A stretch of 64,000 nucleotides of DNA from positions 1 to 64,000 of the forward strand of contig NCEM01000006.1 of assembly GCA_002280725.1 (NCBI GenBank), read 5' to 3'. Source of the DNA: Alphaproteobacteria bacterium 32-64-14. Lineage in GTDB: Bacteria > Pseudomonadota > Alphaproteobacteria > Caulobacterales > Hyphomonadaceae. The notes beneath the pieces are model-generated. The model saw only the letters and a list, made by a program, of their open reading frames with translations, searched no databases and was not told the DNA's origin. Positions 1 to 64,000 of this stretch are shown piece by piece. A program made the position numbers and the translations under genes. Positions within the stretch are counted from its first letter, which is position 1; every line of letters starts with the position of its first letter.

Positions 1-78
1 CTCATCGCCGTCGCCCGAAAACTCCTCACCATCCTCAACGCAATTCTCAGAGACAAAAAACCATGGCAACCCGCTTGA
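1..78 (+). CDS. IS110-type transposase, C-terminal end (cut by window edge)
   Basis: The first 25 codons run open from the window edge to a TGA at 76-78. They encode a tail with RKLLTILNAILRDKKPW, the usual ending of IS110-family transposases (Transposase_20 region), which move circular intermediates using a DEDD/serine-type recombinase. Only the tail is visible, so whether the element is intact cannot be judged. The family call rests on this short motif alone. A dispersed repeat follows 15 bases after the stop. Confidence 0.6.
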   Translation, partial: LIAVARKLLTILNAILRDKKPWQPA

Positions 79-92
79 AATCCAAGACAGTC

Positions 93-125
93 GCTGAGCC
101 TGTCGAAGGACGAGGCCGTGCTCAC
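93..125 (+). repeat. Dispersed GAGCCTGTCGAAG repeat, truncated copy
   Basis: This copy shares the core GAGCCTGTCGAAGGACGAGG with copies at 1381-1419 and 11435-11528. It lacks the left arm (GCCTCAT) that would pair with the right arm (CGAGGC), so it cannot form the full hairpin the other copies can. It sits just after the transposase end. About 150 further bases to 271 show no gene or clear signal. Confidence 0.7.
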
Positions 126-271
126 CAGCGCCCAATAACCGCGGAAACCCGCTCCCCAATCCGTCGGAAAACCCAAAAAAATCCCGCCAACAATCAACCC
201 CCAACCGCCAAAAATCGTGGGAAACAGCCCGCGCAATCCGGCCGGCCTCACAGCTGGCCTATACTGCGCCC

Positions 272-1180
272 ATGCAGCCGGCCCAAACCTCCAGCATATC
301 ATTCGCAAGCCTGCTCGCAGACGGCTGGCGGATGCTGTGCGACTGGCTCGACAAGGGGCAGCTCGAATTTCCCGCCTCCAGTTCAACCGTCATCGCGCGC
401 AGCCAGGCCACGGCGCTCAAGCGCTGTCTGTTCTTCATCGAAGGCATGCTGCGCCGTCTTGTCCTCGTCGGCGCCGCGCTATGGTGCGGTCCGTTCGGCC
501 CCAGCGCGCAGACAAAGACACAACCTGCAAAGCCGGCGCACGCGAAACCCGGTCTCGTCTTCCGCCTGTTCGCCGTCAGCAAGCCGCTCACACCGCGCGC
601 GCCCACGCCGCGCATCATCTGTCTCAACGAAAAATTTCTCGCGCCGCCCCTGCCGTTGCCGCCGCCGAAACTCCGTCTGCCAGCCTGGGGCGCCGATCCG
701 CTGCTCAACGTCGGTCGCACACCGCCGCAAGCGACGCCGCCCGCCTACGCGCCCGGCCCGCTGCAAAACACGGTTATCCGCCACGACGCGCCGCCTGCGC
801 CCTACATCCCCCTCCGCGATCGCTGGGACTATGATTGGGGCTCCGGGCCCGCCCCGGTCGGCAGCCGCGTCTGGCGCCCCCGCGCGAACCACGCCCCCGT
901 CATCGACTGGCGCGAGATGCCAGCAACGATCCCGGCTGCGTCGCTCTTCGCGCGCCTCGCCCACGCCGCAAAACTCATCACCAACCCGGAACGCCTGATC
1001 CGCCGCGCCGCCCGCCTGTTCGAGCGCCGCCGCCAGCTCGCCCTCCTGCTCGCCCGCACACAGGATCCCACCCCACGCGGCAGCATCAACGAGGCTTGGT
1101 CGGGTCAGGGCGTACCCGCCCTTCGCATCGCCATGCGTTTCCTGCGCGGCGTCCTGTGTCCCGCGCCAGACTCAAGCTGA
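272..1180 (+). CDS. Hypothetical protein, proline/alanine/arginine-rich
   Basis: A 302-residue protein that I do not recognise. A hydrophobic stretch near residues 60-75 (LVLVGAALWCGPFGP) could be a membrane anchor. After it comes a proline-rich linker, then an arginine-rich helical C-terminus (RRAARLFERRRQLALLLA). Third codon positions are mostly G/C, as in neighbouring real genes, which supports coding. Competing frames overlap it heavily, so the start is uncertain. No enzymatic motif is visible. It stands alone between the transposase end and a repeat-rich spacer. Confidence 0.5.
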   Translation: MQPAQTSSISFASLLADGWRMLCDWLDKGQLEFPASSSTVIARSQATALKRCLFFIEGMLRRLVLVGAALWCGPFGPSAQTKTQPAKPAHAKPGLVFRLFAVSKPLTPRAPTPRIICLNEKFLAPPLPLPPPKLRLPAWGADPLLNVGRTPPQATPPAYAPGPLQNTVIRHDAPPAPYIPLRDRWDYDWGSGPAPVGSRVWRPRANHAPVIDWREMPATIPAASLFARLAHAAKLITNPERLIRRAARLFERRRQLALLLARTQDPTPRGSINEAWSGQGVPALRIAMRFLRGVLCPAPDSS

Positions 1181-1253
1181 TCAGATGACATCGAAATCCG
1201 CCCAACTCGCCTGCAGGCGAGATCGCGAACCTATGCTCGATGAACCCCACAGC

Positions 1254-1356
1254 TGTCATCCCGGCCGGAGCGAAGCGGAGAGCCGGGACCCACTCATCCA
1301 CCACGACGGCCTCGCAATGGATCCCGGGTCTCGCCAACGGCTCGCCCGGGATGACA
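1254..1356 (+). repeat. Dispersed palindromic repeat with TGTCATCCCGG / CCGGGATGACA ends
   Basis: The left end TGTCATCCCGG (1254-1264) is matched in inverted orientation by CCCGGGATGACA ending at 1356. Internal arms GAGCCGGGACCCA and TGGATCCCGGGTCTC are also complementary. The element is non-coding and resembles the intergenic palindromic repeats scattered in many alphaproteobacterial genomes. It lies downstream of the minus-strand gene at 1440-1805. Confidence 0.7.
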
Positions 1357-1370
1357 ACCGTCGAGAATCA

Positions 1371-1419
1371 AAGAGAAAAGGCCTCATGCTGAGCCTGTCG
1401 AAGCACGAGGCCGTGCTCA
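1371..1419 (-). terminator. Repeat-derived terminator for the 1440-1805 gene
   Basis: Read on the minus strand, GGCCTCGTGCT and AGCATGAGGCC form an 11-bp stem (one G-U pair) with an 11-base loop, followed directly by TTTTCTCTTT. This is a full copy of the dispersed GAGCCTGTCGAAG repeat. It lies about 20 bases past the stop of the minus-strand gene, so the repeat plausibly ends the polysaccharide-locus transcript. Confidence 0.6.
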
Positions 1420-1439
1420 CAACCGGAGCAACAGCCCAA

Positions 1440-1805
1440 CTAGAACATCGAGCTCTTGCGCTCGTTCACTTTCCGCGAAGCGCGCGCATACAGCATCTCG
1501 ACCAGCTGCTCGGCGTTCTTGCCTGTCATGTCGACGCGCGTCGCAAGGTTGTGGTCCTTCAGAACCTTCTTGATGTCGCCCAGCTTCAACGACCCGAACA
1601 CGGAGAAGAACCGCGCCTTGTCGCCAGCCGCCAGTTGATACGGGCTCGCGATTTCGGCCTTCGCCTCGTCCTCGAACACGACGTTGCCGCCCAGCGCCTT
1701 GACCAGCCTGGCCGCAAGCTTGGGGTTGCTGCGCACTTCCATGCGCAGCTCGTCGAAGAAGCGGTCGATATACTCGACCGGCGTCAGTCCCGGACTTTCT
1801 GCCAT
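1440..1805 (-). CDS. Conserved-looking small protein downstream of ParA-type ATPase
   Basis: A 121-residue soluble, charged protein of unknown function. It looks mainly helical, with PVEYIDRFFDELRMEVR at the start and a lysine-rich middle (KLGDIKKVLKDHN), and has no signal peptide or membrane segment. Its start overlaps the 3' end of the ParA-type gene by 22 bases, which suggests translational coupling. That makes it a candidate partner of the ATPase. ParB-like DNA-binding motifs are not visible. It is the last gene of the minus-strand polysaccharide operon before a terminator-like repeat. Confidence 0.8.
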   Translation of the reverse strand: MAESPGLTPVEYIDRFFDELRMEVRSNPKLAARLVKALGGNVVFEDEAKAEIASPYQLAAGDKARFFSVFGSLKLGDIKKVLKDHNLATRVDMTGKNAEQLVEMLYARASRKVNERKSSMF

Positions 1806-2704
1806 GTCACGCCTGTGCGTTGGGTCATGAAATCGGTGAAGCGTTCGGCAAGCCGGCGCACGTCGCCCGTGACGCCGGCATACTTGCCGCGCATGGTGTT
1901 GTAGCTGTCGAGCGCTGCACGATCCATCGCGTTGAGAACGTGCACGGACTCAGGAATCGTCGGCCCGAACCAGCGGTCGCGCAGATAGATATCCTTCAGG
2001 TCCGACGCCACATGCCGCGCATACTTGGTGTCGCGGAAACGGGTGATCAGAACGAAGTTCCGGCTCGGCAGGTCGGGCGCAATGAACTTGCCAACCCAGT
2101 CGGAGAACTGCTTGGTCCCCCACGTCGAAACGGAGTCAGCAATCGTCGGCGTGATGTAGGCATCCGCCAGCGCCAGACCCGCCCGCGCGAGGGGGGAGAG
2201 ATGCGGCGGGCAGTCGAGGAGGATAATGTCGTAGATGCCCTGCAGCGGCTCGAACGCCTCGCGGAAATGCTTGGCCAGCGCATCCGCAAGCGTCGTCGGC
2301 GTTCCCGCCTTGCCGTACCATTCCTCTTCGAGGTTCAACTCGCGCAGCCGCAATTGCGGGTGCGCCGGCAGGCTCGAAATCCACCCCTGCCGCTTGTCCT
2401 GCGCTTCCGCGACGCGAAGCTCTTCCAGCGTCACCGCATTCGGCATCACGAATTCCGCCGCCGACGGCGGCTTGCCCGCCATGAAACTGGTCAGCAGGTG
2501 GTGCGTGCCCTTGCCCTGATCGGACGCAGCTTGCACGCCTTGTTCAGTCAGCAGCATCTGGCTCGAGTTCGCCTGCGGATCGAGATCGATCACCAGCACG
2601 TTCATGCCGTAGTAATAAGCCAGGCCATCGGCCAGCATCACGGTCGTCGTCGATTTCCCGACGCCGCCCTTGAGGTTCGCAATCGCCGCTGTCAGCGCAA
2701 CCAT
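1784..2704 (-). CDS. ParA/Soj-type ATPase in a polysaccharide operon
   Basis: A 306-residue ParA/MinD-superfamily ATPase. The deviant Walker A motif KGGVGKST is at residues 12-19 with both lysines present. A Walker A' segment (VLVIDLDPQAN) and a Walker B segment (DIILLDCPP) follow. Such ATPases position DNA or protein machines through nucleotide-dependent dimers. No parB or chromosome-partitioning context is present. The gene starts 3 bases after a Wzy/O-antigen-ligase-like gene and overlaps a small gene of unknown function. A role in placing or controlling the polysaccharide machinery is inference; a plasmid-type ParA is the alternative. Family assignment is secure. Confidence 0.92.
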   Translation of the reverse strand: MVALTAAIANLKGGVGKSTTTVMLADGLAYYYGMNVLVIDLDPQANSSQMLLTEQGVQAASDQGKGTHHLLTSFMAGKPPSAAEFVMPNAVTLEELRVAEAQDKRQGWISSLPAHPQLRLRELNLEEEWYGKAGTPTTLADALAKHFREAFEPLQGIYDIILLDCPPHLSPLARAGLALADAYITPTIADSVSTWGTKQFSDWVGKFIAPDLPSRNFVLITRFRDTKYARHVASDLKDIYLRDRWFGPTIPESVHVLNAMDRAALDSYNTMRGKYAGVTGDVRRLAERFTDFMTQRTGVTWQKVRD

Positions 2705-2707
2705 GGA

Positions 2708-4072
2708 TCAGCCGCCCTTTGCCGCATGCGAGGAATTGCGCTGGCTAGACCGCCCGCCCGAAGCAACGCCACAGGCCGCACCCAGAATGAGGGCGTACAT
2801 CCACACCGCGCTCGGCAGGTCCAGCGAGCTATCGGTCGCACCATGCATCAGCATCAGCATGCTCGCGACAATGGCGAGACGCGGGAACGTGCGCGGAATC
2901 CGGCGCGAGCCAAGCGCACCCAGAATGCGTCCATGCATCGAGGCGAGCAGCATCATCAGCAGGGAGAGGCCCACAAGCCCGGTCTCCACCAGCCATGTGA
3001 CGAACACGTTGTGCGCCTGACCGGGCGCAAGCATCGCCTTGGCGTTGAACAGCGTCTGGCTTTGCGCGCCGACCGCGTCGATAGACCCAAGCCCGTGGCC
3101 AAGCGCGGGACTCTGCGCCCACGCCGCCATGTAGGCCGCGATGCGCTGCAGGTTGGGCAGCGTTTCGGACTGGCCAATGCCCGGCGCGATGGTCTCGTCA
3201 TGCACCCAGCCCATCCCGATCCCCCAGCACGCCAGCGCGATCGCGCCGAGGGGCAGGGTAAACGCGGCGAGCCGCGCCAGCAGGCCGGACCGGCTGCGGG
3301 TCAGGATCGACAGCAAGTCCCACCAGACATGGCCCACCAGCACGGCGGCGGTCATGATCAGACCGGGCATGGAGCCGGACAGCGCAAGGCAGGTCAGTGA
3401 CACGATTAGCAGCAACAGCCCGCTCAGACCTTCACGCAGCAGGCGGTCGATCATATGTGAGCCGGGGAGGCCCTCGGAATACATCTGCTTCACGATATGA
3501 AGAATGCGCGCCATGCCGACCAGTGACATCAGGCCAAACACGATGGCGCCGTTGGCCGGTGTCTCGAAGGCATCGATGATCGCAAGGCCGCTACCGGCAG
3601 ACGAGGTTGCGACATCGCTCGCGAACATCCAGCCGCAATAGGCGATGGAGCCCCAGATCATCGTGGTCCAGATCGCGTCCAGCGCGCTGCGATGGCGGGC
3701 CGCGACATAGCCGATGCTCCACATGGCCCCGGCTGCAAACAGCACGGCGAGCGATGCGCCCGACCGGTCCAGCGGTCCCGCAAGGCCGGTGAGGGCGGCG
3801 GCAGCGAGGATCACGGCGCCGAACAGCATGCCGAACGTGGTGTGCCTGGGGCCTGCTGCGAGGAGCATGACGGCCGCGATGCCGGTCATGGCGGCGGACA
3901 GCGCCAGCGCCGCGATGGGCTGAACGGCGCCGTAGGCGAAATGGGAAAGCGTCAGCACGACGACCGCGGCGATCGAGGGGATAAGGTCACGCAGGCGCGC
4001 GCGCGAGCGTGTGTCCGCCGGGCGTTCCGGCGAGCTCCAGCCCATGGCCGCTTGCGCGGGAATGTTCGTCAT
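2708..4072 (-). CDS. O-antigen ligase / Wzy-like polysaccharide polymerase
   Basis: A 454-residue integral membrane protein with about ten to twelve hydrophobic segments. A periplasmic-loop signature near residues 330-370 (GQAHNVFVTWLVETGLVGL) is typical of the O-antigen ligase/Wzy fold. Such proteins join lipid-linked oligosaccharide units or attach glycan to an acceptor on the periplasmic face. Upstream on the same strand is a glycosyltransferase (4180-5370); the ParA-type ATPase follows after 3 bases. Polymerase versus ligase cannot be decided from sequence. The adjacent Wza/Wzc genes favour a capsule or exopolysaccharide polymerase. Confidence 0.85.
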   Translation of the reverse strand: MTNIPAQAAMGWSSPERPADTRSRARLRDLIPSIAAVVVLTLSHFAYGAVQPIAALALSAAMTGIAAVMLLAAGPRHTTFGMLFGAVILAAAALTGLAGPLDRSGASLAVLFAAGAMWSIGYVAARHRSALDAIWTTMIWGSIAYCGWMFASDVATSSAGSGLAIIDAFETPANGAIVFGLMSLVGMARILHIVKQMYSEGLPGSHMIDRLLREGLSGLLLLIVSLTCLALSGSMPGLIMTAAVLVGHVWWDLLSILTRSRSGLLARLAAFTLPLGAIALACWGIGMGWVHDETIAPGIGQSETLPNLQRIAAYMAAWAQSPALGHGLGSIDAVGAQSQTLFNAKAMLAPGQAHNVFVTWLVETGLVGLSLLMMLLASMHGRILGALGSRRIPRTFPRLAIVASMLMLMHGATDSSLDLPSAVWMYALILGAACGVASGGRSSQRNSSHAAKGG

Positions 4073-4179
4073 GCCGGGCGCCTCGCGCGTTGACAGGTCT
4101 CAACGCTTCGCAAGGACGATTCCAGATTGGTAAGGGAGCGGGAACAATCGGTATCGCTTGTCGCACTAACTATCCGCCT

Positions 4180-5370
4180 TCATCCGGCGGCATTTCGCCC
4201 GGTGCGTGTGTTGAACTGATGCAGGTGAATCCCGCCGCCGGGCGAATCGTCTCGCAGTGTGTCCCTGATCAGACCAGCCAGTTCGCCACGGCGCGCGATG
4301 AAGATGTCGGAGGGGAGCGCGAGCAGGCGCTGACGGCGCGTCGCGATCGGGCCGGGATCCGCGATCAGCGCGCGAACGAGATCGGGCAAGGTGCGCGCGA
4401 GGTCTTCATCGACCGTGAACCCTGCGCTGCGCTCGGTGATCCACTTTGCGGTCTGGGTTCCGCTCGGTGCAATCGCGGGGACGCCGAAATAGCCGCCTTC
4501 GTAGAGACGGTTCGGGAGAAGCCAGGACGAATTGAAACCAGCCTCCATGAAGTCGCCCGCCCACACCGCGTGAAGGTTACCGTAGATGCGCCCGAGGTCT
4601 TCGGGGGAGCGATACCGGCCGTGATAGGTCAGGTTCGCGATGCCTTGAATCTGTTCGTGGAAGTCAGGAATCTCGGTCAGCGCAGGCGCGCCGTGAAGCT
4701 CGACCTGGATCGCGGGGCCAAATTCGCGCGCAAGGGCGGCCAGCAGGCCAAGGCTGCGCTTGCAGCGAAGCACGCCGATCCAGCCGATGCGAAGGGGAGA
4801 GAGCCTTGGCAGATCAGGTTCCGGGCGCGATCCGTAGTCAGCACCCGCGGCGAGGCGGTTCTCGATCAGGCTGGGCGTAAAGCGGCCGCGATGGCGCTTT
4901 TCAAAGTAGTTCTCGAGGAAGCCGGGCGAGGACACGACAAGGCGTTTCGTGCGCTTGATCAGCGCGCCTTCGATGCGGCGAAACACAAAGCCCACCGGGT
5001 CTTTTCTGGTCAACAAGCGATGAACGTCCAGCGCTTCGTAGATCACCGGCGTCTTCAGCTTCGTGTAGCGCTTGGCGAGAAAGGCCGTGGCCAGCATGTC
5101 GAGGTTGCGGGCGTAGATCACATCCGCGCGCGCCAGATTTTCGCGTTGGGCGGCAGCGAGCTTCGCGCCCCGGAAGATCGACTTGATGCGCTGGACGTAG
5201 GCCCCATCGAATGTGCGGCCGAGATCGACATTCTCCCATGCGGGCGAGACATCGTCGCGGCGGCGCATGGTGAAGCCCACGACATCGAGGCCGTCGCCGG
5301 TAAACCCCAGGATGCGGCGGCGCACAGCGGCGTCGGCAGCATCGTGGGCGAAGAAGGCAATGCGCGTCAT
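4180..5370 (-). CDS. Glycosyltransferase, GT-B fold (GT4-like)
   Basis: A 396-residue cytoplasmic glycosyltransferase with two Rossmann-like halves. The N-terminal half holds DVIYARNLDMLA and VIYEALDVHRLL; the C-terminal half begins near LRIGWIGVLRCKRS. The acidic sugar-nucleotide region (NRLYEGGYFGVPAIAP) resembles the GT4 EX7E zone. It probably adds a sugar to the lipid-linked repeat unit of locus 1. It is the first gene of the minus-strand operon, 107 bases ahead of the Wzy-like gene. It is divergent from the phosphatase gene; the 272-base spacer probably carries both promoters. Donor and linkage cannot be read. Confidence 0.83.
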   Translation of the reverse strand: MTRIAFFAHDAADAAVRRRILGFTGDGLDVVGFTMRRRDDVSPAWENVDLGRTFDGAYVQRIKSIFRGAKLAAAQRENLARADVIYARNLDMLATAFLAKRYTKLKTPVIYEALDVHRLLTRKDPVGFVFRRIEGALIKRTKRLVVSSPGFLENYFEKRHRGRFTPSLIENRLAAGADYGSRPEPDLPRLSPLRIGWIGVLRCKRSLGLLAALAREFGPAIQVELHGAPALTEIPDFHEQIQGIANLTYHGRYRSPEDLGRIYGNLHAVWAGDFMEAGFNSSWLLPNRLYEGGYFGVPAIAPSGTQTAKWITERSAGFTVDEDLARTLPDLVRALIADPGPIATRRQRLLALPSDIFIARRGELAGLIRDTLRDDSPGGGIHLHQFNTRTGRNAAG

Positions 5371-5642
5371 GCGCGAAAAGCCTGCAAGCTGTGGGCCTGT
5401 CTCATACGCGACGTCTTACCATCCGGCCCAACTGCATTAACCATGCACGCAAGGGTTGAACGCTTTTGTCGCCGCCGCGCGGTGAGGCGCACACTGCGCG
5501 GATGTCGTTTGGGCCAGTTCCTTTACGTCCATCGTGCAACTTGGCTTCAGCCTTGCGAGGGAAGCCCAGCCGTCGGGCTCGCCTGTTGCGGGTCCCGGAC
5601 CCCGATCGCGCCGAAAAACGCGGATCGGACAAGGAGTTGGTG

Positions 5643-6551
5643 TTGACGTTACCGCTGCAGCGGATCCTTGGAGCGCTGTCCAGCTTTGGCCGCATGATCG
5701 GTCAGGGCCGGGAGTCGGGCGGCCGTGCGCTGCTCGGGCTGTTCCGTCGTGACCAGGCGGGCTCCAACACACAACAAGTCAACTTCGCCGGCCCGCCCGC
5801 AAGCGTGCCTGCCGGCCGCCGCGTCTATGCCGTTGGCGATGTGCATGGCCGCGCCGATCTGCTGGTGCGCCTGATCGAGCATATCCGCAGCGATCTTTCG
5901 CAGGGCAGCTTCGAGGGCAGGCCGATCCTGATCTTCCTGGGCGACTATGTCGACCGCGGTTTCCAGTCGCGCGAAGTGATCGATGTCCTGTTGAGCGATC
6001 TTCTGTCTCCTTTCGAGACATATTTTCTGAAAGGGAATCACGAGGCCGCGATGCTTCAGTTCCTGACGGACCCGTCCATCGGCCCGCGCTGGGCCGAGTT
6101 CGGCGGGGCCGAAACGCTGGTGTCATATGGCGTACGCCCCCCGCGCACCCGCACGTCGCTCGAAGACTGGGGCCGCGCGTCGGAAGAACTCCAGGCAGTG
6201 CTTCCGCCCGAACATCTGCACTTCCTCAGCAACCTCGATCTCAGCGTGCGGATCGGCGATTACGTGTTTGTTCACGCCGGCGTTCGCCCGGGCGTGCCGC
6301 TGGATCAGCAGAGCGAATACGACATGCTCTGGATTCGCGACGAGTTCCTCACCGACCGCAAGCCGCTGGGCGCGGTCATCGTTCACGGCCACACGCCGGC
6401 GTCCGCCCCGCACCGGGATTCCCGCCGCGTCGGCATCGATACCGGCGCGTATCTCAGCGGCAAGCTGACCGCGGCCCGATTTGAGCATGAGAGCGTCGAA
6501 TTCTTCGCGACTGGGCCGATCGTCTCATCACCCTCGACCCAAAGTGCATAG
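5643..6551 (+). CDS. PPP-type metallophosphoesterase (Ser/Thr phosphatase-like)
   Basis: A 302-residue phosphatase with the complete PPP metal-binding set: GDVHGR, GDYVDRG, GNHEA and a late VHGHTP. These ligate two metals and hydrolyse phosphomonoesters, classically on phosphoproteins. I chose TTG 5643 because AAGGAG at 5631-5636 lies 6 bases upstream; GTG 5640 is the alternative. An open frame reaches back to 5466 but looks non-coding there. The gene precedes Wza- and Wzc-like genes, so it may counteract the BY-kinase or control polymer output; that is inference. Specificity for Ser/Thr, Tyr or nucleotide substrates cannot be read. Confidence 0.88.
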   Translation: MTLPLQRILGALSSFGRMIGQGRESGGRALLGLFRRDQAGSNTQQVNFAGPPASVPAGRRVYAVGDVHGRADLLVRLIEHIRSDLSQGSFEGRPILIFLGDYVDRGFQSREVIDVLLSDLLSPFETYFLKGNHEAAMLQFLTDPSIGPRWAEFGGAETLVSYGVRPPRTRTSLEDWGRASEELQAVLPPEHLHFLSNLDLSVRIGDYVFVHAGVRPGVPLDQQSEYDMLWIRDEFLTDRKPLGAVIVHGHTPASAPHRDSRRVGIDTGAYLSGKLTAARFEHESVEFFATGPIVSSPSTQSA

Positions 6552-6564
6552 CAGGAGCATCACG

Positions 6565-7146
6565 ATGAACCCATTCAGGAAGGCAGCACTGGCACTCGTC
6601 GCCGTGGCCGCCGTTTTTCTCGCGGCCTGTACGACGTCGCCCGCCATGGGCAATCCCAACGAAGTCCAGACCGCTGGGGCCGGTATTACCGGCTACAAGC
6701 TGGGCACCGGCGACGAGATCAAGGTGACGGTGTTCGGCGAGCCCGATCTTTCCGGCGCCTTCGTTGTCGATGGCCAGGGCACGATCACGATGTCGCTGAT
6801 CGGCCAGGTCGAAGTGGTGAACCTTTCGGTAACCGAAGCCAGCCGCCTGCTGGAATCGAAACTCAAGGATGGCTGGCTGCGCGAGCCCAAGGTCACGACC
6901 GACCTGGTCAAAGGCCGCCCCTATTACATCCTCGGCGAAGTGAACAAGCCCGGCGAGTATCCGTTCGTCTCCGGCCTCACCGTGATGAACGCCGTCGCCA
7001 GCGCGGGTGACTTCACCTACCGCGCCGACAAGATCCGCATCCTGATCAAGAGCGCCGACAGCCCGAACGAGCGCGAGGTCGAGCTGACACCGACGACCGC
7101 GGTTCGTCCCGGCGACACAATCCGCGTTCGCGAACGCTTCTTCTGA
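6565..7146 (+). CDS. Wza-like polysaccharide export lipoprotein
   Basis: A 193-residue lipoprotein with signal MNPFRKAALALVAVAAVFLA and lipobox LAAC (Cys22). A Poly_export domain (YKLGTGDEIKVTVFGEPDLSG) and one SLBB-type segment (GRPYYILGEVNKPGEYPFV) follow. Wza-family proteins form the outer-membrane and periplasmic conduit for capsule or exopolysaccharide. This one is short, with one SLBB repeat, and probably depends on the nearby beta-barrel (7772-9013) for the outer-membrane part. ATG 6565 has GGAG 8 bases upstream and gives a clean signal peptide; longer in-frame starts reach into the phosphatase gene. It starts 13 bases after the phosphatase. Confidence 0.92.
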   Translation: MNPFRKAALALVAVAAVFLAACTTSPAMGNPNEVQTAGAGITGYKLGTGDEIKVTVFGEPDLSGAFVVDGQGTITMSLIGQVEVVNLSVTEASRLLESKLKDGWLREPKVTTDLVKGRPYYILGEVNKPGEYPFVSGLTVMNAVASAGDFTYRADKIRILIKSADSPNEREVELTPTTAVRPGDTIRVRERFF

Positions 7147-7173
7147 TCGCAGCTGGCGGGAAAGCACCAAGTC

Positions 7174-7650
7174 TTGGCTAACAGGTCATCAACGCAGAGA
7201 TCGGGCGCGCCCAGCCGGCGCGCTTCGTTCCTGTTTGCGGCGAGCACCGCTTCGCTCGTCATGATGACGCTTGCGCCAACGGCGCATGCGCAGGATGCAG
7301 CGGCGCTTGCCGACGTTCTCACTGCGGACGTGAGATGCCAGGACACGCGCACTATCACCGATCTGTCCGCCAACGTCTCTGAAAGCGGTGGAACAGACCA
7401 GGCCATGCTGCTTGAGGCGCTGACCCTCATTGGCGCCGATGAAGCGGCTTGCATTCAGGTTCGCGAAGCGGCGCGCTCGCTCGCCGCCGACCTTGCCCCA
7501 TCCGTAAACCCCGAAGCAGGCGTTAAGATTGCCGCCAGGGCCGTGGTTGACGCAACGCTCGCTGAGGCGGATCGCCGGTCAGCATCGATGAAATTCGAAG
7601 TCGGGCCACCGCCCCTTAACCTCAGTCGAGGCAGAAAAGGTGGCTCATGA
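7174..7650 (+). CDS. Secreted hypothetical protein of polysaccharide locus 1
   Basis: A 158-residue protein with a twin-arginine-free signal peptide ending at AHA-QD (around residue 39). The mature part is alanine-rich and helical, with two cysteines (VRCQD, AACIQV) that could form a disulfide. I do not recognise a family. The start is TTG 7174. It lies between the Wza-like and beta-barrel genes in the same direction, so it is probably periplasmic and serves export. The C-terminus is polar and glycine-rich. Confidence 0.7.
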   Translation: MANRSSTQRSGAPSRRASFLFAASTASLVMMTLAPTAHAQDAAALADVLTADVRCQDTRTITDLSANVSESGGTDQAMLLEALTLIGADEAACIQVREAARSLAADLAPSVNPEAGVKIAARAVVDATLAEADRRSASMKFEVGPPPLNLSRGRKGGS

Positions 7651-7771
7651 GTCGAGTCCGCGCCGTCCCGAGGGGGAGGGCGGACAAGGCTCACCTGCAA
7701 AGCGAGTCCCGGCCGATCCCGGCCCCGATCTTGCTACCTGCAGGCAAATACGGAACGGCCCAGGAAGGTAA

Positions 7772-9013
7772 ATGCAAATGAAGCCCGCTCTCAAACGTCT
7801 GTTGCTTACCACGGCCATCGCCGCAACCATCGCCCCGGCCGCCGCGGCGCAGGGTGACAATCCGTTCCTCCGGGGACGCTACACCGATGTGACGACGCGC
7901 TCGCAGCCCGAGTTCGACCAGCAGCCAGTCCGTGCCGGGGCCTTCGACATCATGAGCAGCGTTGGCGTTGCCGCCGAACTGAATGACAACGTTCGTGCGA
8001 CGCCCACCAATCAAGCCGAAGACACGATCCTCCGTTTCACGCCGCGCGCTGACATCCGCTCCAACTGGACGGTTCACGAAGTTCAGGCTGGCTTCTCGCT
8101 GAACCATCGCGAGTACCTCGAGTTGGACAGCGAGACCACGACAGACTACAACCTCTACGCCACGGGCCGTCTCGACATGTCGCGCGACGTGCAGTTCCGC
8201 GGCGGCGCATCCACCGCGCACGTGACGGAAGAGCGTTACGCCGCCGCCTCGTTCGGCACGCCCGAGCCGGCCTCCTACGACACCTCGGGCGTCTTCGCCG
8301 AAGTCCAGTACCGCAGCGACCGCATCCAGCTGCAGGGCACGATCGGCGCGGCCGAAGACCAGTACGACCAGGCCGCCCAGCAGCTGATCCGCAATAACTC
8401 CAGCACCTACGTCAACGCGCGACTGTCCTACGCGGTGTCGCCTGACGTGGCGGTGTTCGTCCAGGGCCGCCAGGCCGAGTTCGACTATGATCAAGCGGGC
8501 CGCGATGGCACGCAGACCACGATCGACGCCGGCGTGAACTTCGAGCTGGCCGCCCCGTTCCGCGGCGAGATCGCTGTCGGTAACTTCAAGGACGACCGCG
8601 ACGCCGCGCTGTATGGCAGCGTCGAGGGTCTCAACGTCCGCGGCAACGTGAAATGGTTCCCGACCGAACTGACGACGGTGACCTTCCTCGCCAACCGCGG
8701 CGTGATCGATCCGGGTCTCGCCATCTCGGCCACGTCGGTCAACACCGCTTTCGGCATCCGTGTCGATCACGAGTTGATGCGCAACGTCCTGCTGTTCGGC
8801 AACCTCCGTCAGGAGACCAACGAATACCAAGGCGCCCTGATTGATCGCGAAGACGATGCGCTGAGCCTCAGCGTCGGCGGCGCCTACAAGATCAACCGGA
8901 ACATGCGTCTTGAATTCCAGTACTCGGCCCGCTCGCAAGATTCGAGCGGCGCCACGGCTGGCCCCGATATCGATGTCAACGTGATCAGCGCCGGCATCCG
9001 GTTCTTCCCGTAG
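7772..9013 (+). CDS. Outer-membrane beta-barrel protein (BBP2-like) for polysaccharide export
   Basis: A 413-residue outer-membrane protein. The signal peptide is cleaved near AAAQG-DN. Alternating hydrophobic/polar strands continue to a terminal aromatic (VISAGIRFFP), the usual mark of BamA substrates. The layout fits the putative beta-barrel porin 2 family often found beside Wza/Wzc genes in alphaproteobacteria. It probably forms the outer-membrane pore, with the short Wza-like lipoprotein as its periplasmic partner; this pairing is inference. ATG 7772 and 7778 are both possible starts. Confidence 0.82.
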   Translation: MQMKPALKRLLLTTAIAATIAPAAAAQGDNPFLRGRYTDVTTRSQPEFDQQPVRAGAFDIMSSVGVAAELNDNVRATPTNQAEDTILRFTPRADIRSNWTVHEVQAGFSLNHREYLELDSETTTDYNLYATGRLDMSRDVQFRGGASTAHVTEERYAAASFGTPEPASYDTSGVFAEVQYRSDRIQLQGTIGAAEDQYDQAAQQLIRNNSSTYVNARLSYAVSPDVAVFVQGRQAEFDYDQAGRDGTQTTIDAGVNFELAAPFRGEIAVGNFKDDRDAALYGSVEGLNVRGNVKWFPTELTTVTFLANRGVIDPGLAISATSVNTAFGIRVDHELMRNVLLFGNLRQETNEYQGALIDREDDALSLSVGGAYKINRNMRLEFQYSARSQDSSGATAGPDIDVNVISAGIRFFP

Positions 9014-9064
9014 TAAAAGCCTGTCGCTGGGTTCGTGTAGCGAGTTGCGTTCGGAGTACGTCCG

Positions 9065-11350
9065 TTGAACAAGGTCTATCCGCTCGACGTTACATCGGGC
9101 TATCCGCGCGGCGCGCTGCCCGTTGGGGCAGCAGCGCCAGAGGGCGAGAACGTGATCACCGTCCAGCGCGTCGTTCGCGCGCTGAGGCGGCGTCTCGGCG
9201 TGATGGCGGCGGCCTTCCTGCTCGCCTTCGCGGCCGTGGCGATCTACTCGTTCCAGCTGCAGGCGTCCTACACGGCGACCTCCCGCGTCATCATCAACTC
9301 GCGCGACCAGAAGATCGTCGACATCGGCGCCGTGCTTTCGGGTATGCCGGCGAATGCGGCGATCCTCGACACGGAAGCGGAAATCCTGCGCAGCCGCACG
9401 TTGATCGAAAAGGTCGTGCAGCGTCTCGACCTCGTCAACGACCCTGAGTTCAATGCGGCGAAAGCCGTGCCGAGCGAGTGGGACCAGCGCGTCGGCGGCA
9501 TCAAGTCGTTCATCCGCGGTCTGCTGCCCTTCGGCAAACAGGAAGCCGACCCGGCCGACAAGGCCCCCGTCGATCCGGCCATCGCCGAGCGCGCCGAACT
9601 GGATTCGGTTATCTCCGCCGTGCGTGAATCGATCTGGGTGAACCGCGTCGGTTCGACCTTCATCATCGAGATCAGCGCCTCGAGCGCGAGCCCGGACAAG
9701 GCGGCTCTGCTCGCGAACACGCTGGCGGAAGTCTATCTGGACAACCAGCTCGACACCAAGTTCAAGGCGACCCGCCGCGCCCAGGAATGGCTGGATGCGC
9801 GCGTTGGCGAGCTGCGTGACGAACTGCGCGACGCTGAAGGCCTCGTGGAAGCGCACCGCGCCTCGACCGGCCTGCTGCGTACGGGCGGCGACACGCTGAC
9901 CGAGCAGACGATCCGCTCGATCAACGCCGACCTCACGGCGGCGCAAGCCGACTACGCGACCAAGAGCGCCCGCCTGCGCAACATGAACGAGCAGATGCGC
10001 AGCGGCTCCGGCGTCGACTCGATCGCCGAAGCCCAGAACTCGACTTCTATCGCCAACCTGCGCGCCGCGCAGACGGCGCTGTCGGCCCGCAAGTCGGACG
10101 CGATGCGCCGCTATGGCGAGAAGCACCCCTCCTACCAGACAATCATCCTGGAAGAGCAGGACAACGAGCGCCTCATCAACGCCGAACTCCAGAGGATCGC
10201 ATCCTCGCTGGAGCAGGAAGTGCTGATCGCCCGCGAGCGTGTGAACAGCCTCCAGTCGAGCCTGAACCGTGCCAAGGGTGAGCTTGCCTCCAACAACCGC
10301 GCCGGCGTCGAACAGGCGGCGCTTGAGCGCGACGCCTTGGCGACCCGCACGCTGTTCGAGGAGTTCAACAACCGCTTCAAGGAAACCAGCGAACTCGACG
10401 GCATCACCGAAGCCGACGCGGTCGTGGACAGCTATGCTCCGGTTCCCGGCAGCCCCAGCTTCCCGAACACCAACCTCAACCTGATGCTGGGCTTCATGCT
10501 TGGCCTCGCGCTGGCTGGTCTGGTCGGTCTCGTCCTCGAATTGCTCGACAACTTCATCTCTTCGCCGGAGGAAGCAGAGCAGGTGGCGGGCGTGCCCTAT
10601 ATCGGCCAGATCCCGCTGCTGCCGGCCGCTGGCGCCTTCACCAAGTCGCGCATCAAGCCGGCCGAATACCTGATCGACAAGCCGCACTCCGGTTTCGCGG
10701 AAGCGTATCGTCACCTGCGCGCCTCGATCATGTTCGCGGATATCGACAAGGCGGCCAAGACCGTCGCGGTCGTCTCCTCGCTCCCCAGCGAAGGCAAGAC
10801 CTCGATGAGCTACTGCCTCGGCCGCATGGCTGCGATGTCCGGCACCAAGACCATCGTCATCGACGGCGATATCCGCCTGCGCCAACTCACCGAGATCTCG
10901 GGCGTGAAGTGCGAAGCGGGCCTCCTGGAATATCTCTTCGGCGAGGCGCGCCTGGCAGATGCGGTGCAGACCGACGAGAAGACCGGCCTGCACATCCTGC
11001 CGCTGTCGGACCGCAAGCATACGCCGCGCGATGTGTTCGGCAGCCGCGCGTTTGATGCGATGCTCAACATGCTGCAGCAGAGCTATGACCTGGTCATCAT
11101 CGACACGGGCCCGATCCTGCTGATGGCGGAAACCCGCGTTGTGACGTCAAAGGTTGACCAGGTCGTCGTCGCCACCCGCTGGCGCAAGACCACGCGCAAC
11201 ACGCTGCGCGAGACGATGAAGATCCTACACGATTTCCACGCCAACGTGGCCGGCGTCGTGCTCACCTTTGTCGACCTCCGCAAGAAGGCGCACCACGATT
11301 ACACCGCCGCCAACTACAAGGCGTACGCGAAGTACTATCACGAGAAATAG
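9065..11350 (+). CDS. Wzc-type polysaccharide co-polymerase and BY-type tyrosine kinase
   Basis: A 761-residue fused protein. A Wzz domain with a first membrane helix (about 40-60), long periplasmic coiled coils (260-460) and a second helix (about 475-500) precede a cytoplasmic BY-kinase domain. Walker A SSLPSEGKTS has its lysine at 578; Walker A' (TIVIDGDIRLRQ) lies near 600. The last residues hold a tyrosine cluster (Tyr746, 751, 754, 757, 758), the usual autophosphorylation tail. It controls chain length and assembly with Wza and Wzy. The start is TTG 9065, with GGAG 8 bases before it. A strong terminator follows. Confidence 0.93.
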   Translation: MNKVYPLDVTSGYPRGALPVGAAAPEGENVITVQRVVRALRRRLGVMAAAFLLAFAAVAIYSFQLQASYTATSRVIINSRDQKIVDIGAVLSGMPANAAILDTEAEILRSRTLIEKVVQRLDLVNDPEFNAAKAVPSEWDQRVGGIKSFIRGLLPFGKQEADPADKAPVDPAIAERAELDSVISAVRESIWVNRVGSTFIIEISASSASPDKAALLANTLAEVYLDNQLDTKFKATRRAQEWLDARVGELRDELRDAEGLVEAHRASTGLLRTGGDTLTEQTIRSINADLTAAQADYATKSARLRNMNEQMRSGSGVDSIAEAQNSTSIANLRAAQTALSARKSDAMRRYGEKHPSYQTIILEEQDNERLINAELQRIASSLEQEVLIARERVNSLQSSLNRAKGELASNNRAGVEQAALERDALATRTLFEEFNNRFKETSELDGITEADAVVDSYAPVPGSPSFPNTNLNLMLGFMLGLALAGLVGLVLELLDNFISSPEEAEQVAGVPYIGQIPLLPAAGAFTKSRIKPAEYLIDKPHSGFAEAYRHLRASIMFADIDKAAKTVAVVSSLPSEGKTSMSYCLGRMAAMSGTKTIVIDGDIRLRQLTEISGVKCEAGLLEYLFGEARLADAVQTDEKTGLHILPLSDRKHTPRDVFGSRAFDAMLNMLQQSYDLVIIDTGPILLMAETRVVTSKVDQVVVATRWRKTTRNTLRETMKILHDFHANVAGVVLTFVDLRKKAHHDYTAANYKAYAKYYHEK

Positions 11351-11376
11351 AGACAGGCTGGGGCTTGTAGCTGGAG

Positions 11377-11405
11377 CGCCTCGCATCTTCGGATGCGGGG
11401 CGTTT
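11377..11405 (+). terminator. Intrinsic terminator after the Wzc-type gene
   Basis: An 11-bp stem, CGCCTCGCATC with GATGCGGGGCG (one wobble pair), is capped by a TTCG tetraloop and followed by TTTCGCGTTT. It lies 27 bases beyond the stop at 11350 and closes the plus-strand part of polysaccharide locus 1. Confidence 0.85.
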
Positions 11406-11434
11406 CGCGTTTGGGGGGGCCGTCGGCTGGACTG

Positions 11435-11528
11435 TGAGCACGGCCTCGTGCTTCGACAGGCTCAGCATGAGGCCTTCCCAACTGTCGGCGAGAGAGCGCC
11501 TCATCCTGAGCCTGTCGAAGGACGAGGC
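11435..11528. repeat. Inverted pair of dispersed GAGCCTGTCGAAG repeats
   Basis: The left copy (11435-11474) is the reverse complement of the copy at 1381-1419 and matches it over about 40 bases. The right copy (11498-11528) is in direct orientation with a few changes. Each copy can form its own hairpin; read on the minus strand the right copy gives a 12-bp stem past the end of metC and may act as its terminator. They sit between convergent gene ends. Confidence 0.75.
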
Positions 11529-11550
11529 GCGACAGGCGTGGTGTATGGTC

Positions 11551-12747
11551 TTAAAGCGCTGACAGCGCCTGATCGAGATCGGCGATCAGGTCGCCGGCGT
11601 TTTCCAGGCCGACCGACAGACGGATCAGCGGGCCGCCGAAATGCGGCTTGCCTGCCGTGCGCTTGAGCTGCGGATCGCAATGGATGGCGAGGCTTTCAAA
11701 GCCGCCATACGAAAAGCCGAGACTGAAAAGCTCGAGCGCATCGAGGAAGGCGTGTACACGTTCCGTGGGCGCCTTTTTCAACACGATGCTGAACAGGCCG
11801 GATGCGCCCGTGAAATCGCGCTTCCACAGGGCATGGAAGGGATCGCTTTCAAGGGCGGGGTGAAGCACACGCTGCACGGCGGTGTGCGCGTCTAGCCAGC
11901 GCGCAATTTCGAGCCCCGCCTTCTCGTGCTGCTCCATCCTGAGCGCCAGCGAGCGCGCGCCGCGCAAGACGGCATAGGCGTCGTCCGGGCCGACATTCGA
12001 TCCAAGATCGGCAATCGTATCCTTCAGCTGTGCGTACACCTTGTCATCGTCGGAGTGCATCGCGCCGCTGAGTGCGTCGGCGCCGCCGCTGACGTATTTG
12101 GTGTTGGCCTGAACCGAAATATCGAAGCCGAGCTGCAGGGGTTTGTGGTAAACGCCGCCGCTCCAGGTGTTGTCCATCACGCTGATGGCGCCCACGGCGC
12201 GCGCGGTGGCGGCGATGGCCGGAGCGTCGGCAATCTCGAACGTCATCGAGCCGGGGCTTTCCACGAACACCAGCTTCGTCTGCTGCCGCATCAGGCCGGC
12301 GATGCCTGCGCCGATCGTGTGGTCGAAGTAGGTGGCCTCGACGCCCCAGCGGCTCAGCATGCGATCAACGAAGCGCCGCGTGGGGCCATAGACATTGTCG
12401 CCGACCAGCACGTGGCTGCCGGGCGTCGCGAAGGCGAGGAATGGAACGATGCACGCCATCAGGCCAGATGGGGCGAGCACGCAGTGCGTGGATCCTTCGA
12501 TCTCGCACAGCGCCTGCTTCAGGGCTTCGTGCGTGGCCGTGCCGTGACGGCCATAGGTCCAGCCGCCGGGCTCGAACAGTTTCGAGGCGCTTTCGACCAC
12601 AACCGTGGAGGCGCGCTGGACAACCGGGTTGACGCCGCCGAGCGTGAGTTTGCGATCACGGCCGGCATGGCTCACGCGCGTTGCGATGTCCCGCTTGGCG
12701 GTCGTCCGCTTGCCGCCCTTGCCGCCCTTATCGGAACCCGCCGCCAT
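11551..12747 (-). CDS. metC: Cystathionine beta-lyase
   Basis: A 398-residue fold-type I PLP enzyme of the Cys/Met metabolism family that cleaves cystathionine to homocysteine, pyruvate and ammonia. PLP lysine 217 lies in NTKYVSGGADA, matching TKYL in E. coli MetC. The phosphate-binding and substrate regions (APSGLMA, GDNVYGPT, VMDNTWSGG) are present. I chose ATG 12747 because it lies 4 bases after the sseA stop and gives a normal length; ATG 12831 would overlap sseA by 80 bases. The start is lysine/glycine-rich. It forms a two-gene operon with sseA. Cystathionine gamma-lyase-like side activity is possible. Confidence 0.92.
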   Translation of the reverse strand: MAAGSDKGGKGGKRTTAKRDIATRVSHAGRDRKLTLGGVNPVVQRASTVVVESASKLFEPGGWTYGRHGTATHEALKQALCEIEGSTHCVLAPSGLMACIVPFLAFATPGSHVLVGDNVYGPTRRFVDRMLSRWGVEATYFDHTIGAGIAGLMRQQTKLVFVESPGSMTFEIADAPAIAATARAVGAISVMDNTWSGGVYHKPLQLGFDISVQANTKYVSGGADALSGAMHSDDDKVYAQLKDTIADLGSNVGPDDAYAVLRGARSLALRMEQHEKAGLEIARWLDAHTAVQRVLHPALESDPFHALWKRDFTGASGLFSIVLKKAPTERVHAFLDALELFSLGFSYGGFESLAIHCDPQLKRTAGKPHFGGPLIRLSVGLENAGDLIADLDQALSAL

Positions 12748-12751
12748 CGCC

Positions 12752-13615
12752 TCAACCCGTGACGACAGGCGTGCCTGCCGCTTCCGCGCCCCACTCGGTC
12801 CACGAGCCGTCATAGACAGCCGCGCCGTCATTGCCGGCGATGGACTGGGCGAGGGCGACGATCGCCGCCGTCACGCCGGAGCCGCACGAATTGATGATCG
12901 GCTTCGACAGGTCCACGCCCGCCTTGTCGAATACGGCGCGGATGTCGTCTTCGGACTTCAGGCGTCCATCGCTGGCGAGCAGGTCGCCATAGGGCACGTT
13001 GAGCGCGCTCGGCATGTGGCCGCCGCGCAGGCCGGCCCGGGGCTCGGGCGTCTCGCCGCGGAAGCGGCCGGCCGAGCGGGCATCGACAAGCTGCGTGGCT
13101 CCGGTCTCGACGGTCTGCTTCATCTGGTCGAGATCGCGAACGAGATCGCGGCGGGGGCGGACGGTGAAGTGGCGGTCGGCCAGGAAGTGGGGCGGCAGGT
13201 CTTCGACAGCGCCGCCCGCGGTGCGCCAGGCATCGAAGCCGCCATCCAGCACGGCGACATCGCCATGGCCCATCACCCTGAACATCCACCACACGCGAGC
13301 AGACGCGAGGAAGCCGTTCTGATCATAGCAGATCACGCGATGCCCATCGCCGAGCCCGAGGCGGCGGACGCGCGAGGAAAACTTCTCGGGCGGAGGGAGC
13401 ATGTGGGGCAGAGCGATGTCGGTGTCAGCCACATCGTCGATATCGAAGAAGCGCGCGCCGGGAATGTGGTGGGCGTCATACGCCTGCCGGCCTGTGCGCG
13501 GCGCGCCCGGCATGAAGTATGTGCAGTCGAGCACCCGCACATCCGGCGCTGTCAGGTGGGACAGCAGCCAGTCGGCGGAGATGATCGGTTTTTCCGGCGT
13601 GAAACGCGCAACCAT
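12752..13615 (-). CDS. sseA: 3-mercaptopyruvate sulfurtransferase
   Basis: A 287-residue protein with tandem rhodanese domains. The catalytic loop CGSGVTA has its cysteine at 244; this sequence marks mercaptopyruvate rather than thiosulfate specificity. The N-terminal domain carries the rhodanese signature (AYDAHHIPGARFFDID) but no active cysteine, as is normal. It transfers sulfane sulfur from 3-mercaptopyruvate to thiols or cyanide. The start at 13615 gives the standard length; an upstream ATG at 13657 adds 14 atypical residues. It is directly followed by metC, forming a sulfur amino acid operon. Confidence 0.93.
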   Translation of the reverse strand: MVARFTPEKPIISADWLLSHLTAPDVRVLDCTYFMPGAPRTGRQAYDAHHIPGARFFDIDDVADTDIALPHMLPPPEKFSSRVRRLGLGDGHRVICYDQNGFLASARVWWMFRVMGHGDVAVLDGGFDAWRTAGGAVEDLPPHFLADRHFTVRPRRDLVRDLDQMKQTVETGATQLVDARSAGRFRGETPEPRAGLRGGHMPSALNVPYGDLLASDGRLKSEDDIRAVFDKAGVDLSKPIINSCGSGVTAAIVALAQSIAGNDGAAVYDGSWTEWGAEAAGTPVVTG

Positions 13616-14125
13616 GCGGCGCCGACTCCATGTTCTGGCGAGTGACTGATGGCTCACCTAGCCAGAGCCGGCAGCACAGACAAGGCAAGCGAGACGACAG
13701 TTTTGATCGATGGCGTCTCAAGCCCGCGCGAGAGGCACGCCCGGCGGGTTTGGAATCGCGATCTAGGCGCCACCGGCAACTGTTCGCATGCGTTGTGCAG
13801 TGCGGCGCCGATGTTCCGAACTGCGACAGCCCTGTTCCCGAATTCGCCTCATAAGTGCTTGGTAAGCCGGGTTCGCGCGAAGGGCGAACGCAGTTGTTTG
13901 CGGTGCAATATCGGCGTTCTGTCGGTTAACGGGATGGTAATTCCCGAGTTTGGGGAAAATAGGGCCGGACATTCACCTGCTGGGGAGATGAGCAGGGGTC
14001 CAGTCATCTGAAAAGTCGTCCGGCGACCCTTTGGGAGGAGGGTTAATCGCCGGTTCGCGTGACCAGCAAAACTGGTCTGTGTATTGCGTGTGGGTGTCAG
14101 GCCTCGGCCGGACAAGGGTGCAGTT
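13616..14125. other. Long spacer with hairpins ahead of the sugar transferase
   Basis: No convincing gene is seen in 510 bases between sseA (minus) and the sugar transferase (plus). Three short perfect stems precede the transferase: CGGGA/TCCCG at 13930-13946, CCTGCT/AGCAGG at 13976-13996, and GACCAG/CTGGTC around CAAAA at 14061-14077. None is followed by a T-run, so they look more like leader structure or operators than terminators. Promoters for both flanking genes should lie here. Confidence 0.4.
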
Positions 14126-14818
14126 ATGAAGAATGGCAGCGGCGTCGGTGCTGGCCGATTCAATGCCTGGGCAGGTCATCTCCCTGCTGGCGACAGTTAC
14201 AAGGTTCAGTCGAGCCGCGTGAAGCGGGTGATGGACCTTGCCATGGCCTTTCCGGTCCTCGTGCTGGTCTCGCCCCTGCTGATGGGCATCTACGCTCTTC
14301 TCAAGGTTTTCGATCCGGGCCCGGCCCTGTTCACGCAACAGCGCATCGGCCGCGATGGCCGCGCTTTCCTGGTCTACAAGTTCCGCACGATGCGCGTGGA
14401 CGCTGCCGAGCGCCTCCAGCATCTGCTGGCCAACGATCCGCAGGCTGCTGCGGAGTGGGCCGAGTTCCAGAAGCTGCGCAATGATCCGCGCGTCACGCTG
14501 CTGGGCCGCTTCCTCCGCAAGAGCAGCCTCGACGAGCTGCCCCAGCTTCTCAACATCATGCGCGGCGAGATGTCGGTGATCGGCCCGCGTCCGGTTACCG
14601 CCTCCGAAATGCAGCGCTACGGCTCGGACCTTTCCTACTACACCGCTGTGCGCCCCGGCGTGCTCGGCCTGTGGCAGGTGCGCGGCCGCAATACGCTGAC
14701 CTATCCCCAGCGCGTCGCCTTCGACGTGCAGTATGTGAAAACGTGGTCGGTCTGGCAGGATGTGAAGATCATGCTGATGGCTGTTCCCGTCGTCCTGCTC
14801 GGCCGCGGCGCCTACTAG
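14126..14818 (+). CDS. Initiating sugar-phosphate transferase (WbaP/ExoY C-terminal type)
   Basis: A 230-residue monotopic membrane phosphoglycosyl transferase. One hydrophobic re-entrant segment lies near residues 35-58 after the basic KRVMD. The catalytic core has the expected motifs: KFRTMR, LRKSSLDELPQLLNI, GEMSVIGPRP and the terminal GLWQVRGR. It transfers a sugar-1-phosphate to undecaprenyl phosphate, the first step of repeat-unit synthesis. It lacks the N-terminal CoA-binding-like half seen in the second transferase (46979-48499). ATG 14126 follows AAGGG by about 8 bases. It is the likely priming enzyme for locus 1. Confidence 0.92.
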   Translation: MKNGSGVGAGRFNAWAGHLPAGDSYKVQSSRVKRVMDLAMAFPVLVLVSPLLMGIYALLKVFDPGPALFTQQRIGRDGRAFLVYKFRTMRVDAAERLQHLLANDPQAAAEWAEFQKLRNDPRVTLLGRFLRKSSLDELPQLLNIMRGEMSVIGPRPVTASEMQRYGSDLSYYTAVRPGVLGLWQVRGRNTLTYPQRVAFDVQYVKTWSVWQDVKIMLMAVPVVLLGRGAY

Positions 14819-14840
14819 AAACTTCTGACCCCGAATTTGA

Positions 14841-14875
14841 AAAACCCGCTCCGTCTGATGACGGGGCGGGTTTTT
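14841..14875 (+). terminator. Strong intrinsic terminator after the sugar transferase
   Basis: A 15-bp stem with one wobble, AAAACCCGCTCCGTC paired to GACGGGGCGGGTTTT, closes a TGAT loop and runs into T residues. It begins 22 bases after the transferase stop. The A-rich left arm makes it bidirectional in principle. The rest of the spacer to 15116 shows no further gene. Confidence 0.9.
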
Positions 14876-15116
14876 CCTTGCGCGTAGCGCGCCATACTCG
14901 TTGGGAACCGGAACATACGCTCGCTTATGATACAGGCTAAGTGGCTTGTCCGGAGCGTGGGTTGTGCGGGACTATTGCAGCAAATTCATCAGCTTGGACG
15001 CGCGCTTGGGCGCAGCGCGTGCTGATTGTCTGATTGTTAAGACGCAAGCGAACAAATGGGCTGCTAGGTTGGTTAGGGGTTGAGTGATGCGTACGCCTGT
15101 CTACCAGGAGAGGCAT

Positions 15117-15341
15117 TTGGTCACCACGACAACGAGCCGTCCGGCCTGGACGCCCGCCGCCACGCGCGCCGGGAACATTGACGATACATTGAACAGCATT
15201 GGCGAGCCTGACGCAGGCGGGCCTGATCCGTTTGCTGATGATCCGCGTTGGCCGGCGTGGAAGGTGACGCTGGGCGTCGTGGTTTTCTGCGCCGCGTTCT
15301 GGACCGGCGTCGGTTTCCTCGCGATGCGCCTGCTGGGCTAG
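15117..15341 (+). CDS. Small single-span membrane protein
   Basis: A 74-residue protein if started at TTG 15117, which has AGGAG (15106-15110) 6 bases upstream. GTG 15084 and ATG 15087 are in-frame alternatives with weaker ribosome sites. The N-terminal half is polar, proline- and threonine-rich (DPFADDPRWPAWK). The C-terminal half is one membrane helix (VTLGVVVFCAAFWTGVGFLAM). I do not recognise a family. It ends 4 bases from the convergent cysK stop. Confidence 0.65.
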   Translation: MVTTTTSRPAWTPAATRAGNIDDTLNSIGEPDAGGPDPFADDPRWPAWKVTLGVVVFCAAFWTGVGFLAMRLLG

Positions 15342-15344
15342 GCC

Positions 15345-16349
15345 TCAGCCTTCATACCATTCAGGAACCGGCAGGCCTTTCTCTTTGAGGAAGGCGCCGT
15401 TGTAGAGCTTGGACAGATAGCGGTTGCCGTAGTCGCACAGCACGGTCACCACCGTGGACCCCGGTCCGAGCTTCCTCGCCAGCGCCATCGCGCCCGCGAT
15501 GTTGATGCCGGACGACCCGCCTAGGCACATGCCTTCGTCCCGCGTGAGATCGAACATGATGCGCAGGGCATCCGCATCCTCGATCCGCCAGGCATCGTCG
15601 ACTGCAACGCCTTCGAGGTTCGCCGTGACGCGGCCCTGGCCGATGCCTTCTGTGATCGAGGTGCCCTCCGACTTCAGTTGGCCGGTCTTGTAATAGGAGA
15701 AGAGGGAAGCGCCGCCGGGGTCGGCAAGGCCGATCTGGATGTTCTTGTTGCGCTCTTTCAACGCCAGCGAAACGCCGCCCAGCGTACCGCCGGAGCCTAC
15801 GGCGCAGATAAAGCCGTCGACCTTGCCGCCGGTCTGGTCCCATATCTCGGGGCCGGTGCTTTCGTAATGCGCATTGCGATTGGCCGTGTTGTCGAACTGG
15901 TTGGCCCAGACGGCGCCATTTGGCTCGCTTGCCGCCAGCTCGTCCGCCAGACGGGCGGAATATTTCACGTAGTGATTGGGGTTGGCGTAGGGGACCGCGT
16001 CCACTTCGACCAGCCGGGCGCCGAGCGAGCGCACGGCGTCCTTCTTCTCCTGGCTCTGCGTGCGCGGCATGACGATGACGGTGCGATAGCCAAGCGCGTT
16101 ACCGACAACGGCGAGGCCGATTCCCGTATTGCCGGCGGTGCCTTCCACAATCAGGCCGCCGGGTTTCAGTTTGCCGGACTTTTCGGCGTCGCGGATCATG
16201 CCCAGCGCCGCGCGATCCTTCACTGACTGGCCGGGGTTCAGGAATTCGGCCTTGCCGTAGATGTTGGCGCCGGTCAGTTCCGAGGCTTTCCTGAGCTTGA
16301 TCAAGGGCGTGTTGCCGATGGCGTCGATGACGTTGCCCAAAACGCGCAT
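15345..16349 (-). CDS. cysK: Cysteine synthase A (O-acetylserine sulfhydrylase)
   Basis: A 334-residue fold-type II PLP enzyme that makes cysteine from O-acetylserine and sulfide. PLP lysine 44 is in NPGQSVKDRAA, and the phosphate-binding loop is AVGSGGTLGG. The substrate loop reads TAGNTG rather than the textbook TSGNTG; from memory this variant occurs in alphaproteobacterial CysK. The C-terminus (PVPEWYEG) is not the -I ending that fits in the CysE active site, so a CysE complex may be absent. It is convergent with the small membrane gene. Cystathionine beta-synthase is a less likely alternative. Confidence 0.93.
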   Translation of the reverse strand: MRVLGNVIDAIGNTPLIKLRKASELTGANIYGKAEFLNPGQSVKDRAALGMIRDAEKSGKLKPGGLIVEGTAGNTGIGLAVVGNALGYRTVIVMPRTQSQEKKDAVRSLGARLVEVDAVPYANPNHYVKYSARLADELAASEPNGAVWANQFDNTANRNAHYESTGPEIWDQTGGKVDGFICAVGSGGTLGGVSLALKERNKNIQIGLADPGGASLFSYYKTGQLKSEGTSITEGIGQGRVTANLEGVAVDDAWRIEDADALRIMFDLTRDEGMCLGGSSGINIAGAMALARKLGPGSTVVTVLCDYGNRYLSKLYNGAFLKEKGLPVPEWYEG

Positions 16350-16499
16350 GTGGCAGCCCTTGATCGCAGGAGAATTTCCAAGCCCTCAATGACCTAGGGA
16401 GATTGGAGCCCGCGATCAACCTGCTTCCCCGGGTCTTCCGGGCTGATCCGCTGGGCTCCGCGCTGCGTAATCGGTGCATATCCCAACGGGAATGGCGCT

Positions 16500-17105
16500 G
16501 TGAGCACCTACGCGAACACCTATTCGGCTTTCATGCTCGACCATGCGAGCGGCGCGCTTTCGCCAGCCGAGCGCATGGTGGCGGACCTTCACGTCGCCCT
16601 GTCCGCCAGGGGCCGGCGCATGGGCCTGATTGCGGCCGCGATGGGTGGCGCGCTGCTGGAGGCCAGCGAGGCGGCGCCGATGCCGGCCGGGCCAGCCGAT
16701 CCGGGCCAGCCCGACAAGGGAGCTGCCGCCTCGCGGATGGCGCGGTTTCTCGACGGCGACCTGCTGGCGCTGAAATGGCGCCGGTCGATCTTCGGGGTGA
16801 AGACGGCCAGCGCCGGCATTCCGATGGCGGAGTTGCTGCGGCTCGACCCTGGGGAAATGGCGCCGGGGCACTGCCATGGGCGGCGTGACGTTACGGTCGT
16901 TCTGACCGGATCTTACGCCGACGAATACGGCGTCTACACCCGTGGCGACCTTGCCTTCGCCGAGCCGGGCATGCGCCACCAGCCGCGCGCGGTGGGCGAC
17001 AGGACCTGCGTCTGCCTGATCGCGACAGAAGCGGGCAGGCCGGTTCAGGGTCTTCTGGGATTATTCGGGATCGGGGTTCGCAAACTCAAGGATCAGTCGT
17101 CATGA
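16500..17105 (+). CDS. ChrR-like cupin protein with degraded zinc-binding anti-sigma domain
   Basis: A 201-residue protein with ChrR layout: an N-terminal helical anti-sigma-like domain (1-70) and a C-terminal cupin (95-190). The cupin retains likely metal ligands (GHCHGRRD, EPGMRHQ). In ChrR the zinc ligands are His31, Cys35 and Cys38; here His31 remains but positions 35 and 38 are Ser and Gly, so the zinc site looks lost. No ECF sigma gene is adjacent, unlike the usual rpoE-chrR pair. It may act on a distant sigma factor or be a repurposed sensor. The GTG start overlaps nothing; its stop overlaps the next start (ATGA). Confidence 0.78.
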   Translation: MSTYANTYSAFMLDHASGALSPAERMVADLHVALSARGRRMGLIAAAMGGALLEASEAAPMPAGPADPGQPDKGAAASRMARFLDGDLLALKWRRSIFGVKTASAGIPMAELLRLDPGEMAPGHCHGRRDVTVVLTGSYADEYGVYTRGDLAFAEPGMRHQPRAVGDRTCVCLIATEAGRPVQGLLGLFGIGVRKLKDQSS

Positions 17106-17749
17106 AATGGATCGCGTTGGTTTTTGCGCTCATCCTTGCTCCGGTCGCCTATGCCAACACGTGGCAGCCTTCCAATGGCGACAGGCTGGAGTTTGACGTG
17201 CTGCGCGATGGCGGCGCGTTCGGCCATCACATCGTGACGTTCAAGCGCGAAGGCGAAATGCTGACGGTCGTCACCGATGTCGATCTCAAGGTGACGTTCG
17301 GTCCGCTCACGCTGTTCGAATACGTTCACGACGTCACGGAGAAGTATGTCGGCGGAAAACTCACCTGGGTGGGATCGCGCACCAAGAATGAAGGCAAGTG
17401 GAAGACGCTGTCGGCGCAAGCCACGGGGTCGGGTCTCAAAGTTGCGGGCGAAGCTTACACCGGCACGCTTAGCGGCGTCGTCATTCCCTCGACCCACTGG
17501 AACCAGGAAGAGATGAAGCAGGCGGCTATGTTCTCCACCGAGACCGGAGAGATGTTGCCGATGACCGTGAAGGATCGCGGCCTGGAGCGTGTGAAGGTGG
17601 CGGGTACAACGATCGAGGCGCGCCGCTACGATGTCGATTCAGAAGTCGACGCAAGCTTCTGGTATGACGCGCAAGGCCGCTGGGTGAAGTGCGCATTCGA
17701 GACGCAAGGCTCGAAGATCGAATACGTGCTGCGCAAACTGCCGGCTTAG
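17102..17749 (+). CDS. DUF6134-type secreted protein
   Basis: A 215-residue exported protein. The signal peptide MKWIALVFALILAPVAYA is cleaved before NTW. The mature part is beta-rich (LEFDVLRDGGAFGHHIVTFKR, YDVDSEVDASFWYDAQGRW), resembling the DUF6134/YceI-neighbour type of small periplasmic beta proteins. Function is unknown. Its ATG overlaps the stop of the ChrR-like gene (ATGA), so the two are probably translated together, suggesting a response under envelope or oxidative stress; that link is inference. Confidence 0.8.
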   Translation: MKWIALVFALILAPVAYANTWQPSNGDRLEFDVLRDGGAFGHHIVTFKREGEMLTVVTDVDLKVTFGPLTLFEYVHDVTEKYVGGKLTWVGSRTKNEGKWKTLSAQATGSGLKVAGEAYTGTLSGVVIPSTHWNQEEMKQAAMFSTETGEMLPMTVKDRGLERVKVAGTTIEARRYDVDSEVDASFWYDAQGRWVKCAFETQGSKIEYVLRKLPA

Positions 17750-17938
17750 GCGTTGCCGCATTTCCGCCATGCTCCGTTCGCGCGTTAACCAGCACGCGGA
17801 ACATCTAACCTTGTGTTCATCGAGGGAACGGCTCGCACTTAACCCGCGTTGACCGGCTGAGCGATCGAAAGGGCCTCGCCTGATTGATCGCGCAGATTGC
17901 GTTCGCATGCGTGAACGCGGAACAGCAAGGAGGCAGTT

Positions 17939-18424
17939 ATGCCGAAGATGATTCCAACGATTGCAGCGGCCGCTATGGGCGCTGCCCTGATGGCCGCGCC
18001 GGCGCACGCTGGCGGCGTAAAGGTTGGCACGCTGACCTGTGACGTGGAAGCTGGCTGGGGCCTGGTTCTCGGTTCGCAGAAAGATCTCTCGTGCATCTTC
18101 AAATCCGCCACGACCGGACAGATTTCGTATTACACGGGCGACATCACCAAGCTCGGCATCGACGTTGGCTACACAAACGCCGGCGTGATGGTCTGGACTG
18201 TGGTTGCTCCGTCAACGGACATGCAGCCTGACGCGCTGGAAGGCGATTATGCTGGCGCCACGGTTGGCGCCACCGCTGTGGTCGGTGGCAATCTCAACGC
18301 GATGGTGGGCGGTCTCGACAAGTCGATCGCGCTTCAACCGTTCAGCGTCGAAGGCAATACGGGTTTGAGCGTCACGGCCGCGGTTGGCGCGATGGAGCTG
18401 CGCCACACCAAGACGATCCACTAG
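17939..18424 (+). CDS. DUF992 secreted protein
   Basis: A 161-residue DUF992 protein, common and secreted in alphaproteobacteria. The signal peptide ends at AHA-GG. GTLTCDVEAGWGLVLGSQKDLSC holds the two conserved cysteines; small glycine/alanine repeats follow (GATVGATAVVGGNLNAMVGG). Function is unknown. AAGGAGG at 17927-17933, 5 bases before ATG, is the strongest ribosome site in this area and suggests high expression. A GCGTTC/GAACGC dyad (17899-17918) lies just upstream and could be a leader hairpin or operator. Confidence 0.9.
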   Translation: MPKMIPTIAAAAMGAALMAAPAHAGGVKVGTLTCDVEAGWGLVLGSQKDLSCIFKSATTGQISYYTGDITKLGIDVGYTNAGVMVWTVVAPSTDMQPDALEGDYAGATVGATAVVGGNLNAMVGGLDKSIALQPFSVEGNTGLSVTAAVGAMELRHTKTIH

Positions 18425-18481
18425 CCTTAGTCTAGTGACTGACGATAGTTGCGCGCGGCGGAGCAATCCGCCGCGCGTCTG

Positions 18482-18799
18482 CTATTCGCTCGCGAGCTTG
18501 AGGCCGATGATCCCGGCGAGGATCAGCAGCACCGATCCCACGCGCATCACCGTTGCCGCTTCGCCGAGGAAAATGATGCCGACCGCGAACGCGCCGGCGG
18601 CGCCGATGCCAGTCCAGACCGCGTAGGCCGTGCCCAGCGGCAAGTCCTTCATCGCCACCGACAGCAGCCAGAAGCTGACGATCATCGCGACGACGGTGAC
18701 TGTGGATTCGACCGGTTTGGTGAACCCATTCGACGTTTTCATGAAATACGCCCAGATGACTTCGAGCAATCCGGCGATACCAAGAAACACCCAGGCCAT
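18482..18799 (-). CDS. gdx: Guanidinium exporter (SMR family)
   Basis: A 105-residue four-helix small multidrug resistance protein. The essential glutamate is at position 13 (GLLEVIWAY), and the Gdx/SugE subfamily marks are present: KPVESTVTVVAMIVSFWLLS and LPLGTAYAVWTGIGA. Gdx exports guanidinium in exchange for protons as an antiparallel dimer. I chose ATG 18799 because it has a GGAGGG site 5 bases upstream and gives the exact family length. A guanidine-II riboswitch lies directly upstream (18819-18877), which fixes the substrate far better than homology alone. Confidence 0.95.
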   Translation of the reverse strand: MAWVFLGIAGLLEVIWAYFMKTSNGFTKPVESTVTVVAMIVSFWLLSVAMKDLPLGTAYAVWTGIGAAGAFAVGIIFLGEAATVMRVGSVLLILAGIIGLKLASE

Positions 18800-18818
18800 A
18801 TGGCCCTCCATGAATGGC

Positions 18819-18877
18819 CGGGCCGTCCCGTGTGTGTGCCCCATCAAGGAAATCAGGATGAGGGGGAGGTCGTCCTC
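18819..18877 (-). promoter_or_regulatory. Guanidine-II (mini-ykkC) riboswitch controlling gdx
   Basis: On the minus strand two small hairpins have the diagnostic ACGR loops. P1 (18866-18877) is GAGG-ACGA-CCTC; P2 (18819-18830) is CGGG-ACGG-CCCG. The linker is 35 bases, within the known range. P2 ends about 10 bases before the GGAGGG ribosome site of gdx, as in known guanidine-II switches, where ligand binding frees translation. Loop pairing between the two CG dinucleotides is possible. Found by eye; a covariance search is the direct test. Confidence 0.88.
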
Positions 18878-18912
18878 GCTTAAGTGGCATGTGGGACAGG
18901 CGGGCGTGAAGG

Positions 18913-19148
18913 TCAATATGTTGTCGAAAGCGCATCCGGCGGCGATCCGCCCCACACGCGATGCTCGACCGTCCCGGGATGGCCGTCGATCAGTGTGACG
19001 ACCCACAGACAGCAGGTGTCGTACTCGCCCTCGTTGAGACTCAGCACGAGGCGCCAGTGGACGCCGCCGGGCTCGCGGCGGAATGATTCAGGATCAAGTG
19101 GCGTGGCGGCAGAGTGAACGTCCGCAGCACGCCAGGCAACGGCCGCAT
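18913..19148 (-). pseudogene. Small gene with an apparent single-base frameshift
   Basis: An ATG at 19148 begins 2 bases after the stop of the 544-residue protein. It reads MRPLPGVLRTFTLPPRHL and then degenerates. A second frame continues with strongly coding-like sequence (PESFRREPGGVHWRLVL, EGEYDTCCLWVVTLIDG) and stops at 18913, but has no start codon of its own before the break. One added base near 19092-19097 would join both into a 78-residue protein. It is therefore a recent pseudogene, a sequencing error, or a programmed shift. The product family is not recognised. The gdx riboswitch begins 35 bases downstream. Confidence 0.5.
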
Positions 19149-19150
19149 GT

Positions 19151-20785
19151 TCAGAACTGGTCCATCATGCCGTAGAACGCAACCGCCAGCGCCGCGCGGT
19201 AGTTGCGGCTGAGCTTCTTCTCGCTGCGCAGGACAATGAGCGCCCCCGTCGCGTCGAGATGGAGCCCGATGACATTGAGAGGCGCTGTTCGCGTCATCAT
19301 GTGGGCGACCTGGTGGTCCCGGAATGCGGCCTTGACCCACGCCCATCGCGCATCGGTGTAAGGGTCATTCGGCGGAAACAGGAAGACGATCTTGCCTGCG
19401 TGCCCGCGCTGGATCGTCTGCCCAAGTTCCCAGTTCAGGCCATCCGTGTATCCAGCGATCATCAGGATCAGCCGGGATTCATCCATCCATTGCACCACCG
19501 CGTCGCGCCATTCCTCGCCGGCAAAATAGGCGCGCGCCGCCTCTGCGCTTGGCGCTGAGCCGGGCTTTGCGATGGCGATGAACGGGCCGAAGGGCTTGGA
19601 GATGTCGGACATCACCCCCTCGAAACCGATCTCATCCTTCGACAACATCTCGCCGATGGACGCCGAGTCGCCTTCCTCGCCTGTCTTCACGATCCTGAAA
19701 TCGTCCTGGAAGGATCTGAGGAACACGATTGGGGACCGGCGGTCCGATCGCATCGCATCCTGCGCCAGCGGCTGCGCGAGGTCGTGCGCGTGCGGGTACA
19801 GCCAGTTGATCAGGCCAAACAGCGTCGCGAACGCGAACAGCACGCCGCCGAGTGTCGCGAGCAGGAAAGCCGGGCTTGAACTGTCGACCTGCGCCGGGAA
19901 TGGCTCAAGCCCGTGGAGGACGAATATGGTGGCGCTGAACAGTAAGAAGGCGAGAGGCGCCGCCACGAACGGAGCTATCCTGAGCAAGATGGACAGCAGA
20001 TGCCGCCGCGCCGTGGTGCGGACCAGCAGCAGCCAGAGGCCGATCAGCAGAAGGACAGCGAGAAGCAAGAGATAGGCGGTGGCCGTCACACCCTTTGCGC
20101 GCGCGTCCTCATCAGCGGGAAACAGGGCCCACGCGATGGCAAACAGGTTGACGTTAAACATCCGCGCTACAAGCGGGGCGATGATCGCCACAAGGAAGGC
20201 CGTGAGGAAGAGCCAACCCCACACGTAACGGCTTCGTCCGGCGAAGCGCCCGCGCGCGGCGAGGCGGCGAAGCCGGGCGCTGATGGTTTTGATCGGCACA
20301 TCATGGTGCGGCACGCGCCAGTTCCGCAGGCGAATCATGTGCACGGCCATCAGTACGGCGCCAATCGCCGCACAGCCGCCAGCGCCCGCCGCCATGGCAA
20401 CTTCGCCATACGGCGAACCACGCGCAAAAACAGCATCGAACGGCGCAACAAGGGATGCAAGCGATTGCTCCCACGATGGGTTGACAATCGACAGCGCCCA
20501 CCCCGCGACCAGGCGGATGACGCCTGCCCAGATGAGGAGGCCGAGAAAAACACCCAGGCCCGTTATGGCGCCCCAGGTGACGGCATGGACCAGCAGGGCT
20601 GGCAGCGCGCGCGGCGGCGGCGGCGCTTTCGACAGATCGATCTCGATGATCGGGATGGTGCGACCGCTGCGCGTGTCGGCGGCAAATGCGCGGCCGCATC
20701 GCCTGCAGCGCACATCGCCCCGCCGTTCCGGCGGCAGGCTGTGTCCCTGTTTGCAGTCAGGACAGTGAACAACTGCCTTTGACAC
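19151..20785 (-). CDS. Zinc-ribbon polytopic membrane protein with C-terminal nucleotide-hydrolase-like domain
   Basis: A 544-residue protein of unknown function. An N-terminal zinc ribbon (CPDC at 8-11, CRRC at 27-30) is followed by six to eight membrane segments (about 60-345). The C-terminal soluble domain starts at SPIVFLRSFQDD and continues through DISKPFGPFIAIAKPG and LILMIAGYTDGLNWELGQTI. The last motif (acidic residue, G, then W-E-L-G) resembles nucleoside deoxyribosyltransferase/TIR-like folds, where that glutamate is catalytic. This similarity is by eye and unproven. It may be a membrane-tethered sensor-effector. The frameshifted small gene follows by 2 bases. Confidence 0.75.
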   Translation of the reverse strand: MSKAVVHCPDCKQGHSLPPERRGDVRCRRCGRAFAADTRSGRTIPIIEIDLSKAPPPPRALPALLVHAVTWGAITGLGVFLGLLIWAGVIRLVAGWALSIVNPSWEQSLASLVAPFDAVFARGSPYGEVAMAAGAGGCAAIGAVLMAVHMIRLRNWRVPHHDVPIKTISARLRRLAARGRFAGRSRYVWGWLFLTAFLVAIIAPLVARMFNVNLFAIAWALFPADEDARAKGVTATAYLLLLAVLLLIGLWLLLVRTTARRHLLSILLRIAPFVAAPLAFLLFSATIFVLHGLEPFPAQVDSSSPAFLLATLGGVLFAFATLFGLINWLYPHAHDLAQPLAQDAMRSDRRSPIVFLRSFQDDFRIVKTGEEGDSASIGEMLSKDEIGFEGVMSDISKPFGPFIAIAKPGSAPSAEAARAYFAGEEWRDAVVQWMDESRLILMIAGYTDGLNWELGQTIQRGHAGKIVFLFPPNDPYTDARWAWVKAAFRDHQVAHMMTRTAPLNVIGLHLDATGALIVLRSEKKLSRNYRAALAVAFYGMMDQF

Positions 20786-20883
20786 GACGAACCCCCGTCA
20801 TACGCAAACGATAGCACAGTTTCGCCGGGTGGTCCGCAGGGCGGGGTGTTTGACTTGGCCACGTCCCGGCCTATCCCTGCTGC

Positions 20884-21624
20884 ATGGCCGAATGGACAGA
20901 CCGGGCGATTTCGCTGGGCTTGAGGCGTTTCGGGGAAACCGGAGCGATCCTCGAAGTCTTTGCGCGCGCGCATGGGCGGCGGCGCGCCCTGATCCATGGC
21001 GGGGCAAGCCAGAAGAAGCGCGGGCCCATGCAGCCGGGAAATACGCTGCAGATCACCTGGAAGGGCGGGGAGCAGAGCCTCGGCTACTTCACCGCTGAAA
21101 TGGAAAGCGAGCGCGCCTCGCGGCACATGGCGGATGCGGAGGCGCTGGCTGGCCTGCTGGCCTTGTCCGAGATCCTGGCCGCCGTGGTGCCCGAGAGCGA
21201 ACCAAAGCCCGAATTGTTTGACGCGGCCGAAACTGTCCTCGACCTGCTCGATGAGCCAACGGTCTGGCCCGCGCTGTTCATCCGCTGGGAACTCGGCCTG
21301 CTGTCAATGCTGGGCTATGGCCTCGATCTGACGACGTGCGCCGTCTCGGGCGGCGATGACGGCCTGACCCATGTGAGCCCTAAATCCGGGCGGGCCGTGC
21401 GCGGATCGGAGGCGGGAGACTATCTCGACCGGCTGTTGCCGCTGCCTGCGTTTCTGGTGGATGGCGTCTCGCCGCCGACACCTGTGGATATCCATGACGG
21501 CTTTCGCCTGACGGGACATTTTCTCAATGAGCGCCTGTTCTCTGATCTCAACAGGGGTATGCCCGAAGCGCGCCCGTTGATGATTGACCGGCTGGAGCGG
21601 GCAGGGCGACTCTCACCCCGCTGA
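20884..21624 (+). CDS. recO: DNA repair protein RecO
   Basis: A 246-residue RecO protein. An N-terminal OB fold (RAISLGLRRFGETGAILEVFARAHGRR) is followed by a helical C-terminal region (LFIRWELGLLSMLGYGLDLTTCAVSG). RecO anneals ssDNA and loads RecA with RecR in gap repair. The four-cysteine zinc site of some RecO proteins is reduced to one cysteine here, which is common in alphaproteobacteria. It lies 24 bases before parC in the same direction, a plausible operon. The ribosome site at ATG 20884 is weak. Confidence 0.93.
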   Translation: MAEWTDRAISLGLRRFGETGAILEVFARAHGRRRALIHGGASQKKRGPMQPGNTLQITWKGGEQSLGYFTAEMESERASRHMADAEALAGLLALSEILAAVVPESEPKPELFDAAETVLDLLDEPTVWPALFIRWELGLLSMLGYGLDLTTCAVSGGDDGLTHVSPKSGRAVRGSEAGDYLDRLLPLPAFLVDGVSPPTPVDIHDGFRLTGHFLNERLFSDLNRGMPEARPLMIDRLERAGRLSPR

Positions 21625-21648
21625 TTCGAGACTTTTCGGGAACACCGT

Positions 21649-23895
21649 ATGGCCAGGACTCCAACCATCGATCCGCCAGACAATGGCGGCGATATCATCG
21701 ACGAGCCAATGAATGAGGCGCTGTCGAAGCGCTACCTCGCCTATGCGCTGTCCACGATCACGGCGCGTGCGCTGCCGGATGCGCGCGATGGCCTTAAGCC
21801 TGTTCATCGCCGCGTCCTTTATTCGATGGCGCAGCTGGGTCTCAACCCGCAGGGCGGGCATAGGAAGTCCGCCACCGTGGTCGGCGAGGTCATCGGCAAG
21901 TACCACCCGCACGGCGACCAATCGATCTATGACGCTATGGTGCGTCTCGCGCAGGATTTTGCGACGCGCGCGCCGCTGGTCGATGGCCAGGGCAACTTCG
22001 GCAACATCGACGGCGATGCGCCCGCCGCCTTCCGTTACACCGAAGCCAAGCTGACGCCGGCGGCGATGTTGTTGCTGGAGGGGCTCGATGACGACGCCGT
22101 CGACTTCAAGGAAACTTACGACGAGCGCAATCGCGAGCCGGTGGTGCTCGCCTCGGGCTTCCCGAACCTGCTGGTCAACGGATCGTCAGGCATTGCCGTG
22201 GGCATGGCGACGTCGATCCCGCCGCACAATCCGTCTGAGTGCATCGACGCGGCCATCCACCTGCTGGATCATCCGAAGGCGAGCGTCGATGACCTGATCA
22301 AGATCGTCACCGGGCCGGACTTCCCGACCGGCGGCGTGATCGTCGAAACGAAGGAAGGCCTGCGCGAAGTCTACACCACAGGGCGTGGCGGTGTTCGCGT
22401 GCAGGCGCGCTGGTTCAAGGAAGACCTTGGCCGCGGCATGTGGCGCGTGATCGTCACCGAGATTCCCTATCAGGTGCAAAAATCCAAGCTGATGGAGCGC
22501 CTGGCCGAGCTGATCGAGACCAAGAAGGCGCCGTTGCTCGAAGATGCGATGGATGAATCCACCGAGGATGTCCGCATCGTCCTGACGCCGAAGTCGCGCA
22601 CGGTCGAGGCCGATGTGCTGATGGCCTCGCTGTTCCGCCAGTGCGAGCTGGAGACGCGCTTCCCGGTCAACATAAACGTGCTCGATCACGGCGTGCCCAA
22701 GGTGATGGGCCTGCGCGAGCTGTTGAGCTGTTATCTCGACCATCGCCGCGAAGTGATCCTGCGCCGCGCAACGCACCGCCTCGGCAAGATCGATCACCGC
22801 CTCGAAGTGTTGGACGGCTTGCTCAAGGCCTATCTGAACATTGACGAGGTCATCCGCATCATCCGCACGGAAGACGATCCGAAAGCGGTGATGGTGAAGC
22901 GCTTCCGCCTGAGCGAAATCCAGGTCGAAGCCATCCTCAACATGCGCCTGCGTGCGTTGCGCAAGCTCGAAGAGATCGAGATCAGGCGCGAGCACAAGGA
23001 ACTGGCCGAAGAGAAGCGCGAGATCGAGCTCCTGCTCGGCTCGACGGGTCGGCAATGGACGGAAGTGAAGCGCCAGCTCAAGGGCGCGCGAGAAATCTTC
23101 GATCCGGGCAAGAAGCTGGGCAAGCGCCGCTCGAACTTCGACGTTGCAAAAGAGATCGACACCGAAGCAGCGCTCGAAGCGCTGATCGTGAAAGAGCCGG
23201 TTACGGTCGTGCTGTCCGAGAAGGGCTGGATTCGTGCGCTCAAGGGCCACAACCAGAAGCTCGATGACCTGAAGTTCAAGGAAGGCGACGAGCTTGCCCT
23301 GTCGCTCGAATGCCAGACCACGGACAAGGTGATCCTGATGGCCTCGGGCGGGCGCGCCTTCACCATCGGCGCCGACAAGCTGCCGGGCGGGCGCGGACAT
23401 GGCGAGCCGATCCGCCTCAATCTCGAAGTGCCGGAATCCGAGCACATCATCGCGATGCTGATCCCGGAAGAGAAGGGACGCCGGATCGTCGCGTCCTCCA
23501 AGGGCTATGGCTTCATCGTGACGGATGCCGAACTCATCTCGTCCACGCGCAAGGGGAAGATCATCCTCAATGTCGGCCCGAAGGAGCTGACGGCGGTGTG
23601 CGTGAAGGTCGAGGGCGATCTCATCGCCTCGATCGGCAAGAACCGGAAGCTGGTGATCTTCAAGACCGACGAACTGCCGGAAATGACGCGCGGCAAGGGC
23701 GTGAAGATCCAGTCGTTTGGCGATGGCGGGCTGCTGGACCTCAAGACCTTCGCGAAAGCCGATGGCCTGACTTGGAGCGACACCGCCGGCCGTCAGCAAT
23801 CGGCCGAGGACTGGAAGGACTGGGTTGGCAAACGCGCCCAGTCCGGTCGCCTCGCGCCGCGCGGGTTCAACAAGAACGGGAAGTTCGTGGGCTAG
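21649..23895 (+). CDS. parC: DNA topoisomerase IV subunit A
   Basis: A 748-residue type IIA topoisomerase A subunit that separates replicated chromosomes with ParE. The catalytic tyrosine is Tyr130 (AAFRYTEAKLT). The N-terminal winged-helix region (KPVHRRVLYSM) and a C-terminal beta-pinwheel (about 500-740) are visible. The pinwheel lacks a GyrA box, separating it from GyrA. In the quinolone region, HPHGDQSIYD places Gln91 where E. coli ParC has Ser80 and Asp95 at Glu84. It is a full-length gene downstream of recO. Confidence 0.96.
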   Translation: MARTPTIDPPDNGGDIIDEPMNEALSKRYLAYALSTITARALPDARDGLKPVHRRVLYSMAQLGLNPQGGHRKSATVVGEVIGKYHPHGDQSIYDAMVRLAQDFATRAPLVDGQGNFGNIDGDAPAAFRYTEAKLTPAAMLLLEGLDDDAVDFKETYDERNREPVVLASGFPNLLVNGSSGIAVGMATSIPPHNPSECIDAAIHLLDHPKASVDDLIKIVTGPDFPTGGVIVETKEGLREVYTTGRGGVRVQARWFKEDLGRGMWRVIVTEIPYQVQKSKLMERLAELIETKKAPLLEDAMDESTEDVRIVLTPKSRTVEADVLMASLFRQCELETRFPVNINVLDHGVPKVMGLRELLSCYLDHRREVILRRATHRLGKIDHRLEVLDGLLKAYLNIDEVIRIIRTEDDPKAVMVKRFRLSEIQVEAILNMRLRALRKLEEIEIRREHKELAEEKREIELLLGSTGRQWTEVKRQLKGAREIFDPGKKLGKRRSNFDVAKEIDTEAALEALIVKEPVTVVLSEKGWIRALKGHNQKLDDLKFKEGDELALSLECQTTDKVILMASGGRAFTIGADKLPGGRGHGEPIRLNLEVPESEHIIAMLIPEEKGRRIVASSKGYGFIVTDAELISSTRKGKIILNVGPKELTAVCVKVEGDLIASIGKNRKLVIFKTDELPEMTRGKGVKIQSFGDGGLLDLKTFAKADGLTWSDTAGRQQSAEDWKDWVGKRAQSGRLAPRGFNKNGKFVG

Positions 23896-23984
23896 GTCCG
23901 CCGCGACTGACCCGCGAGAATCTCGCGCGCCTTCCCTAAAGGCGCCGATTGCTGCTGCAACGCACGCACGCCTAGCGTCGCGGC

Positions 23985-25424
23985 ATGACAAAGACGCCTG
24001 AACTCAACGACAGCAAGTTGCCGCTCGGCACGAAGCTGACTTACGGCTTCGGCTCGGCCGCGTTTGGCATCAAGGATGCCGGGCTGCAGATATTCCTGCT
24101 GATGTTCTACACGCAGATCATCGGCGTTCCGGCGCCGGTGGTCGGTCTCGCGTTGACCGTCGCGCTTGTGCTGGATGCAGTCTCCGACCCGATTGTGGGC
24201 TACTGGTCGGACAATTTCAGGTCGAAGTGGGGCAGGCGTCATCCTTTCATGTATGCCTCCGCCGTGCCCGTGGCGGTGTTCTACTTCCTGCTGTGGACGC
24301 CGCCGCGCAACTGGGATGCCAACGGTCTGTTCTGGTATCTTTTGACGATGGCTGTGCTGACGCGCACCGCGCTCACCTTCTTCGAAACGCCAAGCGCCGC
24401 GCTCGGGCCAGAGCTGACGCGCGACTATGACGAGCGCTCCACCCTGCAATCCTGGCGCAGCTTCTTCGGCTGGACCGGTGGCAACGCCATGACCGTGATG
24501 ATGTTCTTCTTCCTGTTCCCGGCCTTCATCACGCCGGAAATCCCGAACGGGCAGTTCAACCGCGACGCTTATGGCGTCTATGCGTGGGTGGCGGCCGGCG
24601 TGATGTTTACGGCGATCATCGTGTCGTCGCTCGGCACGCACGGGCAGATACCGAAGTTGACGGCGCCGCCGCAGCGCAAGCTGACGCTTGCCGCCGTGTT
24701 CCGGGAAATGATCGAGACGCTGTTCAACAAGTCGATGGGCGCGATCTTTTTGACCGCCATTATCGCCAGCACGACGCTGGGCATGGGGCAGGCGCTGTCG
24801 ACTTACATGTCGACCTACTTCTGGCGGCTGCAGCCCGAGCAGATCGGTATGATCACGCTGGTGATCTTCATCTCGGCGGCCATCGGCGCGGCGCTCGCCC
24901 CGGTGATGACCAAGCGCTTCGGCAAGAAGCGCGGGATCATCATCATCGGCACGCTGGGGCTGATCACCTTTCCCTTCGCCATTGCCATGCGCCTCACAGG
25001 CATGGTGACGCCGGGAACGGACAGCGCGTTCTGGGTCGTGCTGGTGCAGGGGCAGGTGGATGTGATGTTGCTGGTCTGCCAGCAGGTGCTGCTGATCTCC
25101 ATGATCTCCGATCTGGTCGAGCAGGCAGAAGTGAAGACGGGCCGGCGGTCCGAGGGCGTGTTCTTCGCCGCCAACACCTTCATCATGAAGGTGACCACAG
25201 GCATCGGCCTGATGGCCGCGACGGTGGTGCTCGCGCTGGCGCAATTCCCCTCCGGCGTTGCGCCGGATCAGGTGCCTGATAGTGCGCTGGTCACGCTGGG
25301 CTGGTGGTATCTGCCGGCGATCATCGTGCTGCGGCTGGCGATGATCCTCTCGATCCTGCCCTACGCGGTGGACCGCAAGTCTCACGAGGACAATCTGCGC
25401 AAGCTCGGCGCCGGCCCAGGTTAG
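23985..25424 (+). CDS. GPH-family sugar:cation symporter (MFS)
   Basis: A 479-residue twelve-helix transporter with the glycoside-pentoside-hexuronide signature DPIVGYWSDNFRSKWGRRHPF between helices 2 and 3. The second-half repeat is SDLVEQAEVKTGRRSEGVFF. The family imports sugars or glycosides with H+ or Na+. No sugar hydrolase is adjacent, so the substrate is unknown. It is monocistronic, 90 bases after parC, with its end 12 bases from a convergent GNAT gene. Confidence 0.92.
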   Translation: MTKTPELNDSKLPLGTKLTYGFGSAAFGIKDAGLQIFLLMFYTQIIGVPAPVVGLALTVALVLDAVSDPIVGYWSDNFRSKWGRRHPFMYASAVPVAVFYFLLWTPPRNWDANGLFWYLLTMAVLTRTALTFFETPSAALGPELTRDYDERSTLQSWRSFFGWTGGNAMTVMMFFFLFPAFITPEIPNGQFNRDAYGVYAWVAAGVMFTAIIVSSLGTHGQIPKLTAPPQRKLTLAAVFREMIETLFNKSMGAIFLTAIIASTTLGMGQALSTYMSTYFWRLQPEQIGMITLVIFISAAIGAALAPVMTKRFGKKRGIIIIGTLGLITFPFAIAMRLTGMVTPGTDSAFWVVLVQGQVDVMLLVCQQVLLISMISDLVEQAEVKTGRRSEGVFFAANTFIMKVTTGIGLMAATVVLALAQFPSGVAPDQVPDSALVTLGWWYLPAIIVLRLAMILSILPYAVDRKSHEDNLRKLGAGPG

Positions 25425-25436
25425 CAGAGCTATGGG

Positions 25437-25937
25437 CTAGGCAAGCTTCATGAAGACGCGCGTGGCGAGATCGAGGAAAGATGCCTGGCTTTCTTCCAGC
25501 GCCGTCATCCACGGCAGGTAGTCGCTGCGCGCCACGTCGCGGAAGCCCAGCTTGCGATAGAACGGGGCATTCCACGGCGGGTCGCGGAAGGTGGCGAGGT
25601 AGACGTCCCTGGCCCCAAGCGCGCGGGATTCGTCGACGAAGCGCCGCACCAGCGCTGCGCCGATGCCGCGCTTCTGGAACGCAGGATCGACATCGAGTTC
25701 GTGGAGGTAGACATCCCGCTCCTGCCACTCGCCGATGGCAAAGCCGGCGATGCGCCCGCCGGACTCGCAGACCAGCGACAGCCCCGCCTCGATCGCCGCG
25801 ACATGATCGGTCAGCGACACGACGGCCATGCCGTCGATGTCGATAAGACCCGTGTCGCGGAACAGTTCGGCTGCTGCGCGCTCGACTTCCTGCAACCTGA
25901 AGATATCCGCCATGATCGACGAACGGATATCCGTCAC
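25437..25937 (-). CDS. GNAT N-acetyltransferase
   Basis: A 166-residue GNAT fold protein. The acetyl-CoA pyrophosphate-binding motif is VDPAFQKRGIGAALV, and the final strand-helix is NAPFYRKLGFRDV. It transfers acetyl from acetyl-CoA to an amine on an unknown acceptor. GTG 25937 overlaps the TGA of the upstream FAD oxidoreductase (GTGA), implying coupled translation; ATG 25913 is an alternative start. The two genes may act on one metabolite, which is inference. Confidence 0.88.
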   Translation of the reverse strand: MTDIRSSIMADIFRLQEVERAAAELFRDTGLIDIDGMAVVSLTDHVAAIEAGLSLVCESGGRIAGFAIGEWQERDVYLHELDVDPAFQKRGIGAALVRRFVDESRALGARDVYLATFRDPPWNAPFYRKLGFRDVARSDYLPWMTALEESQASFLDLATRVFMKLA

Positions 25938-27271
25938 GAGGCCATGCTCCCCTGCAGGGCAGTGAAGAACTTGATGCCCATCGCTCCCTCGCGCAGCGCA
26001 TTGGCGTCCGCCACCATATGCACGAGGCGATAGCGGAATGTGCGGAAGTCGAGATCATCGTCCGCGAGCTTGCGAAGCGTGGCCGCCATGGCGCGGTTCA
26101 TCGCGAAGGTGGGGGGCCGCTCGCCCTCGGTTTCGTCGTAGACATAGTCCGAGTTGAGCGACAGGCTCCACGCCCGGCCCGATATCTCGCCGGCCTTGGT
26201 CAGGTAGGAGGAGGCGAGGCCATCGAGCCCTGCATTATCGGCGCTGCGTGCGTCGAGCAGTCCGGCGAGCGCATCGGCTTCGCACGCGGCGACTGTCATG
26301 CCCTGGCCGTAGGTCGGGTTCACGCTGCTCAGCGCATCGCCGATGGGGACTAAGCGCTCGGGCCATTTCGCGGCTTCCCACGCCTTGCGGCGGTTTGCGG
26401 TCGGCTTGCGGAAGGTGCGTAGCTCGCTCAGCGGTTCGGCGTCGCGCACACGCTCGAAGATCGAAGGCTCGAACTGCTCGGCATAGGCCAGCATCTCGGC
26501 CAGCGAACGGGGCGGGGAATCCTTGCCGCGCGCACCGACCGACAGGATCCACTCACCGTTCTCGATGGGCAGCAGGAAGCCGAAGCGCTTACCGGGAGGT
26601 CCCGGCAGCAGGAAGAACCCCGCGCTCTCGCCGCGCCATTTCTCGGGCTGGCGGAAGCGCACGGTGGAATAGGCGACGTTGATGCGGACTTCCTCGGTCT
26701 CGAACGCCGCGTGGCCTTCGGCGGCCAGTTGCGTCATCAGCGGCGCCGTCATGCCGGAGGCATCGACAATCAGATCGGCGGACAGCGTCTCGCCGTCTTC
26801 CAGCTCAACTCCCGTGCAGCGGCCATCACTCACCACAAGGCGCTTCACGGGCGTTGCGGTGCGTATCGTAACGCCGGGGAGGGCGGAAACGCGCGCTCGC
26901 AGCACGGCCTCATAGGCGGGGCGCGACAGGGATGTGACGTCGAACCCGGCGTCGCATTCATCCATCCAGCCGCCGAAGTCGAACACCTTCACGTCCCGCC
27001 CGACGCGCATGCGCTTTGCGCCGGCGGCGTAGAAGTCATCGGTGACGCCCGGCAGCAGGCGCTCGAGGGCTTCTTCGCCCGCCTTGAGAAGCTGATGCAG
27101 GTGCGCGCCCTGGCCAGCGCCCAGGCGCATCTGCACGCCATCCGGCAGGCTGTCACGGTCAAGCAGCGTCACCCTGCCGAACCGCCCGGCCAACGCCGCG
27201 GCGCCGGCCAGTCCGGCAATCCCCGCGCCGGCGACGATCGCGTGCGCGCCTGCCTGCCTGATGGTGGTCAT
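25934..27271 (-). CDS. FAD-dependent oxidoreductase (monooxygenase/halogenase-like)
   Basis: A 445-residue flavoprotein. The dinucleotide-binding motif GAGIAGLAGAAAL is at residues 15-27, followed by an acidic strand end (LLDRDS). A late GD motif (PIGDALSSVNPTYGQGM) contacts the FAD ribityl chain. The layout matches PHBH-fold and geranylgeranyl-reductase/halogenase relatives. The halogenase WxWxIP motif is not seen, so a monooxygenase or reductase role is more likely. The substrate is unknown. It is the first gene of a two-gene unit with a GNAT. Confidence 0.85.
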   Translation of the reverse strand: MTTIRQAGAHAIVAGAGIAGLAGAAALAGRFGRVTLLDRDSLPDGVQMRLGAGQGAHLHQLLKAGEEALERLLPGVTDDFYAAGAKRMRVGRDVKVFDFGGWMDECDAGFDVTSLSRPAYEAVLRARVSALPGVTIRTATPVKRLVVSDGRCTGVELEDGETLSADLIVDASGMTAPLMTQLAAEGHAAFETEEVRINVAYSTVRFRQPEKWRGESAGFFLLPGPPGKRFGFLLPIENGEWILSVGARGKDSPPRSLAEMLAYAEQFEPSIFERVRDAEPLSELRTFRKPTANRRKAWEAAKWPERLVPIGDALSSVNPTYGQGMTVAACEADALAGLLDARSADNAGLDGLASSYLTKAGEISGRAWSLSLNSDYVYDETEGERPPTFAMNRAMAATLRKLADDDLDFRTFRYRLVHMVADANALREGAMGIKFFTALQGSMAS

Positions 27272-27445
27272 GTGGACGTTTCTCCCGGGGTTCGCGCGGC
27301 GAACCTAAGCCCCCCTGCGCGCCCGTCAAATACGCTAGTCGGCGGGCCTGATATGCCTTCATTGCGGTACTGGATTCGCTGCCGCGATGGGATACGCTAC
27401 GCTGGGTTCGGGAATCGACCGGACGGATCAAAGGGGCCGCACGTC

Positions 27446-28015
27446 GTGGAAAATATGACGCTCTACATCATCCTGGGCGTGGTCGCCCTGGTCCTGATTT
27501 CGATCATCCTGATTTACAACGGTCTCGTCGCCAAACGGCAGACCGTGAACGAGGCCTTCTCGGGCATCGACGTGCAGCTCAAGCTCCGCCGCGAACTAAT
27601 CCCCAACCTCGTCGAGACGGTTAAGGGCTACGCCGCGCACGAGAAGTCGACGCTGGATGCCGTGATCGCCGCGCGCACCGCCGCCGCCAACGCCCAGGGC
27701 CCGGCCGCCATCGGCGCCGCTGAAGGCGCTCTCTCGGGTGCGCTGGGCCGCCTGTTTGCGCTGGCTGAATCCTATCCGGACCTCAAGGCCAGCTCAAACT
27801 TCCTGCAGCTGCAGACCGAACTGTCCTCGATCGAGGACAAGGTCGCCGCCTCGCGCCGCTTCTACAACTCGGCCGTGAACGACTACAACACCGCCATCCA
27901 GCAGTTCCCCGCCTCGATCATTGCCGGCGCCACGGGCTTCACCGGGCGCGAGATGTTCGATGTGGGCGAGACTGAACGCGCGCAGCTCAACGTTGCGCCG
28001 GCGGTGAAGTTCTAG
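27446..28015 (+). CDS. lemA: LemA family protein
   Basis: A 189-residue LemA protein. One N-terminal membrane helix (LYIILGVVALVLISIILIYNGL) is followed by the family core: RQTVNEAFSGIDVQLKLRRELIPNLV and a long four-helix-type bundle ending at RAQLNVAPAVKF. Function is not settled in the family; it is often paired with TPM-domain or M48 protease genes, neither of which is here. GTG 27446 is preferred because AAAGGGG lies 9 bases upstream; ATG 27455 is the alternative. A GNAT gene follows after 2 bases. Confidence 0.93.
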   Translation: MENMTLYIILGVVALVLISIILIYNGLVAKRQTVNEAFSGIDVQLKLRRELIPNLVETVKGYAAHEKSTLDAVIAARTAAANAQGPAAIGAAEGALSGALGRLFALAESYPDLKASSNFLQLQTELSSIEDKVAASRRFYNSAVNDYNTAIQQFPASIIAGATGFTGREMFDVGETERAQLNVAPAVKF

Positions 28016-28017
28016 GC

Positions 28018-28479
28018 ATGGTCGCCGCCGTCAGGGATTTCCGCCCCGGCGACGAAGCCGCCTTCCGCGATATCAACCTCGCCTGGATCGAGCGCTTCTT
28101 TTTGGTCGAGCAGAAGGATCGCGACGTTCTCGACAATCCGCGCAAGTACATCCTCGACCCCGGCGGCGCGATCCTTGTTGCGGAAGATGCCGGGAACACC
28201 ATCGGCGTTGTTGCGCTGATCGTTATTGGCGATGGGTCGGTCGAGCTTGCGAAAATGTGTGTGCTGGAAGCGGCGCAGGGCAAGAACGCCGGAAAGCTGC
28301 TGATCGCGGCTGCCATTGAAAAGGCCCGCGCCATGGGCATGTCGCGCGTCTATCTCGAAACGAATTCCGTTCTGGCGCCCGCGCTGAAGCTCTATCGCGA
28401 CGCAGGCTTTGTGCCGCTCAGCGCACCGCAGCCATCGCCCTATGCGCGGGCGGACGTGCAGCTGGAGCTGTTTCTGTAA
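28018..28479 (+). CDS. GNAT N-acetyltransferase
   Basis: A 153-residue GNAT. The central strand KMCVLEAAQGKNAGKLLIAAAIEKA carries the CoA pyrophosphate loop (QGKNAGK), and LYRDAGFVPL marks the last strand-helix. The acetyl acceptor is unknown. It starts 2 bases after lemA, so the two share a transcript. The end is 1 base from the convergent bpt gene. Confidence 0.9.
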   Translation: MVAAVRDFRPGDEAAFRDINLAWIERFFLVEQKDRDVLDNPRKYILDPGGAILVAEDAGNTIGVVALIVIGDGSVELAKMCVLEAAQGKNAGKLLIAAAIEKARAMGMSRVYLETNSVLAPALKLYRDAGFVPLSAPQPSPYARADVQLELFL

Positions 28480-28480
28480 G

Positions 28481-29257
28481 CTAGATTTCTTCGTCCGCGA
28501 GCGGGCGCCATTGCTGTCCGTCGAAGACTTCCAGCGGCGAGAAGTCGGACTTGTAGCCCATCTTCTCCGAGCCCTTCACCCAATAGCCGAGATAGACGTA
28601 GGGCAGGCCAAGCTCGGACGCGAGCCGCACATGGTCGAGCACCATGAAAGAGCCCATGCTGCGTTCCGACAGCTCCGGGCGGAAAAACGAATAGACCATC
28701 GACAGCCCATCGCGCAGCACGTCGGTGAGGGCTGCGCCCTGCAGTGCGCCATCGTCTTCGGCGCCGGGCTGGATGCGGTTGCGGTATTCGAACACCACGG
28801 TGCGCACCGGGCTTGCGTCCACCATGCCGGCATAATCGCGGATTTCCATCTCGGTCATGCCGCCGCCGGGGTGGCGCTCGTCGAGATAGCGCTTCAGCAG
28901 CTTGAACTGTTCGCGCGTCGCCCGCGCCGTGGTCGGCTGGCGCTCCAGCATGGCGTTGCGGGCCAGCACGCGCTTCCACCGGCGCGTCATGGTGAAGGCC
29001 GCCACGTCAATCCGCACCGAGCGGCACGCGCCACAGGCCTTGCAGGCGGGGCGGTAGGCGATGGTCTGCGAGCGGCGGAAGCCCGACCGGGTCAGGCTGT
29101 CATTCAGGTTGACCGCGCCATCCACAGCCAGGTTGGCGAACACTTTCCGCTCCATCCTGTCGGGCAGGTAGGGGCAGGGCTGGGGCGAAGTCAGATAGAA
29201 TTTCATCTTGCGGACGAAGTCCGTCGGGATGAGGTCTTTGGTATCTGCTTCTTTCAT
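28481..29257 (-). CDS. bpt: Aspartate/glutamate leucyltransferase (N-end rule)
   Basis: A 258-residue aminoacyl-tRNA-protein transferase. Cys28 and the CKACGACR motif (Cys72, Cys75, Cys78) form the conserved metal-binding N-terminal site of the ATE/Bpt family. The C-terminal half is the GNAT-like transferase core (VYSFFRPELSERSMGSFMVLD, YVYLGYWVKGSEKMGYK). Bpt adds leucine from Leu-tRNA to proteins starting with Asp or Glu, marking them for ClpAPS degradation. Length and motifs match alphaproteobacterial Bpt. It lies 91 bases downstream of motB. Confidence 0.94.
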   Translation of the reverse strand: MKEADTKDLIPTDFVRKMKFYLTSPQPCPYLPDRMERKVFANLAVDGAVNLNDSLTRSGFRRSQTIAYRPACKACGACRSVRIDVAAFTMTRRWKRVLARNAMLERQPTTARATREQFKLLKRYLDERHPGGGMTEMEIRDYAGMVDASPVRTVVFEYRNRIQPGAEDDGALQGAALTDVLRDGLSMVYSFFRPELSERSMGSFMVLDHVRLASELGLPYVYLGYWVKGSEKMGYKSDFSPLEVFDGQQWRPLADEEI

Positions 29258-29348
29258 GTCGATTCGACTGTACTCGCGGCAGGGCCGCCAGCGCCACAGG
29301 AAAATCTTCGAGTGTTCACAAGGCCGCGCAAAGATTCGCGGCGGGCCG

Positions 29349-30248
29349 TCACAGGCCGTGATCCTCAGGCATCACCGGCGCTTCATCGAGCAGAACGATG
29401 GACAGGCGGCGGTTGGCCGGAAGGTCCGGATCATCCGGATAAAGCGGCTCCCGGTCGCCCTTTCCGCTCACCTGATAAATCCGGTCGGCGTCCAGACCGG
29501 CTTTTTCGAGGATCCGGCGGGAGGCGTTGGCCCGGTCGGCCGACAGGTCCCAGTTGGAATAGCCCGAGCGCCCCGGCGGGGTTGAGTCGGTGTGGCCGGC
29601 GATGGTGATCCGGTTCGGGAGCTGGGACACCACCTTGGCGACGGTTTCCAGCAGGTGCTCGGTCCGGGGCAGGGGATCGGCCGACGATCCGCTGAACATC
29701 GCCCGGTTGTCCTGGTCGATCAGCTGGATGCGGATGCCTTCAGGCGTCTGGTCCACGATCACGTGCTTGGAGAGCTCGGCGAAGTCCGGCATAGCCTGAA
29801 GCGCCTGGCGCAGCGAGGTCTCGGCTGAGCGCGTCGCGGCGTCCTTGCGGTTGGCCAGCGCCTGGGCGAGGGCCTCCTCGCTCGGCTCGTTCGCGGCGGT
29901 CGCTTCGCCATCGGTGCCCGCGCCGGATTTGGTGCGGCGGGTTTCGGACAGCTCTTCGTCGATCTGGCGGTTGGAGCCGGAGGCGCGCGCGCCGTCTTCC
30001 TGGAAGGCCGTGCCGCCCAGCAGGCCATCGGAGCCTTGCGAGGAACGCGAGACGCTGGCGGGGGCGAAGTAGTCGGCGATGCCTCTCTTCTGTTCCGGCG
30101 AGGTCGTGTTGATCAGCCACATCAGCAGGAAGAACGCCATCATCGCGGTCACAAAGTCGGCGTAGGCGACTTTCCACGCGCCGCCGTGATGGCCACCACC
30201 GATGACCTTCTTCACTTTCTTGATGACGACGGGCTTGTTGCCGCTCAT
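29349..30248 (-). CDS. motB: Flagellar motor protein MotB
   Basis: A 299-residue stator protein. The proton-binding aspartate is Asp31 in AYADFVTAMMAFFLLMWLI, the only membrane helix. A plug/linker rich in charged residues follows (50-160), then an OmpA-like peptidoglycan-binding domain (TIAGHTDSTPPGRS, SADRANASRRIL). It anchors the MotAB proton channel to the wall. motA is not adjacent, as is common in Caulobacterales. It is divergent from the flavin reductase gene, with about 100 bases between them. The presence of MotB implies a motile stage. Confidence 0.95.
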   Translation of the reverse strand: MSGNKPVVIKKVKKVIGGGHHGGAWKVAYADFVTAMMAFFLLMWLINTTSPEQKRGIADYFAPASVSRSSQGSDGLLGGTAFQEDGARASGSNRQIDEELSETRRTKSGAGTDGEATAANEPSEEALAQALANRKDAATRSAETSLRQALQAMPDFAELSKHVIVDQTPEGIRIQLIDQDNRAMFSGSSADPLPRTEHLLETVAKVVSQLPNRITIAGHTDSTPPGRSGYSNWDLSADRANASRRILEKAGLDADRIYQVSGKGDREPLYPDDPDLPANRRLSIVLLDEAPVMPEDHGL

Positions 30249-30347
30249 GTTGAAATGCGTCTTGAAATTGCGTCTGGGGCGTTAACTCCTGCATATACAT
30301 CGCGTACGGTTAAAGGCGCGTGCATAGACAGGCAGCGGACGACGGCG

Positions 30348-30857
30348 ATGAGCGATCCAAAAGCCACTGAATCCTTCGATTCCAGCGACTACCGCCGGGC
30401 GTTGGGCGGTTTTGGCACCGGCGTCGCCCTGGTTGCGGTTCGCGCGCCCAACGGCGCGGCCCACGGCATGATCATCAACTCGCTGACGTCGGTATCCCTG
30501 AACCCGCCCATCATGCTGTGGTGCCTCGCCCGCACCAGTTCGGTGTTCGACATCTATACGCAGGTCGAGGCCTTCTCGCTCAACATCCTGCGCTCCGACG
30601 ATCATGACGTGGCGCGCCACTATTCGCGTCGAGGCGGCGACCGGGTCATCCCGCTGGATCAGGTCTGTACCATGGAAACCGGCGCACCGGTGCTCGCCGC
30701 CGCCGTCGCCAGTCTCGACTGCCGCACGCGCTTGCGACAGTCCATGGGCGATCACGAGGTGATCTATGGCGATGTCGTTGCCTATCGCGGCGATCCGGGC
30801 GTCGATGCGCTGGGCTTTTTCCGCGGTAAGTTCGTGACGCTGAAATCGGGAGAGTAG
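30348..30857 (+). CDS. Flavin reductase family protein
   Basis: A 169-residue FMN-binding split-barrel protein. The N-terminal RRALGGFGTGVALVAVRAPNG and the NSLTSVSLNPPIMLWCL signature place it with flavin reductases and two-component monooxygenase reductases. It would supply reduced FMN or FAD from NAD(P)H to a partner oxygenase; none is adjacent. ATG 30348 gives the normal length. The DHFR-like gene follows after 3 bases, suggesting a small redox operon. Confidence 0.9.
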   Translation: MSDPKATESFDSSDYRRALGGFGTGVALVAVRAPNGAAHGMIINSLTSVSLNPPIMLWCLARTSSVFDIYTQVEAFSLNILRSDDHDVARHYSRRGGDRVIPLDQVCTMETGAPVLAAAVASLDCRTRLRQSMGDHEVIYGDVVAYRGDPGVDALGFFRGKFVTLKSGE

Positions 30858-30860
30858 GGC

Positions 30861-31415
30861 ATGGCGGCCCTCAGCGCCTTCATCTCGCTCAGCCTCGATG
30901 GCTGCTATGCCGACGCCAATGGCGAGATGAGCTGGGCGCATACCCAGGATCCTGAGCAGGCCGAGTTCACCAGCAGCAATGCGAAGGGCGGCGGCCGGCT
31001 GGTGTTCGGCCGTGTCACCTACGAGATGATGAAGCCGTTCTGGACCAGCCCGCAGGCCGCGCAGATGACGCCAGATGTGGCGGCGGGCATGAACGCCATG
31101 CCCAAGACCGTGTTCTCGCGCAGCCTCAAGACATCGGACTGGCGCAACACCCGGGTCGCGACGGACGATTTCGTCTCCGAGCTTGAAGCGATCAGGGCGG
31201 GCGATCTCGACGCCTCCGTCCTCGGCAGCGGGTCGATCGTGGCGCAGGCGGCGACGGCTGGCCTGCTGGACGAGTTGCAGGTGATGCTGGTTCCGGTCAC
31301 GCTCGGCGGCGGTAAGCGGCTGTTCGACGGCATACCGCACGCCATCAGCTGGCGCCGCGAAGACGTGCGCCAGTTCAGCAGTGGCAACGTCTTCCTGAGA
31401 TACCATCCGGCCTGA
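30861..31415 (+). CDS. Dihydrofolate reductase family protein (RibD C-terminal type)
   Basis: A 184-residue DHFR-fold protein. FISLSLDGCYADANGEMSW is the family opening, GGRLVFGRVTYEMMKPFW the NADPH-binding region, and VLGSGSIVAQAATAGLLDE the glycine-rich second half. These proteins are NAD(P)H reductases, often of unknown substrate, and this is not FolA. It is coupled to the flavin reductase. A 448-base spacer follows. Confidence 0.9.
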   Translation: MAALSAFISLSLDGCYADANGEMSWAHTQDPEQAEFTSSNAKGGGRLVFGRVTYEMMKPFWTSPQAAQMTPDVAAGMNAMPKTVFSRSLKTSDWRNTRVATDDFVSELEAIRAGDLDASVLGSGSIVAQAATAGLLDELQVMLVPVTLGGGKRLFDGIPHAISWRREDVRQFSSGNVFLRYHPA

Positions 31416-31531
31416 GGTTTAGCCGCGCCCGGCCGCAAGTCTGCTGCGTGAAATGTGGCAGGAAGAAAACTTCACGTGCGCTCTCAAGCGCTTGCGGAAA
31501 ATCGGCTGTCGGAAACAGCGTTGCGTTTTCC

Positions 31532-31557
31532 CCGGGTGGTCACACCCGGCGTATACT
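31532..31557 (+). promoter_or_regulatory. Perfect dyad next to a TATACT box, candidate promoter
   Basis: CCGGGTG (31532-31538) and CACCCGG (31543-31549) form a 7-bp perfect dyad around GTCA. TATACT (31552-31557), a good -10 hexamer, begins 3 bases later. No convincing -35 is seen at the usual distance, which fits a regulator-dependent start. Transcription would begin near 31564, just before the candidate RNA at 31575. Confidence 0.4.
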
Positions 31558-31574
31558 CCCGTCATCGCAATCGC

Positions 31575-31723
31575 ATGGAGGGCGGCTGTACACTGTCCAT
31601 ACGGCGCGGCGGCGATGCGGGCGGGGCAACCTGCTCGCGGGGACGCGGGCGAAAGCCGCACCCGGACCATAGACTGCGGACCACGGACGCCACGCGGATA
31701 ACACCGCGTCCCCAGCCCTCCAT
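31575..31723 (+). ncRNA. Candidate structured RNA (unknown class; 6S-like size)
   Basis: A perfect 9-bp closing stem pairs ATGGAGGGC (31575-31583) with GCCCTCCAT (31715-31723). Inside are three local hairpins: a 9-bp stem with a GCAA tetraloop (31617-31638), a short stem with a GAAA tetraloop (31645-31659), and a 6-bp stem around ATAACA (31692-31709). Two GNRA loops inside one closed domain are unusual for random spacer. A TATACT box lies 18 bases upstream. It could be a free small RNA or the leader of the dehydrogenase gene at 31864. RNase P, SRP and tmRNA core motifs are absent. The spacer on both sides shows no gene. Confidence 0.4.
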
Positions 31724-31863
31724 CGTCTTCAGGAGGCCAGACGACAGCATCCCGGGGCGGCGCAGGCTGGCTCCGCGGCAAAGCTGCGTCCACGGCCCGG
31801 CGCTTCCGCTCACCGCCATCCCGGGATAGAAGCGCCGCACCGGATTTTCCTGCGGGTTTGTCG

Positions 31864-32724
31864 ATGAAGAAATGTGCATTTCTAGGTCTTGGTGTGATGG
31901 GCGGCCCGATGGCGCGCCATCTCGCACACAAGGGGCATGACGTCACGGTCTGGAACCGGACTGGCGAGAAGGCGGACGCCTGGGTGATCAAGACTGGCGC
32001 GGGCAAAGCCGCCGCCACGCCGGCCGCCGCAATTGCCGACGCCGAGTTCATCTTCATGTGCCTGGGTGACGATCCGGATGTTGAAACCGTGTTCGCAGAT
32101 TTCGCGCCTGCCCTGAAAGCCGGACAGGTGGTCGCTGATCACACTACGGCTTCTGCCGGTCTGGCCCGCAGGCTGGCTGAAGGCGCCGCCAGCAAAGGCG
32201 CAGGCTTCATTGATGCACCGGTGTCTGGCGGTCAGGCGGGGGCGGAAAATGGCCAGCTCACCGTTATGTGCGGCGGCGATCAGGCGACGTTCGCGCAGAT
32301 CGAACCGGTGATGCGCGCTTACTCAAAGCAGATCACGCTGATCGGCGATGTGGGCGCAGGCCAGCTTGCCAAGTCGGTCAACCAGATCTGCATCGCGGGT
32401 ATTGTTCAGGGCGTCGCCGAGGGGCTGCATTTTGCCCGCAAGAATGGTCTCGACGAAGCCAGGGTGATCGAGGCGATTTCGGCAGGCGCCGCGCAAAGCT
32501 GGCAGATGCAGAACCGCTGGAAGACGATGGTGGACGGCAAGTTCGATTTCGGCTTCGCCGTCGACTGGATGCGCAAGGATCTCCGCATCGCACTCGATGC
32601 TGCTCGCACGACTGGCGCGTCCCTGCCACTCACCTCGCTGATCGACCAGTTCTATGCCGATGTGCAGGCCGAGGGTCATGGCCGCTGGGATACGTCCAGC
32701 CTGATCTCTCGTCTCAACAAGTAG
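31864..32724 (+). CDS. NAD(P)-dependent beta-hydroxyacid dehydrogenase (3-hydroxyisobutyrate dehydrogenase family)
   Basis: A 286-residue enzyme. The Rossmann motif is GLGVMGGPMA (residues 8-17), the substrate loop DAPVSGGQAGAENG, and catalytic lysine 170 lies in GQLAKSVNQ. The family oxidises 3-hydroxyisobutyrate, tartronate semialdehyde or related beta-hydroxyacids. No valine-degradation genes are adjacent, so the substrate is open; a succinic-semialdehyde reductase-like role is possible. ATG 31864 is preferred over TTG 31858. arfB follows 7 bases later. Confidence 0.92.
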   Translation: MKKCAFLGLGVMGGPMARHLAHKGHDVTVWNRTGEKADAWVIKTGAGKAAATPAAAIADAEFIFMCLGDDPDVETVFADFAPALKAGQVVADHTTASAGLARRLAEGAASKGAGFIDAPVSGGQAGAENGQLTVMCGGDQATFAQIEPVMRAYSKQITLIGDVGAGQLAKSVNQICIAGIVQGVAEGLHFARKNGLDEARVIEAISAGAAQSWQMQNRWKTMVDGKFDFGFAVDWMRKDLRIALDAARTTGASLPLTSLIDQFYADVQAEGHGRWDTSSLISRLNK

Positions 32725-32731
32725 GTCAGCC

Positions 32732-33145
32732 GTGCCGAAGGTCTTCCTGCATACTTTCGAGCACGAGCTTGAGGAAAAGTTCGTTACCGCCGGCGGCCCC
32801 GGTGGACAGAACGTCAACAAGGTAGCGAGCGCCGTCCAGATCCGTTGGAATGTGAATACCAGCCATGCCTTCGACGACGAACAGAAATGGATGATCCGCC
32901 GCGCGCTCGCCAACCGCATCAATGATGAGGGCGAACTGGTGCTCTTCATCCAGACGCATCGCTCGCAGGCGCGCAACCGCGAGGAAGCGCGCGAGCGGCT
33001 GGTGGAGCTTCTGGAGAAGGCGTTGGTGAAGCCCAGAAAGCGCGTTGCTACCAAGCCCAGCAAGGCGCAGAAGCAGCGCAGGCTGGAGGGCAAGGCCATC
33101 CGCTCCGAAACCAAGCGCAATCGCGGCCGCATCGACCACGACTAA
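32732..33145 (+). CDS. arfB: Alternative ribosome-rescue factor B (peptidyl-tRNA hydrolase)
   Basis: A 137-residue GGQ protein. GGPGGQNVNKVAS puts the GGQ at residues 24-26, the part that hydrolyses peptidyl-tRNA. The basic C-terminal tail (KPSKAQKQRRLEGKAIRSETKRNRGR) enters the empty mRNA channel of stalled ribosomes. There is no codon-recognition domain, so it is ArfB rather than RF1/RF2. GTG start, 7 bases after the dehydrogenase gene. It acts as a back-up to trans-translation. Confidence 0.95.
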   Translation: MPKVFLHTFEHELEEKFVTAGGPGGQNVNKVASAVQIRWNVNTSHAFDDEQKWMIRRALANRINDEGELVLFIQTHRSQARNREEARERLVELLEKALVKPRKRVATKPSKAQKQRRLEGKAIRSETKRNRGRIDHD

Positions 33146-33214
33146 TCGCCCCTGCGGCAGCTCACCTCCGGGTAAATCACCAAGCCAGGGGTCTCCCCCG
33201 AGTTTCCGCTTCAC

Positions 33215-33249
33215 CCCCGCGTATACAACCAAGAGTTGTATGCGCGGGG
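33215..33249 (+). promoter_or_regulatory. Long hairpin overlapping the ribosome site of the next gene
   Basis: CCCCGCGTATACAAC (33215-33229) pairs over 15 positions (one wobble) with GTTGTATGCGCGGGG (33235-33249) around a CAAGA loop. The right arm contains the first four G of the GGGGAGG ribosome site (33246-33252) of the TTG-started gene at 33259. As RNA it would hide that site; as DNA it is a candidate operator. There is no T-run, so it is not a terminator. Confidence 0.55.
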
Positions 33250-33258
33250 AGGACGGCC

Positions 33259-33924
33259 TTGGCGGACATTCCAAAGACGCGGATTGCAGTTTCAGAGCAC
33301 GAGCAGGAACGGCTCCGGAAATTCGTAAGACAGGCCGGGTGGATGAACGGGCGTATCGCGGGCGCCCGGGTTGCGCGGGTGGAGGATGCGGAAGCGCTTG
33401 CTGGCCTTCTGGCGCACGAGAGCATCGGGCCGCGCATCTACACCATGCCCAATCCGATCAACGCGGAAACGATGACCACGTTCATCGCCGATCACCTGGC
33501 GCAGCGCGAACGCGGCGAGGGAATCCTGTTCGTTTCATTCAATGCGACGGGGGAGGCGACGGCCTATTTCGATGTCGAGCTGTGGCCGCAATGGTCGATG
33601 GCGAAGTTCGGCGGGGCGGTGAAGGCCGAGCGGCAGGGGCGCGGGTTTGGAGGAGCGTGTGGGCTGGCCGCCGTCGAATGGTGTTTCGACCAGTTGGGCG
33701 TCGCCCGCATCTGCGAAACCACGGCGCGCGACAATGACCGGTCGATCCGGCTTCTCTCGCGTCTGGGCTTCCGCCAGATGGGGGAGGTGATCTCGCAGCG
33801 GCCGGATGGCAGCACGCGGCCGTCGGTTTACTGGGAAATGGAGCGTCAGGACCGCTACGCCGCCCGCTCCGCGAAACACGCCGGCGCGGCAGGCCCCGAT
33901 CCCGATTCGCCAAGTTTTGCATAA
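33259..33924 (+). CDS. GNAT N-acetyltransferase with N-terminal extension
   Basis: A 221-residue GNAT of the RimJ/RimL-like type. The CoA-binding loop is KAERQGRGFGGACGL, and the last strand-helix is NDRSIRLLSRLGFRQMG. A roughly 35-residue polar extension (RIAVSEHEQERLRKFVRQ) precedes the fold. It may acetylate a protein N-terminus or a small amine. TTG 33259 is set by GGGGAGG 6 bases upstream, which a hairpin partly covers. It is probably a single-gene unit. Confidence 0.85.
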   Translation: MADIPKTRIAVSEHEQERLRKFVRQAGWMNGRIAGARVARVEDAEALAGLLAHESIGPRIYTMPNPINAETMTTFIADHLAQRERGEGILFVSFNATGEATAYFDVELWPQWSMAKFGGAVKAERQGRGFGGACGLAAVEWCFDQLGVARICETTARDNDRSIRLLSRLGFRQMGEVISQRPDGSTRPSVYWEMERQDRYAARSAKHAGAAGPDPDSPSFA

Positions 33925-33998
33925 AACTTCATCGGTTCGCGGCCGGGATTTTTAAGCGGGCGACATCAGTCTGGCGCCAAGCTTTTGACCGGATCCCC

Positions 33999-35606
33999 AT
34001 GACATTCCCCGCCAGCCAGACGCAGCCGTCTGTTGATCGCCGTGTGTCCCAGCAGGTCTGGCGCGATCTCATGATCTTCTGCGGCTTTATCGCCGCGGGG
34101 TTCATCCTCTCGGTCAATCTCGACGTGGTGGGATGGCTCTACAGCCTCTCCGGCGCCTACGCACATCTGCAGATGTCCAAGCTGATCGGCACGATCATCG
34201 TGGCGTGCGTGGGCGTCACGCTCTATGTGATCACGCGCTATCACGCCCACATCCGAGACCTGCGCGCCCGCCTGTGCGCCGAGGAACGCTCGCGCCGTGT
34301 GGCGATGCACGACCAGCTCACCGGCCTGCCCAATCGCCGTCACCTCAAGGGCGTTCTCAACTGGCTGCTCAGCGAAAGCGGCGACAAGCGTCGCGTCGGC
34401 GTGGTGATGCTCAACGTCGATCGCTTCCGCGCCTTCAACGACGCGCACAGCCGCCCAGTGGGCGATGAAGTGCTGATCAATATCGGTCGCGTCCTCAACG
34501 TGCGCGCAGGCGTCGACGGATTCGTCGCGCGCCTTGAGTCCGATGATTTCGTCGTTCTCGCGCCCGACATGGGCGAAGAAGCGCTGATGGACTGGATCTC
34601 CGCCACGCTGACCGCCATCGAAGCCCCGATGACGATCGGCCAGCAGACCTACACCGTCAGCGCGACCGCCGGCGCCGCTATTGGCCTGGCCGATGGTCGC
34701 GACGCCGAAACGCTGCTGCACCGCTCCAGCCTCGCCCTGCGCCGCGCCAAGGACGCCAGCCGCGGCTGGTTCGCCTTCTTCAAGACCGGCATGGACGAAC
34801 TTGTCCGCCAGCGCGCCCAGTTCGAGGCCGATCTCTGGACGGCTATCCGCAACGACGAGATCGCGCCGCATTTCCAGCCGCTGGTGCACCTGCGCGATGG
34901 CAAGCCGCGCGGCTATGAAATCCTCGCCCGCTGGACGCACGCGACACGCGGCCCCATCCCGCCGGATCAGTTCATTCCGGTGGCTGAGGCAAGTGGCGCG
35001 ATTACCGACATGACGATCAACCTGTTCCGCAAGGCCTGCCGCGAAGCAGCCGGCCTCGAAGGCGCGCCGCACCTCTCCCTCAACGTGTCGCCCTTGATGC
35101 TGCTCGACGCTGGGCTCGCACAGAAGCTGCTCAACGTGATGGAAGAGCACAAGTTCGCGCCCTCGCGCCTCGAGATCGAGCTTACTGAGGCCGCCCTCGT
35201 GACCGACATCGATGCGGCGCGCAACGTGCTGGGCGCCTTGCGCGAGCAGGGCGTGCGCATCGCGCTCGACAATTTCGGCACGGGCCACGCAAGCCTGATG
35301 CAGCTTCGTCTGCTGCCGTTCGACAAGCTGAAGATCGACCGCTCCTTCATCCGCCGTATCACGACCGATGCGGAGTCCGCCGCCATCGTTCGCGCCGCCA
35401 TCGCGATGGCCAAGGCGCTCGGCCTCGTCGTGGTGGCTGAGGGTGTAGAAAGCCTCGATCAGGCGCGCATGCTGGCCAGCATGGGCTGTGACATGGCGCA
35501 AGGCTTCCATTTTGGCCGCGCGAAGTCATCGGTCGAGCCGCGTGTTGGCGCCTCCGCGGCGGTTGATACGGTCGTTGTTGAAGCGCCCGTGGCGGTCGCG
35601 GGCTAG
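33999..35606 (+). CDS. Membrane GGDEF-EAL protein with changed catalytic motifs
   Basis: A 535-residue protein. Two membrane helices (about 27-80) precede a GGDEF domain (about 105-260) and an EAL domain (about 275-505). The GGDEF signature reads ESDDF (180-184), lacking the first glycines needed for c-di-GMP synthesis. In the EAL domain, EIL replaces EAL (307-309, still with the glutamate) and DNFGTG replaces DDFGTG (Asn425 in place of a metal-binding Asp). NVSP, ELTE, KIDRSF, AEGVES and the AQGF glutamine are kept. It is probably a c-di-GMP-binding or weak phosphodiesterase protein rather than a cyclase. The stop overlaps the opposite-strand remnant. Confidence 0.92.
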   Translation: MTFPASQTQPSVDRRVSQQVWRDLMIFCGFIAAGFILSVNLDVVGWLYSLSGAYAHLQMSKLIGTIIVACVGVTLYVITRYHAHIRDLRARLCAEERSRRVAMHDQLTGLPNRRHLKGVLNWLLSESGDKRRVGVVMLNVDRFRAFNDAHSRPVGDEVLINIGRVLNVRAGVDGFVARLESDDFVVLAPDMGEEALMDWISATLTAIEAPMTIGQQTYTVSATAGAAIGLADGRDAETLLHRSSLALRRAKDASRGWFAFFKTGMDELVRQRAQFEADLWTAIRNDEIAPHFQPLVHLRDGKPRGYEILARWTHATRGPIPPDQFIPVAEASGAITDMTINLFRKACREAAGLEGAPHLSLNVSPLMLLDAGLAQKLLNVMEEHKFAPSRLEIELTEAALVTDIDAARNVLGALREQGVRIALDNFGTGHASLMQLRLLPFDKLKIDRSFIRRITTDAESAAIVRAAIAMAKALGLVVVAEGVESLDQARMLASMGCDMAQGFHFGRAKSSVEPRVGASAAVDTVVVEAPVAVAG

Positions 35607-35755
35607 CTGCCGGACAGCACTGCGCGCAACTTCACCGCGAGGCCCTGCAGCATGAAGGGCTTGGCGAGGAAGTTTACGCCCGGGTCCAGCACGCCGTTGT
35701 GGACGACCGCATTGCGCGTATAGCCCGTGGTGTAGAGAACCTTTAGGCCCGGCCA
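35603..35755 (-). pseudogene. Receiver-domain (REC) C-terminal remnant
   Basis: The minus strand encodes 50 residues matching the end of a receiver domain from a hybrid kinase: GLKVLYTTGYTRNAVVHNGV, then FLAKPF with the conserved lysine, and a final helix. Everything upstream (phosphoacceptor aspartate included) is missing. The reading frame begins directly after the stop codon of the oxygenase gene at 35756, marking a deletion or recombination joint. It has no start codon and is a relic. Its stop shares CTAG with the GGDEF-EAL stop. Confidence 0.8.
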
Positions 35756-36715
35756 CTACATCCTGAGGCCGATTTCCTTCAGCCGGATTTCGAGGAAGTC
35801 CTGAGACAGCAGGGGCTCAGGATACCGGTTGGGCCGCTCGGGCGTGATGCAGCCCGGCAGAGTCTTGATCTCGTAGTCCGGATTGAAATGCAGGAAGAAC
35901 GGTGTCGAGTAGCGCGGGAAACGTGAACGTTCCGGCTTTGGATTAACCACGCGGTGCGTGGTCGACGGCAGCACATGGTTTGTCAACCGCTGCAGCATGT
36001 CGCCGACATTCACCACAAGCGATCCCGGCGGCGGGTTGACGCCCAGCCACGCGCCATTGCGATGAAGCACTTCCAGGCCGCCCTCCTCCGCGCCGAGCAG
36101 CAGGGTGATGACGTTGATGTCCTCGTGTGCGCCCGCGCGGACCGAGCCTTCCGGCGGCGGTTCGAGCTGCGGGGGATAGTGCAGCATGCGGAGGATCGAG
36201 TTCCCGTTGTTTACCGTCTCGTCAAAGAAGCGCGGCGGCAGCTTCAGGTGCATCGCGATGGCGGACAGCACCTCAAGGCCAAACGTATCCAGCGCCTGGA
36301 ACATCGCATGGGTCGCCTCCTTCCAGCCGGGAACTTCCGCGACATAAAGGTTCTCGCCCATGATGCCGGCATACTTGTGGTCGCGCGGCAGCTCGCGCGC
36401 GACGTGCCAGAACTCCTTCAGGTCCTTCGCCTTGGCGCCCTTGGCGACTTCCGTGGCGAAGGGGGTGTAGGCGCGCTGGCCGCCGCCGCCGGGAATGAAA
36501 TAGCCGCGCTTGGTCGCATCGGGCAGGGCGAAGAACTTCTTGCCCGCGCCAACCCCGTTGTCGATCACGCTCTGGTCGATCGGGTGGTCGCTGATCACGG
36601 CAAATCCGGTCTCGCGGAAACTGGCGCCCAGCCGGTTCACGAAGGTCTGGCGGTCGGTCGTCCACAGCTTGAACGAGATCGGATCGAAAAGGCTGGTTGC
36701 GGTTGCTGTCGTCAT
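35756..36715 (-). CDS. 2-oxoglutarate/Fe(II) oxygenase, isopenicillin N synthase-like
   Basis: A 319-residue double-stranded beta-helix dioxygenase. The facial triad is His197, Asp199 and His254 (GAHEDIN, TTHRVVN), and the 2-oxoglutarate-binding RYS is at 268-270. The N-terminal DIOX_N-like half is present. It hydroxylates or otherwise oxidises a small molecule using O2 and 2-oxoglutarate; the substrate is unknown. ATG 36715 gives the normal length, although the frame stays open far upstream. Its 3' end abuts a receiver-domain relic, so the locus has been rearranged. Confidence 0.93.
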   Translation of the reverse strand: MTTATATSLFDPISFKLWTTDRQTFVNRLGASFRETGFAVISDHPIDQSVIDNGVGAGKKFFALPDATKRGYFIPGGGGQRAYTPFATEVAKGAKAKDLKEFWHVARELPRDHKYAGIMGENLYVAEVPGWKEATHAMFQALDTFGLEVLSAIAMHLKLPPRFFDETVNNGNSILRMLHYPPQLEPPPEGSVRAGAHEDINVITLLLGAEEGGLEVLHRNGAWLGVNPPPGSLVVNVGDMLQRLTNHVLPSTTHRVVNPKPERSRFPRYSTPFFLHFNPDYEIKTLPGCITPERPNRYPEPLLSQDFLEIRLKEIGLRM

Positions 36716-36814
36716 CGCTGGCTCGCAGTCTTCCTGAAGTTTGTCGGCGCGGCGCTGGTCTGGCGTGGCCGGGACAAGGCCGCTACACGTGCCAGTATAT
36801 AGCGACGGGAAGAT

Positions 36815-36988
36815 ATGCCCATGGCCTCGTTTGCTCCGCTCCATGCGGTCTGGCCTCAGCCGGAAGACCGCAAAATCAGCCCCGTATATGAGGAAAATCG
36901 GCAGGCCTGTGGTTTGACTCAGGGCAATCGGCTCGCGTTGCGGCCGTTCCTGCCCCAGCGGGCGGCCACCGGAAGGGCTTGCGCCTGA
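36815..36988 (+). CDS. Possible 57-residue protein upstream of a GNAT gene
   Basis: ATG 36815 follows GGGAA by about 5 bases and opens 57 codons ending in a TGA that overlaps the ATG of the next gene (TGATG at 36986-36990). The peptide (MPMASFAPLHAVWPQPEDRK at its start) has no known motif, and third-position G/C is lower than in clear genes. It may be a leader peptide that couples translation, or chance. Confidence 0.25.
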   Translation: MPMASFAPLHAVWPQPEDRKISPVYEENRQACGLTQGNRLALRPFLPQRAATGRACA

Positions 36989-37476
36989 TGGCCGGGGATT
37001 TCGTGCTGCGCATGAGGCGTGACCTAGACGGTGCACTGGAACGCCCCCGCTGGCCGGACGGCGTCGTTCTGCAAACCCTGCCGGTGAAGCCCGAGAAGGC
37101 CCTGCTGAAAGCGGCGCACGCTGTCCTGACGCCAAACTACTGGGAGGGCGGGGGCGGCGCGCCGATCTTTCCGCGCTGGTGGAAGGCGCTGCGCCATGAC
37201 GAAGAGTTCGATCCAGCGTTGTTCTTCCTGGCGATGGACAGCGAAGGCGTCGCCGGCCTTGCACAATGCTGGACATCCGCTTTCGTGAAAGACCTCGCCG
37301 TCGCTCCACGCCTGCGCCGCAAGGGTTTGGGACGCGCCCTGATGTTTGCCGCGTTCGAGGCTTTCACGCAGCGCGGCGCCGCGCACGTCGATCTGAAAGT
37401 GCGCGAGGACAATGTCCCTGCCATCGCGCTCTACAAATCGCTCGGTATGCGGACGATCGAGCGCATACCGGCGTGA
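36988..37476 (+). CDS. GNAT N-acetyltransferase
   Basis: A 162-residue GNAT. The acetyl-CoA motif is VAPRLRRKGLGRALMFAA, the final strand-helix VPAIALYKSLGMRTIER, and FVKDLAV lies before it. The N-terminal part is tryptophan-rich (NYWEGGGGAPIFPRWWKAL). The acceptor is unknown. ATG 36988 lies 11 bases after GGAAGGG; TTG 36979 is in frame and closer. The spacer 36716-36814 should hold promoters for this gene and the divergent oxygenase. Confidence 0.87.
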   Translation: MAGDFVLRMRRDLDGALERPRWPDGVVLQTLPVKPEKALLKAAHAVLTPNYWEGGGGAPIFPRWWKALRHDEEFDPALFFLAMDSEGVAGLAQCWTSAFVKDLAVAPRLRRKGLGRALMFAAFEAFTQRGAAHVDLKVREDNVPAIALYKSLGMRTIERIPA

Positions 37477-37506
37477 AACAATGAATCCGCGCTAATACTG
37501 ATGTAC

Positions 37507-37532
37507 TTCCGATTCAGACTCTTGAATCGAAA
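37507..37532. promoter_or_regulatory. AT-rich dyad between the GNAT and Sel1-like genes
   Basis: TTCCGATTCA and TGAATCGAAA flank GACTCT, matching at nine of ten positions. It lies in the AT-richest stretch nearby (37480-37560), about 170 bases before the Sel1-like start. It is a candidate operator or an end-of-transcript hairpin. No T-run is present. Confidence 0.3.
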
Positions 37533-37699
37533 TAAACACAAATAGTTCGAAGAAGACTGCCGAAAATCTGCAGTATTAACCACGGCGCAAACCTTCTCCG
37601 CTTCACTCCTGCCTGAGGCCGCAAATGCGGCGGTGGGTGGAAACCCGGTCAGGTCCGAAGAGACAGGCCCGTGTTTCCGAGAAGTCAGAGGATGCCAGA

Positions 37700-37972
37700 A
37701 TGGCGTACGCAGATATCCGGATCGAAGCGCCCGAAGCTTTCATCACGAAAGAATCCTCGGCCGCCGATTTCTACCGGATCGGCCTTGTGTATTCGGAGGG
37801 CCTCGACGTCGCCGTCGATCTCGTCTCCGCGCACAAGTTCTTCAACCTGGCCGCCACGCGCGGTCATCGCGAAGCGAAGATGCTGCGCCAGGAAATGGCA
37901 GAGATGATGTCGCAGCCCGAAGTGCTGAAGGCCCAGCGCGCCGCACGCGAGTGGATGAAGAAGGCCAACTGA
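37700..37972 (+). CDS. Small Sel1-like repeat protein
   Basis: A 90-residue helical protein with one Sel1/TPR-like unit (FYRIGLVYSEGLDVAVDLVSAHKFFNLAATRGHREA) and a basic C-terminal helix (REWMKKAN). Such short proteins are widespread in alphaproteobacteria; Sel1 repeats mediate protein contacts. There is no signal peptide. ATG 37700 has GAGG 8 bases upstream. The leader from 37560 to 37699 is long and could be structured. Confidence 0.85.
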   Translation: MAYADIRIEAPEAFITKESSAADFYRIGLVYSEGLDVAVDLVSAHKFFNLAATRGHREAKMLRQEMAEMMSQPEVLKAQRAAREWMKKAN

Positions 37973-38008
37973 AGCGATACTTGGATCGCGACAGAAAAGT
38001 TCCCTCTT

Positions 38009-38713
38009 CTACTTGAGATCTCCGCCAGCGAACACGATCGTCCTCTCCACCAGGACGTCCGTCGAGCTGACGAGCTCGCCCTCGATGTCTTCCGCCGTCA
38101 GCACGATGGGAATTTCCGTGCAGCCGGCGATGATCACCTCCGCGCCCTGCGCCTCGAGCTTCCGCGCAAGTGTCGCCATCGCGCGCCGCACCACCTCGCC
38201 GCTGTCGCCAGACTTGACGCGATAGATCAGCTCCATGAAGGTCTTCTGCGAATCCGCGTTCAGCAGAACCGCGCGCAGGCCCGCCTTCTTCAGCCCATCC
38301 TGATAAAGTCCCGCCGTCAGGCACGCATCCACAGCCAGCACGCCGACCGCCTCCGGCCGCAGGTCCGCCACCGCCTCGATCGTCACATCGATGATGCTGA
38401 TGAATGGGACGCTGATCGCCGCCAGGATATCGGCCTCCCACGCATGCGTGGTGTTGCAGGCCATCACGATAAACTCGGCGCCAGCTTCCTGCAGTCCCTT
38501 CGCCGACGCCGCCAGCGCCGGGCCAGGCGAGGGGCCTTCACCGCGCCAGAAGGCGTTGCGGTCGGGCACCTTGGTGTTGTTGTCGATGATGATGCGCAGG
38601 TGATCCTGCTCGCGCACCGCGCGTGTGCGGCGCAGGATGCGTTCGAAAAAATCCAGCGTCGCCAGCGGCCCTAGGCCGCCGATCACGCCAACGGTCTTGG
38701 TTGTGTCGGACAT
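38009..38713 (-). CDS. Aspartate/glutamate racemase family protein
   Basis: A 234-residue cofactor-independent racemase. Two catalytic cysteines lie in symmetric motifs: Cys86 (ACNTTH) and Cys198 (AGCTEIP). The opening TVGVIGGLGPLATLDFFERI is typical of aspartate racemases (YgeA/RacX type). It interconverts L- and D-amino acids. ATG 38713 is 4 bases after the upstream small membrane gene and sets the normal length. It is the last gene in an operon with a D-cysteine desulfhydrase-like enzyme, which suggests D-amino acid handling. Confidence 0.93.
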   Translation of the reverse strand: MSDTTKTVGVIGGLGPLATLDFFERILRRTRAVREQDHLRIIIDNNTKVPDRNAFWRGEGPSPGPALAASAKGLQEAGAEFIVMACNTTHAWEADILAAISVPFISIIDVTIEAVADLRPEAVGVLAVDACLTAGLYQDGLKKAGLRAVLLNADSQKTFMELIYRVKSGDSGEVVRRAMATLARKLEAQGAEVIIAGCTEIPIVLTAEDIEGELVSSTDVLVERTIVFAGGDLK

Positions 38714-38717
38714 CGCT

Positions 38718-38906
38718 CTACCTGCGGCGGAACATGAACATGGGCGCCAGCGCAATCCCCGCAAGCGCCACCGCAAACGCGGCAACTACATACTGCCCCG
38801 GTGGCCGCGGGATGCTCAGCGCATCGGCGATGATGTGCCGGCTCAGCCCGACAGCGATAGCCACAAGGCCAACGATCAACAGCCAGAGCGTGCGAAAGCC
38901 CTTCAT
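38718..38906 (-). CDS. Small two-span membrane protein
   Basis: A 62-residue protein with two hydrophobic helices (LWLLIVGLVAIAVGLS and YVVAAFAVALAGIALAPMF) and a basic C-terminus (FRRR). It starts 2 bases after the desulfhydrase-like gene and ends 4 bases before the racemase gene, so it is a true operon member. The family is not recognised. It could assist transport or localisation of the flanking enzymes, but there is no direct evidence. Confidence 0.75.
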   Translation of the reverse strand: MKGFRTLWLLIVGLVAIAVGLSRHIIADALSIPRPPGQYVVAAFAVALAGIALAPMFMFRRR

Positions 38907-38908
38907 GG

Positions 38909-39904
38909 TCAGCTCGCCAGCGTCCGCTGATAGGCAAACAGCGATGGCGCGCCGCCCGTGTGCACGAACAGAACCTTCGCATCCGCCTTGAAGTGTCCGC
39001 GCCGGATCAGGCCGATAAGCCCCGCCGCCGCCTTGCCTGTATAAACCGGGTCGAGCAGCACGCCTTCAAGCCGAGCAAACAGGCGCACGGCCTCCACCAT
39101 CTCGTCGGTCGGGATCGAATAGCCTGGCCCCACCCATTCATCGAGCGCCACAACGCTCTCACGCGCAGGCGCGGGCAGGCCAGCGAACGCCGCGGCCTCC
39201 AGCGCGAGCTTGTGGACATTGCCTTCCTGCTCGGCGCGCGGCCTGCGTACGTTGACGCCCGTCAGCGGTACGCCTGCGTTCGCCGCATTGAAGCCGACCA
39301 GCAGTCCCGCATGCGTTCCCGCGCTACCCGACGCCACGACGAAGTCGGTGAAGGCAAGCCCGCCTTCCATGCACTGATCCAGGATCTCGCGCGCGCAGAC
39401 GACATAGCCCATCGCGCCCAGCGCATTCGATCCACCGCCGGGAATGACGTAGCCCTTGCGGCCCAGCGCCTTCAGCTTGTCAGCCTCGGTAGTCATCGCG
39501 GCGGAAAGATCGCTGCCGCCGTCCACAACAGTGATCGTCTCCGCGCCCAGCAGGTCGAACAGGAAGTTGTTGCCGCTCGCTTCCTTGCGATAGCTGCCCG
39601 CCACGCGCTGTTCGAGCACGAGCCGGCATTTCAGCCCCTCGTGCGCGGCGGCGGCCAGCGTCAGGCGGCAATGGTTCGATTGAACCGCGCCCACCGTGAT
39701 CAGCGTGTCTGCGCCCTTGGCGATGGCGTCGGCGACCAGAAACTCAAGCTTGCGCGTCTTGTTGCCGCCGCCCGCAAGGCCGGTCAGGTCATCGCGCTTG
39801 ATCCATATCTCCGGCCCGCCGAGATGGCGTGACAGTTTCTCCAGCTTCTGGATTGGCGTGGGAGCGGGGGTATAGCGGCGGCGGGGCAGGGCTTCGATCT
39901 TCAT
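38909..39904 (-). CDS. D-cysteine desulfhydrase / ACC deaminase family PLP enzyme
   Basis: A 331-residue fold-type II PLP enzyme. The PLP lysine is Lys49 in GGGNKTRKLEF, followed by VGAVQSNHCRLTLAAAA and the phosphate loop SGSAGTHAG. Length and motifs fit DcyD, L-cysteate sulfo-lyase (CuyA) and ACC deaminase. Products would be pyruvate, ammonia and sulfide or sulfite. The neighbouring Asp/Glu racemase and the absence of ACC-related genes favour a D-amino acid substrate. It is the first gene of a three-gene operon. Confidence 0.9.
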   Translation of the reverse strand: MKIEALPRRRYTPAPTPIQKLEKLSRHLGGPEIWIKRDDLTGLAGGGNKTRKLEFLVADAIAKGADTLITVGAVQSNHCRLTLAAAAHEGLKCRLVLEQRVAGSYRKEASGNNFLFDLLGAETITVVDGGSDLSAAMTTEADKLKALGRKGYVIPGGGSNALGAMGYVVCAREILDQCMEGGLAFTDFVVASGSAGTHAGLLVGFNAANAGVPLTGVNVRRPRAEQEGNVHKLALEAAAFAGLPAPARESVVALDEWVGPGYSIPTDEMVEAVRLFARLEGVLLDPVYTGKAAAGLIGLIRRGHFKADAKVLFVHTGGAPSLFAYQRTLAS

Positions 39905-39954
39905 GGGCGTGGTTTAGCCGGTTGCAGCGTGGCCGTCACCCTCAGCCCAAACGA

Positions 39955-39994
39955 AAGCGCCCGCGTCCCGGCTCGGCCGGAAACGCGGGCGCTT
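39955..39994 (-). terminator. Intrinsic terminator after the methyltransferase-like gene
   Basis: AAGCGCCCGCGT (39955-39966) and ACGCGGGCGCTT (39983-39994) form a perfect 12-bp stem; the 16-base loop contains a further CCGG pair. On the minus strand the stem runs into TTTCGTTTGG. It lies 18 bases past the stop of the gene at 40013. Confidence 0.85.
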
Positions 39995-40012
39995 CAATCA
40001 AACTCTTTTAGA

Positions 40013-40786
40013 TCAGGCCGGGCGGCGGAATTTCAGGATGAACTGGTCCGTCTTGCCGCGGATCGCGGCGTCGAACACCATCTTGGTGCCATCGTCCGCC
40101 GGGTTGTCGAGCACGAAGGATTCCTCGACGAACTCGAAGCCCGCCGCGATCACTTCAGCCTTCACGCGGGCCATGTCGATGCGGTGCAGGTCAGCGGAGA
40201 AATCCGTGCCCTTGGCCGATTGGTGATCAAGCACGATGTAGAGTCCGCCCGGCTTCAGCGCGTTGAACACCGCCTTGTTGGCGAGGTTGATGTCGATGTT
40301 GCGGCCGGGATTGTGCAGGTCGTGATAGTTCTGCGAAGTCCACACCAGATCGAGCGGCTCAGGCGCAACTAGCGTCTTGAAGTCGGTCAGGATGAAGCTG
40401 GTGTTGGCGTAGTTCGCCTTGTCATCAAGGATCGTCTGGAACGGTTGCGGCTGGCCGGCCTGGCGCGGCGGGCCGCTGAACAGATAGACGTGTCCCGTTG
40501 GACCGACAGCCTTCGACAGCACGCGCGTGATGTAGCCCGCGGTCGGGATCAGTTCGCCAATCTTGTCGCCCGGCTGCACTTCGCCGAACGCCAGCATCTC
40601 GCCCGGCTTGCGGTTGACGTCACGTTCGGTGTCGGCGGCAGGCCGCGCGGCATCGGCGACTGCGGCGGCAATGTGCGGCGAGGATGCGGTGATCTTGGCG
40701 GCCGGGGCAATCGCCGGTTCCATCGCACAGGCCGAAACGCCAAGCAGCAAGGCAAGCGCCATCGGGCGCATCAGGGTCTTACGCAT
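40013..40786 (-). CDS. Methyltransferase-like predicted lipoprotein
   Basis: A 257-residue protein with a lipoprotein signal (MRKTLMRPMALALLLGVSAC, Cys20). A class I SAM methyltransferase-like domain follows: GDKIGELIPTAGYITRVLSKAVG (modified glycine motif I), LDLVWTSQNYHDLHN and LKPGGLYIVLDHQ. The fold is normally cytoplasmic and needs SAM, which is not expected in the periplasm. Predicted export is therefore odd: either a non-catalytic binding protein or a new periplasmic reaction. It is monocistronic with a strong terminator. Confidence 0.85.
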   Translation of the reverse strand: MRKTLMRPMALALLLGVSACAMEPAIAPAAKITASSPHIAAAVADAARPAADTERDVNRKPGEMLAFGEVQPGDKIGELIPTAGYITRVLSKAVGPTGHVYLFSGPPRQAGQPQPFQTILDDKANYANTSFILTDFKTLVAPEPLDLVWTSQNYHDLHNPGRNIDINLANKAVFNALKPGGLYIVLDHQSAKGTDFSADLHRIDMARVKAEVIAAGFEFVEESFVLDNPADDGTKMVFDAAIRGKTDQFILKFRRPA

Positions 40787-40972
40787 ATTGTCCTCCCAAA
40801 GGCCGGCGTGGCGTCGGCTCCGGCTAATCAGTAGCGGACGCTGAGAACGATCTCAATTCAGTCCGTCGTGATCGCAATTGCAGCCCGTTCGCGAGCCCGA
40901 CGCGCACGTCAACCAATGCTGTATGGGTCTATGGGATGCAGGTTCAGGCTGCAGGTTGCAGCGCGGCAGCGC

Positions 40973-41716
40973 CTAGAACCGCGCCACGTTATAGAACAGC
41001 GAGAAGTCGACCGGCAGGGCGTTGCGGATATACTGGCGAACGAACTGGTTTTCGTCTGCAATTGCACTGCGCGTCACATAGACAACGTCGAAGCGCCGAA
41101 GAGGGCCGATGTCGTAGAGCGATTGGCGGGCGAGCCCGTTGCGTACATCCACAACGCGCGTCATCAGCTCGCCGCCCGGCTTGCGCCGCATGACGATCAC
41201 CCGCGTCGGGCTGCCTTCCTCGGTCCAGCCACCGGCCAGAAGAATGGCCTGCAGCACATCGATCTCGCCCGGCATCTCGAACACGCCGGGTTGTTTCACC
41301 TCGCCGCCGACGAAGACCTTCTGCGATCCGAATTCCAGCGGCGTGATGACCACGGACGGGTCGCGCAGCTCGTTGGCGTAGATCTCTTCGACGTTCTCCT
41401 GCAACTCACGCGTTGTCGAGCCGCTCGCCATCAGGGGGCCGATCGTGGGCAGGGTGACACGGCCGTCTGGTGCAATGGTCAGCTCGGCTGAAAGTTCCGG
41501 CGCCGTGCGCACGTCCACCCGGAACTTGTCGCCGGGATAGAAGCGGTAGAACTGATCCTCCACCCGCCATTCTGGATAGGGCGTCATGGCAAAATCGGGA
41601 GATTGCGCCGGCAGGGGATCGCTCATGCACCCGGCTGGCAGCACGCAAAGCGCCGCCAGGGCAGCCAGGCCGGCCGCCTTCGCCTGATTCAGGGCGGAAG
41701 GACACAGTAGCGACAT
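40973..41716 (-). CDS. Wza-like polysaccharide export lipoprotein (locus 2)
   Basis: A 247-residue lipoprotein with signal peptide and lipobox PAGC (Cys30). A Poly_export domain (YRFYPGDKFRVDVRTAPELS) and SLBB segments (KVFVGGEVKQPGVFEMPGE) follow. It forms the periplasmic/outer-membrane exit for a polysaccharide. It is divergent from the Wzz-like gene at 41801, with 84 bases between them. It is longer than the locus 1 Wza-like protein and has a C-terminal helical tail (QYIRNALPVDFSLFYNVARF). Confidence 0.92.
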   Translation of the reverse strand: MSLLCPSALNQAKAAGLAALAALCVLPAGCMSDPLPAQSPDFAMTPYPEWRVEDQFYRFYPGDKFRVDVRTAPELSAELTIAPDGRVTLPTIGPLMASGSTTRELQENVEEIYANELRDPSVVITPLEFGSQKVFVGGEVKQPGVFEMPGEIDVLQAILLAGGWTEEGSPTRVIVMRRKPGGELMTRVVDVRNGLARQSLYDIGPLRRFDVVYVTRSAIADENQFVRQYIRNALPVDFSLFYNVARF

Positions 41717-41800
41717 GCCTGAGCAGTCGCCCAGAATGGATAACCGGTTCTTAAGCGGAGCAGGCGAAGGCTAATCCGTTAACCTGCGGATTGGCCTGCC

Positions 41801-43306
41801 TTGAGTGTCGACAGCTGGACAGAGCGAGCCCCTTCCGGCGGCCCCCCTGGGGCACCGCCCGCGCCCCTGCGCGCTAGCCGGATGCGCCCGAAGCTGGGCA
41901 TTGTCGATACGTTGCTTCAACTCTGGCGCGCCAAGTGGTTGATGGTGCTGGTTTTCGTGCCCATCGTCCTGATCGGCGTCGCGGTCACACTGGTGACCCC
42001 CACCAAGTATGCGGCGAATACCCGGCTGCTGGTGCGGCTGGGCGAGGAATACGTCTTCGATCCCATCGTGGGCGACGCCGCCAAGGGCGCCTTCCCGCAG
42101 CAGGAAGAAGTGCTGCAGGCGGAATCCGAACTCGCCAACTCGCCGGTCATTGCCGAGCGCACCATCCAGCGCATCGGCCTCGCGCGTCTCTATTCCGGAC
42201 TCGCAGAGGCGCGCCTGCGCGCAGGCGAGGGCCATACCTATTCGGTGGATCAGGAAGCGCTCGAGGCCTTCGCTGCGGATTTCTCCGCATCATCCGCGCC
42301 GCGCTCCTCGATCCTGCGCATGACGTTCGCGCACCCCGATGCCGAGCTTGCGGCAGAGACGCTCAATATCTTCGTCGAAGAGTACCTGAAATATCGCCGC
42401 GAAGTTCTGACCGGCAAAGGCGCCGATGGCCTGTCTGCCCAGCGCGGCGTGATCGAGGGCAGGCTGGGCACGGCCGGCAAGGCTCTACAGGAATATCTGG
42501 CTGCCAACAATCTCAGCGACTTCGACGCCGAGACGGCCGCCGCCGCGCGCCGCTTCAGCGAGATCTCCGACGAACAATCCCGCGTGGAAGCCTCTCTGCG
42601 CGAAGCAGAAGCCAAACTCGCCGGCCTCTCGCGCCAGATGAGCACCACGCCGCGCGAAGTGGACCTCTACGTGGAAACCACCTCCGAGCAGGATCTGGTG
42701 AAGCTGCGCCTTGAGCGCGAAGACCTGCTGACGCGCTACCTGCCCGACAGCCGCGCCGTGCAGGACATCGACCGCCGCATCGCACAGATGGAAGCCTTCC
42801 TTGCCTCCGCGCCAGCCAAGGGTCTGCGCCGCATTGGCCCAAACCCAACCTTCCAGGCCCTCGAAGCCGATCACGCCGTGCAGACCGCCACGATCAGCGC
42901 CCTCAACGGCCGCGCCGCCGCGCTGACCTCCCAGAAGGCCGCCGCCGAAGTTCGCATCGCGCAACTTGCGGCGCTGCAGCCCGACTACCTCCGCCTCAAG
43001 CGCGAACGCGACGCCCTCGAATCCTCCGCCGGAACCTTCGCCGCCCGCGAGCAGACCGAACGGTCGCGCACGGAGCTTGCCCAGCGCAGCGTCGAGAACA
43101 TCTCAATCTACGAAGCTGCCCGCACGCCCACGCGCGGCGACAGCATGAAGCGCACTATCGCCATCGCCGCCGCCATCTTCGGCCTGATCACTGCGCTCGC
43201 CATCGGCCTCCTGCGCGCCTGGTCCGTCACCAGCCTCGCGACCTCGGGCTCCGTCGAGCGCACGCTGGGTCTGCGCGTCCTTGCCGCCACGCGAGACCGC
43301 GGATGA
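41801..43306 (+). CDS. Wzz-type polysaccharide co-polymerase
   Basis: A 501-residue inner-membrane protein. Helix 1 lies near 45-67 (LMVLVFVPIVLIGVAVTL), long periplasmic coiled coils span 200-440, and helix 2 near 450-470 follows the MKRTIAIA segment. There is no kinase domain; that role would belong to the next gene. It sets chain length with a Wzy polymerase. The start is uncertain: TTG 41801 gives the given length, ATG 41882 is the alternative. Its stop overlaps the next start (ATGA). Confidence 0.88.
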   Translation: MSVDSWTERAPSGGPPGAPPAPLRASRMRPKLGIVDTLLQLWRAKWLMVLVFVPIVLIGVAVTLVTPTKYAANTRLLVRLGEEYVFDPIVGDAAKGAFPQQEEVLQAESELANSPVIAERTIQRIGLARLYSGLAEARLRAGEGHTYSVDQEALEAFAADFSASSAPRSSILRMTFAHPDAELAAETLNIFVEEYLKYRREVLTGKGADGLSAQRGVIEGRLGTAGKALQEYLAANNLSDFDAETAAAARRFSEISDEQSRVEASLREAEAKLAGLSRQMSTTPREVDLYVETTSEQDLVKLRLEREDLLTRYLPDSRAVQDIDRRIAQMEAFLASAPAKGLRRIGPNPTFQALEADHAVQTATISALNGRAAALTSQKAAAEVRIAQLAALQPDYLRLKRERDALESSAGTFAAREQTERSRTELAQRSVENISIYEAARTPTRGDSMKRTIAIAAAIFGLITALAIGLLRAWSVTSLATSGSVERTLGLRVLAATRDRG

Positions 43307-43998
43307 GGGATCTTCGCTCCGAACTCGGCGATCTCTATCGCGCGCTTGCCCAGACGCCCGGCGTCGAGGGCGGTCGTACTGTCATGTTCATGTCCGCCCG
43401 CTCGGGTGAGGGCGTCTCCAGCGTCGCCGCGTCCTTCGCGCTGCTCGCTGCCGAACAATCCCGCCGTGGCGTCTGGCTGGTCGATGTCGACCTCAAGCGC
43501 AACCACCTGTTCAATACCTTCGCCGTCGGCCCGTTCGCGGACGCCTTCGGCGGCGTCGGCCCGCCGTATTCCGCCGTGCTCAAGACGCAGCCCTTCTTCT
43601 CCGTCGAGCCCGAAGATCCCGAAGCCGCCGCTGGCCTCGGCCTCTTCACCGCGCATCGCGTGGGCGACTCCCGCCTGATGGTCACCCAGTTCGACAAGAC
43701 GCGCCTCAAGCCCAACCAGGCGATCCGCATCCGCACCCAGCCCGCCTACTGGCGGGCCGTGCGCGCCGCCACCGACTGGGCCGTCGTTGACGCCCCCGCG
43801 CTCGAGCTTGCCGGCGCCGGCCTCGCCATCGCCTCGCAGATGGACCGTGTCGTCATCGTGGTCCGCGCCGACGAGACAACGCCGCAGGATGTCGATGCCG
43901 TCCGCCGCGAGATCGTGGCCCATGGCGGACAGGTCGCCGGCGTCGTACTCAACCGCCGCAAGGGCGATGCCCGCGTGGCCGACCGCTTCGCGCAATGA
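43303..43998 (+). CDS. CpsD/BY-kinase-like ATPase with defective Walker A
   Basis: A 231-residue protein of the CpsD/CapB group. The P-loop reads GEGVSS (35-40), so valine (38) replaces the Walker A lysine. Walker A' VWLVDVDLKRNHLF and the later WAVVDAPALEL remain. No C-terminal tyrosine cluster is present. It probably cannot hydrolyse ATP as a normal kinase, and may act as a structural or regulatory partner of Wzz. It is coupled to the genes before and after by ATGA overlaps. The locus 1 kinase (9065-11350) keeps all motifs. Confidence 0.88.
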   Translation: MRDLRSELGDLYRALAQTPGVEGGRTVMFMSARSGEGVSSVAASFALLAAEQSRRGVWLVDVDLKRNHLFNTFAVGPFADAFGGVGPPYSAVLKTQPFFSVEPEDPEAAAGLGLFTAHRVGDSRLMVTQFDKTRLKPNQAIRIRTQPAYWRAVRAATDWAVVDAPALELAGAGLAIASQMDRVVIVVRADETTPQDVDAVRREIVAHGGQVAGVVLNRRKGDARVADRFAQ

Positions 43999-45302
43999 TC
44001 ACCGCGCCGCGCATTTCCCGCCTCGAACTCATTGCAGCCGGCGTCACGCTTTTCATGCTGGCGGAGGCGTTCCTGCCGCGCCTGCTTGCCCCGCCATCGA
44101 CCGGCATCCCGGGCGATGTTCCCGAAAGCACGCTGCTGCGCTTCATGTGGCTGCCGTTCTACGGGCTCATTGGCCTCGGCCTGATCCTCGCCGCGCGGCA
44201 GAGCTGGCGTGCGCTTCTCGGATCGCCCTGGCTCATCCTGCTTGCCTTGCTCGCCATTGCGTCCGCGATGTGGTCAATCGATCCTGAACTCAGCTTCCGC
44301 CGTGGCATCGCCGTCCTTGCCACCACGGGGATGGGCGTTTATCTCGCCGCGCGGTTCGACTGGCTGACGGCGCTTCGCCTGCTCGGCGCCGTGTGGCTGG
44401 TCCTCATACTGGCGAGCTTCCTGTCAGGCATCGCAGCGCCCGGCTTTGCCGTCATGCACGAGATCCACCCCGGCGCATGGATGGGCGGCTGGAGCGAGAA
44501 GAACGCGCTCGGCGGCCATGCGGCCCGCGCAGCCTTCCTGTTTGCCTTCCTCGTCTGGCGCGATCCGGCGCATCGGCGCGCCTGGGCCATCGGCCTCATC
44601 GTCTCGCTTGGTCTCGTGCTGTTGTCGCGTTCGGCCACCGCGCTGCTTGGCGCCATTGTCGGCCTGGGCGTGCTCGGCGCTGCATGGTGGATGCTGAAGG
44701 GCAAGCGCTTCTCCCTCGCACTGGTCTGGGCCGGCGTCGCTTTCGGCAGCCTCGCCGTGCTGATCTACCTTACTGCGCCGGGCCTGCTACTCGGCCTCGT
44801 CGGGAAGGACGAGACGCTGACCGGCCGCACCGAAATCTGGATCGAGCTTTTCAACGCCATCGAACAGAAGCCCGCGCTTGGCTACGGCTATCTCGCCTTC
44901 TGGGGCCTCGATTCCGAGCCACGCTACTGGCTGGAAAAGGCCGTCGCCTGGAACGCGCCCTCGGGGCACAATGGCTGGCTCGATCTCGCGATCTCGCTCG
45001 GCCTCGTTGGCGTCGTGATCTTCGTGATCGACGTTTGCGCCACCACCGGGCGCGCCATCGGCCTTGCATTGCGCTCACCCGCCGGCGTCTTCGCGTTGGG
45101 CTTCCTTGCGCAGTTCATGCTCTTCGCCATGTCGGAAAGCATCGTGCTCGCCCAGAACAGCATCCTGTGGACGACGTTTGTCTTCGTGTCGGCCAAACTG
45201 GCGCTTGGGCGACAGTCTGCGATGGATCAGTCGATCACGCCGCAAAGCGCCGCGCCCAGCGTCGGCGCCGCAAGGATAGCGCCCGCATCAACGGCGCGCT
45301 GA
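43995..45302 (+). CDS. O-antigen ligase / Wzy-like polymerase (locus 2)
   Basis: A 435-residue membrane protein with about eleven helices. The large periplasmic loop carries LTGRTEIWIELFNAIEQKPALGYGY and APSGHNGWLDLAISLGLVGV, the standard Wzy_C/O-antigen ligase signature. It polymerises or ligates lipid-linked glycan. The start overlaps the CpsD-like stop (ATGA). The last 76 bases overlap the end of the convergent deacetylase gene. The tail (about residues 405-435) is polar. Confidence 0.9.
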   Translation: MITAPRISRLELIAAGVTLFMLAEAFLPRLLAPPSTGIPGDVPESTLLRFMWLPFYGLIGLGLILAARQSWRALLGSPWLILLALLAIASAMWSIDPELSFRRGIAVLATTGMGVYLAARFDWLTALRLLGAVWLVLILASFLSGIAAPGFAVMHEIHPGAWMGGWSEKNALGGHAARAAFLFAFLVWRDPAHRRAWAIGLIVSLGLVLLSRSATALLGAIVGLGVLGAAWWMLKGKRFSLALVWAGVAFGSLAVLIYLTAPGLLLGLVGKDETLTGRTEIWIELFNAIEQKPALGYGYLAFWGLDSEPRYWLEKAVAWNAPSGHNGWLDLAISLGLVGVVIFVIDVCATTGRAIGLALRSPAGVFALGFLAQFMLFAMSESIVLAQNSILWTTFVFVSAKLALGRQSAMDQSITPQSAAPSVGAARIAPASTAR

Positions 45303-45997
45303 GCTAGCTCATCGATCAGCTCAGCAGGCGCGCCATAGCTGGTGGGCGACGTGCCCACATCGTGCGTGAAGAAAAACACCCAGGCGTTCGCGTCCAGCGC
45401 GGCCTTCAACGCCGCAAGTGCGCGCCGGCGATGCATGGCTGACGCGCCAAGCTCAGTCGCGCGCAGCTGGCTGCGGTCCACTTCGCCACTGTTGATCCCC
45501 GGCAGGATACCGCGTCCGGTCGCGAAGATATCGCCGACCCAGCGCTTGGCTGCATAGCTCGTCTCGCCATAGGGGAAGGCGAAGGCCGATACGGTTTCGG
45601 TGTGTCCGGCTTCAGACAGCGCGACGAGGTTTTCGCCGATATCACGCTCGACTTTCTCGAGCCGTGATTGTGCGCAATCGAGGTGTGAATGTGTATGCGC
45701 GCCAACCTCATGACCGCGATGGCGCAGTTCGGCGAGCGTGCCGGCATCGAACATTTCGCCCATCACGGGGCTGCGCTGTCCCATCCGGGAAGTGCAGGCA
45801 TAGAAGCCGCCGCGCCCGCCATGTTTCTCGATCACGTCAGCGCCGTTGAGCGCCGATTTCGGGAAGTCATCGAACGTGAAAGTGACCACGGGCCGGTCAG
45901 ACTCAACCTGCGCCATGCACGCGCGCCGCCACTGCACGACGCGGCGCTGAACCTTGGCCACCGGGGAACGAGAGGGTACGTAGGTCCACTGCTGCAT
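45227..45997 (-). CDS. Polysaccharide deacetylase (NodB domain)
   Basis: A 256-residue CE4-type esterase. Motif 1 is TFDDFP (Asp43, Asp44); motif 2 is HTHSH (metal ligands His101, His105); FAFPYGE and FFFTHDV are motifs 3 and 5. It removes N- or O-acetyl groups from a glycan. No signal peptide is visible, so it may act in the cytoplasm or use another export route. ATG 45997 lies 4 bases after the GT2 stop. Last gene of the minus-strand operon (transferase, GT2, deacetylase). Confidence 0.9.
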   Translation of the reverse strand: MQQWTYVPSRSPVAKVQRRVVQWRRACMAQVESDRPVVTFTFDDFPKSALNGADVIEKHGGRGGFYACTSRMGQRSPVMGEMFDAGTLAELRHRGHEVGAHTHSHLDCAQSRLEKVERDIGENLVALSEAGHTETVSAFAFPYGETSYAAKRWVGDIFATGRGILPGINSGEVDRSQLRATELGASAMHRRRALAALKAALDANAWVFFFTHDVGTSPTSYGAPAELIDELAQRAVDAGAILAAPTLGAALCGVID

Positions 45998-46001
45998 GGC
46001 G

Positions 46002-46979
46002 TTACAGGGCCTCCGCATAGACAAGCGCCCGCCAGGCTTTCAACGCGCGTCCACGCACCGCCACCGGCAGGGCGCTGGTACGCGCGGTCCAGCTTGCGAC
46101 ATCACGAATGGTTCCCCGCAAGGGCAGCGCGCGCATGCGCTGCGCCATCTGGAACAAAGGCATCGTGCGCGCTTCTGCGGGGTGGCGCTGCACAAGGCGC
46201 GCAAAATTCTCGCCCGACATGGCGTACTTCGACATCAGCGCCTTGTCCGTATCGAGGCCCAGATGCGTCGCCGTGTTGTCGATGTGACGGATCGGATAGA
46301 CCTTCGCCGCGCGAAGACCCCAGTCGGTGTCTTCCCAGCCCCAGCCGGAGAAGCCTTCATCGAACGGGATTGTGTTCACGACGTCCCGATGCGCGAGCAC
46401 ATTCGAAGAGAACACATAGCGGCTGGGCGCCACCTGGCGCCGGGCGGCGGACAGGCATTCGGATACCTCAGCCTGCCAGCGGTGCAAGGCGCTGCGCGTA
46501 TCCTTCGGCGTCAGCTGCAGGGAATAGCCGCCCACAACCACGCCCGGTTCGCCAACCGTCTCGATTGCTTCGACGTAGCGCGTCAGGAATTGCGGATCAT
46601 CCGGCAGCATGTCCGCATCCAGCAATAACACCCAGTCGGCGCGCGCATGTGCAATTGCGGCGTTGCGCGCAGCCGCGCGCCCGCGATTGGCGTCGGCTGC
46701 GATCAGCCGCACGGCGATACGCTGGCGGCTGGCCTCATACTGCATGTGAGCGAGCGATTCATGGTCGCCCGCGCCATCATCATGCACGATGACCTCGACG
46801 AGACCCGCGTCATCACATTCCGCCAGCGCCGCTATCAGCGCTGAAACGTCATAGTGATAGGCAGGCACGCAGATGGACATGCGTGCGGCGGCGCCACGCC
46901 AGAAGACGTTGTCCAGCACCTGTTCGGCTGGCGGCGGGGGCGTGTTGGTATTGGCGGCGATCAGGACTTGCATGGTCAT
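46002..46979 (-). CDS. Family 2 glycosyltransferase
   Basis: A 325-residue GT-A enzyme. SICVPAYHYDVSALIAALAE opens the fold, LLLDADMLPDDP holds the DxD metal site, and GWGWEDTDWGLRA is the ED catalytic region of chondroitin-synthase-like GT2. It adds a sugar from a nucleotide donor in locus 2. ATG 46979 overlaps the TGA of the upstream transferase. The C-terminal helix is basic and may touch the membrane. Confidence 0.9.
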   Translation of the reverse strand: MTMQVLIAANTNTPPPPAEQVLDNVFWRGAAARMSICVPAYHYDVSALIAALAECDDAGLVEVIVHDDGAGDHESLAHMQYEASRQRIAVRLIAADANRGRAAARNAAIAHARADWVLLLDADMLPDDPQFLTRYVEAIETVGEPGVVVGGYSLQLTPKDTRSALHRWQAEVSECLSAARRQVAPSRYVFSSNVLAHRDVVNTIPFDEGFSGWGWEDTDWGLRAAKVYPIRHIDNTATHLGLDTDKALMSKYAMSGENFARLVQRHPAEARTMPLFQMAQRMRALPLRGTIRDVASWTARTSALPVAVRGRALKAWRALVYAEAL

Positions 46980-48499
46980 CAACGCTGCCTCTGCCTGTCG
47001 CCGAGCAACCGGGGCACGGTCAGCAGCACGATCCACGCATCCATCCACACAGATGCGCGGCCGACATATTCCATGTCGAGACGCACGCGCTCGCGCACTT
47101 CATCAGGCGTCTCGCACGGCCCGCGCGAGCCGTTGATCTGAGCCCAACCCGTCATGCCGGGCTTCATGCGATGGCGATGCGCATAATCGCCAACCGTGCG
47201 GGTGACCTCCATGGAGCCCGCCGTCATGCCGACCGCGTGGGGGCGTGGCCCCACGATCGACATCTCGCCTTTCAGCACGTTCAGCAGCTGCGGCAGTTCA
47301 TCCAGGCTGCTCGAGCGCAGGAAGCAGCCAAGCCGCGTCACGCGCGGATCGTTCGCCTCGGTCTGGCGGATGATGCCTTCTTCGGCCAGCTTGCCGGCAG
47401 CGTCGCTTTCCGGGCGCATGGTGCGGAACTTCCAGACGCGGATGATCTCGTTGTTGAAGCCATGGCGCTTCTGCCGGAAAAACACCGGGCCCTTGCTGTC
47501 GAGTTTCACCATGAGGGCGATAACCGCCATCGGCAGCGCGAGCAGCACGAGCGAAGTCGCAGCAACCACAAGATCGAACACGCGCTTCACAGCGGCCCGG
47601 CGAATGTCGCGGGGCGCGCCGGACACATAGGCTGCGGGTGAATCCACCACGCGGGCGAGCGAGGTGTGTTCGGGGTTGAAGCCCTCGAGGTCCAGCACCA
47701 GGATGATTTCCTGCGGCAGGTTGCGGATGCGATCGATCAGTTCGCGCACGCGCGCCTGCGCGGTGGAGGTGACGGTGACAACGATCCGGTCGACTTCCGG
47801 CAGGCGATCCCAGGTCAGCAGGTCGTCGATGCCGCCAAGATGCTCGGCGTCGCCCATCATGGTGGCGGCCGTTCGCATGGTGCGGTCGTCGAAATAGCCG
47901 AGGATGTTAAGCTCGCGCTCCTGCACGTTGCGCGAAACGATGCGGGCCGCTGCGCGCGTTGCGCCCACGATCACCACATTGTCCGACAGCAGGCCCTTGC
48001 GGGTCGCGGCGCGTACGAAGCCCAGATAGTTGGCATGCAGGGCAAACAGCGCCAGCGCATTTGCCGCGCAGAGATTCCACAGCAGGGCCGCATGGCTTGC
48101 GCCGCCAAGGATCGCCAGCAGCGTCACCAGCACGGGGCCAGCCGTCGCGCCAGCAACAACGCGGACGAGGTGGTTCGGAACGGGCTCGGCATAGCGAAAG
48201 CGGTATCCCCCCATCAGCCACACGCCCGCCAGGCCCGACAGCGGCATCGCGACAAAGGGCAGGGCGACGCCCAGCGAGCTCGCCCACACATCGACGCCTG
48301 CGCCGACGCAGAGACCAATGGTCACGAGGATAGCGGCGGCCAGATCGAGCACGCGCGCCGCAACGCGCACGCCAGCGCGATGCAGGAGGCGGCGGCGGCG
48401 AGCAAGTTGAGTGGGGGCGGCAGACGAGCGGTCGCTCTCGCGCCGGCCAGTAACGGCGGCGGCAGGCTTGTCTGTCCAGGCTAGTCTTTCAGCACGCAT
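46979..48499 (-). CDS. Polyprenyl glycosylphosphotransferase (WcaJ/PssY type)
   Basis: A 506-residue initiating enzyme. Four to five N-terminal membrane helices (45-160), a Rossmann-like CoA-binding-type region (NVVIVGATRAAARIVSR) and the catalytic domain (about 310-500) are visible. Catalytic motifs are VWKFRTMRPES, LRSSSLDELPQLLNVLKGEM, IVGPRPHA and GWAQINGSRG. It loads a hexose-1-phosphate on undecaprenyl phosphate. It is the first gene of its operon and primes locus 2, unlike the short enzyme at 14126-14818. Confidence 0.93.
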   Translation of the reverse strand: MRAERLAWTDKPAAAVTGRRESDRSSAAPTQLARRRRLLHRAGVRVAARVLDLAAAILVTIGLCVGAGVDVWASSLGVALPFVAMPLSGLAGVWLMGGYRFRYAEPVPNHLVRVVAGATAGPVLVTLLAILGGASHAALLWNLCAANALALFALHANYLGFVRAATRKGLLSDNVVIVGATRAAARIVSRNVQERELNILGYFDDRTMRTAATMMGDAEHLGGIDDLLTWDRLPEVDRIVVTVTSTAQARVRELIDRIRNLPQEIILVLDLEGFNPEHTSLARVVDSPAAYVSGAPRDIRRAAVKRVFDLVVAATSLVLLALPMAVIALMVKLDSKGPVFFRQKRHGFNNEIIRVWKFRTMRPESDAAGKLAEEGIIRQTEANDPRVTRLGCFLRSSSLDELPQLLNVLKGEMSIVGPRPHAVGMTAGSMEVTRTVGDYAHRHRMKPGMTGWAQINGSRGPCETPDEVRERVRLDMEYVGRASVWMDAWIVLLTVPRLLGDRQRQR

Positions 48500-48545
48500 G
48501 GATTGTCCGCAGGCGATCGAGTGGCCCCTCTCGAGCCTCTGAAAC

Positions 48546-50114
48546 CTACCGGATCAGGGTCAAAGTCTGCTTCAGGCGATCGATGAAATTCAACCGATCT
48601 GCGATCTTGGACCCCTTCCCCGGCAGCAGGATCGCGATGGGGGACAGCGCCAGAAACCCCACGCCAAGCGCGAGGAAACAGTCGCGAAACGCCAGCAATT
48701 GCGATGTCGCCCACACCGCCCCGCCGATCTGGCGCAGCGCCAGCCCTTCCGTCTGCGCCGGGTTAACGCCGGCTTGCTGCAGCCCCGCACGCAGGTTCGC
48801 CATCGCCTCGCCGACCTGCGCATTCGCCTCGATCAGCATCGGCCGCAGGGCATCGAAATGAAACGCCGTCCGCTCTTCCAGCAGCACGGAGGCAAGCGCA
48901 ACGCCCAGCGCCCCGCCCGTCTGGCTGAGAAACGTCGCCGCCGGCGCCGCCTGCGCGAGCAATCCTGTCGCCTGCCGCATCGCGATCGCGTTCGCTGATG
49001 GCATGGTGAGCCCGATCCCCGCCCGCCCCAGCGCCAGCGCGCCCGCCACCGCCACGAACGCCGTATTCGCCGCCACCTCCGCCAGCATAAGCATCGACGC
49101 CCCGAACAGCGCGAGTCCCACGCACAACAACAGCCGCGCGTCGACATGATCGCTCAACCGCCCCGCCAGCGGAAAACACACCGCCATCGCCAGACCCGCC
49201 GGGATCAACGCTTCCCCCGCCGCCGCCGGCGAATAGTGCTGCACCAGTTGCACAAACTGCGGCGCCAGAAATGTCGAGGCATAGATCGCCGCCCCGCTCG
49301 CGAGGATGGCGAGCCCCGCCAGCGAGAAGCCCCAGCGCCTGAATAGCCGCAGGTCCAGCGCCGGCGCAGGATGGCGCGCTTCCCACCCCACAAACGCCAC
49401 CAGCAAGCCAAGGCCAAGCCACAGCCGCTCCACCGTGCCGGCGTCCTCCCATCCTTCGCGCCGCCCATGCGCCAGCCCCTGTATCGTGAGCGCAATCGCG
49501 CCGATCACCAGACCGATGCCGATCCAGTCCGCCTTGATGCGCGGCGCGTCGCGATCCCGCTCGGGCAGCACCACACTCGCGAGCGGTATCGCCGCCAGCG
49601 CCAGTGGCGCCGTCGCCAGAAACACCACGCGCCAGTCGAACGCATCCGTCAGAACCCCGCCCACAGCAGGCCCGAAAGCTGGCGAGAAGATCACGCATAG
49701 CGAATAGACGCCCAGCGCCAGCCCGCGCGCGTGTTCGGGAAAGCGCGTGAAGATCACCAACACCGCCATCGGTTGGATCAGCCCCGCGCCCGCCCCCTGC
49801 AGCACGCGCCCGGCGATCAGCATCGCTGGCTCCTGCGCGCTCGCACCCACGCATCCGCCCAGCAGAAAGACCAGCATGGCGCACACGAACGCGCCGCGCA
49901 TCCCGGCAAACCCGATGGCCCATGCGTTGAGCAGCAGGAAGCCGGTCGAGGACGCAAGAAACGCGGTGGACAGCCACTGCGCCTCTTCCTGCCCCAGCCC
50001 GAACGCACCCGAGATCGATGGCAGTGCTACATTTACGGTCGTCGCTGTCATCATGGTCGCGACCGCGCCCAGCGCGAGCACGCCGATCATCGGCCAGGGC
50101 GGCCTTGCATCCAT
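48546..50114 (-). CDS. DHA2-family drug efflux transporter (EmrB-like)
   Basis: A 522-residue MFS protein with about 14 helices. Motif A-like and antiporter motif C regions are visible (GRVLQGAGAGLIQP, GVYSLCVIFSPAFGPAVGGVL). It exports drugs or organic acids using the proton gradient. It sits directly after an HlyD/EmrA-like gene (1 base), the usual EmrAB pairing, and would need a TolC-type channel from elsewhere. The substrate is unknown. Confidence 0.92.
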   Translation of the reverse strand: MDARPPWPMIGVLALGAVATMMTATTVNVALPSISGAFGLGQEEAQWLSTAFLASSTGFLLLNAWAIGFAGMRGAFVCAMLVFLLGGCVGASAQEPAMLIAGRVLQGAGAGLIQPMAVLVIFTRFPEHARGLALGVYSLCVIFSPAFGPAVGGVLTDAFDWRVVFLATAPLALAAIPLASVVLPERDRDAPRIKADWIGIGLVIGAIALTIQGLAHGRREGWEDAGTVERLWLGLGLLVAFVGWEARHPAPALDLRLFRRWGFSLAGLAILASGAAIYASTFLAPQFVQLVQHYSPAAAGEALIPAGLAMAVCFPLAGRLSDHVDARLLLCVGLALFGASMLMLAEVAANTAFVAVAGALALGRAGIGLTMPSANAIAMRQATGLLAQAAPAATFLSQTGGALGVALASVLLEERTAFHFDALRPMLIEANAQVGEAMANLRAGLQQAGVNPAQTEGLALRQIGGAVWATSQLLAFRDCFLALGVGFLALSPIAILLPGKGSKIADRLNFIDRLKQTLTLIR

Positions 50115-51197
50115 CTACTCCGTCCCGATGCGTAGACCTGCCATGGCGCCGGGGCGCACCTGCTCGCAATCGCCGCCGATGCGGATGCGCACCGGTATGC
50201 GCTGCGTGATCTTGGTGAAGACGCCGGCCGGGTTCGCATTGGGCACCAGCGCAAACTCGGATGTCGTCGCCCCGCCGATGCGCTCGATGCTGCCGTGGCA
50301 CGCGGCCCCAGCGGCATCGAGGCGTATCTCGACATCCGCGCCCATCGCGACGCGCCCGATGTCGGTCTCCTTGATGTTGGCCTCGATCCACATGCCGGCC
50401 GTGGCGTGGGCGAGGGCAATGCGTGCGCCCGCCTGCACATACTCGCCGGCGTCAGCGAAAACCTCGTCCACGATACCGTCGACCGGGCTTGCGATCGTAT
50501 GGTGCTCGAGATCGAGCTTGAGCGCCGCGATCCGCTGCCGCAACGCGGCTGCCTCCATGGACAGGCGTTCGGCGTCCTTGTCCTCCAGCTCCGCCGTTTC
50601 GGCCTCGACACGCGCCTCGCCAAGACCTGCGCGCCGTCCGGCGAGCAGGGTGAGCGAGCGCGCCTCGTCCTGCCGCGCAATCTCCAGGGCTGCATCGGCG
50701 CGATCCATGACGGCGTCCGCAACCAGACCGGACGCATGCAGCGCCAGTTTGCGCGCATGATCGGATTCCGCCGCCGCCAGTGATGCGCGGGCTGCCGCGA
50801 TGTCCGCCCGCGCGGCGTCGAGGTTCGATCGCGCGCCGTCAATGCGGCTGGTTCCGCGCGTGCGGTTCAACTCCGCCTCGCGGCGCATGCGGGCGATGGC
50901 GATCTCCAGCGCCTTGAGGTCTAGCGAGGCGCTCACCAGCGCCAGGCGCGCGCGCCTGTCGTCAAGCCGGGCGAGGATCTGGCCGCGCGTGACGCGATCG
51001 CCCGCCCTCAGCCGTAAGTCCGCGATGCGCCCGGACGTGTCGGCGGAGACGGAGATCATCGTGGCGCGCACGCGCGCATCTGATGTTGAGACATGGGCGT
51101 GCTGGTCGGCCAGCCACCATGCGCCCGCGCCACCCATCGCGAGCAGGACGATAAGCGACAGCACGGGCACGGGCCGGAGCCGTTTCATACGCAGCAA
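50115..51197 (-). CDS. HlyD/EmrA-type periplasmic adaptor
   Basis: A 360-residue membrane-fusion protein. One N-terminal helix (VLSLIVLLAMGGAGAWWLA), a lipoyl half-motif (SGRIADLRLRAGDRVTRGQ), a long alpha-hairpin (105-245) and the second lipoyl half (ASPVDGIVDEVFADAGEYV) are present. It joins the inner-membrane pump EmrB to an outer-membrane channel. It is the first gene of the pair. No EmrR-like repressor is visible beside it. Confidence 0.92.
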   Translation of the reverse strand: MLRMKRLRPVPVLSLIVLLAMGGAGAWWLADQHAHVSTSDARVRATMISVSADTSGRIADLRLRAGDRVTRGQILARLDDRRARLALVSASLDLKALEIAIARMRREAELNRTRGTSRIDGARSNLDAARADIAAARASLAAAESDHARKLALHASGLVADAVMDRADAALEIARQDEARSLTLLAGRRAGLGEARVEAETAELEDKDAERLSMEAAALRQRIAALKLDLEHHTIASPVDGIVDEVFADAGEYVQAGARIALAHATAGMWIEANIKETDIGRVAMGADVEIRLDAAGAACHGSIERIGGATTSEFALVPNANPAGVFTKITQRIPVRIRIGGDCEQVRPGAMAGLRIGTE

Positions 51198-51318
51198 GCC
51201 TGTTGCAGCCGCGCATCCGCATCTGGTTCGACACGCGATCCGGCCATGCCCAATTGCGCCGGATTGCGGACCGACTCAGTATCGGGGGCAACCCCAGGTT
51301 GTGTGTGCGATTATCCGC

Positions 51319-52194
51319 TTACGACCGCTTGTCGAAGGTAAGGATGCAGCCTTCCGGCGCGACGTAGGAAGGTTGCACGGCCTGGCCGGCCAGCATCGCG
51401 TCGAGCACGCTGGCGGCATAATGCACCTCAGCCTTGGCGCGGGCGCGGCCGTAGGTGACGCGATCGTTGATCGGGCCCTGATACAGGATGCGCCACGTGC
51501 CGGGTTCGATGATCAGCGTTTCGGTCGAGCGCTCAACGCCCAGCGGCTCGCCGATGGACTGATCAGCGTCCTTCAGGATCGGGATCGACACGCCGAAATC
51601 CTTGGCTTCCTGCGCGATCATCGCCGGTGTGTCGTAGGTGTTGGAGTTCATCATCAGGAACTTCACGCCCTTGGACTCATAGCGTTCGTGGAGTTCGTTG
51701 AAGTCGGGCATCAGTTGCTGGCCGATAGGGCAGCCCTTGGTGTGCATGGTCAGCACGATGACCTTCGCGTCGGTCATCTTGTAAAGCTCGTAGAGCTTCC
51801 CGTTCTGATCCTTGAGCTTGAAGTTCGCGATCTTCGCGAGCGGCAGCGAGTAGTTCGTCACGGCGGCGTTCGACTTGAACGGCACGGTCGGCGGACCTTT
51901 CACGGCTGCCGGGGTTGCCGCGCCAGCGGCGGCGGGCGGTGCAGGCGCGACCGCCACGGCGTGGCCAGCGGCAGAATGATCCGCGCCCGCGGCGGCGACA
52001 GCCGGCGTGGCGGCAACGGCCGCATCGGGGGCTGAAGCGGGTAGGGCTGCGGTCTGAACGTCGGCGACGGCGGGTGTCGCCGCGCTTGCCTGCTCGGCGC
52101 CGGGCGCGGCGCTGGCGGCCGGTGCTGGGGCTTCGTTGGAACAAGCCGCCATCAGCGCAAGGGCCGACGCGGCGATCATGAGGCGGGTGAGCAT
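51319..52194 (-). CDS. Redoxin-domain lipoprotein (AhpC/TSA-like)
   Basis: A 291-residue protein. The lipoprotein signal has lipobox MAAC (Cys18). A very alanine/proline-rich linker (about 20-105) leads to a thioredoxin-like domain: ANFKLKDQNGKLYEL, TMHTKGCPIGQQLMPDF and FLMMNSNTYDT. The single active cysteine in GCPI resembles one-Cys redoxin domains linked to periplasmic dehydrogenases. A role in thiol redox or peroxide control outside the cytoplasm is likely; no partner is adjacent. ATG 52194 has GAGGAG upstream. Confidence 0.87.
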   Translation of the reverse strand: MLTRLMIAASALALMAACSNEAPAPAASAAPGAEQASAATPAVADVQTAALPASAPDAAVAATPAVAAAGADHSAAGHAVAVAPAPPAAAGAATPAAVKGPPTVPFKSNAAVTNYSLPLAKIANFKLKDQNGKLYELYKMTDAKVIVLTMHTKGCPIGQQLMPDFNELHERYESKGVKFLMMNSNTYDTPAMIAQEAKDFGVSIPILKDADQSIGEPLGVERSTETLIIEPGTWRILYQGPINDRVTYGRARAKAEVHYAASVLDAMLAGQAVQPSYVAPEGCILTFDKRS

Positions 52195-52350
52195 GGGGGG
52201 ATTGCTCCTCGTTTTCTCTAAATCGGGACGCCTCGTTATCCCGCAAGGGCCTGACAGCGTCAAACTGCCAGGGCGCCGCCGCACCTGATTGTGTTCGCAC
52301 TTGATCCGGAAAGGCGCTCCACGCGCCCCAACGCATGTTCTCAAACGAAA

Positions 52351-52372
52351 ACAGGCGGCCGAAGCCGCCTGT
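52351..52372 (-). terminator. Intrinsic terminator after the TonB-dependent receptor
   Basis: ACAGGCGGC and GCCGCCTGT form a perfect 9-bp stem. On the minus strand the loop is TTCG and the stem is followed by TTTTCGTTTG. It lies 30 bases past the receptor stop at 52402. Confidence 0.92.
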
Positions 52373-52401
52373 TCCCGTATCCTTGATCCAGCGTGGAACC
52401 C

Positions 52402-55400
52402 CTAGAAGGTTTTCTTGACGCCGATCTCGAACGTGCGGCCCAGCGGGCTGCCCATGCGGGGATCGTAGCCAAGTTCCTGACGGGAAGCCGGCGGATCCTC
52501 GTCCGTGATATTGTTGATCGAGGCCGTGAGGCGCAGATCCTCGGTCACGCGGAAGAGGTAGGTGAAGTCGTAGGCCAGCCAGTCGCCGCTCTCGACGCCG
52601 TAGGTGGTGAGACCGTACGGGGTCGTCGTGCCCGGCAGGAAGCCGCCCGGGGTGACCGGTCCGCGCTCGTCCGTCACGCCCGTGACGTACTGGGCGCCGA
52701 GGCGGAAGTTGTGCTGCTCCAGCGAATAGTTGATGCTGAAGTTTGCACGCAGTTTCGGCGAGGCGAATCCGACCGTGGCGTAGTTCAGGAAGCCAAGGCG
52801 GTTGTCAGCCGGGGCAACCTGGAAGCCGTCGAGCACTGTCGCCGTGTTCTTGTCGATCTCAACCTTGGTCGCCGTTGCATTGAGCGACAGGTTGCCCGGC
52901 CCCAGCGGCAGGGTGTAGGTCATGTTCACGTCGAAGCCAGCCGTGCTCTGACCCGGGCCGTTGCCGAAGTCGGTACGGATCGAGTTCAGCTGCAGGGCGT
53001 TCGTCACGCCCTGGACGCACGCGCCGCCATTGAAGGTGACGCGGCCGATCAGCGGGTGCGAGCAGTCAGCCAGGGCCGTACCATTGTTCACCGCGGTTTG
53101 ACCCGTGATGAGCGTGCCGTCCTGGTTGGCGAAGGCGACGCCGCCCGAGTTGAAGCGGAACACGCCGTCGGCGATCTGGCCTGTGGAGGCCAGGTTGCCC
53201 AGTTCGTCTTCGGTCTCGATGTTGAAGTAATCGACAATGATCGACAGGTCGTGGTCAGGCGCAAAGCCTTCCGACTGCCAGATCACGCCGACGTTCCAGG
53301 CCGTAGCAGTTTCCGGGACGATGTCGCTGCGCGTTACGGTCTGTGCGCCGAGCCACGAAGCAGCGGCGCGGGTGTAGCTGAGCACGCCGTTGTTGATGTT
53401 GCCCGGGATGAGGCCGGCCGGAGGCGCCTGATAGTTGGTGCCGTACGAGCCACGCACCGACAGCGGGCCCCAGACGTCCCACTTGCCCGAGACCTTGTAG
53501 ACCGTGGCGCCGATACCCGCGGAGAACTCCTCGCGACGGACAGCCGCCTGGAGGTTGAAGTTGTCGAGCACCGGGATCTGCAATTCGCCGAACAGCGAGT
53601 ACTGCTGCTGGTCCGCATAATCCGGCACGTTGGTGCCGAAGAACACGAACGGGCCAGGCGCGTCCGGCGTGCAACCCGTGAAGCGCGGGTCGTTCGTCGG
53701 CAGCGGGATCTGGCTCTGCGTGGTGCCGGCTTGCGTCGTGGTGAAGCGGGTCGGCCAGTCGCACTGCAGGTTGCCGTTGTAGATCGGGCTGTTCACGACT
53801 TCGCGGAACTCGATCTGACGGACCTGGCCGCCGGCCGCCCATCCGATCTCGCCGCCAGGCAGCTGGATGCCCGAACGTCCGTTGAACACCAGGTCGGCCG
53901 TGAGGCTCGAGTTGATGGTCTCCGTGGCGCGGTCATCGAACAGCCAGCGCGCGACGTCTGCGCGGTTTTCGTTGCCGGCGACATAGCGCGGGTTGGCAAG
54001 GCCAAGTTCCGGCTGGCTGGCGAACGAGGAGGCGAACGGGTTCCAGTAGTAGCAGCCAACCGCAGCACGCGCGGCGGCAGAGGCGCCGATCGTCGAGTTC
54101 TGCGTACCGAACTGGTTCGGGTTCTGGTCGGCAACCGAGCAGTTCGGGCCGCCGAAGCCGGCGAGGGCTTCCTGGAAACGGTAACCGATCATGTCCGGCG
54201 AGTCGGCGTATGAGATCGACTGGTTGTACGTGACTGCGAAGTCGTAGCCGACGTCGGAGGCCATACCGGCCCAGTCACCCAGGTTGCCGTTGATGCCCGC
54301 GCTGACGCGCCAGATCTGGTTGTCGATCTTCGAGGGCACGCCGTAGCCGTTGCCGGCGCCGAAGAACGGGTTACCGCCGTGCGCGAACGCACGATAGGTC
54401 AGCGGCGTGACGCCCTGCGTCCCGGCGCGCGCGGCGGCCGAGTAGAGGAGCGGGTTGGCCGCCGCGTACGCATCCAGGAACTGCGTGACATACGGGTTCG
54501 TCGCCGGAGCGTAGAACTGATACGTCGCGCCCGTGGAACGGCCCGGACCGCGGATCACAGGCTGAGCGGGCGAACCGAACACCTGCGGCGATCGAACCTG
54601 ACCGTACGAGGCGTCGAAGTGGAATTCCATATTCTCGTTGATCGTCGCATTGAGCTGCGCGAACGCACGATAGATGTCGTTCTCTTCAACCAGATTGTAG
54701 TACGAAATGTAATTGTACGAGCAGGACGGCACGCCCGTCGCAACGCCGTTCGGGTTGAACACGCCGCCAACCGCTTCGCACGAAGAGTTGGTGAAGTCGC
54801 GGATCAGGCCAGCGGTTGGCAAACCAAATTCGCCGTTGGCGGTGTTGTCCGGCGTAACCGGCAGCGTGCCGCGCGGCAGCCACGAGGCGACGTTGGTCAG
54901 CGGCGACCACGGCGCGGGGTTCACGCCATAGGCGCCAGCGGCCCAGTCGCGCTCTTCGGATTCAAGGCGCGAGCGATGCTCGTATTCGGCCGACCACATG
55001 AAGTTGACGTTGTCGTCGCCGATGCCGCCAAGGATGGTAAAGTTGTAGTCGCCATCCGAGCCCGCGATCGCCTTGTACTGGGCGCCGACTTCGAGGCCAA
55101 CGAAGTCATCGCGCGTGATGAAGTTGACCACGCCGCCGGTGGCGTCGGCGCCGTAGATCACGGCCGCGCCGTCTTTCAGAATTTCGGTGCGGGCCAGGGC
55201 GGCGGACGGGATGTTCGAGGTGTTCTGGCTCATGCGGCGGCCGTTCAGCAGGACAAGGGTCTTGTCGGAGCCGAGGCCGCGAAGGTTGTACTGCACCGAG
55301 CCGGTGAGCTGGGCGCCGGAGAAATAGTAGGCTTCGCCGGTGGTGGGGCCGGAGATCGTCAGGCTCTTGGCGAACTCGAGCGCGGTCGGCGCGCCTTGTT

Positions 55401-55620
55401 CTTCAAGTTCTTCCTGCGAGAAGACCTCGACGGGCAGAGCCGCGTCTTCAGGCGTGCCCTGGATGAACGAGCCGGTCACGACGACGCGGTCGCGGCTGGA
55501 ATCCGCTTCAGCTTCGGCCGGCGGCTGAGTGACGGTTTGTACTTGTGCGAAGGCAGGAAGGGCTCCCGCCAAACCAACCAGAATCGCAGCGCTGGACGCG
55601 CCGCGGAGCATGAACTTCAT
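52402..55620 (-). CDS. TonB-dependent outer-membrane receptor
   Basis: A 1072-residue receptor. The signal peptide ends at AFA-QV. A plug domain (about 45-170) has VVVTGSFIQGT, PVEVFSQEELEEQGAPTALE and VIYGADATGGVVNFIT. A 22-strand barrel ends at GRTFEIGVKKTF with the terminal phenylalanine. It takes up a ligand with TonB energy. GGGGAGG lies about 10 bases before ATG 55620. It is divergent from the glp operon, so a phosphodiester or related ligand is possible; this link is inference. Its size fits the large alphaproteobacterial receptors. Confidence 0.95.
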   Translation of the reverse strand: MKFMLRGASSAAILVGLAGALPAFAQVQTVTQPPAEAEADSSRDRVVVTGSFIQGTPEDAALPVEVFSQEELEEQGAPTALEFAKSLTISGPTTGEAYYFSGAQLTGSVQYNLRGLGSDKTLVLLNGRRMSQNTSNIPSAALARTEILKDGAAVIYGADATGGVVNFITRDDFVGLEVGAQYKAIAGSDGDYNFTILGGIGDDNVNFMWSAEYEHRSRLESEERDWAAGAYGVNPAPWSPLTNVASWLPRGTLPVTPDNTANGEFGLPTAGLIRDFTNSSCEAVGGVFNPNGVATGVPSCSYNYISYYNLVEENDIYRAFAQLNATINENMEFHFDASYGQVRSPQVFGSPAQPVIRGPGRSTGATYQFYAPATNPYVTQFLDAYAAANPLLYSAAARAGTQGVTPLTYRAFAHGGNPFFGAGNGYGVPSKIDNQIWRVSAGINGNLGDWAGMASDVGYDFAVTYNQSISYADSPDMIGYRFQEALAGFGGPNCSVADQNPNQFGTQNSTIGASAAARAAVGCYYWNPFASSFASQPELGLANPRYVAGNENRADVARWLFDDRATETINSSLTADLVFNGRSGIQLPGGEIGWAAGGQVRQIEFREVVNSPIYNGNLQCDWPTRFTTTQAGTTQSQIPLPTNDPRFTGCTPDAPGPFVFFGTNVPDYADQQQYSLFGELQIPVLDNFNLQAAVRREEFSAGIGATVYKVSGKWDVWGPLSVRGSYGTNYQAPPAGLIPGNINNGVLSYTRAAASWLGAQTVTRSDIVPETATAWNVGVIWQSEGFAPDHDLSIIVDYFNIETEDELGNLASTGQIADGVFRFNSGGVAFANQDGTLITGQTAVNNGTALADCSHPLIGRVTFNGGACVQGVTNALQLNSIRTDFGNGPGQSTAGFDVNMTYTLPLGPGNLSLNATATKVEIDKNTATVLDGFQVAPADNRLGFLNYATVGFASPKLRANFSINYSLEQHNFRLGAQYVTGVTDERGPVTPGGFLPGTTTPYGLTTYGVESGDWLAYDFTYLFRVTEDLRLTASINNITDEDPPASRQELGYDPRMGSPLGRTFEIGVKKTF

Positions 55621-55670
55621 AGCTGTAACCTCCCCGTATGAGTCTTTTGTCGACTCTCAATGGGCCGACT

Positions 55671-55704
55671 GTTGTACTGGAAGGAACGTGGCGTCAATGA
55701 CGCC
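55671..55704 (-). promoter_or_regulatory. Candidate promoter and operator of the TonB receptor gene
   Basis: On the minus strand TTGACG (55692-55697) is a good -35, and TACAAC (55671-55676) a possible -10 at 15-base spacing, slightly short. The -35 sits in a 15-base palindrome, GGCGTCA-N-TGACGCC (55690-55704), which could bind a dimeric regulator. The receptor start is about 50 bases downstream. Confidence 0.45.
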
Positions 55705-56313
55705 ACAGAACGATACCTTGCGGTATTGGTAATGCTGCAAATGCGTTGATTCCAGCGGCGCCTGAGTATGCGGCAGCGATCAATCCGCGATATGTATCAA
55801 CACGAGCAATTTCGTGCGCGCGATCGCGCGCCGATAGCGCAGATGGCCTTGTAGTGACCCGAAAGCTGCACCTGAAAACAAATACCATCCAACGCTAGCT
55901 TGAAATGAATGCTGCGCGGCGCGCCACAGTTTACATAGCCCGGGCATTGATAGTTTTCGCTACGTTAAGTTAACCCAAGGGAAGCCTGAAGTGAAGGCCT
56001 ATTTGCGGGCCTGGATAGCCGTCCGGTTGGACTTCCAACAGGAAATCCGGGCGGCGCTTCATAGGCCGTGCCCTCAGGCATGGTCGAAAATCGCAAAAAA
56101 ACCCCTGCGGTAACATCGGCGTGTTGCTGTGGCTGCGAAGTCCGCCTGGACTGCTCCGGCTGCCGCAACGCCTGTTTCAACGATTCAGGGGCTTCAGCTT
56201 GCCGTGACGGGCGATGCGCTGCAGCAAAGTCGCGCGTGACGGTCTTCGGTTTGACGGGTGGCGAGATCGCTGCGTAACTCCCACCGTGTCAGGGGTGTCA
56301 CGGATCGAAGCTT
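55705..56313. other. Spacer between the receptor and the glp operon
   Basis: I see no convincing gene here. It should hold the promoter of the glp operon. The stretch around 55860-55980 is AT-richer. An imperfect hairpin (GGACTTCC-AACA-GGAAATCC) lies at about 56029-56048. Short frames on both strands lack coding bias and known motifs. Confidence 0.4.
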
Positions 56314-57345
56314 ATGCTGGAGTTGAGGGATGTTTCCCGGCGCGTAAGCGGCGTTAACCACCTGACGGACATTTCCCTCCGGCTGGAGCGTGGCGCGCTT
56401 AACGTGCTCATGGGCCCGACCCGCGCGGGCAAGACGAGCCTCATTCGCCTGATGGCGGGGCTCGACCGCCCAAGTGCGGGATCGATCCTGTTCGACGGCC
56501 AGGACGTCACCGGCAAGCCGGTCTCGAAGCGCAATGTGGCGATGGTCTACCAGCAGTTCGTCAATTACCCCGGCTGGACCGTGCGCGAGAACATCGCCTC
56601 GCCGCTCAAGGTGCGCGGCGTTGACGCCGCCGAGATCGAGCGCGAAGTGAAACGCGCGGCGGACCTGCTCAGGCTCCGCGAACTGCTCGACCGCAAGCCG
56701 CTGGAACTGTCCGGCGGGCAGCAGCAGCGCGTCGCGATCGCGCGGGCGATCGTGAAGAAAGCGGGCCTCGTGCTGCTCGACGAACCGCTGGCCAATCTCG
56801 ACTACAAGCTGCGCGAGGATCTCCGCGCGGAGCTTCCCCGCCTGTTCGCAGATTCCGCAGCCGTGGTTGTCTACGCGACAACCGAGCCGGCAGAGGCGCT
56901 GCTGCTCGATGGCGTGACGGTGGCGATGCACGAAGGCCGCGTGACGCAGGCGGGCCCGACGCAATCCGTCTATCGCCAGCCGCGAGACCTCACGACGGCG
57001 CGCCTGTTCTCCGATCCCCCGCTCAACACGCTGCCGGTCAGTGAAGCCGCCAATCCAGCGCGCTTTGCCGGCGCCGTTACACTCGGCGTGCGGCCGCACC
57101 ATGTGCGTCTGCAGCCGCGCTCGGCGGCGTCCGATATCTATGTGGGGCAGGTCGAGTCGATCGAGATCAACGGATCGGAATCCTTTGTGCGCCTGTCCGT
57201 CAAAGGTCAGCACTGGGTGATGCTGGCGCGCGGAATTCATCTGTTCGCGCCGGGAACGTCTCTGACTGTCTACGTCGAGCCCGACGATGTGATGCGGTTC
57301 GATGCGGCCGGCGCCGCGATCTACGCCCGGCGCGAGGCGGCCTGA
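56314..57345 (+). CDS. glpS: ABC transporter ATPase, GlpS-like (glycerol-3-phosphate type)
   Basis: A 343-residue CUT1-type ATPase with a C-terminal TOBE-like domain. Walker A GPTRAGKTS is at 34-42, signature LSGGQ at 132-136, and Walker B with Glu157 in LLDEP. The switch-histidine position holds threonine (Thr190 in ATTEPAEA), a trait I associate with GlpS of the rhizobial GlpSTPQUV system. It pairs with the next ATPase and powers uptake of glycerol-3-phosphate or a related compound. It is the first gene of the operon. Confidence 0.88.
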   Translation: MLELRDVSRRVSGVNHLTDISLRLERGALNVLMGPTRAGKTSLIRLMAGLDRPSAGSILFDGQDVTGKPVSKRNVAMVYQQFVNYPGWTVRENIASPLKVRGVDAAEIEREVKRAADLLRLRELLDRKPLELSGGQQQRVAIARAIVKKAGLVLLDEPLANLDYKLREDLRAELPRLFADSAAVVVYATTEPAEALLLDGVTVAMHEGRVTQAGPTQSVYRQPRDLTTARLFSDPPLNTLPVSEAANPARFAGAVTLGVRPHHVRLQPRSAASDIYVGQVESIEINGSESFVRLSVKGQHWVMLARGIHLFAPGTSLTVYVEPDDVMRFDAAGAAIYARREAA

Positions 57346-57348
57346 GCC

Positions 57349-58431
57349 ATGGCGCGGATCGATCTGTCGAACATCAAGCACGCCTACGACGCGGCGGACA
57401 CCGACGAGAGCAAGTTTGCGCTTCGCCACGTGAACCAGGCGTTCGAGCATGGCGGCGCCTACGCGCTGCTCGGCCCGTCTGGCTGCGGCAAGACCACGCT
57501 GCTGAACATCATCTCGGGCCTCGTCCATCCCACGCACGGCCGTGTGCGGATTGACGGCAATGACGTGACCGACCTGCCGACTGAGAAGCGCAACATCGCG
57601 CAGGTGTTCCAGTTCCCTGTGATCTACGACACCATGACGGTGCGCCAGAACCTCGAATTCCCGCTGCGCAATCGCGGCGTCTCATCGGCTGATATCAAGC
57701 GGCGTGTCGATCACGTGATCGCGATGACGGGGCTGGGTCCGCTGGCCAAGCTGCGCGCGCGCGGGCTCTCGGCAGACGAAAAGCAGAAAGTGTCGCTTGG
57801 GCGCGGGCTGGTGCGCGAGGACGTCAGCGCGGTGCTGTTCGACGAGCCGCTGACGGTGATCGATCCCGAGGTGAAATGGACGTTGCGGACACAGTTGCGC
57901 GAGCTGCAGCGCCAGTCCGGCATGACGATGATCTATGTGACGCACGATCAGACCGAGGCGCTCACATTCGCGTCCAGCGTTGTGGTGATGCACGAGGGAC
58001 AGGTTGTGCAGGTCGGCACGCCCAAGGATTTGTTCGAGCGCCCCGCGCACACCTTTGTTGGATACTTTATCGGCTCGCCGGGCATGAACGTCCTGCCCAC
58101 GAAGGTTGAGGGCGCGAACATGAAGCTGGGCGAATACTCGGCTGCCCTGCCTTGGGCGCCGCGCCTGAAACCCACGGCGAAGCTGGAGCTGGGCGTGCGC
58201 CCGGAATTCGTGAAGCTGGCGGGCGAAGGGATTCCAGTCAGCATCGAGCGCGTCGAGGATGTCGGCCGTCATCGCATCGTTCGCACGCGCATGCAGGGCC
58301 TCGCCGTGACGGCGATCCTGCCCGAGCGCGAGGAGCTTCCGGCTAGCCCCCATGTCGTCTTCGATCCGGAAGGCGTTCACCTTTACGCGGATGGTTGGCG
58401 CGTCGAGTTCACCGGGGGCCGCGCACCATGA
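57349..58431 (+). CDS. glpT: ABC transporter ATPase, GlpT-like
   Basis: A 360-residue partner ATPase. Walker A GPSGCGKTT (42-50), Walker B with Glu166 (LFDEP) and switch His199 (VTHDQ) are intact. The signature motif is LSADEKQ (140-146) instead of LSGGQ. In a heterodimer, its Walker/His residues face the good LSGGQ of GlpS, giving one active site; the other site is degenerate on both sides. Not to be confused with the E. coli GlpT antiporter. It starts 3 bases after glpS; its stop overlaps the permease start (ATGA). Confidence 0.9.
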   Translation: MARIDLSNIKHAYDAADTDESKFALRHVNQAFEHGGAYALLGPSGCGKTTLLNIISGLVHPTHGRVRIDGNDVTDLPTEKRNIAQVFQFPVIYDTMTVRQNLEFPLRNRGVSSADIKRRVDHVIAMTGLGPLAKLRARGLSADEKQKVSLGRGLVREDVSAVLFDEPLTVIDPEVKWTLRTQLRELQRQSGMTMIYVTHDQTEALTFASSVVVMHEGQVVQVGTPKDLFERPAHTFVGYFIGSPGMNVLPTKVEGANMKLGEYSAALPWAPRLKPTAKLELGVRPEFVKLAGEGIPVSIERVEDVGRHRIVRTRMQGLAVTAILPEREELPASPHVVFDPEGVHLYADGWRVEFTGGRAP

Positions 58432-59294
58432 AGCCCGTCAACCAGAAGGCGTGGTTCCTTGTAACCCCGGTGCTCGTGCTGGTGGCCCTGTCGGCCGTCA
58501 TCCCGCTGATGACCGTGGTGAACTATTCGGTCCAGTATGTCGGCTCCACCGGCCGTTTCGCATGGGTGGGGGATGAGTGGTATCGCGAGGTGCTGCACAA
58601 CGAGAAGTTCTGGAACGCGCTGTGGCGCAACCTCGTCTTCTCCGGGATCATCCTTGCGATCCAGATACCGCTCGGCGTTTTCATCGCGCTCAACATGCCG
58701 CGCAAGGGCTGGGGCGTTCCGGCGTGCCTCGTGCTGATGTCGCTGCCGCTGCTGGTCCCGTGGTATGTCGTCGGCATGATCTGGCAGATGTTCGGCCGCG
58801 TCGATATCGGCCTCATGGGTGTCATGCTGCGCGACTTCGGCTACAACTATGAAGGCGATCCGATGGATGCGTGGTTCACGCTCATCCTGATGGACGTCTG
58901 GCACTGGACAAGTCTGGTCGCGTTGCTGGCCTACGCGGGTCTCGTCTCCATTCCCGACGCCTACTACCAGGCGGCGCGGATAGATGGCGCGTCGAAATGG
59001 TCGGTGTTCCGCCATATCCAGCTGCCGCGCATGGCGCGCGTGTTGACCATTGCGATCCTGCTCAGGTTCATGGACTCGTTCATGATCTTCACCGAGCCCT
59101 TCGCCGTGATCGCGGGCGGCGATCCCGTCTTCCTGTCGACGGAGCTCAAGCAGACGGTGGAGCTTGGCCAGAAGGCGGCCATGTCGATCATCTACTTCCT
59201 GATCATCCTTGCCTTGAGCTGGGTGTTCTACGCAGTGATGACCCGGAATGACGGCGAGGGCGGCCGCAAGAACGTGCGGGGAGGCGAGGCATGA
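58428..59294 (+). CDS. glpP: ABC transporter permease, GlpP-like
   Basis: A 288-residue inner-membrane permease with six helices. The EAA loop YYQAARIDGASKWSVFRHIQLP contacts the ATPases. ATG 58428 overlaps the glpT stop; the next start overlaps its own stop (ATGA). Together with glpQ it forms the channel of the importer. Family: MalF-like CUT1 permeases. Confidence 0.92.
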   Translation: MKPVNQKAWFLVTPVLVLVALSAVIPLMTVVNYSVQYVGSTGRFAWVGDEWYREVLHNEKFWNALWRNLVFSGIILAIQIPLGVFIALNMPRKGWGVPACLVLMSLPLLVPWYVVGMIWQMFGRVDIGLMGVMLRDFGYNYEGDPMDAWFTLILMDVWHWTSLVALLAYAGLVSIPDAYYQAARIDGASKWSVFRHIQLPRMARVLTIAILLRFMDSFMIFTEPFAVIAGGDPVFLSTELKQTVELGQKAAMSIIYFLIILALSWVFYAVMTRNDGEGGRKNVRGGEA

Positions 59295-60097
59295 ACCAGC
59301 GCCGCTTCGCCTGGATCGTCCCGGCGGTCTACATCCTGCTGTTGATGACGCCGATCTACTGGCTCGTCTCGATGAGCTTCAAGACGAACCTCGAGATCAC
59401 CACGCGCTTCACGCTGTTCCCGGAAGGGTTCACCCTCGACAACTACGCCAAGGTGTTCGGTGATGATCGCTGGCGGGCGGTGTTCGCCAACTCGCTGATG
59501 TATGTGTCGCTCAACACCGTGATCTCCGTGCTGGTGGCGCTGCCGGCGGCGTATGCGTTCTCGCGCTACAAGTTCTTCGGCGACAAGCACCTGTTCTTCT
59601 GGCTGTTGACGAACCGCATGGCGCCGGCCGCAGTGTTCACCCTGCCGTTCTTCCAGCTCTATTCGGCGTTTGGCCTGTTCGACACGCACATCGCCGTGGC
59701 GCTGGCGCACTGCCTGTTCAACGTGCCGCTGGCTGTGTGGATTCTCGAAGGCTTCATGTCGGGCGTGCCGCGCGAAATCGACGAAACCGCGTATATCGAC
59801 GGCTACTCGTTCCCGGCCTTCTTCGTGAAGATCTTCATGCCGATGATCGCCAGCGGCATCGGCGTGGCCGCGTTCTTCTGTTTCATGTTCTCGTGGGTTG
59901 AATACCTGATCGCGGACGCCCTGGCCCGCAACGCCGTGGTGCCGATCACTACACGGCTGCAGGCGCTGTCGCAGGCGTCGGGAACAGACTGGGGCGTGCT
60001 CGCCGCGGCGGGGTCGCTGACGCTGATACCGGGCGCGATCGTGATCTGGTTCGTCCGCAACTATATCGCCAAGGGGTTCGCGCTGGGACGGGTGTAG
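59291..60097 (+). CDS. glpQ: ABC transporter permease, GlpQ-like
   Basis: A 268-residue MalG-like permease with six helices. The EAA loop reads EIDETAYIDGYSFPAFFVKIFMP. It starts in an ATGA overlap with glpP. Not related to the E. coli GlpQ phosphodiesterase; the name follows the rhizobial system. The PI-PLC-like gene follows after 99 bases. Confidence 0.92.
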   Translation: MNQRRFAWIVPAVYILLLMTPIYWLVSMSFKTNLEITTRFTLFPEGFTLDNYAKVFGDDRWRAVFANSLMYVSLNTVISVLVALPAAYAFSRYKFFGDKHLFFWLLTNRMAPAAVFTLPFFQLYSAFGLFDTHIAVALAHCLFNVPLAVWILEGFMSGVPREIDETAYIDGYSFPAFFVKIFMPMIASGIGVAAFFCFMFSWVEYLIADALARNAVVPITTRLQALSQASGTDWGVLAAAGSLTLIPGAIVIWFVRNYIAKGFALGRV

Positions 60098-60196
60098 AGT
60101 GGCCGCGTGCAAATTCTGCCGCTGCTGGCCGTCATCCACTTGTCACAGGCTTCTCGCTAATCTCTCATGGAGGCTGTGGCCACGCGGGAGCGACAC

Positions 60197-61318
60197 ATGA
60201 AGCGCGCATTTGTCTGGGGGCCTGCGATCCTGACGCTCGCCGTGGCGGCGTCCTGCGCGGCCCTGTCGGGGCGGCCAGCTGATGGGCTGGCTGACAGCCT
60301 CCGCATCAACCAGATCCAGGCGGTCGGCACGCACAATTCCTACAAGCTCGCGATTGCGCCCGAGATGATGAAGCTGATCGCGGACCGCAGTGCGGATACT
60401 GCGCTGACGCTGGACTATTCGCACCGCTCACTCGCCGAGCAACTGGATGCGGGCGCCCGGCAGGTGGAGCTGGACCCCGTGTACGATCCCGATGGAGCCT
60501 TCGGAGATCCGCTGGGCGCGCGAATGCTTGCGCAGCAGGGAGTGGACGTACCCGTCTCTGACCGCGCCGTCATGGCGAAGCCGGGCATCAAGGTGCTGCA
60601 TGTCGCGGATATCGACTACCGCTCCAGCTGCCTGACGCTGATCGACTGCCTCACGCAGGTGAAGGCGTGGTCGGACAAGCATCGTGATCACACGCCGATC
60701 CTGATCATGATCAATCCCAAGCACACGCCGCTCTCATGGCCGGGCGCGACGCCCGTGAAGCCGTTCGGCCGGCAAGCGCTTGACCAGATGGACGCTGACA
60801 TACTTTTCGTGTTCGCCCGCGAGCGTATCGTCACGCCGGATGAGGTGCGCGGCTCCCACGCCACGCTGAGAGAGGGCGCGACCTCGGGCGGCTGGCCCAC
60901 GCTGGCAGATGCGCGCGGTCGGGTGATGTTCGTTATCGACGACGCGCCCCAACGCTGGGGCCCCTACGCGGACGGGCATCCGTCGCTGAAGGGCAGGGTG
61001 GCGTTCGTGAATGCGCACAACGCGCCGGACGCGCCGGAGGCCGCCATCTTCGTCAGCAACGAGCCGATTGCGGATTTCAGCCTGATGCAGCAGCGCGTGG
61101 CCGCCGGCTTCATCGTGCGCACCCGCGCCGACGCCGACACGCGCGAGGCGCGCACGGGCGACACCACACGGCGCGAAAAGGCGTTCGCATCGGGCGCGCA
61201 ATACGTGACCACGGATTACATCTGGCCCGACCCGCGGTTCGGTACGGGCTTCACAGTGAAGCTGCCCGGCGATGCTGCAGCGCGATGCAATCCGGTGAGT
61301 GCGCCCGCAGGGTGCTGA
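60197..61318 (+). CDS. PI-PLC-like phosphodiesterase, predicted lipoprotein
   Basis: A 373-residue protein of the Ca2+-dependent PI-PLC1-like group (Streptomyces SaPLC1 type). Catalytic His46 lies in GTHNSYK, the second-shell motif is AGARQVELDP, and MFVIDDAP and TTDYIWPD are later conserved parts. A lipoprotein-type signal (VAASC, Cys20) places it on the envelope. It would cleave phosphoinositides or glycerophosphodiesters outside the cytoplasm, producing a phosphate ester for the ABC importer. ATG 60197 follows GGGAG by 6 bases. Its place inside a glp operon is unusual. Confidence 0.85.
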   Translation: MKRAFVWGPAILTLAVAASCAALSGRPADGLADSLRINQIQAVGTHNSYKLAIAPEMMKLIADRSADTALTLDYSHRSLAEQLDAGARQVELDPVYDPDGAFGDPLGARMLAQQGVDVPVSDRAVMAKPGIKVLHVADIDYRSSCLTLIDCLTQVKAWSDKHRDHTPILIMINPKHTPLSWPGATPVKPFGRQALDQMDADILFVFARERIVTPDEVRGSHATLREGATSGGWPTLADARGRVMFVIDDAPQRWGPYADGHPSLKGRVAFVNAHNAPDAPEAAIFVSNEPIADFSLMQQRVAAGFIVRTRADADTREARTGDTTRREKAFASGAQYVTTDYIWPDPRFGTGFTVKLPGDAAARCNPVSAPAGC

Positions 61319-61375
61319 TGTAACGTCGAACTGTGGTACTCTCAACGGTCGTGCCGAAGAAGCCGCGGAGGAATT

Positions 61376-61876
61376 ATGAGACAGACACTTTTCTTCGCAG
61401 TCATCTTTGCAGGGGTGGTCCCTGTCGCGTGCGCAAACCCTGTCAATTCGGACGGGCCACCGCTGGCTGTCGTTGAGCCTGTCGACGTTGGGGCATTGCA
61501 AGTTTCGCTTAGCAAAGCGTCCGACGGAAGGCTCGTGGTGCTGATCCGTAATCCTAACGTCAGTCCACTTTGGACATGTGACAGTCGGATCAGTTCCCCA
61601 TACGAAGTCGTAGCGTACGACAGGGACAATAAGGTCATGAACCCTCGACCCATTCTGCCGGCTAGCCGCTGCAAACCCACCCCGATTGTGGGAGAACTCT
61701 CTGCGAGTTTTTCGCTATTAGAAATGCGGTTAGGCGAGGTTTCACCCGCCAAGGTCTGTTACACGGGCAGGTGGAGCAAACGCGAGCCGCAACCGACCTT
61801 TGACTCTGTCGGCCTTGACGGCAAACCGCTCGAATACATGAGCGTTACTGAATGCATGGCTTGGTCTAACGGTTGA
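61376..61876 (+). CDS. Secreted hypothetical protein with different base use
   Basis: A 166-residue exported protein. The signal peptide MRQTLFFAVIFAGVVPVACA could be cleaved after ACA. The mature part looks like a beta sandwich (GRLVVLIRNPNVSPLW) with four cysteines. Third codon positions are clearly richer in A/T than in the flanking operon, suggesting recent acquisition. GGAGG lies 5 bases before ATG. It interrupts the glp operon; the family is not recognised. Confidence 0.75.
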   Translation: MRQTLFFAVIFAGVVPVACANPVNSDGPPLAVVEPVDVGALQVSLSKASDGRLVVLIRNPNVSPLWTCDSRISSPYEVVAYDRDNKVMNPRPILPASRCKPTPIVGELSASFSLLEMRLGEVSPAKVCYTGRWSKREPQPTFDSVGLDGKPLEYMSVTECMAWSNG

Positions 61877-62010
61877 AGTCGCCCTGGGCCGCCCTTTGTA
61901 AATCCTGAGCAAATCTGGTATCTTTGAACGGTCAACGCCCCGAACGGCACAAGAGGGCGGGCTGGCAGATACGAGTAGAAACGCAAAAACCAGAGCCAGG
62001 AGAAAAACAA

Positions 62011-62271
62011 ATGGCCAGATACGGTTACACCCCTCCCGAAGCCACCAACGCCCGCAAGGAAGCACAAGGCCGCCAGCTCACGCTCGCCGGCGCCGTGCTT
62101 GTTGGTCTGGGCGGTATCGGAATCATTCTTTCGACGGTGCTGAAAGCCGTATGGCTCGGCATCCTTGGCGGACCCATCGGCGGCCTGTCGTGGCTGGCGC
62201 TGCTCGCCGGCGCCGGCGTGTTCTGGTGGGGCTTCTCCACCATCCGCGACGCGCGGGCGACTCGGCGCTAA
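62011..62271 (+). CDS. Small two-span membrane protein
   Basis: An 86-residue protein. A polar start (ARYGYTPPEATNARKEAQG) is followed by two hydrophobic helices (LTLAGAVLVGLGGIGIILS and LSWLALLAGAGVFWWGF). AGGAG lies 8 bases before ATG 62011. I do not recognise a family. It is followed after 4 bases by another small membrane gene, so the two may form a pair. Confidence 0.75.
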   Translation: MARYGYTPPEATNARKEAQGRQLTLAGAVLVGLGGIGIILSTVLKAVWLGILGGPIGGLSWLALLAGAGVFWWGFSTIRDARATRR

Positions 62272-62275
62272 ACGC

Positions 62276-62515
62276 ATGACGGACGCCGCCGACGAACAGG
62301 CTCAACGCATGAAGAAAGGGCAGCGCCAGTTCATGACTGGCGCTGGTCTCGTCATGTTCGGCATGATCTTCGGCGGCGGTCTCGCCATGGTATTCTACTT
62401 CCTCAACCAGCGTCCGGCGGCGATCGTCTGCGTCGCGGCTGGCGGAGTGGCGATCCTCGTGGGCATCTTCATGCAGGCCGCGGGCGCCAAACTCCTGCGG
62501 AGCAAGTCGTCATGA
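62276..62515 (+). CDS. Small two-span membrane protein
   Basis: A 79-residue protein with two helices (FMTGAGLVMFGMIFGGGLAM and AIVCVAAGGVAILVGIFMQ) and a basic tail (AKLLRSKSS). Its stop overlaps the GlpU-like start (ATGA), so it is translated with it. No family is recognised. Position ties it to the glp importer. Confidence 0.75.
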   Translation: MTDAADEQAQRMKKGQRQFMTGAGLVMFGMIFGGGLAMVFYFLNQRPAAIVCVAAGGVAILVGIFMQAAGAKLLRSKSS

Positions 62516-62799
62516 GCTTCGCCTGGATGGGATGGACGCTGCCGACAGCGCTGTTCTTCGGCGGTATCGCGCTGGCGCTTGTGGCGCTTGGCTTCCTCGC
62601 AAAGCTCGCCCCCAACAACGAACCCCGCATCGGCCTGTTCGGCGTGGCGACCCAGCGCGGCGACCGGTTCTTCCTCAGCCTGCTCGGCGCCGCCTTCATC
62701 CATCTCGGCTGGATCGCGCTTGCGCCTGCGGACATGCCGCTGTGGTTTGCCTCCATAGCGGCCGTGGTTTATGCCGCCATCGTCTTCCGCTTCGGCTGA
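62512..62799 (+). CDS. glpU: GlpU-like DUF2160 membrane protein
   Basis: A 95-residue protein with three hydrophobic segments. FAWMGWTLPTALFFGGIALAL and QRGDRFFLSLLGAAFIHLGW are DUF2160 marks. In rhizobial systems this small protein (GlpU) sits between permease and binding-protein genes and has no settled role. It overlaps the upstream gene by ATGA and precedes the binding protein by 156 bases. Confidence 0.88.
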   Translation: MSFAWMGWTLPTALFFGGIALALVALGFLAKLAPNNEPRIGLFGVATQRGDRFFLSLLGAAFIHLGWIALAPADMPLWFASIAAVVYAAIVFRFG

Positions 62800-62921
62800 A
62801 CGGCGCGCAACCCAATTCCGATCCGGCGGGATTGCCCCAAAAGCGACAGCTTGTGGCGCCTTCCCTAGCGTTGCTTGTTTACGCCGCGGCCGATTTCCGA
62901 TTTGGTTGTCCCAACAAGATT

Positions 62922-62942
62922 CCAGCGCCGGAAGAGCGCTGG
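62922..62942 (+). promoter_or_regulatory. Hairpin just upstream of the binding-protein gene
   Basis: CCAGCGC and GCGCTGG form a perfect 7-bp stem around CGGAAGA. The GGGAGG ribosome site (62945-62950) begins 2 bases later. It may protect a processed 5' end or set differential expression of the binding protein. There is no T-run. Confidence 0.4.
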
Positions 62943-62955
62943 CAGGGAGGATCGA

Positions 62956-64000
62956 ATGCGGCTCAACACGCGCGTGCGCGCGCTTGCAATGTCCATGGTC
63001 GCGGCGGGGGCGCTTGTCGCCTGCGGGCCCAATCAGCAGGTCTCGAAAGAGCCCAATCCAAACGCGGCCGCCGAGATCGCGAAATTCCTCGACGCCGAGA
63101 TCAAGGACGTCTCGACGCTTGATCGCGCTGGTCAGGAAGCTGAACTCACCTGGTTCGCCAACGCTGCGGCTCCGTTCCAGGGCATGGAAATCACGGTCGT
63201 TTCGGAATCCATCGCGACGCATGAATATGAATCGCGCGTGCTGGCCCCGGCCTTCACGGCGATCACGGGCATCAAGGTCACGCACCTGCTGATCGGCGAG
63301 GGCGATGTGGTGGATCGTCTGCAGCGTCAGATGCAGAGCGGCGAGAACATCTACGACGCCTATGTGAACGACTCGGATCTGATCGGCACGCACTGGCGCT
63401 ACAAGCAGGTGCGCAACCTCACCGACTGGATGGCGAACGAAGGCAAGGACGTGACCAGCCCGACGCTGGACATTGCGGACTTCGTCGGCGCCAGCTTCAC
63501 CACCGCCCCCGATGGCAAGCTCTACCAGCTGCCTGACCAGCAATTCGCGAACCTCTACTGGTTCCGCTATGACTGGTTCTCCGATCCCAAGAACAAGGCC
63601 GACTTCAAGGCCAAGTACGGCTACGAGCTCGGCGTTCCGGTGAACTGGAGCGCGTATGAGGACATCGCGGAATTCTTCACCGGCCGCATGATCGACGGGA
63701 AACAAGTCTACGGCCACATGGACTACGGCAAGAAAGACCCCTCGCTCGGCTGGCGCTTCACAGACTCTTGGCTGTCGATGGCGGGCAATGGCGACAAGAC
63801 CAACGGCCACCCGAACGGTTTCCCGGTGGACGAGTGGGGCATTCGCGTGGATGACGCCTCGCGCCCGGTCGGCTCGTGCGTTGCGCGCGGTGGCGACACC
63901 AACGGCCCGGCTTCGGTCTATGCGATCACCAAATACCTCGACTGGCTGAAAGCCTACGCGCCGCCTGAAGCGCAGGGCATGACGTTCTCCGAGTCCGGCC
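62956..64000 (+). CDS. glpV: ABC substrate-binding lipoprotein, GlpV-like (partial)
   Basis: The first 348 codons of an extracellular solute-binding protein; it runs off the window. The lipobox LVAC (Cys23) makes it a lipoprotein, unlike many proteobacterial binding proteins. The mature part follows the family-1 fold (EITVVSESIATHEYESRVLA, YDAYVNDSDLIG, GKLYQLPDQQFANLYWFRYD). GGGAGG lies 5 bases before ATG. It delivers the substrate to GlpP/GlpQ. The end is not visible. Confidence 0.9.
   Translation, partial: MRLNTRVRALAMSMVAAGALVACGPNQQVSKEPNPNAAAEIAKFLDAEIKDVSTLDRAGQEAELTWFANAAAPFQGMEITVVSESIATHEYESRVLAPAFTAITGIKVTHLLIGEGDVVDRLQRQMQSGENIYDAYVNDSDLIGTHWRYKQVRNLTDWMANEGKDVTSPTLDIADFVGASFTTAPDGKLYQLPDQQFANLYWFRYDWFSDPKNKADFKAKYGYELGVPVNWSAYEDIAEFFTGRMIDGKQVYGHMDYGKKDPSLGWRFTDSWLSMAGNGDKTNGHPNGFPVDEWGIRVDDASRPVGSCVARGGDTNGPASVYAITKYLDWLKAYAPPEAQGMTFSESG

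Follow-up and report, generated by a model that had tools for sequence, protein, structure and literature searches.

The window analysed here, a stretch of 64,000 nucleotides from Alphaproteobacteria bacterium 32-64-14 (assembly GCA_002280725.1, contig NCEM01000006.1, positions 1 to 64,000), carries at 31563-31723 on the + strand an RNA that homologous copies and covariation identify as a short member of a multicopy family. All parts described below lie on this strand. The 5' strand of helix P1, CATCGCAATCGC (31563-31574), pairs with GCGGCGGCGATG (31606-31617). Within the P1 loop lies the 5' strand of P2, ATGGAGGGC (31575-31583), whose partner GCCCTCCAT (31715-31723) is a perfect 9-bp match located past P5 and P4, and this layout is that of an H-type pseudoknot. 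Inside the fold, hairpin P3 (31585-31605, GCTG 31585-31588 paired with CGGC 31602-31605) is stacked within P1, P5 comes next and the P4 arm is last. P5 is formed by CGGGCGGG-GCAA-CCTGCTCG (31618-31637). The P4 arm (31639-31713) consists of an outer helix, GGGGACGCGG (31639-31648) with CCGCGTCCCC (31704-31713), an inner helix (31656-31659 with 31694-31697) and an apical loop with CGGAC repeats (31660-31693). In the window, as in other short forms, this loop carries CGGACTA/CGAACCA repeats in 7-nt steps, which are kept in the short forms of genomes G007 and G013 and are absent from long forms.

The closing stem, the GCAA-capped hairpin and a TATACT box had already been noticed in a sequence-only reading of the window, and all three are present and recur in other copies. 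The same reading had proposed a GAAA-capped hairpin (GGCGAAAGCC, around 31648-31657) as part of the domain. Other copies have GCGATCCGC or similar at this place, and the hairpin competes with P4, which is found in every copy. A third hairpin (31724-31745) and an upstream perfect dyad, CCCGGGTG..CACCCGG, are likewise not retained in most other copies. The reading had overlooked helices P1, P3 and P4, and also that the fold is a pseudoknot and the RNA multicopy. Downstream of P2 follows a variable 3' tail (31724-31830). It includes GACAGCA (31743-31749), a recurring motif, and, as a candidate terminator, GC-rich inverted repeats (at 31749-31762/31814-31827 and elsewhere). No U-tract terminator was found in the window tail, so the 3' end of the RNA is uncertain.

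Upstream of the RNA, a conserved putative promoter region (31446-31551) shows 79% identity to the regions preceding RNAs of a second class, class B, on contigs C65 and C15 of the same genome. It contains a TCTCAA box (31482-31487) that is kept at about -67 in related copies; a TTTCAA/TCTCAA-like box near this position occurs in 53 of 90 upstream regions and in 14% of shuffled ones, a count that is not independent as the copies are related. The TATACT box (31552-31557) is a -10-like hexamer 5 nt 5' of P1, at the same distance in aligned copies, and the spacing from such hexamers to P1 is 5-7 nt across copies. Transcription would be expected to start at or just 5' of P1. A TTGACA -35 element is not recognisable at the window promoter. 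In some copies the -10 box takes the form GCTACAATC, which presumably resembles the Caulobacter housekeeping -10 and which we treat as a lead only.

The class B RNAs, whose P2 reads GAGGGAGG/CCTCCCTC, sit behind a related upstream region also in G007 (L123 and L124). Three contigs of the window genome, C62, C15 and C65, end inside class B copies (L127, L128 and L129), and near-identical class B repeats probably broke the assembly at these three ends. At a further contig end of this genome (L130, C50, approximately 41346-41484), a similar promoter with a CCCGGGT..ACCCGG dyad stands before a different sequence, possibly a further RNA class.

Folding energy at the site is only mildly unusual (z = -1.96, with 8 of 200 shuffles equally stable). 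Taken alone this is weak evidence, and it is the comparative evidence that decides for a structured RNA. In alignment A5, comprising 28 sequences from two families with both long and short forms, 94.7% of cells are paired and 31 of 54 pairs show two-sided changes. Its covariation score of 0.350 compares with at most 0.102 when the partners are slid and was reached by none of 500 shuffles. The 72 distinct 5' domains of alignment A4, which were aligned to the model and are hence somewhat favoured, score 0.359 against at most 0.088 in slid controls, and the 18 short forms of alignment A3 score 0.169 against at most 0.046. By helix, two-sided changes affect 8 of 12 P1 pairs (72 distinct sequences) and three of four P3 pairs, all six pairs of P5 covary when long and short forms are compared, and P4 is paired in 96-100% of cells, with G-C/A-U swaps in Caulobacteraceae copies. 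P2 is nearly invariant within the main class; compensated variants exist as GGAGAGC/GCTCTCC in L253 and L259, GAGAGGGC/GCCCTCTC in L244 and GAAGGGCG/CGCCCTTC in G023, in addition to the class B pair given above. The compensatory base changes expected of a structured noncoding RNA gene are therefore found, and the alignments show that such mutations maintain the predicted fold across families. Matched changes keep the helices paired in three bacterial families, so the RNA itself is clearly under selection.

Over the span P1 to P2, class A RNAs occur in short forms of 148-178 nt and, among those collected, long forms of 263-489 nt; distant relatives have about 300-430 nt. When long and short forms were given together to RNAalifold with no structure supplied, P1, P4 and P5 were recovered, with P5 closing the whole central domain. 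This domain is missing from the window form, where P5 is instead the hairpin with the GCAA loop, and a GNRA loop, read by eye, caps P5 in 15 of 18 short forms. The short form thus looks like the long RNA minus its central domain, with the remaining stem capped by a GNRA tetraloop. Since the long form occurs in all three families, we infer that it is ancestral. Since the central domain can be missing with P5 capped in this way, it may be dispensable or specialised.

Sixty relatives searched together with the window genome gave many copies. R1, a covariance model built on the 5' domain, gave 107 matches in 13 of 105 Hyphomonadaceae genomes and none in the other 92. Twelve of the carriers belong to the 15 genomes of the window's own genus, with 1-16 copies each and at least five in the window genome; the one carrier outside the genus is the complete genome G023. 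In a sample of the order Caulobacterales, 34 of 398 genomes, from 5 of 59 genera, had matches, among them G261 (WRPF01), labelled Caulobacteraceae. Weak matches in the complete genomes G389 and G331, of a third family (f2), are read as genuine copies; they have P1 GTCTCGTCGC/GCGGCGAGAGC, P2 TGGAGGGCT/AGCCCTCCA and promoter regions in common. A scan with a 3' pattern returned 55 loci, nearly all in metagenome-assembled genomes labelled Hyphomonadaceae, Caulobacteraceae or Alphaproteobacteria, and one labelled Bradyrhizobium, a label that a binning error may explain. Plasmid and phage records gave no match with the queries used, and viral contigs none to three exact patterns.

Two of the G023 copies, of 372 nt, are near-identical. 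Their 8 differences partly compensate one another within the 3' hairpin, and upstream they have only about 55 nt in common. The third copy of this genome (L183, L184 and L269 being the three) is diverged and shorter. G001 and G005 carry copies at syntenic positions, some of them decayed through internal deletions.

In the loci read, the genes flanking the copies vary, the RNA lies in either orientation relative to them, and no transposase is seen as a constant neighbour. At the window site the flanking genes are 456 nt apart, compared with 74-161 nt for the same pair in G004, G005, G007, G009, G010 and G013, and the two of these spacers that were read, in G007 and G004, hold no trace of the RNA. 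Many copies of G007 and G013 occupy matching slots. The occupants can differ, being class B in one species and class A in the other at two slots, and long and short forms at two. In one slot (G007 C7 and G013 C12; L026 compared with L218) the two species have the RNA in opposite orientations between collinear flanking genes. In a second, the copy on contig C73 of the window genome is inverted relative to those of G013 and G007 (L231 compared with L227 and L068), again between collinear genes. Such exchange would be accounted for by gene conversion between copies and likewise by their independent insertion into favoured spacers. REP-like palindromes (TCTGGACCGCCGGGC...) adjoin some copies, as in the flanks of L231 and L218.

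Comparison of the copies shows a common unit composed of the upstream region, a -10 box, the predicted P1/P2 pseudoknot core with P3, P5, the P4 arm and a tail. On these comparative data, the locus is very probably a short-form copy from a new family of self-standing noncoding RNA genes that are dispersed in Caulobacterales genomes. The suggestion of a new small RNA made from the window alone is borne out to this extent by homologues, by covariation and by the lack of an Rfam match. Rfam 15 at the gathering threshold matched no family in the window or in 22 copy-bearing loci. Three long-form loci gave no match at E values up to 1, and a relaxed search at the site returned five matches only, all at chance level (E 0.97-8.7). 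A 6S-type RNA, also considered in the sequence-only reading, would share the similar size and the long closed structure, but there is no gathering match, and a separate 6S gene is present in 14 of the 15 genomes tested, including that of the window, which makes an assignment to 6S RNA or to a different known family very improbable. Hardly more credible is the regulatory leader that the reading also offered, acting in cis on the 3-hydroxyisobutyrate-dehydrogenase-like gene at 31858/31864. The RNA does lie on the strand of this gene, about 140 nt upstream, yet in the six relatives named above the two genes are adjacent with no RNA between them, so that the conserved position upstream of a gene that marks a riboswitch or cis leader is not seen there, and other copies precede unrelated genes or run antisense to them. 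The two to four GGA repeats in the P4 apical loop of short forms could suggest a CsrA sponge; this reading, like that of a guide RNA for a TnpB-type nuclease, is very doubtful. CsrA was found in none of 14 genomes and the TnpB/Cas12f zinc-ribbon domain in none of 15, with profiles that found their targets in control genomes, and long forms are without the GGA array.

A rival of far greater weight, which we hold to be slightly less than an even prospect, is a non-autonomous mobile or repeat element, a cassette resembling a MITE, in which the RNA or DNA fold would be conserved because it helps the element itself to spread. The 1-16 dispersed copies per genome with variable orientation, the empty window site in relatives, the inversions between species at two slots and the patchy distribution with some decayed copies speak for it, and comparable motifs have been classed as candidate mobile or repeat sequences (PMC11109978). 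Against it stand the many slots common to different species, the conserved promoter box and -10 spacing, the lack of a match among the plasmid, phage and viral-contig sequences queried and of a transposase as a constant neighbour at the loci read. Terminal inverted repeats and a target duplication were not evident in three copies, for which the unit ends are approximate. For the 2.3-kb long-form locus of G001 (L167), comparison with relatives did not yield a clean filled/empty pair, and the G005 copy (L179) differs from G001 by a 221-bp deletion through the element, with no precise excision seen. The patchy distribution, decayed copies and weak promoter and terminator signs fit a mobile or repeat element no worse than they fit a host gene. 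From the sequence comparisons, we consider the choice between a host-maintained RNA and a self-serving mobile cassette to be near even and lean slightly to the former.

The copies have no fixed neighbour gene, which suggests that the RNA works in trans and probably forms the structured core of an RNA-protein particle. New copies may originate in intergenic slots as cassettes of promoter, RNA and tail and may be homogenised by recombination, which would account for one slot differing between related species in the class or orientation of its RNA. More broadly, fixed slots, recombining and sometimes inverted classes (A short, A long and B) and related specialised promoter regions could point to an order-wide class of large pseudoknot RNAs that behave as exchangeable cassettes, either a paralogous RNA-protein system or RNA-based mobile elements of a new kind. 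We put this forward tentatively, as a proposal falling a little short of an even chance.

Caulobacterales includes Caulobacter, a model for the cell cycle, and this RNA class appears to be uncatalogued there: no matching description was found in the open-access literature on multicopy or structured RNAs of Caulobacterales, Hyphomonadaceae and Phenylobacterium. The class combines many copies per genome with strong proof that its fold is under selection. The complete genomes among the carriers suggest cultured strains, which should allow tests of expression, of protein partners and of deletion phenotypes. The class also provides an example of a large RNA domain that is absent with its stem closed by a GNRA tetraloop, and of dispersed RNA genes that appear to swap at fixed sites.

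Among known systems, the strand order P1a-P2a-P3-P1b-P4-P2b is what we take to be the topology of HDV-like ribozymes, and the interlock of P1 and P2 with P3 and P4 between them is found here as well. In contrast to these ribozymes, P1 has 12 bp compared with about 7, and J4/2 has 0-2 nt in aligned copies, leaving no space for the catalytic C-containing strand. In addition, the 5' end of P1 coincides with the expected transcription start, with nothing left to cleave, and we rejected this assignment on P1 length and J4/2 despite the fitting helix order. The 6S RNA (RF00013) is comparable as a stable RNA of this size with a closed long-range structure, but differs in fold and sequence; its gathering score was not reached by the covariance model at the site, and the true 6S gene lies at a separate locus of the genome (C90:12933-13092). 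OLE, ROOL and GOLLD RNAs, a type marked by homo-oligomeric assembly, resemble the family in having a large intricate fold, their own gene and a poorly understood function (PMC12286853); ROOL contains pseudoknots, and phages and prophages are where ROOL and GOLLD typically occur (PMC12286853). Unlike these, the Caulobacterales RNA is smaller (160-430 nt), has no Rfam match to any of them and is present in many dispersed chromosomal copies, while phage and viral collections gave no match to the queries used. Many copies per genome and inconsistent orientation to genes are the features of candidate mobile or repeat sequences such as MRSC-65-2 (PMC11109978), with which the family has both in common; it differs from MRSC-65-2 by its own conserved promoter region, by a large covarying pseudoknot and, at the loci read, by the lack of a constant transposase neighbour. 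In style, the nearest kinds are thus the OLE, ROOL and GOLLD RNAs (PMC12286853) together with these mobile or repeat candidates (PMC11109978).
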